From NCBI GenBank assembly GCA_029237505.1, contig JARBAW010000015.1:1-34633 (forward strand): DNA of 34,633 nt. The letters run 5' to 3'. The stretch comes from Nitrososphaerales archaeon. GTDB taxonomy: Archaea; Thermoproteota; Nitrososphaeria; Nitrososphaerales; Nitrososphaeraceae. Of the stretch, positions 1 to 34,633 are shown one piece after another. Each line of letters starts with the position of its first letter. Position 1 is the stretch's first letter. The notes beneath the pieces were generated by a model. That model ran no database searches and was not told where the DNA came from. It worked only from the letters and a program-made list of their open reading frames with translations. The position numbers and the translations under genes were made by a program.

Positions 1-60
1 GAATCTGAAGAATTTGCAGTTAGAAGATTCAAGGAATGGGTATTAGATCAGGTAACATAA
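1..60 (+). CDS. C-terminal end of an unidentified protein (partial)
   Basis: An open frame enters from the left edge and stops at TAA 58-60. It encodes the last 19 residues, ending in WVLDQVT. The composition (acidic and aromatic, helix-like) looks coding, but too little is present to name a family. It is convergent with the minus-strand reductase that ends at 106, with 45 nt between them. Confidence 0.5.
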   Translation, partial: ESEEFAVRRFKEWVLDQVT

Positions 61-105
61 GTAATCAATATATCATAAACTAGTAACTTGGGAGAATATT
101 TGTTC

Positions 106-426
106 TTAGTAAAGTCTTAATGGCACAAGCTCGACTATTAACCCTTCATTCCAATGATATTTTGCGTTCATTATTTCTGAAATCTGGCCTGCTAATTGAC
201 TTTCCTTCATAGAATCGATAATTCTAGCCTCTCCTTCATAATTAAAGCTGTTTACACTAAAAGAAATTCTAGAGTTAAGGTTGATGTTCCTGACCCAATG
301 AGCATTGATTCCACGCTCAGACATGATGTAATATCTCTCATTATGGGTTACATACCAAATCTCTATCCTATGTTGAGTTCCTGTTCTCCAGCCAATAGTT
401 GTCAGATATAGAAATTGAGATTCCAT
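106..426 (-). CDS. Deazaflavin (F420)-type split-barrel reductase, DUF385-like
   Basis: This 106-residue protein resembles the nitroreductase/F420H2-dependent quinone reductase family, a PNPOx-like split beta-barrel. The N-terminal LTTIGWRTG stretch followed by a hydrophobic strand matches the family's conserved TTxGRxSG-type entry strand. The stretch around ERGINAHWVRNI corresponds to the family's G...P.W..N segment. Such proteins usually bind F420 or another flavin-like cofactor in the cytoplasm. I place the start at the ATG at 426 rather than the TTG one codon upstream, because a TATA-like AT run (about 447-455) sits roughly 27 nt upstream, as expected for a leaderless mRNA. The protein is at the short end of the family. 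The family call is moderately sure; the substrate is unknown. Confidence 0.6.
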   Translation of the reverse strand: MESQFLYLTTIGWRTGTQHRIEIWYVTHNERYYIMSERGINAHWVRNINLNSRISFSVNSFNYEGEARIIDSMKESQLAGQISEIMNAKYHWNEGLIVELVPLRLY

Positions 427-606
427 CAATCGTTCATAAGACCTTATCTAAAATACTTATTTCTATACCATCATAAATCTTTAATCGAGCTTAATTGAAC
501 TGGTAGCATCCTGGAGAAATAGGAACAATTGACATTGCCATGCTATTTTTAATTCGTAGAATTTATATCAAGATCATTTCATGATTTTAGTAGGGCGAAT
601 TATGAG

Positions 607-860
607 ATGGACGCATATCTAGAAGAAGAGTTTTTTGTGACATTCTTACCTACTGCATTGAGAATCCAAATGCACCTGATTTAGAATCTAAAAAACAAAG
701 GGTATCTATGATTGGTAAGGAGCTACATGCAGATGGAGGAACTGATGCAATGGAGAATATGTTTTATTCGATTGAATTTAGAATAAAGGATGAACTTGGC
801 AAGGATGCCAAGGAATATAGGTCCTGGTGGAATAATATATCAGACGAATGGAATTATTAG
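607..860 (+). pseudogene. Small hypothetical gene broken by a one-base deletion
   Basis: An ATG at 607 opens a frame (MDAYLEEEFF...) that hits a stop at about 682-684. A second, clearly coding-like frame runs from about 660 to TAG 858-860. Adding one A in the run at 661-664 (agaatcc to agaaatcc) joins the two as ...LPTALRNPNAPDLESKK..., giving one protein of about 84 residues. It contains GKELHADGG, MENMFYSIEFRIKDELG and a C-terminal WWNNISDEWNY. I recognise it only as a likely thaumarchaeal small cytosolic protein of unknown function. The break may be real or a base error in an A-run. The downstream frame has no good upstream start of its own, which favours one interrupted gene. Confidence 0.55.
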
Positions 861-1010
861 AAATATCAAATTAACTTTCTGTGTGTCGAAACTGCAAAGC
901 ATTATTTTCGACTCAATGTGATCTCAAATACGAAGGGATATTGAGTGTAAATCAAAGTGAACTAATTTTTACAGATAAATAGCATAAGTTGTATTAGAAA
1001 TGATATTGAA

Positions 1011-1193
1011 TTGAATCTGTATAGTTCTCTAACTGCCTGCGCGATGTGTCATCAATTGACTCCTACTGACACGATGATAAGTACAAGGGTAGGAAAAATT
1101 TGCATAAAGTGCGACATTCAGATGACAAGGTCGAGATATAAGGCAAAACCAAACAAGACTGCCGAGAATCCGAAAATAAATGAATCGAAATGA
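1011..1193 (+). CDS. Small zinc-finger protein (CxxC...CxxC)
   Basis: A 60-residue protein with C10/C13 and C31/C34, that is CxxC-x17-CxxC, which should bind one zinc. It has a basic, polar tail (TRSRYKAKPNK). The start is a TTG. The first in-frame ATG lies after C10 and would destroy the zinc site, so the TTG is preferred; an AT-rich element around 974-990 is the only promoter hint. Similar micro-proteins occur at 12363, 25485, 28529 and 34141 in this window. Function is unknown; nucleic-acid binding or a protein partner is plausible. It precedes the Dam-like methyltransferase on the same strand. Confidence 0.55.
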   Translation: MNLYSSLTACAMCHQLTPTDTMISTRVGKICIKCDIQMTRSRYKAKPNKTAENPKINESK

Positions 1194-1266
1194 GTCTACT
1201 GCTTGAATTTTTATAATGCTTATATGCAAAATATTTTACAATTACAAATTGAGATCGAATGGCATT

Positions 1267-2139
1267 ATGAAAATGGAAGAGGGAAAAGAATCATTCTATC
1301 AAACACCAGAATGCCATCCATTTGTTAAATGGGCAGGGGGAAAGAGTCAGTTAATACCCCAGATAATTCGACTCATCCCACTTAGGTTCGCCAGATATTT
1401 TGAACCATTTCTTGGTGGAGGAGCTATATTCTTCCAACTAGCTTCACCTAATAGGAACGCTTTCCTTTCGGATATCAATTATGAACTAATTAATGCGTAT
1501 AAGGTCATAAAGAATCATGTAGAAGAACTTATTCCAGAGCTCATATACCATCAGAATGAATATAACAAATCTCCAAAAAAATACTATTATCATCTGAGAG
1601 ACTCAATAAGCTCTATGAACAAAATAAATAAAGCTGCTCGATTTATCGCACTAAATAAAACATGCTATAACGGCCTGTACCGAGTAAATAAAAGAGGTTT
1701 ATTCAACGTTCCTATAGGAAGATACAAAAATCCACTAATATGCGATACCGACAACCTGCGCAAGATGAGTGTAGTATTAAAACGCTCAGGATCTTTTTTG
1801 GAAGTCAGCGACTACAAGAAAATATTGGAAAAAGCACAGAGGGATGACTTTGTGTATCTTGATCCACCATTCTATCCAATTAGTAATACTGCAAATTTTA
1901 CCAGCTATACTAACAATGGTTTTTCTCTTGAAGACCAAAAAGAGCTTGCAACTATTTTCACTGAATTGACAGGAAAAGGGTGCAAAGTTTTGCTTAGTAA
2001 TTCCAACACAGAAGAAATTAGAAGACTATATTCGAATTATTCTCATCTTACTCAGGTAATCAACGTAAACCGATCTATTAATGCAGTTGCATCTAAACGG
2101 GTTGGTCATACAGAATTGTTGATAAGAAATTATATTTAA
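1267..2139 (+). CDS. Dam-like (D12 class) adenine-N6 DNA methyltransferase
   Basis: A 290-residue S-adenosylmethionine-dependent DNA methyltransferase of the D12/Dam group. Motifs, numbered from ATG 1267: KWAGGK near 21-26 and EPFLGGGA near 46-53 for SAM binding, the internal NKTCYNGLYRVN segment typical of Dam/DpnM relatives (about 130-141), and catalytic DPPF at 199-202 (a DPPY variant). Dam relatives usually modify the A of GATC; here the target is inferred only. A frame continues upstream to an ATG at 1216, adding 17 residues without family features. A TATA-like TTATATGC at about 1219-1226 lies in that stretch, so I prefer 1267. No restriction endonuclease gene is next to it, so it looks like an orphan enzyme or a carry-over from a mobile element. 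Confidence 0.88.
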   Translation: MKMEEGKESFYQTPECHPFVKWAGGKSQLIPQIIRLIPLRFARYFEPFLGGGAIFFQLASPNRNAFLSDINYELINAYKVIKNHVEELIPELIYHQNEYNKSPKKYYYHLRDSISSMNKINKAARFIALNKTCYNGLYRVNKRGLFNVPIGRYKNPLICDTDNLRKMSVVLKRSGSFLEVSDYKKILEKAQRDDFVYLDPPFYPISNTANFTSYTNNGFSLEDQKELATIFTELTGKGCKVLLSNSNTEEIRRLYSNYSHLTQVINVNRSINAVASKRVGHTELLIRNYI

Positions 2140-2345
2140 TGGTCAAGATTTAATTGGCATAAATGAATATATAGATCGATTAAGTTACTATGTATTAGTA
2201 CTGACATATTACTAATAAATAGAAAGGATCAATAAAATAGTAGGAGATATTTATTTCAATTTTCACTTACACCATTATTGCAGGAATATTCATTGTAACT
2301 GGTGTTCCCAACACAAAAAAAGTTATGCTTAATCTACGGCACTGC

Positions 2346-2354
2346 ATTTATAAC
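2346..2354 (+). promoter_or_regulatory. TATA box for the acyl-CoA synthetase
   Basis: The AT-rich element centred on TTTATAAC lies about 28 nt before the ATG at 2378. That spacing places transcription start at or next to the start codon, the leaderless arrangement typical of thaumarchaea. Confidence 0.5.
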
Positions 2355-2377
2355 TATGTAGGCAAAATTATTTTTAT

Positions 2378-4510
2378 ATGAATTCGCATGATGAGACGAG
2401 TGAGTCATCTACTAACAGGAGTGTGTTTCTATCACCAAGGTCAATTGCAATCATAGGCGCTTCCGACAAACCAGGTATCGGTAGGGCAATTTTTACAAAT
2501 ATTAAAAATGGCTATAAAGGGAAAATCTATCCAGTTAGTCCTACTAATGAATATGTATCCGGAATCAAGGCGTACAAAAGTGTGCTTGACATACCAGACG
2601 ATATTGATTTAGCCGTTGTTGCCACCCCAAACAAGATCGTTCCAAAAGTAATGGAAGAAGTAGGAATGAAAAAAATTCAGGGTTCCATAATTGTTTCGGC
2701 AGGATTCAAAGAAGTTAATGAGCAGGGAGCGGCTCTTGAAAAGGAGGTTGCTGCCATCTGTAAGAAATACGGGACTAGAGTTATTGGCCCAAATTGCCTG
2801 GGTATAATGAGTTTGTCAAAAGAAAACATGATGAATTCTACATTTCTAAAAATTACTCCTAAACATGGGAATATTGCACTCGTTTCACAAAGTGGAGCTA
2901 TCTGTGCTGCTACGGTTGAGGATGCCATGGGACAGGGTATAGGATTCTCAAAGGTAATTAGTATGGGAAACAAGATAGATGTAGATGAAAACGATGTTTT
3001 AGAATTATTATGTCATGATCCAGAGACTTCTGTAATTATCATGTACCTTGAAGACATCCATGATGGTCGAAGGTTCATGGAAATAGGAAGAAAAACAACC
3101 AAGGAATACAAGAAGCCAATAGTAGTCATAAAATCTGGCAGAACTCCGGAGGGCGCAAAGGCAGCTATGTCTCACACTGGAGCCTTGATGGGAGCTGATG
3201 AGGTGTATGATGCATTATTTTTGCAAAGTGGTGTAATAAGGGTAGATTCAATGCAAGAACTCTTTGACCTTGCTACTGCATTTTCAAAGCAACCAATTCC
3301 ACAAAACGACAAGGGTACGGTAATTGTATCAAATGCGGGTGGACCTGCTATAATTTCCACAGATGCGTGTTCAAAATATGGGATGAAACTAGCTGATATT
3401 AGTGCATCTAGAGAAGAAATAGCGAAAGTTATACCAGCGCACGGTTCTGCGAGAAACCCTGTAGACATTGTGGGTGATGCCGACTTTAATCGATTTGAAA
3501 AGGTCCTCAATGAAGTCGTTTCTAATCCAAACGTTGGTTCAATTGTTACTATGTGTACTCCTTCAGCTACTTTGGATTATAATGATCTTGCAAGAACAAT
3601 AGTTAAGACAACAACCAATTCCGGAAGAACTTCACTTGCTGCACTTATGGGTCTTGCAGAAGGAACCGAAAATAAGCAAATCCTTTCGGATGGTGGAATT
3701 CCATACTTTCCATATGCTGAACCAGCAATAAGGACCCTTAAAGCAATGTATGATTTTTCTAATTGGATCGCGGAAAAAGAAATTGAAATTAAAAAATTTA
3801 ATGTCGATAAGGAAAAAGTCAAACAAATTTTTGATACTGTAAGAAAGGATGGAAGAAAAAATCTTTTAGAAGAAGAGGGATACAAAGTTCTTAATTCATA
3901 TGGCTTTCCGAGGCCAAAGAGTTACCTTTGTACAAATGAGGAAGAATGTGTAAAGAGAGCAGAAGAAATCGGTTATCCTGTCGTTATGAAAATAGTATCG
4001 CAAGACATAATCCACAAATCAGACGCCGGGGGGGTAAAGGTAGGTATAAAGAATAAGCAACAAGTTTCATCCTCTTTCAGTGAAATAATTAATAACGCAA
4101 AGAATTACAAAAAGGACGCAAATATTAAAGGAGTACTAGTCCAACAGATGATTGAATCTGCTAGAGAAACAATTCTTGGAGCAAAACACGATAAGCTTTT
4201 TGGACCTTTGATAATGTTTGGCCTTGGAGGAATCTACGTAGAAGCTCTCAAAGATGTGATATTCAGACTAGCTCCTATTAATGAATATGAAGCATTAAAG
4301 ATGGTAGAATCAATCAAGACATACAAGATATTGAAAGGGATTAGAGGGGAACCTCCATCTGACATAAAAACACTGGTCGAATGTCTCCTACGCTTATCTC
4401 AACTGGTTACAGATTTTCCTGAGATAGCAGAATTCGATATGAATCCACTATTGGTACTTGAGGAAGGCAAAGGGGCAATTGCAGTTGATGTAAGAATAGG
4501 GCTTGCATAA
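2378..4510 (+). CDS. Acyl-CoA synthetase, ADP-forming (fused alpha-beta)
   Basis: A 710-residue NDP-forming acyl-CoA synthetase with both subunits fused. The order is: CoA-binding Rossmann domain (about 12-145, IGASDKPGIG), succinyl-CoA-synthetase-like domains with the phosphorylated His at 266 in MSHTGALMG, then a C-terminal ATP-grasp domain (about 480-705, with KIVSQDIIHKSDAGGV). These enzymes make an acyl-CoA from the acid, CoA and ATP, giving ADP. In ammonia-oxidising thaumarchaea, paralogues activate 3-hydroxypropionate and 4-hydroxybutyrate in the carbon-fixation cycle. This is a strong candidate for one of those, but I cannot tell which from sequence alone; acetate or another acid is possible. 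It appears to be a single-gene unit with a TATA box about 28 nt before its ATG. Confidence 0.9.
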   Translation: MNSHDETSESSTNRSVFLSPRSIAIIGASDKPGIGRAIFTNIKNGYKGKIYPVSPTNEYVSGIKAYKSVLDIPDDIDLAVVATPNKIVPKVMEEVGMKKIQGSIIVSAGFKEVNEQGAALEKEVAAICKKYGTRVIGPNCLGIMSLSKENMMNSTFLKITPKHGNIALVSQSGAICAATVEDAMGQGIGFSKVISMGNKIDVDENDVLELLCHDPETSVIIMYLEDIHDGRRFMEIGRKTTKEYKKPIVVIKSGRTPEGAKAAMSHTGALMGADEVYDALFLQSGVIRVDSMQELFDLATAFSKQPIPQNDKGTVIVSNAGGPAIISTDACSKYGMKLADISASREEIAKVIPAHGSARNPVDIVGDADFNRFEKVLNEVVSNPNVGSIVTMCTPSATLDYNDLARTIVKTTTNSGRTSLAALMGLAEGTENKQILSDGGIPYFPYAEPAIRTLKAMYDFSNWIAEKEIEIKKFNVDKEKVKQIFDTVRKDGRKNLLEEEGYKVLNSYGFPRPKSYLCTNEEECVKRAEEIGYPVVMKIVSQDIIHKSDAGGVKVGIKNKQQVSSSFSEIINNAKNYKKDANIKGVLVQQMIESARETILGAKHDKLFGPLIMFGLGGIYVEALKDVIFRLAPINEYEALKMVESIKTYKILKGIRGEPPSDIKTLVECLLRLSQLVTDFPEIAEFDMNPLLVLEEGKGAIAVDVRIGLA

Positions 4511-4551
4511 CAAGCAGAGTTTGGTATCAACCTTTACCGATAACACAACTT

Positions 4552-5343
4552 TTATTCATTAATTTTCTTACCACATTCAGAACAAAACACTGCATCATTT
4601 TCGTTCTGAAAATCACAATGTGAACACTTGCCCTGTTGACTGGCTTGAGAAGACTCTGAATTCTCAAGTAAGATTATGTCTCCAATTTTAGATATATTTT
4701 TCCAAGTAACTTCGACACTTTGATTATTACTCTTTTTAGGAATCTTAAGACTTATTTCCACTTTTCCTTTGGATGTCTTCTTGAGACCGATCTCTTGAAC
4801 ATTACCAATCAACATAGCATCGCAATCATATGCCGGCATCCCAACAAGGGACTGAATAGAGATAAATTCATTTTGTGAAATAGAAGATGATGATGGTGGT
4901 GGATTAATCGTTGTTTTGGAAATCTTATCATTATTTTTGGTAACTGGTATTTCGGCTGTACTTGATGTTTTTGCTGATTTGGGTTCTGCTCGAGCTTCGG
5001 ATTCTTCAGGAGCATCAAATTTTCTGTACTGTGCAATAATGCCTTTGCAAGTATTACATTTGTATTCGCCTTTTTCGAAAAGTGTTACGCCTTCACCAAG
5101 ATCTTCATTAGGATTTTCAAAACTGATATTGGGTGATCCTTCGTAGTCCTTGTCGCATTTGTTACAATGATATTTAACAAGCCTGTCAGAAGGAAGTCTT
5201 CCTATTCCGGCTAGGAACAACTCCGGTCCTCCTAAATTGCCCTTTTTTTGCTCCTCATCAGTAATATGGGCTAAAACATATCCACCAGAACCCCGCAATT
5301 TCTTCTCTCGTAAATCTTGATTTTGACCCTGATCCTCCATCAT
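4552..5343 (-). CDS. Zinc-ribbon / PRC-barrel-like / zinc-ribbon protein
   Basis: A 263-residue protein of unknown function with a clear modular layout. There is a conserved N-terminal part with four cysteines (C60, C63, C96, C99), and a low-complexity Ser/Pro/Lys linker (about 110-160). Next comes a compact segment (about 165-235, LVGMPAYDCDAMLIGNVQEI...) that looks like a PRC-barrel, and a C-terminal zinc ribbon C240-x2-C243-x10-C254-x2-C257. PRC-barrels often mediate RNA-processing or membrane-associated contacts in archaea; here that role is inference. The start is one of two adjacent ATGs (5343 or 5340). An AT element at about 5366-5375 gives leaderless spacing. It is convergent with the acyl-CoA synthetase and divergent from the DEAD-box helicase. 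Confidence 0.6.
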   Translation of the reverse strand: MMEDQGQNQDLREKKLRGSGGYVLAHITDEEQKKGNLGGPELFLAGIGRLPSDRLVKYHCNKCDKDYEGSPNISFENPNEDLGEGVTLFEKGEYKCNTCKGIIAQYRKFDAPEESEARAEPKSAKTSSTAEIPVTKNNDKISKTTINPPPSSSSISQNEFISIQSLVGMPAYDCDAMLIGNVQEIGLKKTSKGKVEISLKIPKKSNNQSVEVTWKNISKIGDIILLENSESSQASQQGKCSHCDFQNENDAVFCSECGKKINE

Positions 5344-5582
5344 ATTTTCTTATTATTACTTGTGTGGAATTTAAGTTATCAAGTCTGATATTTTGTCCAA
5401 TCACTTTTTCGCTGGCGGTCAGGTCATTTTTGAGAGCGATTAGTTTCAATATTTTTTGACCAAATTCTTATATCATCACACTTATATCTCCGATAAAAGC
5501 TTATCAAATTAACTTAAGATACGGCGGATAAGTTAAGTAAAATCACAAAAAAAATCTTTCCAGATCTTCCGTAACTTTTGTA

Positions 5583-5590
5583 AAATATAA
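5583..5590 (+). promoter_or_regulatory. TATA box for the DEAD-box helicase
   Basis: AAATATAA is centred about 28 nt before the ATG at 5615 and is followed by an A-rich initiator region, consistent with a leaderless transcript. Confidence 0.5.
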
Positions 5591-5614
5591 AACAAAAAAA
5601 AGTGAATTAAAAAA

Positions 5615-6892
5615 ATGGTTTCATTTGAAGAATTAGGTCTAAATACGTCTATAGTAAAGGCGGTTAAAGAAATAGGTATGGAGCAGCCTTTTCCTATACA
5701 AGAACAATCTATTCCACTTATTTTGAAAGGAAAAGATGTGATAGGACAGGCTCATACAGGTACGGGCAAGACGGCAGCGTTTTCTCTTCCTCTACTAAGT
5801 AAAGTGAGGTCAAGGGGACCAATCCAAGCCTTAGTTATTGTCCCTACTAGAGAATTGGCAATTCAAGTTAACAATGAAATTAGGAAATTCTCAAAATATA
5901 TAGGAATAAGGAGCCTTGCCGTTTATGGCGGGCAGAGTATTAACATACAAAAAGATCAGCTAAGAAGAGGAATCCAGGTCATTGTTGCGACACCGGGCAG
6001 ACTAATTGATCATCTAAAGCAAGGTACGATTCAACTAGATGATGTCAATTTTGTGGTGTTAGATGAGGCTGATAGAATGCTTGACATGGGATTTATTGAT
6101 GACATCAAGTTCATTCTCTTTTATGTAAATGAAAGAAGGCAGACATGTCTATTTTCAGCAACAATGCCAATTGAAATTCTAAGGCTGTCTAGGGAATACA
6201 TGAAAGAGCCAGAGCAAATCAGGCTCAATGAAGACGAGATTAGTTTAGAAACTATCGATCAATCTTATCTTATTGTTGAGGAGCGAGAAAAGTTCAAGCA
6301 TCTTTGTAATTTTATTAAGAACAGAGAACAAGGACAGCAAACTATTGTATTTGTTGCAACAAAGCAAAGAACCCAGAGAATAGCAGACGATTTGAATAGA
6401 CAAGGTTTTCGGGTTATTACGATCCACGGCGATTTATCTCAGAGACAGAGAGATTACTCTATGAGCAGATTCAAAAACGGAAGCGATGATATACTGGTAG
6501 CTACAGACATTGCTGCAAGAGGAATAGACGTCCCGGCAGTTGGAAATATTATTAATTATGATATTCCTGAAGACCCTGTAGTTTATTTCCACAGGATTGG
6601 CAGAACAGCACGAGCGGGTGCTAGTGGTAAAGCAATTTCATTAGTTTCAAGCAGTAGATATGAAGATTTTGCAAGGATTCTCAAGCGAACGGAGCTATCA
6701 GTGAAGAGACTTAATGATGAAATAGGAATTGAAGTACCCACATTGTATGTTAGTAGAAATAGAGTCAATAGACAAAGGTCATCCAACTACAATGGTCAAA
6801 GTAGAAGAAGATTCGGGTATAGTAGAGGAGTTAGTAGGGGTCGATACCACTCTGGTAGACAGTATAATACCAGTACGTATAGAAGAGGATAA
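5615..6892 (+). CDS. DEAD-box ATP-dependent RNA helicase
   Basis: A 425-residue cytosolic RNA helicase with the full motif set: Q motif (FEELGL...PIQEQSIP), motif I AHTGTGKT, Ia PTRELA, Ib TPGR, II DEAD at 150-153, III SAT, V ATDIAARGID and VI HRIGRTARAG. After the two RecA folds there is a basic, Arg/Gly/Ser-rich tail of about 50 residues (QSRRRFGYSRG...), which in relatives provides non-specific RNA binding. It probably unwinds structured RNA during ribosome assembly or in the cold. It stands alone behind its own TATA box. Family certainty is very high; the exact RNA substrate is unknown. Confidence 0.95.
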   Translation: MVSFEELGLNTSIVKAVKEIGMEQPFPIQEQSIPLILKGKDVIGQAHTGTGKTAAFSLPLLSKVRSRGPIQALVIVPTRELAIQVNNEIRKFSKYIGIRSLAVYGGQSINIQKDQLRRGIQVIVATPGRLIDHLKQGTIQLDDVNFVVLDEADRMLDMGFIDDIKFILFYVNERRQTCLFSATMPIEILRLSREYMKEPEQIRLNEDEISLETIDQSYLIVEEREKFKHLCNFIKNREQGQQTIVFVATKQRTQRIADDLNRQGFRVITIHGDLSQRQRDYSMSRFKNGSDDILVATDIAARGIDVPAVGNIINYDIPEDPVVYFHRIGRTARAGASGKAISLVSSSRYEDFARILKRTELSVKRLNDEIGIEVPTLYVSRNRVNRQRSSNYNGQSRRRFGYSRGVSRGRYHSGRQYNTSTYRRG

Positions 6893-6904
6893 TTAGCTAT
6901 CTAG

Positions 6905-6920
6905 CCAAAATTATCTTTTT
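6905..6920 (+). terminator. T-rich terminator after the helicase
   Basis: A T-rich run just past the stop codon (tatctttttaacttt) is the usual archaeal type of oligo-T termination signal. No strong hairpin is seen. Confidence 0.3.
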
Positions 6921-7012
6921 AACTTTCATTTTATTTTACCTGATATTGAGTTTACGAATTTAGATAGGACTTTTCGATAGACTTAATTATAATTCATTAT
7001 ACTAGTAACTGG

Positions 7013-7345
7013 ATGCTTACTGGCACTACAAAATATCTCACTCTTGCGACGGTACTATATCTAGTTGCGTTCTTCGCATTTGCTTCGGGATTGGTTAATT
7101 CAATTATAGAAGGTGCACGGTCAAGAGAATTTATTATTCCATCAAGATCAATTCAAACCATAGGCGAAACTATAGTCATAGTTATGATACTATTTATGGG
7201 GATGTTTGGAGCTTATTTGCTTTATAGCTCAGGAAAAGCCGCTACATCAAAGAGTCAGTGGGCATTTTTGACTGGAGGATTTACCCTTCTAACAATTGCA
7301 TTGATAGTAGGCTTTAGTATAGTCAAGATTAAGATAGCAGGGTAG
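7013..7345 (+). CDS. Small three-helix membrane protein, unknown function
   Basis: A 110-residue protein with three predicted membrane helices (about 10-32, 47-71 and 83-106) and short loops. The second and third are Gly- and Ile-rich (MILFMGMFGAYLLY; FLTGGFTLLTIALIVGF). I do not recognise a named family; it looks like a conserved thaumarchaeal membrane protein. A TATA-like element at about 6983-6992 is about 26 nt before the ATG. It is convergent with the RecA-like gene, ending only 4 nt from that gene's stop, so termination on the two strands must interfere or overlap. Confidence 0.6.
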   Translation: MLTGTTKYLTLATVLYLVAFFAFASGLVNSIIEGARSREFIIPSRSIQTIGETIVIVMILFMGMFGAYLLYSSGKAATSKSQWAFLTGGFTLLTIALIVGFSIVKIKIAG

Positions 7346-7349
7346 TTGG

Positions 7350-8027
7350 TTAAGTCCATCTTAGAACCTTGTCCTTAATAATGAAATTTTTTTGATTCTC
7401 TTTTAGATCACTTAGTACTGTAACTGAAAGATCATTAAAATTCTCAATCTTAACATAAAAATTCAGTGTGCTTTTCTTACTAAGGAGTCTGTTGGTTGTT
7501 ACTACTTCCTTTCTTTTGTAACGAACCATACTAGTTACTAGAAATGGGATATCATATTCCGATGTATGCTTTAAGATCAGCATTAGAATAAAGTATAATA
7601 TTTGGTTAGGATTTCCAAAATTCAATACATTATTTGGATTATTTGTAATCTTATCATAAAATAGATTGTAAAATGAATTTACAGAATCAAATATAATTAG
7701 GGAACATTCATTTATTGATTTTATTATATCAATTACCATAACATCAAATGTATCCTCAGATGGAAGATATATTTTCAGTACATTTGATTCAGACTGATAT
7801 GTGTTATTGTCCACCTTACGTATATCCATAGAAGGAATCAATCCCGCCTTGACATAAGCAGTAAATGCTACATCAAGATCCAGGTATAGTATTTTTTTTT
7901 TGCCATTTAGAGTACGATCTTGATTCTGAAATTCTGATATGAGCGATGCAATTAGACATATTTTTGCATAAGCATCGTCATAAACTAAAGTGTTGAATCC
8001 TCTACTCCCCAGTATTTCAGAAATCAT
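7350..8027 (-). CDS. RecA/KaiC-like protein with degenerate Walker A
   Basis: A 225-residue protein that looks like a RecA/RadB/KaiC-type fold. The N-terminal GSRGFNTLVYDDAYAKICLI occupies the place of the usual TLIYGxxGTGKT-L stretch, but the P-loop glycines and lysine are replaced (DDAYAKIC). A Walker B-like strand follows (CSLIIFDSVNSFYNLF), and later strand-loop elements (DIPFLVTSMVRYK) resemble RecA beta strands. It is therefore probably a non-hydrolysing relative, perhaps a regulatory or structural paralogue. I choose the ATG at 8027 over that at 8051: a minus-strand TATA-like element at 8057-8064 then leaves a leader of only a few bases. It is divergent from the aminotransferase. Confidence 0.5.
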   Translation of the reverse strand: MISEILGSRGFNTLVYDDAYAKICLIASLISEFQNQDRTLNGKKKILYLDLDVAFTAYVKAGLIPSMDIRKVDNNTYQSESNVLKIYLPSEDTFDVMVIDIIKSINECSLIIFDSVNSFYNLFYDKITNNPNNVLNFGNPNQILYFILMLILKHTSEYDIPFLVTSMVRYKRKEVVTTNRLLSKKSTLNFYVKIENFNDLSVTVLSDLKENQKNFIIKDKVLRWT

Positions 8028-8029
8028 AA

Positions 8030-8064
8030 TTTTATTATAATGAATTATCAAAAGGGGTTATAAT
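8030..8064. promoter_or_regulatory. Overlapping divergent promoters
   Basis: On the plus strand, TTTTATTATAA (8030-8040) lies about 27 nt before the aminotransferase ATG at 8063. On the minus strand, ATTATAAC (the complement of 8057-8064) lies about 33 nt before the ATG at 8027. The minus-strand TATA element therefore overlaps the plus-strand start codon, and the two genes probably compete for transcription initiation. Confidence 0.45.
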
Positions 8065-9268
8065 GGATTATGATAAAGCAAAGGAAGACGATATAGAATT
8101 AATACGTAAGGACTTTCCAGTTACGAAAAAGAAGATCTACATGAACTGTGGATCGTTTGCACCAACTCCATTATCTACAATAAAATCAATCACTGATTTT
8201 CTAGTAAGATGCTCAGAAGAAGGACCTGACTCAACATCTGTTCAGGAGTATATCACATCACTTATGAATGAGCTGAGAAAAATTCTGGGCCGTCTTATTA
8301 ACTGTGAACCAGAAGAAATAATCTTCACCCAAAGTACTACTGAGGGTTTGAATCATGTTGCCTCAGGTATTGAATGGAAAAAATCTGACACTATTATCTC
8401 AAGGGGAGGTCTTCATGAGCACTATGCTAATTACTTTCCGTGGCTCAATCTTTCAAAAAAATACGGCATAAAACTGGAAGAGACAAAGATCGATAAAAAC
8501 GGATTCTTCGATCTTGACAAGATTGAAAAAATTGCCAAGAACAAAAATTCAAGGTTGATAACTCTTAGTCATGTTCTTTACAATAATGGAGCAATAATGC
8601 CCGTTGAAGAAGTTGGCAAGATTGCAAGGAAGCATGGTTTGCTATATTCAATAGACGCTGCCCAATCCGTTGGTACTATTAAAGTTGATGTAAAAAAAAT
8701 CGGATGTGATTTTCTGGCGTTTCCTGGATTCAAGTGGTTATGCGGTCCCCCTGGTATTGGTGTCTTTTATTGTAAAAAAGAATCTGCACCACAACTGACT
8801 CCCAAGTATATCGGAGGAGAATCAGCAATCATTACTGAAGAAAAAAAGCTTGTGTATACTGATTCTCCACAAAAATTTCAAACTGGTTTTAGAAATTATG
8901 TTGGAATTGCCGGTCTCACATCTTCTTTAAAGTACATTCAACATGTGGGTATTGAGACGATTAGGAAAATGAACATGAAAATAGCCAACGAAATGATTGA
9001 GCAGTTAGGAACTATTCCTGGTGTTTTGATGTTTGGGCCTGAAGATGAGAAGCTTAGATCATCAATAGTGTCATTTGGCACAGATTCAGTGCTTCCAAAA
9101 GTTATTGTATCCAGGTTAGAAGAAAATGGAATAATTGTTGCAGAGCGGGATATCGTTGGAGGAGGAAAGAAAAAGGCTGTGAGAGCGTCCCCTCATTTCT
9201 TTAATACTCTCGATGAGGTATCCACACTTGTTCAGAATATTAAGAACATTCAAAACATGTTTGGTTGA
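8063..9268 (+). CDS. Class V aminotransferase (cysteine-desulfurase/epimerase-like)
   Basis: A 401-residue PLP enzyme of fold type I, class V. Seen: N-terminal IYMNCGSFAPTP, FTQSTTEGLN for cofactor phosphate, SIDAAQSVG with PLP-binding D198, and GFKWLCGPPGIG with Schiff-base Lys K224. A C-terminal RASPHFFNT anchors substrate in relatives. The family includes SufS/NifS desulfurases, isopenicillin N epimerase-like enzymes and kynureninase-like enzymes. I see no Cys in a clear persulfide loop, so desulfurase activity is uncertain. It is divergent from the RecA-like gene. Its 3' end overlaps the last 19 nt of the convergent Lrp-like gene. Confidence 0.88.
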   Translation: MDYDKAKEDDIELIRKDFPVTKKKIYMNCGSFAPTPLSTIKSITDFLVRCSEEGPDSTSVQEYITSLMNELRKILGRLINCEPEEIIFTQSTTEGLNHVASGIEWKKSDTIISRGGLHEHYANYFPWLNLSKKYGIKLEETKIDKNGFFDLDKIEKIAKNKNSRLITLSHVLYNNGAIMPVEEVGKIARKHGLLYSIDAAQSVGTIKVDVKKIGCDFLAFPGFKWLCGPPGIGVFYCKKESAPQLTPKYIGGESAIITEEKKLVYTDSPQKFQTGFRNYVGIAGLTSSLKYIQHVGIETIRKMNMKIANEMIEQLGTIPGVLMFGPEDEKLRSSIVSFGTDSVLPKVIVSRLEENGIIVAERDIVGGGKKKAVRASPHFFNTLDEVSTLVQNIKNIQNMFG

Positions 9269-9522
9269 TTCTTTTTGTCCTTTCCTGCTTGACCTTCAAT
9301 TACTATCATCGTCAGCGTGGATCTAACCTTATCTATCCTTCTAACATGCCATGTTATCGTTTCTCGGAGTTTATCCATAGTATCCGCAGAAATTTTTACA
9401 ATTATATCATATACTCCGTATACTCCACTTACTTCGCTTACTCCAGGGAGCTTCTTGATTTCTTGTAATATCTCCTCCTCGGAGCCCAGATCACAATTTA
9501 TTAGAACATAAGCTGTTGGCAT
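9250..9522 (-). CDS. Stand-alone Lrp/AsnC ligand-binding (RAM) domain protein
   Basis: A 90-residue protein matching only the RAM effector-binding half of Lrp/AsnC regulators: AYVLINCDLGSEEEIL, a VSGVYGVYDIIVKI strand pair and a final LTMIVIEG strand. The helix-turn-helix half is absent. Such proteins form oligomers that bind amino acids or related ligands and may modulate full-length Lrp proteins or enzymes. The charged tail (KDKKNQPNMF) overlaps the aminotransferase gene end to end. The ATG at 9522 is clear. Confidence 0.82.
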   Translation of the reverse strand: MPTAYVLINCDLGSEEEILQEIKKLPGVSEVSGVYGVYDIIVKISADTMDKLRETITWHVRRIDKVRSTLTMIVIEGQAGKDKKNQPNMF

Positions 9523-9592
9523 ACTATTACACTATACTCGTAAGGAGTATTAAAACTCGATGTAGAATTCACGAACGCTGCAATCCTTATTC

Positions 9593-10234
9593 CTAAAAAA
9601 TCTCATCAATGGCGATAGCTCTTATGGGAGAACCGGAAGCTCCCGATAATCTTAATGGCGTCATTATGAGGGTAAAATTTTGGTTATCAATTTTACCCAA
9701 ATTGCAAAGGTTTTCCACAATCAAGATTTCATTACTCAATAATAATTTATGTACAGGAAAATTACTGTCCGATCCCCTATCAATGCTGGGTGAGTCTATA
9801 CCTACAGCATTTACTTTTTTATTTATTAGATATTCAGCTGCATCTTCTGAAAGACCCGGACTATGGGTGAAATAATAATCATTGTCCACTTCGTTCTCCC
9901 ACGATGTAGAAAAAACAACAGAACTACCTTCCAAGATCTTTACTTTGGATGCTTCTATTTCACTTGCAGTTATTAGTTCATCTGATGCCTTTGCTGCTTT
10001 TATGAGAGTAGTTCTTGAAATTAATCTGTTGACTGGTATTTGGTCGATTGATGAAACACCTGTTACAAAATGAGATGGAGCATCCATATGTGTACCAGTA
10101 TGAGTGCTCATAAAGATCACTTCTGAGTGATAGTTATGAATATCCATTTTATTCCAAGTAATAAATTTAGGCAATGGTGAACCTGGAAAAACTTTCGTGT
10201 CGGTCCTTATTTCCCTGGTTAGATCCAAAATCAT
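9593..10234 (-). CDS. Cyclase-family hydrolase (kynurenine formamidase-like)
   Basis: A 213-residue cytosolic metal-dependent hydrolase of the PF04199-type cyclase family. The signature HTGTHMDAPSHF is at 45-56, with metal-binding H45, H49, D51 and H55. The N-terminal LTREIRTDTKVFPGSP and the later GIDSPSID loop are also typical. Relatives hydrolyse N-formylkynurenine or cyclic amides. The substrate here is unknown, and I see no tryptophan-catabolism neighbours. The length is normal for the family. Confidence 0.85.
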   Translation of the reverse strand: MILDLTREIRTDTKVFPGSPLPKFITWNKMDIHNYHSEVIFMSTHTGTHMDAPSHFVTGVSSIDQIPVNRLISRTTLIKAAKASDELITASEIEASKVKILEGSSVVFSTSWENEVDNDYYFTHSPGLSEDAAEYLINKKVNAVGIDSPSIDRGSDSNFPVHKLLLSNEILIVENLCNLGKIDNQNFTLIMTPLRLSGASGSPIRAIAIDEIF

Positions 10235-10260
10235 CTATGCAATATGTAATTATAGTTTAT

Positions 10261-10404
10261 TCATATCTTTTTGCCTTTGCGGCCGGATCTGATTATTCCA
10301 TTTACGATGATGATACTCAAGAATCCGAAGGTACCCATCAACACGTAAAGAGCACCTCTATGAGCCAATTCAGTTAGTTCATCAATTATCATTTCTAATG
10401 GCAT
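10261..10404 (-). CDS. Small single-helix membrane protein (47 aa)
   Basis: A short frame from ATG 10404 to TGA 10261 encodes 47 residues. A polar, acidic N-terminus (MPLEMIIDELTELAHRG) is followed by one hydrophobic helix (about 18-38) and a strongly basic end (RSGRKGKK). That layout is typical of real membrane micro-proteins, with the positive end probably on the cytoplasmic side. It lies in the otherwise empty gap upstream of the cyclase-family gene on the same strand. Function is unknown. Confidence 0.5.
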   Translation of the reverse strand: MPLEMIIDELTELAHRGALYVLMGTFGFLSIIIVNGIIRSGRKGKKI

Positions 10405-10533
10405 TTGAAATTGATATAGATAACTAATGAACAAATAAAATATTTACTATGAATCGATAATCAGATAATCTGACCAAATATTAATTATCAAGTATTGATG
10501 AATAATATAGATTAATTCAAAATGGTTGCTGTC

Positions 10534-10857
10534 TTATTCTGTTTTCAGCCAGCTCCAAACTTCAATTCCTCTAATTGCACATTGTTTTCTTATGATCTGC
10601 CTTGCCCTTCTGGCAGCTTCAACTTCATTGAGTGATTTTGTTCTCATATACTGTATCATTAACTCCTCATAGAGCTTTTTTGCTCTCTCTTCAGAAAATT
10701 CCTTATATCCTTTTTTACTCGATTCATCTGCTAATTTTGTAGATTTTTCATTATCTAAAGATCTAGTCTGAATCAACCCCTTTAATTCTGCATATTCTAA
10801 TTTACAATCAGGGCATCTATCATCAAAAAAATTCTTGTGGATACTACATCCAGACAA
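10534..10857 (-). CDS. Small Cys/His zinc-site helical protein
   Basis: A 107-residue protein with an N-terminal putative zinc site C4-x2-H7...C15-x2-C18. The rest is mostly charged helix (EERAKKLYEELMIQYMRTKSL) ending in EVWSWLKTE. The family is not recognised; it looks like a conserved thaumarchaeal hypothetical. The start is a TTG at 10857, since there is no ATG before the zinc site. A TATA-like GATTTAAG (10881-10888) is about 27 nt upstream, which supports the TTG. It is transcribed in the same direction as the NCS1 permease upstream, about 60 nt from that gene's stop, but has its own promoter. Confidence 0.6.
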   Translation of the reverse strand: MSGCSIHKNFFDDRCPDCKLEYAELKGLIQTRSLDNEKSTKLADESSKKGYKEFSEERAKKLYEELMIQYMRTKSLNEVEAARRARQIIRKQCAIRGIEVWSWLKTE

Positions 10858-10916
10858 CTATCTAGTATAAGGGAAAGTTAGATTTAAGGAAAGTGTATAA
10901 TCAAATGACGGTTGAA

Positions 10917-12203
10917 TTATGAAGAGGTCTTAGCTATCTTTAATTTTAGATTAATTTTAGTAATCAACAGATATAACATTGAGGAAACTATAAGACTTGG
11001 AATTGTGGAGCCTATTGTTGGTAATTGTGACAAGTAAATCGGTGAAAGTTGAGAAAGTAGATAGTATGTCAAAGCACCAGCAAACCATGCTACCAGGGCA
11101 GTGTATCCTATCTTGGCCATGTTGTTACCATACATCATATCGTGTTGGTATTTACCATGCTTAATTAGAAAATAGTCAGTCAGAAGAACTCCAAAAAGAG
11201 GAACGAATAATGCCCCTACTAAAAACAAAAATTGTTCATATCCTTCAATCGATACAAAAATAGCTAGCACAGTACTTAGACCTGAGAATCCAATAATTAG
11301 GTGCCGTTGATTTAGATTGTGAAAGATATTTTGGGAAGAAACAGCTGCCGAGTATATATCTGCAAAAGCGTTATCTATCTCATCAACAATCATAACCAAG
11401 AGAATAAAACCAAATAAGATTGCCTGAATAGAGACTATAATCGATGAAATATCTCCAACTCCAAATAGTAGCCCTCCAACATAGAAAATGATATTTGTAA
11501 TTGAAAAACCTAACAGAGTTCCCATGAAGGCGCCCTTGCTTGACTTGGCAAACCTGTTATAATCAGAAACAAGGGGCATCCAAGAAATAGGCATAGCAAT
11601 TACGATATCCAATGCAACAAAAAAAGACATATCGTTACTTTCTTCAGACAGCACGTTTGGAAGGTTTTGAAGTAGTAAGGTTACCAAAATAATAGCTGAT
11701 GAAGCATAAACTATCCAAATCGCAAACTTAGATAACCACTGCCTTACTACAAATAGAGGCCCAAATATACCAAGCAGAGTAATAATAACCCCAAACAAGA
11801 TGTTCCAAACAAGACTAATGTTGGTATTTGTTAATTGTTCAGCAGCCTTTGAGAGTATCAAAATTTCAAATGTGGTCCAACCAATAAGCTGTATTATATT
11901 TAATACGGCGGCTAGATATGATCCATACAATCCAAAAGCGGGCCGTATTCCAATAATAGATGGAACTGCCGTATCGCTGCCTATTTTCCCTGCCATTGAT
12001 AACAGAATGGAGCCTCCAATTGAACCAATAATGATTGCAAGTAATGCATGGTAAAATGGTACCCCAGATAAAAAGGACCCAGCAGAAAAAACTAGCAAGC
12101 CGACACCAAGACTGGACCACAAGATAAAGTAATGAAAGCCTCCAAGAACTCTGTGTCGGGGAGGAACAGGATCTGTTCCCCATTGTGGCAAGTCGGGAGC
12201 CAT
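10917..12203 (-). CDS. NCS1-family nucleobase/pyrimidine permease
   Basis: A 428-residue integral membrane transporter with about 12 helices. The N-terminal PVPPRHRVLGGFHYFILW and the SMAGKIGSDTAVPSIIGIRPAFGLYGS region match the NCS1 family (CodB cytosine permease, CytX hydroxymethylpyrimidine transporter). It should import a nucleobase, hydroxymethylpyrimidine or a related small ring compound with a cation. The substrate is unresolved. I found no TPP riboswitch-like motif upstream, only a TATA-like run at about 12219-12231, some 22 nt before the ATG. No thiamine biosynthesis gene is adjacent. Confidence 0.85.
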   Translation of the reverse strand: MAPDLPQWGTDPVPPRHRVLGGFHYFILWSSLGVGLLVFSAGSFLSGVPFYHALLAIIIGSIGGSILLSMAGKIGSDTAVPSIIGIRPAFGLYGSYLAAVLNIIQLIGWTTFEILILSKAAEQLTNTNISLVWNILFGVIITLLGIFGPLFVVRQWLSKFAIWIVYASSAIILVTLLLQNLPNVLSEESNDMSFFVALDIVIAMPISWMPLVSDYNRFAKSSKGAFMGTLLGFSITNIIFYVGGLLFGVGDISSIIVSIQAILFGFILLVMIVDEIDNAFADIYSAAVSSQNIFHNLNQRHLIIGFSGLSTVLAIFVSIEGYEQFLFLVGALFVPLFGVLLTDYFLIKHGKYQHDMMYGNNMAKIGYTALVAWFAGALTYYLLSQLSPIYLSQLPTIGSTIPSLIVSSMLYLLITKINLKLKIAKTSS

Positions 12204-12362
12204 ATTATGTTGATTACAAATTTTTATAAATATAAATCAAAAACAAATTGAATCTCCCAGATCATGTTTCGTCAAGGTCATATAAACAATAAATCAAAAA
12301 CTAAACAAATATCATAAAATTTTTACACAATGTTAATATGTGAAAACGATGTATAATATACT

Positions 12363-12485
12363 ATGTCTATTTGTGTTATGTGTCTCAAGACATATGACGA
12401 AAAGGAAGTAAATCTTCAGCGCAAAATAGTAAACGATGAAGATTTCTGTAATGAGTGTTGGACTGAAGTAATGAGTGTTGAATAA
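12363..12485 (+). CDS. Micro zinc-finger protein (40 aa, CxxC...CxxC)
   Basis: ATG 12363 to TAA 12483-12485 encodes 40 residues with C4/C7 and C29/C32 (CVMC, then CNEC) separated by a charged stretch. It is a compact treble-clef-like or ribbon zinc protein. A TATA-like GTTAATATG at about 12330-12339 sits about 28 nt before the ATG. It is divergent from the permease. Function is unknown; it belongs with the other micro zinc proteins in this window. Confidence 0.65.
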   Translation: MSICVMCLKTYDEKEVNLQRKIVNDEDFCNECWTEVMSVE

Positions 12486-12525
12486 TTCCATATTACAGTT
12501 TTGATTTGATCATATGTGTATAAAA

Positions 12526-13017
12526 CTAGGAATTCCATTTTTTCTTCTTTTGGTCAAATTCCTCTCTTGAATATCTTACGGTTGCAGGGTGGCCCATTAC
12601 AACAACATTAGGAGGGACATCCTTAGTTACAACTGCTCCCATTGCTATTACACTATTTTTTCCTATAGTTACTCCAGCCTTAAATACAGCTCTACCTCCA
12701 ATTATCACCCCATCTTCTACGACAACTCCTGTCATTTTCGGGCTCATTGGATAAGGATCATTTGTAAATGCCGCACAAGGACCTACGAATACATTTTTTC
12801 CAATCGTAGTTAGCGGTGGAATATATACGGACCCCTCAATTCTAGTATTGTCACCAATTTTTACATTATAGTCTATATGGACAAGTGAACCGATTGAAAC
12901 ATTATCTCCTATCTCAGTGTTGTTACCAATGTAGCTGAAATGCCAAACTTTTACGTTCTTTCCTATTTTTGCAGTTTCTGAAATAAAGTTTATCAAATTA
13001 TTATTTTGTTTTTCCAT
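12526..13017 (-). CDS. Hexapeptide-repeat acyltransferase, WbpD-like
   Basis: A 163-residue left-handed beta-helix acyltransferase. Repeated [I/V]G-x4 hexapeptides run from IGKNVKVWHF through IGDNVSIGSLVHIDYNVKIG to GVTIGKNSVIAMGAVVTKDVP. FTNDPYP is an active-site-region element. The closest family I recognise is WbpD-type UDP-2-acetamido-3-amino-glucuronate N-acetyltransferases, which use acetyl-CoA in making diacetamido-uronic acid sugars. It sits downstream of a Trm112-like gene and a WbpB-like dehydrogenase on the same strand, which supports a role in surface-glycan or N-glycan sugar synthesis. The exact substrate is inferred. Confidence 0.85.
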   Translation of the reverse strand: MEKQNNNLINFISETAKIGKNVKVWHFSYIGNNTEIGDNVSIGSLVHIDYNVKIGDNTRIEGSVYIPPLTTIGKNVFVGPCAAFTNDPYPMSPKMTGVVVEDGVIIGGRAVFKAGVTIGKNSVIAMGAVVTKDVPPNVVVMGHPATVRYSREEFDQKKKKWNS

Positions 13018-13097
13018 AATCCATCTTCACTATGTTTAAACTCATATTATATCTATATTCAATTCATACTATACTGTTTCATAATTCTCATATTTTG

Positions 13098-13385
13098 TTA
13101 CAAATGCCAAGGAAGTCCATTTTTCGTGATTTTGCTGGGAATTTTTTCATACCACTTTTGTAAAAATTGAATGTCCTTCTCTTTATCTCGCAGCTCATCT
13201 GGTAACATAACCGGAATTTCTTCAATAATGGGATAAAACCTTGAACACCGTGAGCAAAATAGGACTCCTTCTTTTATCACACTTTCATTATTTTTTTTAT
13301 CTTCCACAATATCAATTTCAATCAATTCCAATGGGTAGTATTTGTCTATAGGACATGCTAGGATGTCCAGCATAGATCGTCTCAT
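13098..13385 (-). CDS. Trm112-like zinc protein
   Basis: A 95-residue protein of the Trm112/YcaR family: DILACPIDKYYPLEL at the N-terminus with C11, and LFCSRCSRFYPIIEEIPVMLPDE with C44 and C47. Trm112 activates several RNA and protein methyltransferases by binding them. In archaea it is a hub for such enzymes. One of the four usual zinc cysteines is replaced (CPID). It starts 31 nt after the stop of the Gfo/Idh dehydrogenase, so it is probably co-transcribed with it. No partner methyltransferase is adjacent. Confidence 0.8.
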   Translation of the reverse strand: MRRSMLDILACPIDKYYPLELIEIDIVEDKKNNESVIKEGVLFCSRCSRFYPIIEEIPVMLPDELRDKEKDIQFLQKWYEKIPSKITKNGLPWHL

Positions 13386-13416
13386 AACAATTTCGTAGTT
13401 TGTACATCTTATTATT

Positions 13417-14400
13417 TCATTTCAATTCCAAATAAATTGGTGAACCTGTTTCACTGGAAAGAAGCGCAGCCTCGGCTACTTTTGTCACGTTTGTGGCTTC
13501 TATGGAAGTAACAACAGGTTGTTTCCTCTTACCATCTATAACATCAACAAAACTCTGCAATTCTAAGACAAGAGGTTCCTGAAACTGCTGTCTTCTGGGA
13601 ATAATGGTTGCATCGCCATGATCAATTCTGATTTCCTGAGTAATAAAATCACCATTCACCGTGCCTTCGGTACACACAGCAGAAAATGTTCTGACCTTCT
13701 TTGGGGTAACCCAGTTTGATGCAATTATAGCAACCTTATGATCCTCGAATCCAAGCATTATTGTCGCAAAATCTTCAAACAAGTGAAATTTTTTTCCAGC
13801 TCTTGCAAAAACCATTTTTGGACCCTTACCGAATAGAAACATCGCAGTATCAATATCATGAACTGATGTATCGTATATTACACCTACATCCTTGATATGT
13901 AAGGGCATTCTATTTTCTCTGTGGAATTCCATCATTAAAAGATCACCATATGTCTGCTGCAGAATTATGTTCTTCAAATCCTGAACAGCCGGATTAAATC
14001 TTTCAACATAACCGCATGTCAAAACAACATTGGCTTTGTCAGCCATTTCGGTCATTTCCTCACATTCTCTAGACGAAAATGAAAGTGGTTTTTCTACAAA
14101 TACGTGACAGCCGTTTCTAATTACCTCTTTTACTACTGACAGATGTGATTTGGTAGGTGTACACACCAAACAAGCATCCAATTCACGTTCATTTGAAAAA
14201 AAATCACTCATTGAAGAATAAAATTTTGTATCATATTTTTCTGCTATTTCTTTTGCACGCTCGGGAGATAGATCACAAACAGCTGCAAGGACTCCCATAT
14301 TGTGGAGAACTCGAACATGGTTTTTTCCCCAACCACCGACTCCTATTACTCCGATTTTTAGCCCACTGCCTTTTTTATTTACCAACTCGGCGTTAGCCAT
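13417..14400 (-). CDS. Gfo/Idh/MocA-family dehydrogenase, WbpB-like
   Basis: A 327-residue NAD(P)-dependent oxidoreductase. It has an N-terminal Rossmann fold with GVGGWG at 20-25 and the EKP motif at 103-105 (catalytic K104). The C-terminal domain carries DTSVHDID (177-184), typical of sugar dehydrogenases such as WbpB, which oxidises UDP-GlcNAcA at C3. With the WbpD-like acyltransferase two genes on, it suggests diacetamido-sugar synthesis. A WbpE-type aminotransferase is not seen here. Its ATG lies inside the end of the branched-chain aminotransferase gene (22-nt overlap), which implies co-transcription. Confidence 0.85.
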   Translation of the reverse strand: MANAELVNKKGSGLKIGVIGVGGWGKNHVRVLHNMGVLAAVCDLSPERAKEIAEKYDTKFYSSMSDFFSNERELDACLVCTPTKSHLSVVKEVIRNGCHVFVEKPLSFSSRECEEMTEMADKANVVLTCGYVERFNPAVQDLKNIILQQTYGDLLMMEFHRENRMPLHIKDVGVIYDTSVHDIDTAMFLFGKGPKMVFARAGKKFHLFEDFATIMLGFEDHKVAIIASNWVTPKKVRTFSAVCTEGTVNGDFITQEIRIDHGDATIIPRRQQFQEPLVLELQSFVDVIDGKRKQPVVTSIEATNVTKVAEAALLSSETGSPIYLELK

Positions 14401-15296
14401 CCCATGAATTTTTCAGACTTTCCAGTCACGACGTTTTCATAATTCTCTCTTATGCTTTTTGTAATTGAACCTTCTTTTCCATTTCCAACTACATTTCCAT
14501 CTATTTTTGTAATTGCAATTATTTCAGCGGCTGTTCCTGTAAGAAATATCTCGTCAGCAAGATACAATTCTGTCCTAGAAATTGGACGTTCAACAACTTC
14601 GTATCCCAACTCCTTTGCTATCGTAATGGCAGTATTTCTTGTAATTCCTTCAAGTATTGAATCTGATAACTGAGGGGTGTGAAGTTTTCTATTTCTTACA
14701 ACAAAAATATTCTCTCCTGACGCTTCACTAACATTTCCATTCCTATCAAGCAATATGGATTCGTCGTATCCATTTCGCCTGCACTCTTGTGTAGCTAATA
14801 TGGAATTGAGATAATTACCAGAAGCCTTTGCCATAGGAGGAATGGATTCATCGTCAATTCTTCTCCAAGAAGAAATACACGCAGAGATTCCATCACCCTT
14901 GAAATATTTTGCAAATGGGAATATTATGATTGTAGTATGTGTTGGTGAATTCTTGGTTACATTTAGATCTATTCCATGCAGACCGACAAATGTTAACGGC
15001 CGTATATAACACGACTGTCTTATAGAGTTCTTTTGAATTAATTCCACAGTAGCTTTGCAAAGTTCATCGGCAGAAAATTTTGTTGTAAAAGAATAGACAT
15101 TGGCTGATTTGTGAAGTCTTTCCATGTGTTCTTTGAGTCTAAATATATACAGGTTGTCATTAGACGAATATGCCCGGATGCCTTCAAAGACTGCTGTTCC
15201 ATAATGAAGAGCATGTACAAAGATTGGAACTTTAGCCTCCTCCCATTTAAGATGTTGTCCATCAAACCAGACAAAATCTACACCCTTTTCCTTCAT
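14379..15296 (-). CDS. ilvE: Branched-chain amino acid aminotransferase
   Basis: A 305-residue fold-type IV PLP aminotransferase. It has FVHALHYGTAVFEGIRAY at the N-terminus, Schiff-base lysine K157 in PPMAKASGNYLNS, and E191 in SEASGENIF, all as in IlvE. It transfers amino groups between glutamate and Leu/Ile/Val keto acids in the cytoplasm. A TATA-like element (about 15316-15325) lies about 25 nt before ATG 15296, so it has its own leaderless promoter, although the NMNAT-like gene ends only 58 nt upstream. It overlaps the next gene by 22 nt. A D-amino-acid or sugar-aminotransferase role is less likely. Confidence 0.92.
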   Translation of the reverse strand: MKEKGVDFVWFDGQHLKWEEAKVPIFVHALHYGTAVFEGIRAYSSNDNLYIFRLKEHMERLHKSANVYSFTTKFSADELCKATVELIQKNSIRQSCYIRPLTFVGLHGIDLNVTKNSPTHTTIIIFPFAKYFKGDGISACISSWRRIDDESIPPMAKASGNYLNSILATQECRRNGYDESILLDRNGNVSEASGENIFVVRNRKLHTPQLSDSILEGITRNTAITIAKELGYEVVERPISRTELYLADEIFLTGTAAEIIAITKIDGNVVGNGKEGSITKSIRENYENVVTGKSEKFMGWLTPSW

Positions 15297-15354
15297 AGTG
15301 GCAAGTCAATTATTGGATAATAAAAGTATTCAAATATTGTGCATCGAGAACATT

Positions 15355-16035
15355 TTAGAGGATACCTTCTTCAGGGAACTTCATTCCAAATATTTTGATA
15401 GTCTTATCTTTAGATTGTGCGTATTTTTCGATAATTTTCCAGTTCTCCACAATTATTTCTGCGACATTTTTTGGTACCATATTCTTCCATGATTCTGCCG
15501 AGGATTCAGAATGATTCAAATTGTTGAGATCATTTTTCAAATTCGTTGTAGAGTTATCCTTACCTAGTCTTTCTAAAGCTTCTTGATATAACAATCCTTT
15601 CACATCCGATGATGATATTTCAAGCCTTTTTGCGGTAATCGGATGTAGATTATAGAATCTCAAAGCTATTCTTTCGGCCTTATCACCAGTATATGATATG
15701 AATCGATCTTCTGATATATCACGCAAGACTCCACTTCGTATAGACCATGAAAATGGCGAGAGAATTGGTGGAAGATATTTTATGAACGGAGACACGAACT
15801 TGTAATTAGGCAAGATTTCAATATTGTCCTGATCATTGAATAAGCCTTTTAGCATCTTTTTTCTCAATTCATATGAAAATGGAAAGGTTCTTGTGTTTAC
15901 TTCCCTTCCCTGCTTTAGAAAAACCACTGGAAAGACATACACATGATAATCTCTAGCTAGTTGAGAAATTATTCTTTCATGGGAATTTGTAACTGGATTT
16001 AAATGGGCAAGATAAAGCGCTGCAATTTTTTCCAA
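15355..16035 (-). CDS. NMNAT-like nucleotidyltransferase
   Basis: A 226-residue protein with the nucleotidyltransferase (HxGH/ISSxxxR) fold. The N-terminal LAHLNPVTNSH (9-19) corresponds to the nucleotide-binding GxFxPxTxGH loop, with Ser for the usual Gly. YTGDKAERI (115-123) is an NMNAT-like element, and ISSSDVKGLL (140-149) corresponds to the ISSTxxR phosphate-binding motif. It probably adenylylates a mononucleotide or phosphorylated cofactor; NAD synthesis is possible but unproven. The C-terminal third (about 160-226) is less conserved, with an Asn/Ser-rich linker. It lies between Alba and IlvE on the same strand, with an AT element at 16046-16061. Confidence 0.72.
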   Translation of the reverse strand: MEKIAALYLAHLNPVTNSHERIISQLARDYHVYVFPVVFLKQGREVNTRTFPFSYELRKKMLKGLFNDQDNIEILPNYKFVSPFIKYLPPILSPFSWSIRSGVLRDISEDRFISYTGDKAERIALRFYNLHPITAKRLEISSSDVKGLLYQEALERLGKDNSTTNLKNDLNNLNHSESSAESWKNMVPKNVAEIIVENWKIIEKYAQSKDKTIKIFGMKFPEEGIL

Positions 16036-16081
16036 TTAGAAAGCTGAAAAAATATAATAACAAAAAGTAAGGGGAAAGCTC

Positions 16082-16393
16082 CTATGCTTTCTTTACTTCA
16101 ATTTCTATTGTAGAGACATTCCTTGTTCTGCCGTCTTCTGCTTGGAGTGTTTCTGATCCAATCCTGACGTCGCCAATTGCATACCCTGCATTTTCCATTC
16201 TCTTTAGGATTATTTGTGAAACATCGACTGCTCTTCCAATGCTCAAGCCTCTGGCCTTTATGGTTACTGATGGTTGATTTGCTAGTTGAATGAGTGTAGA
16301 TGTCACATATGCCATCAGAGGTTTCTTGCCTATGTATATAGAATCGCGGGGTCCATCTCTTTGTGGTTGTGTATTTTGTTGTACTTCAGACAT
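16082..16393 (-). CDS. alba: Alba DNA/RNA-binding chromatin protein
   Basis: A 103-residue Alba-family protein. It has an N-terminal polar tail, then SIYIGKKPLMAYVTS with the lysine pair at 23-24 equivalent to the DNA-contacting K16/K17 of Sulfolobus Alba. IKARGLSIGRAVDVSQII and the final VSTIEIEVKK strand complete the fold. Alba dimers coat DNA and bind RNA, and lysine acetylation modulates affinity in some archaea. A good TATA element (16415-16424) lies about 27 nt before the ATG, so it is an independent, probably strongly expressed unit. Confidence 0.95.
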   Translation of the reverse strand: MSEVQQNTQPQRDGPRDSIYIGKKPLMAYVTSTLIQLANQPSVTIKARGLSIGRAVDVSQIILKRMENAGYAIGDVRIGSETLQAEDGRTRNVSTIEIEVKKA

Positions 16394-16414
16394 GAAAACC
16401 GTTAGTCAAAAGGA

Positions 16415-16424
16415 TAATTTAAAT
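16415..16424 (-). promoter_or_regulatory. TATA box for alba
   Basis: On the minus strand it reads ATTTAAATTA, preceded by a purine-rich BRE-like CTTTTAG stretch. It is centred about 27 nt before the ATG at 16393. Confidence 0.5.
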
Positions 16425-16578
16425 CTAAAAGACATCACCTGACAGGACCAAAAACAATGTCATGTTAAACCATGTTCATTAATGTCAAGTTCTGAAAAAA
16501 TCACAAGCTCAATGAAGCAAAGACCCAACAATTTCATCTCACGGTTATATATTTGGTTTACAATTATACTATTAATCT

Positions 16579-17085
16579 ATGAACAAAAACTTCAAGGACG
16601 AAACTAATCCAGAGGATAAATCACACGCATCGAATACCGATAAAGAATCTAATATACAAAATGAAAAGTTGGCCCCAGAAATTCCAAAGGCCTACATCAA
16701 TAAGCCGATAAACTCAAAAAAAACTAGAAAATCAAATTCAAATGTAAAGATAGAAGATTACGATTTGATAGTAAATAGTCTGCGAGATGCCACCACATCA
16801 TTCATGGATGTTATTTTTTCACTTGGCAAGAAAGCTCAAGAAATTAGAGATAAGGCTGAGGAAACGTTCACAGTTGGAGCTAGGAGGGATGCAAAGGATA
16901 TACAGGCACTCGGTGACTATGTGGAAAATGTGATCAAGGGCTTCGAAGATACGATGGCAGAAATAAAAATGAGAAATTATGGTGACGAAGAAAAGTTACT
17001 GAAAGGTTACAAGAAGCTACTCGTAGAGCAAATAAATCTCATTAATGCGAGGATAGAATTAGTAAAGAGACTTAAATCTAGATAA
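16579..17085 (+). CDS. Helical/coiled-coil protein of unknown function
   Basis: A 168-residue protein. The first 50 residues are polar, lysine-rich and probably disordered. From about 55 onward it is predicted helical with heptad-like spacing (LRDATTSFMDVIFSLGKKAQEI; LLVEQINLINARIELVKRL). There is no signal peptide or membrane helix and no cysteine. I recognise it only as a likely conserved thaumarchaeal protein. A TATA-like TTATATATTT (16545-16554) gives a short leader. No partner is suggested by neighbours. Confidence 0.6.
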   Translation: MNKNFKDETNPEDKSHASNTDKESNIQNEKLAPEIPKAYINKPINSKKTRKSNSNVKIEDYDLIVNSLRDATTSFMDVIFSLGKKAQEIRDKAEETFTVGARRDAKDIQALGDYVENVIKGFEDTMAEIKMRNYGDEEKLLKGYKKLLVEQINLINARIELVKRLKSR

Positions 17086-17277
17086 TTATAGAACTTGAAT
17101 GAAATAATTTTCTCTAGATTCTGATTACCATGTTTATCAACAATTTACTAATTTTTAGAAACAGTATTTTGACATGACTTTTTTCTTTCGCTGCTGCTAG
17201 ATTATTATTTTTTTTGACCATTAGATCCAATTTTTTAAGAATATTTAAGTGCATGCAAATCATCAGTACTAGAAAAC

Positions 17278-17895
17278 ATGACATCAATTTTCGATGATAT
17301 AAATCGGAGTAGTGTACCTATTGGATTATCAGTATTTGCCGTTTTTTCAATCTTTCTCATTGTTGGCTTTGTTGAACATAATCTGGCGTTCGGATTATTT
17401 CATGAAAATTCTATTATTCCTATTGCTGCTGAATCAGAGTTTCTTACCTACGATGATCTTATTACAGGATTCAGCATGAAATATCCACAAAATTGGGATA
17501 GGGCCCAACACATTGACAAATCGGTTACTTTCCATGCTCCTAAGGAGAGTAATTCTGATATAAGTCCAGCAGATCTTGGAATAATGGTAATTCAAGTAAC
17601 ACCAAATATTACACTCGCTTCTATAACACAGACTCAACTAGATACTTTAAAGAAACTATATCCAGATTTTCAAATACAGGAATCTGTTGAAAGCACTTTT
17701 CTGGGACATCCGGCGCACATGATTATCTTTACGGCAACTGACAACACAGAAACTATGCGAAAGGCAATGCAGATTTGGTTTAAGGAAGATTCCAAAGCAT
17801 ATTTGGTAACTTACAAATCAGATAGTGAAAGATTTTCTAAATATCTACCCACAATTGATAGAATGTTAAACACCTTTTATACATACAAGAATTAA
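17278..17895 (+). CDS. PsbP-like membrane-anchored/secreted protein
   Basis: A 205-residue protein with one N-terminal hydrophobic segment (about 15-40), then a soluble outside domain. The domain begins LTYDDLITGFSMKYPQNWDRAQH and has MVIQVTPNITL, GHPAHMIIFTATD and a final YLPTIDRMLNTFYTY, the PsbP/DUF1795-like pattern common in thaumarchaeal secreted proteins. Its role outside the cell is unknown (surface, electron-transport or stress related). An AT element near 17238-17249 precedes the ATG. It is convergent with the KAP NTPase gene. Confidence 0.65.
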   Translation: MTSIFDDINRSSVPIGLSVFAVFSIFLIVGFVEHNLAFGLFHENSIIPIAAESEFLTYDDLITGFSMKYPQNWDRAQHIDKSVTFHAPKESNSDISPADLGIMVIQVTPNITLASITQTQLDTLKKLYPDFQIQESVESTFLGHPAHMIIFTATDNTETMRKAMQIWFKEDSKAYLVTYKSDSERFSKYLPTIDRMLNTFYTYKN

Positions 17896-17972
17896 TTCAG
17901 TATAGATAACAATGTATTAATATTCAGTATTCTTGCAGCTGGTCACTAATACTAACCTTAGAGATCATTTGC

Positions 17973-20126
17973 TCATTCTTCGGGCAGCCTTGAAATTGTC
18001 AACAAATCTTCAATATTTTCTTCGCTAACCCCTTTCCTGGCCAATTCTCTTCTAAGTTTCTTCTTATCCTTAATCTTCTGAGGCACGTTTCGTGTATACT
18101 GGGTTATATAATCGATAAACTGAGGATCATCAATTGTAGCATTATTAAATTCTGTACTGGAATTTACTGTTAGGGATTCATAATTCGGATTTATTATGAT
18201 GGAGTTTGTTAGTTCTGTATGCTTGAGGTCGGCTCCACCTAAATCCACACCAACCAGTCTGGCTCCCCCAAGATTAGCACCCACTAACCTGGCTCCCCCA
18301 AGATTAGCACCCACTAACTTTGCACCTACCAAATGAGCATCTCTCAGATTAGCTCCCCAAAGACGAGTACTAACTAGATTAGCTCCCCAAAGACGGGCCC
18401 CAACCAAATCAGCTCCTCCTAAATTAGTGCCAACCAATCTGGCGCCACTTAAATTGGCACCCATCAAATCCGCGCCACTTAAATTGGCACCCATCAAATC
18501 CGCACCATCAATGTCACTGCCACTTAAATTGGCACCCATCAAATCCGCATCCCTAAGATCCGCATCCCTAAGATCCGCATCCCTAAGATCCGCATCCCTA
18601 AGATCCGCATCCCTAAGATCCGCATCCCTAAGATCCGCATCCCTAAGATCCGCTTCTCTCATAGATAGAATTTTAAATTCACTGGCTCTTTTATCATTGA
18701 ATTCATTGATCTTTCCACTTTGGAGTAACTTTATAGCTTCGTAGTTTATTGCTTTTCTATGTGTTCTGGTTGGTTCCACGGATGTTTCTATAGCGTGATG
18801 ATAGATATTCCAATCCCGTACGTTTTTCAAAGTATCTGAATTTTGTATTAGAAAATTCCACAAACCAGAATCCGTTTTAAAATCGCGTAACACTTTCCAC
18901 ACTTTTATGTCTCGTTCTTCTTTTTTTTCTTCATACAAATCCAAACTCTTTAGACGCGTTTCATCATCCATCTTCAGATACTTATCTAATTCCTTAAAGA
19001 AAGAATCATCTGATTTTACCAATATATTATAAAATTTGGTCCATCGCAAATGAATCGCTTGAATGATTAGTAATTCTTTTGCCTCAAAATTTTTCTTACC
19101 CGAAAAAATCAATTCTTTTGCCTCAAAATTTTTCTTACCCGAAAATATCTCATGCGCTACAAAAAAGTTATTCAAAAATCTTTTGATCTCTCTGGGATTA
19201 TTGTCAATTGCTATTGAAATTAGATCTATATTCTTTTCTATAAGGTCCCTAAATTTATCATGTATCATTCCCTTTTTTATTAAATCTTTGACCAGGTTAA
19301 CAATATCCTGATTACTCCATCTGGGTAAAGTAATCGGTATTTGAATCAACTTCTTAATAAAATGCTCTCCATCAATACTCGTCTTGCTATTTTCTATGTT
19401 GCTTAACTTGAAAATCATATCATGACTTAATCCAATGATATAAACAAAACCCTCAATATCATGGAATATTCTTATAAGTTCCAATATTTCAAGTGCCCTC
19501 TTCGGAGAACATTTATCCAAATCGTCTACGAATACAATAATCCTAAATGCAGGATTATCTAGGCGAAGATTTCTTATTTCTTTTTTGATTTCGTCCAATC
19601 CATCAAAATAAACCGTGTCTCTATCTAATTCTGCTATTAGTTGGATTTTTGAATTTAATTCCTTTTTGAAAGTATCAAGCATCTCATTTGAAATTTCATC
19701 CTCTTCTGATGCATACTTGGATATGATTGACGTAAGAATGTCTGGAGTCTTCTTGAGAAAATTTATTGCACTTGTTTCCAATTTCTGTTTTAATACTTCA
19801 AATTGTTTCTCAGTCGGTAACGCAAATGCTATGCTTTTTAGCAATGAAACAACAGGGAATTGTTCCTGTTTATAGCGCCAAGCTTCAAGAGTTACTCTAA
19901 CCAAATCTTTATCAGTTTGAAGGATTTTGTCTACAGCGTTTATCAAAGTGGTTTTCCCTGTCCCCCAATCACCAAAAATGCCGATTGTAAATTTCGGCTG
20001 TGAATTTCTAACTATGCTGGCTATCGCACTAGCGTATAAATTGAAATCAAGAATTGGATCATCGGCAATATCATCTGTTAAGATTAACCCTTTTTGAAAT
20101 ACTTCATCCTCTGAGGACAAAATCAC
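17973..20126 (-). CDS. KAP-family P-loop NTPase with pentapeptide-repeat domain
   Basis: A 717-residue protein. The KAP NTPase domain has Walker A GDWGTGKTT at 52-60 and Walker B IIVFVDDLDKC at 197-207, the DDLDxC form typical of KAP. A helical region follows to about 480, containing a 13-residue tandem duplication (IFSGKKNFEAKEL twice). A pentapeptide-repeat right-handed beta-helix spans about 486-635 (ADLRD, ANLSG, ARLVG units), followed by a 75-residue charged tail. No membrane helices are evident. KAP and pentapeptide proteins are linked to membrane-associated ATPase roles and to biological conflict; a defence or DNA-mimic role here is inference. The start is a GTG at 20126 with a TATA-like element at about 20150-20157. 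It is flanked by a 444-bp empty gap. Confidence 0.85.
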   Translation of the reverse strand: MILSSEDEVFQKGLILTDDIADDPILDFNLYASAIASIVRNSQPKFTIGIFGDWGTGKTTLINAVDKILQTDKDLVRVTLEAWRYKQEQFPVVSLLKSIAFALPTEKQFEVLKQKLETSAINFLKKTPDILTSIISKYASEEDEISNEMLDTFKKELNSKIQLIAELDRDTVYFDGLDEIKKEIRNLRLDNPAFRIIVFVDDLDKCSPKRALEILELIRIFHDIEGFVYIIGLSHDMIFKLSNIENSKTSIDGEHFIKKLIQIPITLPRWSNQDIVNLVKDLIKKGMIHDKFRDLIEKNIDLISIAIDNNPREIKRFLNNFFVAHEIFSGKKNFEAKELIFSGKKNFEAKELLIIQAIHLRWTKFYNILVKSDDSFFKELDKYLKMDDETRLKSLDLYEEKKEERDIKVWKVLRDFKTDSGLWNFLIQNSDTLKNVRDWNIYHHAIETSVEPTRTHRKAINYEAIKLLQSGKINEFNDKRASEFKILSMREADLRDADLRDADLRDADLRDADLRDADLRDADLRDADLMGANLSGSDIDGADLMGANLSGADLMGANLSGARLVGTNLGGADLVGARLWGANLVSTRLWGANLRDAHLVGAKLVGANLGGARLVGANLGGARLVGVDLGGADLKHTELTNSIIINPNYESLTVNSSTEFNNATIDDPQFIDYITQYTRNVPQKIKDKKKLRRELARKGVSEENIEDLLTISRLPEE
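18259..18548. repeat. 30-bp duplications inside the pentapeptide domain
   Basis: One 30-bp unit (starting ctggctcccccaag) is perfectly repeated at 18259-18288 and 18289-18318. A second (starting gccacttaaattggc) occurs at 18444-18473, 18474-18503 and 18519-18548, all identical. Thirty bases equal two pentapeptides, so the frame is kept. Identity at synonymous sites points to recent duplication. Confidence 0.9.
18544..18648. repeat. Seven perfect 15-bp tandem repeats
   Basis: The unit tccgcatccctaaga is repeated seven times without a mismatch. On the coding (minus) strand each copy encodes one ADLRD pentapeptide. The copy flanking it at 18649 diverges. Confidence 0.95.
19072..19149. repeat. 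39-bp tandem duplication in the KAP gene
   Basis: Two adjacent 39-bp copies (19072-19110 and 19111-19149) differ at one base. They encode IFSGKKNFEAKEL twice in the helical part of the protein. The frame is preserved. Confidence 0.95.
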
Positions 20127-20570
20127 ATCTTACTTTAAACTTGATTCATTTTTAAGTATTTGTTGCTAAGGAAGCCGATATGGAATCTATTTGTGGATTT
20201 AGAAGAATAAGACATTCAGATTATGCGCTAACAAGTAGTTAATGAATAGTTAATTGGTCCATAATTAATATTCAAGCAAGTTGAGGACTTGGAGGAGTAG
20301 TCATTATTTCACAGCCTATACTTTTGCATTGCGATCACTTATATCTGGTTTATGGACATTGTTGTTTTGCTTGATGTTCAAATCTTTTACTCATACTAAT
20401 TAAAAATAATTACTAATTTGGAGACCTTCAATATCAGTTACTGAGCTCCTTCGAATACTTCCTCAATCATATGATAGCCTCTAAAATGAACGATATTATT
20501 TCAGAGTAACATAGATCGATGAAAATATATTTAAATTCATTATGATTAATAATTGTCAGTCAGTGTTTAT
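20127..20570. other. 444-bp gap without a recognisable gene
   Basis: The stretch is AT-rich. It holds the promoter region of the KAP gene (TATA-like at about 20150-20157) and otherwise several stop codons in all frames. I see no tRNA, zinc micro-protein, hairpin with T-run or repeat in it. Confidence 0.5.
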
Positions 20571-20909
20571 CTATTGAAGGGGATTTATGGAATGTCCTAT
20601 TATGCTATCCCCTTTCATGACAATACAACATGGACATTTTTCGTTTATGCATACTACTGCTTGTTCATGTTTACATACCGTGCAAATGCAAGGTTGTTGT
20701 TGTATTTTACCCAGCTGTTCCATTTCCTTCTTTTCTCTGCGTGATCTTTCATCCGAATATAACCACAGAAATACTACAGGTATTCCGATTGCAAAGAAAA
20801 TTAGCATAGTACGGACAGGAACTTTCAAGACAAATAATGCAAGACCAAAAATCAATACCCCTATACCCAAAGTGGCAAGCCAACGATTTGTGAGTTTATC
20901 CATATCCAT
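20571..20909 (-). CDS. Two-helix membrane protein with Cys-rich zinc tail
   Basis: A 112-residue protein. It has two membrane helices (about 11-29 and 34-51), a charged stretch (ERSRREKKEMEQ), and a cysteine-rich cytosolic end with C74, C76, C79, C87, C92, C94 and C95, likely binding zinc or another metal. The ATG at 20909 gives MDMDKLTNRW. The family is not recognised. The neighbouring coiled-coil gene ends 13 nt upstream on the same strand, so the two may be co-transcribed. Confidence 0.6.
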   Translation of the reverse strand: MDMDKLTNRWLATLGIGVLIFGLALFVLKVPVRTMLIFFAIGIPVVFLWLYSDERSRREKKEMEQLGKIQQQPCICTVCKHEQAVVCINEKCPCCIVMKGDSIIGHSINPLQ

Positions 20910-20922
20910 TTTAAGTCAACTC

Positions 20923-21216
20923 TCACCTAATGTAAGCACTTTCACCCTCACCATTTTCAATATCTTTGTTTTGTTCATTCAAATTAATAATAGTTGAATC
21001 GACGTAAGTCTTTTTCCTTTTCCTACGCAATTTTCTCACTTCCTCAAGTATCTCTCTTAATTGATCCTCGGATATCTTGGCGATTTTAGCATCACATTCT
21101 ATGCCTTTTAATTCCAGAACCTGTTCTGTTAGATTAATTATCTCTTCTCTATCTCTTTCTTCCTCGTCGGTTAACATATTAGCGCTTTTGAACCGAAAAA
21201 AGGCAAATTCACTCAT
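20923..21216 (-). CDS. Charged coiled-coil protein, unknown function
   Basis: A 97-residue protein from ATG 21216 (MSEFAFFRF). It is dominated by charged helix (DEEERDREEIINLTEQVLELKG; ISEDQLREILEEVRKLRRKRKK) and has a polar tail. A longer TTG start at 21237 is possible, but an AT element at about 21243-21251 is better spaced for the ATG. No family is recognised. It ends 13 nt before the membrane/Cys-tail gene and probably forms an operon with it. Confidence 0.5.
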   Translation of the reverse strand: MSEFAFFRFKSANMLTDEEERDREEIINLTEQVLELKGIECDAKIAKISEDQLREILEEVRKLRRKRKKTYVDSTIINLNEQNKDIENGEGESAYIR

Positions 21217-21469
21217 CCTATTATAATATTGCAACAAACTTACTATTATTCTGTAATGTTTGATTGGATTTTAAGACCAGAACTTGGACTTTCATATTCT
21301 TGGATCGTGCAAAATACATTTCATATAAAATACATGTCTACACAAAATGATATTTGTTCTTCTTACCTTTGTGGGCTTCAGATGCCCAGTTCCTTTAATA
21401 GGGTTCATCAAGAATGTTCAATCCTTTAAAAAAGCCTAGAGTGCTAATTTGTTGCCAAAGAACATAACA

Positions 21470-21883
21470 TTATGTCAAGCCTTCTACCGGAGCAAATCCA
21501 TGATAATATGGAATTTGACCCAATTCATCCTTGGGCGGAATTTCTGCAATTGATATTAAATGGCCCTCTGGGTCCTCGATAATTGCATGTTTTCCAAAAG
21601 ATTCCTGAGTAATCTTCTTGTGGAATTTGACCCCTTTTTCTTCCAGTCTTTTACAAACGGATTCCAGGTTACTGACATTGAATCCTACTAGCATATTTGA
21701 AAAGCCTTTCTGTTTGATACGTGCTGGATGTAATGCTAACACAGCACCTTGAGCCTCATTTTGAAATTCAACCCAATCTGCCGACTCGTTTTTTATTTTG
21801 AGTTCAAGAGTATCTCTGTAGAAGGATATACTTTTTTGTAAATCCTCAACTAAAAGAATAGCAGCTCCAAGTCGTTTGAACAT
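21470..21883 (-). CDS. VOC/glyoxalase-fold protein
   Basis: A 137-residue vicinal-oxygen-chelate protein with two beta-alpha-beta-beta-beta modules: AAILLVEDLQKSISFYRDTLELKI at the start, and KHAIIEDPEGHLISIAEIPP in the second half. Family members include glyoxalase I, dioxygenases and resistance proteins. Metal ligands are not certain from this single sequence, and the substrate is unknown. It is a single gene with an ATG start, upstream of a 230-bp gap on its 3' side. Confidence 0.85.
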   Translation of the reverse strand: MFKRLGAAILLVEDLQKSISFYRDTLELKIKNESADWVEFQNEAQGAVLALHPARIKQKGFSNMLVGFNVSNLESVCKRLEEKGVKFHKKITQESFGKHAIIEDPEGHLISIAEIPPKDELGQIPYYHGFAPVEGLT

Positions 21884-21995
21884 CCAACTCTCATTATTTC
21901 TTTTGACTTAAATTTTATTCGGTCCACAATCCTTCATCAAAAATAACCAAATAAGCAATCATTCAAAGTGGTGTTGCAAAACGAACCTGAAGCAC

Positions 21996-22304
21996 TCACT
22001 TCAATTTGTTCATAACAGAATCAACCTTCTGATCAAGATTTTGTTCTTTATCCAATCTTTCATCAATATGCACAATAGAGATTATTCTCTGTATTCCAGA
22101 AGATTTAACCGCTTCATGTGCAATATTTATTGCATTTAGAATGTCTACCATATTATTTGATTGAATTTGAGTTCCTAGTGGAGTAAGGGTTGCTTTCAGA
22201 TCTTTGATTCCGCTAATCGCGTCAAAAGCAATCGCTATCTCTTTACTCATGCTTGTTCCTGAACGAGAACCCACAGGAACAAGACTTATCTCCGCGGTAA
22301 TCAT
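21996..22304 (-). CDS. Thiamine-binding protein (MTH1187/YqgV family)
   Basis: A 102-residue cytosolic protein of the UPF0045 / MTH1187 / YkoF-like family: MITAEISLVPVGSRSGTSMSKEIA, TLTPLGTQIQ, and an IISIVHIDERLD strand. Members bind thiamine or hydroxymethylpyrimidine-like ligands as ferredoxin-like dimers or tetramers. The match in length and pattern is good. It stands alone on the minus strand; the NCS1 permease about 10 kb away could supply a related compound, but nothing links them directly. Confidence 0.85.
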   Translation of the reverse strand: MITAEISLVPVGSRSGTSMSKEIAIAFDAISGIKDLKATLTPLGTQIQSNNMVDILNAINIAHEAVKSSGIQRIISIVHIDERLDKEQNLDQKVDSVMNKLK

Positions 22305-22419
22305 TCTATAACTTTATTCTCTGAAAAATTATTTAAGTACTCCTTTTTCGAGAATCCTGAGAGGAAGAATTATTTTCTATTATCACGAAAGCTCGAATAA
22401 TAGAACATTAGTAGGTAAT

Positions 22420-22875
22420 CTATTGCGTTTTATTTAGAACTAGATTGCTTGTTATTGAATTAGAAAGTGCAGCAGTCTTATTCAAATCAGTAAATACTAC
22501 TACGGTAGTAATTGATTGGATAGAGCTATTTGGTAAACTGGTAACAAATTGCTGAAAACCATTCTTGTCTGCTTTGAATCCATTTGGAATTGACGTAGTT
22601 TTCATTAAAGTTCCATTTGCCGTGTATATTTTCATTGTTCCACTGATTTGTTTGTCAACCGTGGCAGGATCGGTAACCGAATAAGTTGTAGTTAACTTGA
22701 CCACCTGGACGTTCTTACCTTGTGGTAAATAAAATTGGGCATCATTTAATTTTAGATTTATCTCCATCCCATGATTCGAAAATGCCGATTGCTGTATAAA
22801 CGGAAGGATAAATACGCCCACCATGATAAATAGGACAATATAACGACAATTTCCATTTTTGTTATTCCAATCCAT
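22420..22875 (-). CDS. Secreted beta-sandwich-like protein, unknown function
   Basis: A 151-residue protein with an N-terminal signal/membrane anchor (about 12-32: IVLFIMVGVFILPFIQQSAF) and an outside domain rich in Thr, Asn and Val strands (VVKLTTTYSVTD; SITTVVVFTDLNKT). Several Asn-x-Ser/Thr sites could carry N-glycans. No named family is recognised; an Ig-like or surface role is inference. It lies between the thiamine-binding protein and the MFS transporter genes on the same strand, with gaps over 100 nt. Confidence 0.5.
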   Translation of the reverse strand: MDWNNKNGNCRYIVLFIMVGVFILPFIQQSAFSNHGMEINLKLNDAQFYLPQGKNVQVVKLTTTYSVTDPATVDKQISGTMKIYTANGTLMKTTSIPNGFKADKNGFQQFVTSLPNSSIQSITTVVVFTDLNKTAALSNSITSNLVLNKTQ

Positions 22876-23013
22876 TCAAATATTCACCTTTTTACTCATA
22901 GAATATCATTTGAACATTTAATTCAAACTCGACATATATTAACTAGAATATGCGGAATGGATTTTAATTAAGTGATAGTTTAGAATATTTCATCTTGATA
23001 CAAAATAATTTAT

Positions 23014-24168
23014 TCATTTTAACCTAACTACTGGAAGTATCAATATGATAATAACCAAACCTCCTAACAACCATGCTATCTCATATCCCAAGCTGCTTAC
23101 TATTCTGGAAAAAAAGACTGGGACCCAGAAGACGCCAAATAATGAAAGACCATTTACGAAACTTACGGCAAGAGTCTGATATTGAGGTTGTGCCTTGTTG
23201 ATTTCTTTTGCTTTTGCGTATACTATTACAAACCCCGCAGATAAGAAAAATCCTGATATAAGGATCAATACTGTAATAGCATATAGTGAATCAGTTGCAA
23301 ATGCGGCCATGCTGCAGGCACTGATTATGCCAGAAATAAAGAGTAGTTTCCTTGCATTTCCAATCTTATCGTAAAGCTTCCCAAAAAACGGTGATGAGGC
23401 AAGGGCGACTATTAGATTTAGGCTTCCTATTAACCCTGCATCAATTGGATTAATTTTTAAGTGATCTACAAAGTAGAACACAGTAAAAGTCAAAATCATA
23501 CTCGATCCTGCTTGAAATCCCAACAATGTGATTCCAAGGATAATCAATGATTTGTTAAATAATGTCGAAAAAACATGAGATATCCTAATCCTAAACTCAT
23601 TGCTTATTTCATCGGCGGCTTTTAGTAATGTGCTTCTCAATAGAATGGCAGTTGATATTCCCAACCCACCACTTAAAACAAGTGATGATCTCCAACCTAA
23701 TTGTTCAGCCAGTATCACCCAGCCAAACAATCCTATTATTCCCCCCAAGGCATGGGCTGAATTTAGCAGTCCGATTCCCAGTCCTTCCGATTCCTTTCCT
23801 AAATATTTCGAAATTAGGATAACACTTGGTCCAAAAAAACATGCCATACCTAAACCAATTATAAACCTCAAAAGGGTTATTTGCGAAGTGTTACTGGCTA
23901 ATCCAGTTACTAATGCTCCCGTTGAGGCAATCATGATTCCGTATATGGCAATCTTTCTGGGACCATATTTTGCAGCGATGATTCCTGCAGGCACTTGAAA
24001 TAGACCTACACCGACAAGAAAGCTGGCACTTATTATTCCAAGCATAGCGATGTTTTCTTTAAAATCAGAAGCAACAAAGTAGAAGACAGAAGCCATGTTA
24101 AACCAATTGATTGTATATACTACTCTGGCAAGCATTAATGAAAGAGTCGCCGTTTTATTTGGCTTCAT
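23014..24168 (-). CDS. MFS transporter
   Basis: A 384-residue major-facilitator permease with about 12 helices. Motif A-like loops are present at both halves: PAGIIAAKYGPRK at about 60-72 and GKLYDKIGNARK at about 256-268. The central loop is short. It is close to the nitrate/cyanate-type or sugar-phosphate-type 'NarK-like' general pattern, but the substrate cannot be assigned. It ends the run of minus-strand genes and starts 55 nt from the stop of the cupredoxin-cyclase gene, so co-expression with it is possible. Confidence 0.85.
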   Translation of the reverse strand: MKPNKTATLSLMLARVVYTINWFNMASVFYFVASDFKENIAMLGIISASFLVGVGLFQVPAGIIAAKYGPRKIAIYGIMIASTGALVTGLASNTSQITLLRFIIGLGMACFFGPSVILISKYLGKESEGLGIGLLNSAHALGGIIGLFGWVILAEQLGWRSSLVLSGGLGISTAILLRSTLLKAADEISNEFRIRISHVFSTLFNKSLIILGITLLGFQAGSSMILTFTVFYFVDHLKINPIDAGLIGSLNLIVALASSPFFGKLYDKIGNARKLLFISGIISACSMAAFATDSLYAITVLILISGFFLSAGFVIVYAKAKEINKAQPQYQTLAVSFVNGLSLFGVFWVPVFFSRIVSSLGYEIAWLLGGLVIIILILPVVRLK

Positions 24169-24223
24169 GAGATGGTTACCTTTCTCTGAAAATGCTGTTC
24201 GAATTTTCTATCGTCAAGAAAGT

Positions 24224-25282
24224 CTAGTTTTGATCTATTACAAGATAATACTCGGTAATGTCTTCAAATGCTTTTATTTTTTCTTCTTTTATTTGTATAG
24301 TCTCCAAATTGAATTTTTGTTCAATCTTTTCCTTTGTAAATTGAGATATGGCAATTTGATCGCCCTCAGCTATTCCTTCCATCCTGCTTGCCAGATTTAC
24401 ATGAGTTCCTATCACAGTAAACTGATCCCTTTCTTGACTTCCCATGAGTCCAACTAAGACTGAACCAGTGTTAATACCGCATTTTATGTCGATACTTGTA
24501 TCAAAATTAGTAACCGTGCTCCATATATCCAACCAATTTTTCTTAAAAAACTGGAATGCCTTCTTAAGTTTTAGAGCAGCAATAATTGCATTCGATGCAC
24601 CAATTGAACCAGCTTCATCTGATTCCTTGAACCCGAAGTATGCCAGTATACCATCTCCAATGAATTTATCAATAATTCCACCATATTCATGTATGATTGG
24701 AACTGCCACGCCGAGATATTCATTGAGAAATACTGCAATGAGCTCTGGATGATCCTTAAAGACTTCGGTCAATTTTGAAAAATTACTGATATCCCAAAAA
24801 ACAATAGTCATTACCTTATTCTGGATTAGAGTTGCATGAGGGTCACTCAGATATTCGATAATGGCTGGATCTAGTTGTCTCTGAAGACGAGTTAATATTT
24901 TTTGATTTGCGTTGTCGGATACTGACAGGTTTAAGTCGTCCATGAACCTCGCCTTCTCATCTTCCGTCATTTGATCTTCGGGTTTGGGTAAAATCCCAAT
25001 AACACCTCTTTCAGTGGGATGCATGGTGCAGTAATACGGTATACTCTGTTGATTACTATCGATCTTAACGGTTGTAGATTCACCTGGCAGCATACTTCCC
25101 GTTTGAAAGAAAGGACTTGGCAAAGTAGAGTTTGCATCTCCCGAAGTCAAGTTATGTACCTTTGTATCTCGGTTGATCCAAGTTATTGATTCACCTTTGA
25201 CAATCTTGACAATCCTGGGTTCAAAGTACATGATTTCCTTAGTATTCTCTTTAAATTTGGGAATAACTACAAATTTTTTCAA
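24224..25282 (-). CDS. Cupredoxin-class III adenylyl cyclase fusion
   Basis: A 352-residue two-domain protein. Residues 1-98 form a plastocyanin-like cupredoxin with copper ligands H43, C85 and H88; the axial position is E91 (C-x2-H-x2-E instead of Met). A helical linker (about 105-155) leads to a class III nucleotide cyclase. That domain has metal Asp D164 and D210, base-selecting K206 and T293, and N296/R300 in GTHVNLASR, so it appears active as an ATP cyclase. There is no signal peptide or membrane helix, so the copper site would face the cytosol. The start is a TTG, with a stop codon directly upstream in frame. A TATA box is about 27 nt away. It probably couples copper or redox state to cAMP; this is inferred. 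Confidence 0.85.
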   Translation of the reverse strand: MKKFVVIPKFKENTKEIMYFEPRIVKIVKGESITWINRDTKVHNLTSGDANSTLPSPFFQTGSMLPGESTTVKIDSNQQSIPYYCTMHPTERGVIGILPKPEDQMTEDEKARFMDDLNLSVSDNANQKILTRLQRQLDPAIIEYLSDPHATLIQNKVMTIVFWDISNFSKLTEVFKDHPELIAVFLNEYLGVAVPIIHEYGGIIDKFIGDGILAYFGFKESDEAGSIGASNAIIAALKLKKAFQFFKKNWLDIWSTVTNFDTSIDIKCGINTGSVLVGLMGSQERDQFTVIGTHVNLASRMEGIAEGDQIAISQFTKEKIEQKFNLETIQIKEEKIKAFEDITEYYLVIDQN

Positions 25283-25305
25283 TCAATTCTAGGTAATTGC
25301 TAGGG

Positions 25306-25313
25306 CATATAAC
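25306..25313 (-). promoter_or_regulatory. TATA box for the cupredoxin-cyclase
   Basis: GTTATATG on the minus strand is centred about 27 nt before the TTG at 25282. This supports the TTG start and a leaderless message. Confidence 0.55.
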
Positions 25314-25318
25314 CTTAC

Positions 25319-25334
25319 GTTCGTTCGTTCGTTC
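25319..25334. repeat. Four GTTC tandem repeats
   Basis: GTTC is repeated four times directly upstream of the cyclase TATA box, at roughly -37 to -52 from the start codon. It may be a slippage tract or an operator-like element. Confidence 0.7.
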
Positions 25335-25484
25335 TTTTACCCTGATTTTGTTTCAGGACTCTTATTTTATCAAAGCCTAAACTTCTCGTTAATATTGTCA
25401 CAAATACTAATACAACATACATGTCGACATGAAATCATGTAATTCAGGAAAGACATTAATTATGGTCTCAAACCCTTACAATTT

Positions 25485-25631
25485 ATGGAAGGAGTTCAAA
25501 AACTAAAATGTGGTTCCTGTGGAATTACATTCATGTCTGAAAATAATAGTCCACTTTGTCCTACATGTTCTGAAACTTCAAGTTCACATCATCATGGAGC
25601 AGAACATGGTTGTGGCTGTGGTGGTCACTAA
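25485..25631 (+). CDS. Cys/His-rich metal-binding micro-protein (48 aa)
   Basis: ATG 25485 to TAA 25629-25631 encodes 48 residues. A zinc ribbon (C9, C12, C25, C28) is followed by a metal-rich tail with HHH at 35-37, H41, C43, C45 and H48 (ending GCGCGGH). The ribbon resembles FmdB-like regulatory zinc ribbons; the tail looks like a soft-metal chelator. A TATA-like CATTAATTATGG (25454-25465) is about 26 nt upstream, and a T-run follows the stop. It is divergent from the cupredoxin-cyclase across about 200 nt. A role in copper, nickel or zinc handling is inferred. Confidence 0.7.
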   Translation: MEGVQKLKCGSCGITFMSENNSPLCPTCSETSSSHHHGAEHGCGCGGH

Positions 25632-25634
25632 CTA

Positions 25635-25643
25635 CTTTTTTTA
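25635..25643 (+). terminator. Oligo-T terminator after the metal-binding micro-protein
   Basis: A run of seven T (cttttttta) follows the stop codon within a few bases; a longer T-rich tract lies at about 25690-25718. Confidence 0.4.
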
Positions 25644-25799
25644 AGATTTATCTAGTACTATTTGAAGTATCAAACTTTTGAAAAAATTTTACTTTATTTT
25701 TTATTTTTTTATTTATTTAAGATAACGCAAGATCAACAAATACTATTAGAATCATAACTAACCAACGATATACGTTTCCGAATCGTTATCATGGTTTAC

Positions 25800-26198
25800 T
25801 TAAACAACTACAATTTCCAATTCGTCGTACGCGTCTTTTACCGATAACTCAACTAACGTATCCTCATAAATCAATAACCAATCACGTAGGCCTACTACAG
25901 GAACTTTTCTCACAAAAATTTTTCCTGTCTCAATTAGATTTGCTTTTAGATATGCAAACTGTAAAGGGATTTGATTTTCAGCATCCTTTATTTTGAAAAG
26001 ACTCTCTTGGAGTTCTATGCCAGGTCTACCGCCCTGAATATTTACCATGACATTTTCTGCAAATCTATTTAATATTTTAGCGGTCACATAGCTCTGTCCT
26101 ATTTCAAATCGGTCTATATTCAATAATACTTGAGATCTGACCAAGGGTGATTTTGGAATTTCATGAAACAATACTTCAGATATTGCGTCAAAGAACAA
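25800..26198 (-). CDS. Conserved-looking hypothetical protein
   Basis: A 132-residue soluble protein with alternating strands (VLLNIDRFEIGQSYVTAKILN; ANLIETGKIFVRKVPVVGLRDWLLIYEDTLVELSV). No family is recognised and there are no cysteine motifs. The frame is closed upstream by a stop, so the start is a TTG at 26198 unless the protein begins much later. TATA spacing is not convincing for this start (AT elements at 26211-26218 and 26231-26238), so the 5' end is uncertain. It is divergent from the VTT/DedA gene. Confidence 0.5.
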   Translation of the reverse strand: MFFDAISEVLFHEIPKSPLVRSQVLLNIDRFEIGQSYVTAKILNRFAENVMVNIQGGRPGIELQESLFKIKDAENQIPLQFAYLKANLIETGKIFVRKVPVVGLRDWLLIYEDTLVELSVKDAYDELEIVVV

Positions 26199-26397
26199 AT
26201 CCTAAATCAATATTAAGTGAACGAGTACGCTATTTACAATTTTCTATGATTATCAAGAGCAACTTTCATTCAACTTACTATCTTGGGATGTTTAATTAGG
26301 AACATACATCCAATACAATTTAGTTTGATGTATCACACAAAATATGAGTCAAGTTTTATAACATTTTAATATATTATTTTAATGTAGTCTACCTATC

Positions 26398-27042
26398 TTG
26401 ATCAATCTTGATGAGTTGGTAGTGTTATACGATTACTTTGGGTATCCTGGTATTTTACTAGTGAGCTTTATCATCAGCATATTGTTCTTTCTACCGATAC
26501 CTTACTTTCCGCTTCCGCTCATAGCAGCGTTTAACAAGAATCTAGATCCACATATCATTTCTCTTTGTGGAACTGTTGGTGCTGTGGCCGCAAAAATGAT
26601 CATTTTTTATCTTGCATATTCGGGTCGTAATATCATTTCCAAAAAATCAAAAGGTAGAATATTATCACTTCAAAAACTTGTAGGAAGGTATGGGTGGATA
26701 GGGGCGCTTGTTGCTCCAATAATCCCATTTTACGAAAATTTCATTTATATCACATTGGGTCTGACAAAGTACAATCCTTGGAAGTTCGCTGTTTCAGTAT
26801 TTGCTGGAGTTTTTTTATATAATGAGTTTATAGTATGGTTGGGAGTATTACTAGGACGACCATTTGTTCAAAACATTATTTCACAATTTTCAGACACAAG
26901 CAATCCTACTGCCATCATCATAGCCATAATACTTAGTATCGCTGGAGTTTTGGTTACTTTATATTTGCTGGTAAAAATAAATTGGAATAAGATTATTGAA
27001 AAAAAGTTTCCATGGACCAGAACTGACAATTCACATGAATAA
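26398..27042 (+). CDS. VTT/DedA-like membrane protein
   Basis: A 214-residue membrane protein with about five or six hydrophobic segments. The arrangement FFLPIPYFPLPLIAAFN, a Gly-rich second region (GTVGAVAAKMIIFYLAYSGR), LVGRYGWIGALVAPIIPFYENFIYITLG and a final long helix matches the VTT/DedA/SNARE-associated family. That family moves lipids or supports membrane potential and envelope stress tolerance. The start is a TTG at 26398, supported by a TATA-like TTTTAATATATT (26364-26375) about 28 nt upstream. The polar C-terminus is cytosolic. The substrate is unknown. Confidence 0.78.
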   Translation: MINLDELVVLYDYFGYPGILLVSFIISILFFLPIPYFPLPLIAAFNKNLDPHIISLCGTVGAVAAKMIIFYLAYSGRNIISKKSKGRILSLQKLVGRYGWIGALVAPIIPFYENFIYITLGLTKYNPWKFAVSVFAGVFLYNEFIVWLGVLLGRPFVQNIISQFSDTSNPTAIIIAIILSIAGVLVTLYLLVKINWNKIIEKKFPWTRTDNSHE

Positions 27043-27217
27043 TCTACTCATAACTAATGTAATAAATGACCATTTGGTTATACATTTTGCAAGTTACTTT
27101 TTAAGATACCAAATTAGAATCTCTATATTCCTGCGTCGCGACAAATATTAGTAAATCTTAATTAGATAAACAGATATTTTATATATATTGCATTATTGGG
27201 TAGGCTCATTTTGTCGC

Positions 27218-27886
27218 ATGTTGGATAAGACACAGAGCAATCCATTATTTCCTGCTGGCGTTACGGCCATATCAGACATTATCAAGATAGTTGAAGATAT
27301 GGGGAATCAAATTCCTGACAAGTCGTGGATGCTATATTTACTGGAATTGTTCAATGCTCGCAATATTCCCATCGAGTTGAATCTGATCTGTCAGTTTGAT
27401 AATCAAGATTATTTTGAAGCAATTTTTCAAGGGATTAACAGATACAGGTTCAAAAAAGTTTTACCAGTCGTTGGTCATTCATACCTGCGAATAATAATGA
27501 TGTATGAGAAAAAAAAACTAGTTAGATATAGCCTTACTGATCAGACTAATGGAAACACAGAAACCTTTGATTTTCCTCTTGACAAAATGAATTTTGATTA
27601 TGTTGGAGGGAATCAATTTACTGGAATTGAGTGGTGGAACAAAACAGGTAATTTTCCTTATTCAATCAGATATAATGTAGAGGTTTCCCAACTAATGTTT
27701 GGCTTTTTAGATAAGACAGATTCCGACTCAATAACTTTTGTTCCTCATAATTCGCTGATACCAAATAGTGATAACTCTGGGGCAGCTTACCCCGTATCAT
27801 TTCGAAACATCATGTTAAAAGATGGATGTGTTTGTTACTCAGTTGAAGCGGGTAACTGTAATAATGGAATTCATTATAGCGTGTAA
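27218..27886 (+). CDS. Hypothetical protein, unknown function
   Basis: A 222-residue soluble protein from ATG 27218 (MLDKTQSNPLF). A longer TTG start at 27188 would overlap the TATA-like run at 27172-27187, so the ATG is preferred. It begins with a helical part (GVTAISDIIKIVEDMGNQIP...), followed by beta-rich stretches with many aromatics (GHSYLRIIMMYEKKKLVRYSL; FTGIEWWNKTGNFPYSIRYNVEVSQLMFGF). The C-terminal end contains three cysteines (DGCVCYSVEAGNC). No known family or catalytic motif is recognised. Confidence 0.55.
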   Translation: MLDKTQSNPLFPAGVTAISDIIKIVEDMGNQIPDKSWMLYLLELFNARNIPIELNLICQFDNQDYFEAIFQGINRYRFKKVLPVVGHSYLRIIMMYEKKKLVRYSLTDQTNGNTETFDFPLDKMNFDYVGGNQFTGIEWWNKTGNFPYSIRYNVEVSQLMFGFLDKTDSDSITFVPHNSLIPNSDNSGAAYPVSFRNIMLKDGCVCYSVEAGNCNNGIHYSV

Positions 27887-27996
27887 TTGGACTACAGGAC
27901 GATATATTTTCTTGACTCCGCTAAAAGAATTGATTCGGATTCTCAAGTCTTGAGAATGTTAAAGTTTAAAACATACTATCTGTGATTTACTTTTAA

Positions 27997-28221
27997 TTGA
28001 TAGGCTGGATTGTCCTTATATTAGCTATTCTAGTTATTTTGGCAGCAGTAGGACTGGGCTGGGATACATTTTTTGGAGGTGTGAAGAAGGGCGCAGAGAA
28101 AATCGGTAGTCTTCCGGAAGTGAAAAACTTAACCGATAAGGCAAAAAACGAATTTGATAATATAATTGGTAACTCTTCATTTGATGCTATTGCTATCTTT
28201 GAGAAAAACATGAAATTCTAA
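27997..28221 (+). CDS. Small membrane-anchored protein (74 aa)
   Basis: A 74-residue protein with one N-terminal helix (about 2-22, WIVLILAILVILAAVGLGW) and an amphipathic charged domain (GVKKGAEKIGSLPEVKNLTDKAKNEFDNII). The start is a TTG at 27997, with a TATA-like GTTTAAAAC (27964-27972) about 29 nt upstream. No family is recognised. It may be a membrane-tethered helix of the YtxH-like stress type, which is a guess. It is followed by a candidate structured RNA. Confidence 0.5.
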   Translation: MIGWIVLILAILVILAAVGLGWDTFFGGVKKGAEKIGSLPEVKNLTDKAKNEFDNIIGNSSFDAIAIFEKNMKF

Positions 28222-28240
28222 TTTCTAATCTAACTGCGTT

Positions 28241-28336
28241 ATGAAAGGGATTTGCCAGCCCCGTGTTTGGCATCCCTTCCATCTTTGTTCCTGTATTGTA
28301 CTTTCGGTGAACGGAGCCAAAAACCGAAAGTTTTTC
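28241..28336 (+). ncRNA. Candidate structured RNA: two hairpins and T-run
   Basis: A GC-rich island in AT-rich intergenic DNA. Hairpin 1 (28241-28282) pairs ATG/CAT, AAGGGAT/ATCCCTT and GCCA/TGGC, with one mismatch, a TT bulge and a short loop. Hairpin 2 pairs ACTTTCGGT (28300-28308) with ACCGAAAGT (28323-28331) perfectly over 9 bp with a 14-nt loop. It is followed at once by a T-run. The pair could be a small RNA with terminator or a 3'-end processing structure of the gene ending at 28221. I do not recognise SRP RNA, RNase P RNA or tRNA in it. Confidence 0.4.
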
Positions 28337-28528
28337 TTAATTATTAGTGCACAACAAAATTTAAAACAATTTACTAACTATCTGAATATCTATTAAATAC
28401 TTCTGTCGCAATAAGCCTAACCAGGATAACTAGTTCTTGATGGAATTAGTGTAAGTAACAGATTTAAATGATGGAGTTGAATATTATGCATGTTCCAAAC
28501 TATCTTCAAATACAGAGGCGATATTTGA

Positions 28529-28663
28529 ATGGCGCAGGAAGTCTCCGGAAGTGATAATCTAAAATGCCATCTTTGTGGTATTATGTTTGCTACTCAACAG
28601 GAAAAGCAGCAACATATGAAATTGGAACATCAGAATAAAGAAGAGCCGACTGGGGTTGGCTAA
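28529..28663 (+). CDS. C2H2 zinc-finger micro-protein (44 aa)
   Basis: ATG 28529 to TAA 28661-28663 encodes 44 residues with one C2H2 finger: C13-x2-C16-x12-H29-x4-H34 (KCHLCGIMF...HMKLEH), flanked by polar ends. Single C2H2 micro-proteins of this kind are frequent in thaumarchaea and are usually presumed nucleic-acid or protein binding. A T-run (cttttttagg, about 28681-28690) follows. It is an isolated transcription unit. Confidence 0.68.
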   Translation: MAQEVSGSDNLKCHLCGIMFATQQEKQQHMKLEHQNKEEPTGVG

Positions 28664-28840
28664 TAATACTACAAAACTGGCTTTTTTAGGTTTCAAATAT
28701 TAAACATTTGACTTTGATTGATTAATCCTTTCTGGGTCCAGTTATAATTACCCGATACGGTAATGTTCCAATAATTGATTCATTTTTTCTCAAATTGTAA
28801 CTTGTAACTGATTTATAAATAATAATATACTTACTAAAAT

Positions 28841-29914
28841 ATGAGACACATAGGATACTGGGCATCGCAAGAACAATATTCAATGCAACAATTGATTGAG
28901 TTTGTACAAGAAGCTGAAAAAGGAGGATTTAAAACAACTCTCACTAGCGATCATTTTCACCCTTGGTCTCACACTAACGGACATGGAAACTTTACATGGA
29001 TATGGATTTCAGCCGTTGCAGAAAGGACAAAAAAAATGAAATTGATGACGGGGGTTACGGCAGGTGTATATCGATATAATCCTGGAATAATAGCCCAAGC
29101 ATTTGCATCGTTGGATGTTCTATACCCTGGACGAATTGGACTGGGTGTCGGTTCAGGTGAAGCCATGAACGAAGTGCCATTGGGATTTGATTGGCCATCA
29201 GCAGACATTAGAGTTGAACGGACAATTGAAGCTATTCAAATCATTAACAAATTGTGGCACAAGAACAAAGATTTCGATAATTCAGAAAAATTCTCAATTA
29301 CTGATTCTAAAATAAATAAAAGTGCTTCTCACAGCACAGATAAAGACGGGTTTGTAACGTTTAGTGGAAAATATTTTAAAATAAGAAATGCAAGATTGTA
29401 TACTCCTCCTTCAACTACTATTCCGTTATATATGGCTGGTTCAGGTTCACAAGCAATTAAAGCTGCTGCCAAGTATACCGATGGTTTGATTACAACTACA
29501 AAACCTGATGGAGCTAAAGAAGTATTCGATTTGTTTGATAATGCAGCGTTGGAGGTAAACAAAGATCCAGTTTCCCTCCAAAAAATAGCTAAACCAAAAG
29601 TGTCATATTCTGAGGATTATGAGAAAGCTTTCAAAGCATGTGAATTTTGGCGTACCACACAAATTGATAATGCATTTGATACTGACATAAGTGATCCAAG
29701 GATTTTAGAACAAAAGGCAAAACAAGAAGTATCCGACGACGAACAAAGAAAATCCACAATCATCGTTACATCCATAGAGGATCTAATTTCTCCTATCGAA
29801 AAATATTTTCAAGCAGGATTTACGCAGTTATATATTCACAGCACCAGCCCCGATGAGATTGAATTTATTAGATTATTTACAAAAAGGGTGTTGCCCTATT
29901 TCGAAGAAAAATAA
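28841..29914 (+). CDS. F420-dependent oxidoreductase, G6PDH (Fgd)-like LLM family
   Basis: A 357-residue luciferase-like TIM-barrel oxidoreductase. Hallmarks: SDHFHPW with D37, H38 and W42, YNPGIIAQAFASLDVLYPGRIGLGVG, and GSGEAMNE with E107, aligning with D39/H40/W44/E109 of F420-dependent glucose-6-phosphate dehydrogenase (Fgd). It should transfer hydride between F420 and a substrate such as a sugar phosphate or alcohol. Residues about 150-170 (ITDSKINKSASHSTDKDG) form an unusual polar insertion before the FSGKYFKIRNARLYTPP segment. It is an independent unit. The substrate is not determined. Confidence 0.9.
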   Translation: MRHIGYWASQEQYSMQQLIEFVQEAEKGGFKTTLTSDHFHPWSHTNGHGNFTWIWISAVAERTKKMKLMTGVTAGVYRYNPGIIAQAFASLDVLYPGRIGLGVGSGEAMNEVPLGFDWPSADIRVERTIEAIQIINKLWHKNKDFDNSEKFSITDSKINKSASHSTDKDGFVTFSGKYFKIRNARLYTPPSTTIPLYMAGSGSQAIKAAAKYTDGLITTTKPDGAKEVFDLFDNAALEVNKDPVSLQKIAKPKVSYSEDYEKAFKACEFWRTTQIDNAFDTDISDPRILEQKAKQEVSDDEQRKSTIIVTSIEDLISPIEKYFQAGFTQLYIHSTSPDEIEFIRLFTKRVLPYFEEK

Positions 29915-30065
29915 ATTACAAGTAAAACATTGTACAGGATGGATAACAATTTGAGATATGACTATGGCTTCATTATAACTGGCCATATTATTATCGATTG
30001 CATTTGAGAAGAATTCGACATTTTTATGGAACTTCTAAATGTAATATTGTGCAATAAAGTAAGTA

Positions 30066-30386
30066 TTGGCATTAGCTAGAGTTTCAGAAAACGATAGGAA
30101 AACCATTATTTGGAATTTTATGGAAGAATTGTGGGAAAACTATGTTAATGCGACGGAAAATAATCTGCCGACCAAGTTCAATCTAATGGATTTTTTTAAC
30201 TTTGGAATTCTAAGGGATGGTTTTACGGAGTATGACAAGATTTCTGTTATCAAAGAATATGCAAAGAAAAAAGGCTTTGTCAAAATTAAGGGTACAGAAG
30301 TACAAATAACTCCGAAAGGGTTAAAGGAATTTCAAAAGGATGTCCATGATTGGGACGAAATGAAGGTAGGTGGCAGAAAGGTATGA
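30066..30386 (+). CDS. Small winged-helix-like protein
   Basis: A 106-residue basic protein. Its second half resembles a winged helix: FTEYDKISVIKEYAKKKGFVKIKGTEVQITPKGLKEF, a helix, then a wing-type beta hairpin ending in the 'TPKGLKE' signature seen in archaeal wHTH proteins. The N-terminal half is helical (TIIWNFMEELWENYVNA). DNA binding is inferred. The frame starts with TTG at 30066; promoter evidence is weak, and no ATG is found before residue 20. The gene is convergent with ligD. Confidence 0.6.
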   Translation: MALARVSENDRKTIIWNFMEELWENYVNATENNLPTKFNLMDFFNFGILRDGFTEYDKISVIKEYAKKKGFVKIKGTEVQITPKGLKEFQKDVHDWDEMKVGGRKV

Positions 30387-30472
30387 TGGATTCTTTTAAG
30401 CACCTTTTAAGCATTAATTTCTTTTTTTAATTGCTCTATCAAGTGTTACCAATAGATTAGAATAAATACAAA

Positions 30473-33136
30473 CTAAATTTCTTTTGTTCTCTCTATTATT
30501 TCGCTAATATTTTGCTTTTCGGTAAGAACTCCCGCCCATACATCGCTTTTTTTCACCATTTGGGGCACATTTTCAATGGTAAAGTCGGTAGGCAGTATCG
30601 AATCCAAGTTATTCCACACCACTGGCATTGAAACGGTCGCCGAAAGATTTGGCCTTAAAGAATATACCGAGGCTATCGTTTTTCCTCTTGCATTTTGGTT
30701 GTAATCAAAGAATACTTTTCCTTTCCTTTTTATGGTACTCCATTCCATCGTTACCTTATCAGGAAATCTCGAAACCATAATTCTTGCTATTATTTCAGCA
30801 AATTTCTTTGTTTGATCATATGGATAGCGATTGATGATAGGTACATAAATATGGAGTCCTGATTTTCCTGAAGTCTTAGCATACGAATTTATTTTCAATT
30901 CTTTTAGGATATCTTTCAATTGATGTGCGATTTCGACAGCAGCCTTAAAACCTGTTATATTGTACTGTGGTTCCTCGCCTTTTTTCTCCTTACCCGAATA
31001 AATATATGGATCCAGATCAAAGACAATAAAATCGGGAAAATTCAATCCGCATTTTTCCTCGAATAGAAGAGAAGAAGTATCACAGCGATCAAACTCATTT
31101 ATTCTACTATACCATGGATGCATTTCTATGCATCCCAAGTTAGCTATCCACAACAATGTTTCTCTATTATTACATATAATGTAATTAATATTGGAATTTC
31201 TGTGTTCTGAATGAACTTTAGCCGTTTGAACGAAATCTGGCTTATTTTGATCCCAATCTTTTTGATAAAATGACTTTCCTTCAATTCCATTGGGATATCT
31301 GCTAAGGGAAAGCGGTCTATCTTTTAAATGTGGAAGGATCAAATCACACATGGTTTCATAATATCGTATTAGGTCTCTTTTAAGGAATTTTGGATGATCT
31401 CTTGTTGCTTTCCAGAAAATCTTAGTGGGGTTCGTAATCTTGACCTTCATATCAATAGGAGTCTTATCGTTCCTAATTACTTTAATATGATGAGCAGAAT
31501 TGTTGTAATTATCCGCCTCAATAATACACTCATTGGGCTTTTTGTCTTCACGCAATCTCAAAAAAACCGGAGCCCGCAATATTCCATCATCGGTCCAAGC
31601 CGCAAATTTTATTTCTGCAACGAGTATTGGATTCAGCCATGTAATCTCTCTATTAATATAAGGAAGTTTATCAACTGGCATGAAGTCCTTTTCGTTTTTC
31701 TTTAGCATTGAGTATACCAAATCAAGAGTTTCATCATCAAATCCTGTACCTACATGACCAACGAATCTTAGTTTTCTTTCTAAACGAGAATATATAGCTA
31801 ATACTAGAGACCCAAAATGATGAACTCTAGCGCCTTCTCCTTTGGTATAACCAATTATTACACAATCTTGTGTTTTTGTATTCTTTATCTTTAACCAATC
31901 CTTTGATCTTATACCTTCCCTGTATACACTGTTCTTATATTTAGCTACTATTCCCTCTAGCTTTAATTTGTTACTATTATGGAGAATTTCTATACCTTTT
32001 TCCTCAATATAATCAGAAATCTTGATTAAGTCATTTACTTGTAACGTACTTGATAATATTTCACGTCGTTCTAAATAACCAAGTTCCTTGAGGCTTTTAT
32101 TTTCCATATATAATATATCAAAAACAAAGTAAGTGGCTGGCGATTCTCTAGAAAGTACTTTGATCGTGTTACTGTCTTGAATATTTATCCTATGTTGATG
32201 AAGGTGAAAGTCTGGAATTCCATTTTTGTTTAGGACTACAATTTCACCGTCGATTATTGCAGATTCACAAGCTCCAAGTGAAATCCTTGCCGCATTTACA
32301 ATTTCGGGATATCTTTTAGTTATATCATTGCCATTTCTTGATTGAATTTTAACATTTTTTTTATTCTTTAAGAGGATTGCTCTAATTCCGTCCCACTTTA
32401 TTTCAAAGACCCAATCTTTGCTATTGAAGGCTTTATCGCAGGGAGAAGCTAGCATTGGCTTAATATTTGGGAAAGGTAAATTGATCTCTGAACTATTAGC
32501 TGAAATTCCAGCGATTAGTTCATATCTCTTTGGGTTCACACTCTTGGCCTTTTTAACGCTCCTCGTTTCGATTTCTATATCTGAGTTAGATTTTCCGGTA
32601 AGGACAGAATCAGGTTGGAACAATGTAATATCTTGGTTTGATGCATATTCGTCTTTTCCTTTAATTAATAACCACTGATCTTCTCTTTTTGTTCTGATTA
32701 AAGAGAACATACCTTTCAGTTTATCGCCGTAAAGTTCAATTGACACTTTTCCTCTTTTCATTTGTTCAGAAAGAGTTTCTTTACTGGTGTATTTACCAGT
32801 GTCCCAGACTATTACGGTACCGGCGCCATAATTACCTGATGGGATAGTTCCTTCAAAAAGTAAGTAGTCTAGTGGATGATCTTCTACCAATATAGCTAAT
32901 CGCTTTGCCTCTGGATTGAGGGAAGGGCCTTTAGGAACTGCCCATGATATTAGGACTCCCTCTTCTGATTCCAATCTAAAATCAAAATGCAATCTTGACG
33001 CGTCGTGTTTTTGAACTACAAATGATCTTAATTTTTTCTTTTGAGAGCTGTGTTTTATCCTACCTCGAGGCTCCCGGGTTTTGGTAAAATCACGCTTCTT
33101 ATTATAATTGGCAAGTGACAATTTCGAATCTGCCAT
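30473..33136 (-). CDS. ligD: LigD: phosphoesterase-ligase-polymerase NHEJ enzyme
   Basis: An 887-residue enzyme from ATG 33136 (TTG 33154 would add six residues). The order is PE, ligase, polymerase, as in Pseudomonas LigD. PE: HDASRLHFDFR with H44, H50, D52 and R54, plus H87. Ligase: EIKWDGIRA with the adenylated lysine K247, followed by the OB-fold region to about 540. Polymerase (archaeo-eukaryotic primase type): FDLDP with D707 and D709, TSGKSGLH at 755-762 and catalytic D811 in VFFDYNQN. All three active sites look intact. It repairs double-strand breaks by end joining, normally with Ku, and no Ku gene is in this window. A TATA-like AT run is at about 33196-33206. Confidence 0.95.
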   Translation of the reverse strand: MADSKLSLANYNKKRDFTKTREPRGRIKHSSQKKKLRSFVVQKHDASRLHFDFRLESEEGVLISWAVPKGPSLNPEAKRLAILVEDHPLDYLLFEGTIPSGNYGAGTVIVWDTGKYTSKETLSEQMKRGKVSIELYGDKLKGMFSLIRTKREDQWLLIKGKDEYASNQDITLFQPDSVLTGKSNSDIEIETRSVKKAKSVNPKRYELIAGISANSSEINLPFPNIKPMLASPCDKAFNSKDWVFEIKWDGIRAILLKNKKNVKIQSRNGNDITKRYPEIVNAARISLGACESAIIDGEIVVLNKNGIPDFHLHQHRINIQDSNTIKVLSRESPATYFVFDILYMENKSLKELGYLERREILSSTLQVNDLIKISDYIEEKGIEILHNSNKLKLEGIVAKYKNSVYREGIRSKDWLKIKNTKTQDCVIIGYTKGEGARVHHFGSLVLAIYSRLERKLRFVGHVGTGFDDETLDLVYSMLKKNEKDFMPVDKLPYINREITWLNPILVAEIKFAAWTDDGILRAPVFLRLREDKKPNECIIEADNYNNSAHHIKVIRNDKTPIDMKVKITNPTKIFWKATRDHPKFLKRDLIRYYETMCDLILPHLKDRPLSLSRYPNGIEGKSFYQKDWDQNKPDFVQTAKVHSEHRNSNINYIICNNRETLLWIANLGCIEMHPWYSRINEFDRCDTSSLLFEEKCGLNFPDFIVFDLDPYIYSGKEKKGEEPQYNITGFKAAVEIAHQLKDILKELKINSYAKTSGKSGLHIYVPIINRYPYDQTKKFAEIIARIMVSRFPDKVTMEWSTIKRKGKVFFDYNQNARGKTIASVYSLRPNLSATVSMPVVWNNLDSILPTDFTIENVPQMVKKSDVWAGVLTEKQNISEIIERTKEI

Positions 33137-33254
33137 ATTTAATCCACTGGTCAATTACATTTTTGTCTCAAGACCGTCCAAAATCAATCCTCACAACTAT
33201 ATATGGTAGTACAAACTATAAAATGAGCTTTTGAATAGTGAGCATGATTTGTCA

Positions 33255-33875
33255 TTACATTTTTTCTAGTAATTGTTGCTTCATTTTTTGGAACTCTGAT
33301 TCACTCAAAATTCCATCGTCCTTCAACTGGGAAAGTTTCTTGATTTCATCGGCAACCGAAATAGTAACAACATTGCTCATTGATTCGGCATTGCTATTAG
33401 CTTTCATTCGTCTTCTAATTATTTCCAAAAGTTCTTCTGCCTTATCCTTGGAGAGTGCCTCAATGATGCCTTCTTGGTCATCTTCCCCACTAACACCTTC
33501 ATCAATTAGTCCTAACTTGGTTTTATTAACCAGCGAGGGAGCCTTAAATAATATAGTTGATGTAAAGAACCCCTTCTGTAGTTTCACACTGGTTATGACG
33601 TCATATGGAATATCGATAAGCTCCGATTTCAAACCAAGCAAATATGGATCTCTTATAATGACCCTTCTGTCGGTTGCAATTACATTATTGGGTGTCAAAG
33701 CTGAGCCACCTGGCATAAATCTGGATTGCCTTGCTACCAGGAGAACTTTTTCATCGGGATTCAATATCTTTTCAATTTTCTCAATTTCGTCTAATTCCTC
33801 TACATCAGTTATATCAGTGTTAAATGAATGCTTGTCAGATGCCACCAATTTACCCAATAAATGTAATGTCGACAT
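33255..33875 (-). CDS. PH-domain protein with C-terminal SHOCT domain
   Basis: A 206-residue soluble protein. A bacterial-type PH fold (about 35-120: ILNPDEKVLLVARQSRF; VIATDRRVIIRDPYLLGLKSELIDIPYDVITSVKL) is followed by an acidic linker and a C-terminal SHOCT domain (DEIKKLSQLKDDGILSESEFQKMKQQLL). SHOCT motifs usually serve oligomerisation or membrane/peptide binding. The function of this pair is unknown. A TTG start 17 codons upstream is possible; the ATG at 33875 (MSTLHLLGK) is preferred because the added N-terminus lacks family features. It is upstream of ligD, in the same direction, 119 nt away. Confidence 0.75.
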   Translation of the reverse strand: MSTLHLLGKLVASDKHSFNTDITDVEELDEIEKIEKILNPDEKVLLVARQSRFMPGGSALTPNNVIATDRRVIIRDPYLLGLKSELIDIPYDVITSVKLQKGFFTSTILFKAPSLVNKTKLGLIDEGVSGEDDQEGIIEALSKDKAEELLEIIRRRMKANSNAESMSNVVTISVADEIKKLSQLKDDGILSESEFQKMKQQLLEKM

Positions 33876-34070
33876 ATTTAATAAAAGCTCCCGTGAAATT
33901 TTTGATATCTTTAACAATATTTGCAATACTTGGTATTAATCTTCTATCAAGTATGATAGGCAAGATGGTAAGAATGAGAAGATTTATTTCGTACAACTAT
34001 TTCGTAGAACTGAATCCATCAACGCAGAAGAAACTCACACGGTGATTCCTAATAGCTAGTAGATGAAATT

Positions 34071-34094
34071 ATGTCTCCTTAGAACTAGAGACAT
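34071..34094. terminator. 7-bp perfect hairpin downstream of a micro-gene
   Basis: ATGTCTC (34071-34077) pairs with GAGACAT (34088-34094) around a 10-nt loop. It lies about 50 nt past the stop of the minus-strand zinc micro-gene. No strong T-run is adjacent, so its role is uncertain. Confidence 0.25.
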
Positions 34095-34140
34095 TTGTGA
34101 TAACATGATTTTTATCGACGGTCTGAACCACCCGATTACA

Positions 34141-34266
34141 TCATGGATTGATTCTACCTGGATAAAACACATGCGATATTAATCTGTGATAACAAGTATT
34201 ACAGACAAACATATCTAGAAATTGATTCAGCGAATGGATATGTTTTCTACAGTAGTCACATTTCAT
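34141..34266 (-). CDS. CxxC...CxxC zinc micro-protein (41 aa)
   Basis: ATG 34266 to TGA 34141-34143 encodes 41 residues with C3/C6 and C22/C25 (CDYC, CNTC) and His residues at 9, 11, 27 and 32, so a zinc-binding fold is very likely. A TATA-like CTATATAAATTT on the minus strand (about 34292-34303) is about 30 nt upstream. No homologous family is recognised by name. Confidence 0.6.
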   Translation of the reverse strand: MKCDYCRKHIHSLNQFLDMFVCNTCYHRLISHVFYPGRINP

Positions 34267-34487
34267 AGTTTCCATTATAATATTATGTTCATTAAAATTT
34301 ATATAGTTTTTAACATTAATTTAGGAAAATTTTTTCTTGATTAATTTTCTATATTATACATCCACCATTATGATAGTCTTCTAAAATTCCTAACTATCTA
34401 TCGCATGAGGTATGGTATGAAATTGATATATTATGAGATTAATAGAAACAATTAAAGGGCCTCATTTAATTTCTCGATAATTATATC

Positions 34488-34633
34488 ATGAAACACATTT
34501 TTGAAGTATTCTTCTTGACTTGTGTGTGTACCTGTATGTGCATTACCGTCTTATTCCAGTTAGAAATTCCAACACAGTCAGTTTTTGCCGCAGAGCAACC
34601 TACAGCAAAAATCAATATGACTAATTATGATTA
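34488..34633 (+). CDS. Secreted protein, N-terminal part (runs off the edge)
   Basis: From ATG 34488 to the window end, 48 codons are visible: an N-terminal signal peptide (hydrophobic, cysteine-rich ITVLF-type core, about 5-25) with a likely cleavage region near SVFAAEQ, then KINMTNYD. A TATA-like CATTTAATT (34463-34471) lies about 21 nt upstream. It could be any exported protein; the visible mature part is too short to classify. Confidence 0.55.
   Translation, partial: MKHIFEVFFLTCVCTCMCITVLFQLEIPTQSVFAAEQPTAKINMTNYD

Follow-up and report, generated by a model that had tools for sequence, protein, structure and literature searches.

A cupredoxin domain joined to a class III nucleotide cyclase in soil Nitrososphaeraceae, probably a cytosolic sensor

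The fusion gene and its surroundings

The DNA analysed here, called the window, is a stretch of 34,633 nucleotides from the genome of a Nitrososphaerales archaeon (family Nitrososphaeraceae; 1.74 Mb in 189 contigs, 97% complete) in which archaeal AmoA is encoded. On the minus strand of the window, positions 24224-25282 hold a coding sequence that starts with TTG at 25282, ends with TAG at 24224-24226 and specifies 352 amino acids, a length shared by the orthologues of the genus. A preliminary description had placed a cupredoxin fused to an intact class III cyclase at these coordinates, which are correct, and had left the minus strand unmentioned. The fusion itself is confirmed: a cupredoxin (residues 1-98, positions 24989-25282) is followed by a linker (residues 99-152, 24827-24988) and by an intact class III nucleotide cyclase (residues 153-352 approximately, 24227-24826). 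The residues named for the two halves, H43, C85 and H88 in the cupredoxin and D164, K206, D210, N296 and R300 in the cyclase, were all found at the positions given.

An in-frame TGA lies immediately 5' of the TTG, and this TGA-TTG junction is kept in 10 congeners. A TATA box (TTATAT, 25307-25312, minus strand) has its centre about 27 bases 5' of the TTG, at a spacing that is nearly fixed in ten congeners. Because this distance matches the spacing of about 27 bases of archaeal promoters, it suggests a leaderless transcript starting at the TTG or close to it. The fusion protein shows no evident signal peptide or membrane span, and no hydrophobic stretch was detected near its N-terminus: the maximum 19-residue mean hydropathy in the first 40 residues does not exceed 0.92 in the fusions, whereas six unfused cupredoxins have hydrophobic segments that score 1.7-2.5. 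That a misplaced start might mask a signal peptide was considered and rejected, as all ten congeners have the in-frame TGA directly before the TTG and the TATA box is suitably spaced. The earlier claim that a signal peptide is absent is supported by the same TGA and by the lack of an N-terminal hydrophobic segment. Since such a segment is absent and the TTG start is supported, the protein is predicted to be cytosolic; the export signal or membrane anchor of classical blue copper carriers was not found in it.

Several other genes of the window were recorded. An MFS transporter gene (23014-24168, minus strand) follows the fusion gene after 55 bases on the same strand, in an order kept in congeners only; the clue to an operon that it offers was set aside, the context being unshared beyond the genus. 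Divergent from the fusion gene, positions 25485-25631 (plus strand) encode a 48-aa Cys/His-rich zinc-ribbon-like protein with the tail HHHGAEHGCGCGGH, which is kept in the genus at 81-88% and has a weak similarity to HypA (E 0.013, below the cut-off). At 17973-20126 (minus strand), a 717-aa protein combines the NTP-binding motif GDWGTGKTT with a long run of pentapeptide-like ADLRD repeats. The genes neighbouring the fusion are common only within the genus and the fusion extends beyond it, which suggests that the fusion protein acts as a unit.

The cupredoxin domain and its predicted metal site

Pfam Copper-bind (PF00127) matches residues 15-90 with an E-value of 5.1e-7, above the curated cut-off. 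Modelled alone by AlphaFold from a shallow input of 21 alignment rows (pLDDT 91.7, pTM 0.83), the domain has eight strands arranged in the predicted structure as a Greek-key beta sandwich of the plastocyanin kind. A Foldseek search of the PDB with this model gave 468 matches at E <= 0.001, and the best 50 of 468 were cupredoxins or cupredoxin-domain enzymes. The top match was the purple cupredoxin Nmar1307 (5fc9; E 4.9e-10, TM 0.80/0.87), and amicyanins and plastocyanins ranked next. Whether residues 1-98 might be no cupredoxin had been set beforehand as a test of the description; run by structure prediction and fold search, the test upheld the cupredoxin.

The first predicted copper ligand, H43 (codon at 25154-25156, minus strand), is invariant in 18 aligned fusions and likewise in the unfused cupredoxins compared. 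The loop C85-T-M-H88-P-T-E91-R-G93 (25004-25030, minus strand) contains four positions that are invariant in the fusions, C85, H88, E91 and G93. The invariant H43, C85 and H88 make up the putative equatorial His-Cys-His set of a type 1 copper site. E91, which is Glu in 18 of 18 aligned fusions, aligns with Met98 of amicyanin, and this alignment would place it at the axial position of the metal site, with Glu replacing the Met. Loops picked by regex from the loci examined (matches to the fusion plus the host's own genome, not a full census) carried Met at the axial position in 18/18 unfused cupredoxins and Glu in the cyclase-linked ones. The latter comprise 17 distinct loops, one of them from a frameshifted copy and one from a fusion that the regex had mislabelled as unfused. 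The cupredoxin call of the preliminary description stands, but that description had overlooked that the site departs from a standard blue-copper site, with an invariant Glu in place of the axial Met. The axial methionine of a classical blue copper electron carrier is missing, and this replacement shifts the balance from plastocyanin-type electron transfer towards ligand- or metal-sensing.

The same substitution bears on the identity of the metal. A site of two His, one Cys and one Glu would suit zinc well, and cells keep cytosolic free copper very low; every fusion compared has Glu where blue copper sites typically have Met, and the gene of a Cys/His-rich zinc-ribbon-like protein lies divergently beside the fusion gene in the genus. 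A sensor for zinc or another divalent ion, not copper, is nevertheless quite unlikely in our judgement, the nearest relatives by fold and by sequence being copper proteins and E91 being assigned to the metal site by alignment only.

The fold relatives raise a further version of a sensor, in which NO arising from ammonia oxidation would act on the Glu-substituted and possibly open copper site and would set the level of cytosolic cAMP. The fusion would then be an independent, haem-free, copper-based counterpart of soluble guanylyl cyclase. The Foldseek matches of the cupredoxin include nitrosocyanin, a red copper protein in which Glu is a ligand, and AmoA is encoded in the host genome. The closest solved fold relative, second by sequence, is Nmar1307, which is also without the axial Met and which is reported to oxidise NO to nitrite in a passage of PMC6790972 citing Hosseinzadeh 2016; NO is a key intermediate in ammonia-oxidising archaea (PMC6308003). 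Identity to Nmar1307 is, however, only 23%, the axial-position residue of that protein is Arg and not Glu, and chemistry does not follow from fold similarity. We regard control by NO as unlikely; it is a special case of a metal-site sensor, and its probability falls inside that of the general explanation.

The cyclase domain and the distribution of the fusion

Pfam Guanylate_cyc (PF00211) matches residues 158-347 of the minus-strand product (E 1.7e-18; 67.3 bits against a cut-off of 21.9). By phmmer, the cyclase matches CyaB and CyaC at E-values of about 2e-23 to 4e-23, and Foldseek groups it with CyaB (3r5g, E 1.5e-16) and CyaC; AlphaFold on the 18 fusions, a shallow input of 18 alignment rows, gave a mean pLDDT of 82.4. 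Among the catalytic residues, D164, K206, N296 and R300 are invariant in the aligned fusions, and D210 and T289 are at least 90% conserved. The metal Asp pair and the transition-state Asn and Arg of a class III cyclase are thus present. In CyaC, a Lys and Thr pair selects ATP; K206 and T289 align with these residues, as expected of a base-selecting pair of the adenylyl type. Combined, Pfam, AlphaFold and Foldseek agree on a cupredoxin and a cyclase, and the claim of an intact cyclase is borne out by the Guanylate_cyc score over the cut-off and by the catalytic residues that are kept. The host genome carries seven class III cyclase genes. No cNMP-binding domain was recognisable in the 97% complete genome with PF00027, a model that may miss a divergent or unrelated receptor. 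In L021, a paralogous fusion of Nitrosocosmicus, the second metal Asp, D210, is Gly, and this copy is possibly inactive or a partner subunit.

A search for the two-domain architecture in other thaumarchaea, proposed in the preliminary description, was run and found it in the genus and beyond. Within the genus, the fusion is present in 10 of 12 genomes, at 81-93% identity to the window protein; one of the two genomes without an intact fusion is only 59% complete and the other has a decayed copy. Outside the genus, it is present in at least three genera of the same family (g5, g9 and g10), down to 37-40% identity, and it was not found in other families when 300 genomes from the class and 398 from the phylum, two overlapping samples, were searched at strict E-values. 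Conservation of the fusion in soil Nitrososphaeraceae is accompanied by purifying selection on both halves: the median pairwise dN/dS is 0.065 in the cupredoxin and 0.073 in the cyclase, synonymous sites being close to saturation. A pseudogene was rejected on the basis of these ratios of about 0.07 in both halves, and a chance fusion through assembly error was rejected because this fusion occurs in genomes assembled by several different studies.

In a tree of the cyclase domain, several branches of which are weak, most fusions fall in one region. Because cupredoxin-less Nitrosocosmicus cyclases are nested among them, at least one loss of the cupredoxin is likely, in some Nitrosocosmicus relatives; a cupredoxin gene was looked for upstream of these cyclases and was not found. 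A second fused lineage stands apart in the same weakly resolved tree and consists of the longer fusions L039 (857-2572, 572 aa) and L041 (841-2553, 571 aa), with extra N- and C-terminal regions around the cupredoxin and the cyclase. At L080 (about 2990-4150) and L043, cupredoxin and cyclase are neighbouring separate frames with their order kept; these split pairs come from a Nitrosocosmicus bin and from genome G053, and sequencing error is possible for either. Their diverged loops escape the regex, that of L080 reading CKDHDE (C, H and an E kept) and that of L043 CKIHRRE. At L071, also in genome G053, the cupredoxin is decayed: the Cys and His ligands and the first half of the domain are lost, an internal stop is present, and the cyclase is kept.

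These losses bear on whether the cupredoxin might be a metal-free structural or docking module, with the cyclase under some other control such as that by bicarbonate in CyaC. The cyclase is CyaC-like, with Thr at the base-selecting position, and some relatives appear to have dispensed with the cupredoxin. The H, C, H and E residues are, on the other hand, unchanged across 18 fusions whose identity falls as low as 37%, which would be unlikely for such a scaffold, and we hold this explanation to be very improbable.

A candidate metal-site sensor and known systems

Between the two domains, the model places helices at residues 107-121, 125-133 and 139-145, with a low-confidence segment at 124-134. 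The pre-cyclase motif LDPAIIEYL of the linker aligns across the fusions and with a bacterial relative. This relative, the REC-cyclase L084 from a Candidatus Coatesbacteria bin, was the closest found in one pattern-limited scan of bacterial genome contigs, outside which bacterial fusions may exist. L084 and the window protein are 42% identical over the FDP/LDP helix and the cyclase; the N-terminal slot, which holds the cupredoxin in the window protein, is occupied in L084 by a response-regulator receiver domain (E 7.6e-14). By analogy, the receiver domain in this slot points to the cupredoxin as a sensor input, its natural reading. Such a role is favoured because the cupredoxin is conserved together with the cyclase and because a receiver domain fills its slot in L084.

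We lean, by a little, towards a cytosolic one-protein metal-site sensor that controls cAMP, with copper or redox state as the likeliest signal. The N-terminal cupredoxin would bind a metal, most likely copper, through H43, C85 and H88, with E91 axial. Copper loading, the redox state or a small molecule such as NO would act as the trigger at this site, the linker helices (107-145) would relay the signal to a class III cyclase acting as a homodimer, and the rate at which ATP is converted to cAMP would be altered. The nature of the signal (copper/redox, NO or another metal), copper occupancy, the homodimer, the cAMP product and the direction of regulation are what we infer. The absence of the cupredoxin in some Nitrosocosmicus relatives speaks against a sensor: some cyclases there appear to have lost it, so the input would be dispensable in some lineages. 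The decayed cupredoxin of L071 and the lack of a recognisable PF00027 domain in the host genome count against it as well, and the split pairs, in which cupredoxin and cyclase stay adjacent, count in its favour. Taken as a whole, the fusion probably serves as a sensor, so far undescribed, of a metal, of redox state or of nitric oxide.

Both halves belong to known families; their joining and the Glu site appear new to us. No published description of a cupredoxin-cyclase fusion, in archaea or elsewhere, was found in the literature searched, which left out most subscription journals, and almost nothing published was found there on cAMP signalling in soil ammonia oxidisers. The same literature yielded no work on NO with nitrosocyanin or with engineered azurin. 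In textbooks, cupredoxins carry electrons outside the cytoplasm. A conserved cytosolic cupredoxin that serves a cyclase as its sensor would, if true, be a new input class for second-messenger signalling, and its hosts are soil ammonia oxidisers that depend on copper enzymes and produce NO. As the fusion protein has no evident membrane span, control by copper, redox state or NO should be directly accessible in vitro.

Known systems resemble the fusion in one half or the other. The exported plastocyanin-like cupredoxins of the same genome (L054-L057 and L059) share the H, C, H ligands and the C-x-x-H-P loop; unlike the fusion, they have hydrophobic N-terminal or membrane segments, no cyclase and, in the four aligned, an axial Met. 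Nmar1307 of Nitrosopumilus maritimus comes from an archaeal ammonia oxidiser and likewise lacks the axial Met, but it is a single-domain protein with Arg at this position, whereas the two-domain fusion, 23% identical to it, has Glu. CyaB of Pseudomonas (3r5g) and CyaC of Spirulina platensis (1wc0) have in common with the fusion the catalytic fold, the Asp pair, the Lys/Thr pair and the Asn and Arg; we know of no cupredoxin input in either, other input domains being found instead. L084 shares the cyclase subfamily and the preceding helix, and its receiver domain replaces the cupredoxin. Soluble guanylyl cyclase, the haem NO receptor, also joins a class III cyclase to a sensor domain in the cytosol and is like the fusion by analogy only, its haem domain having a fold different from that of the cupredoxin.
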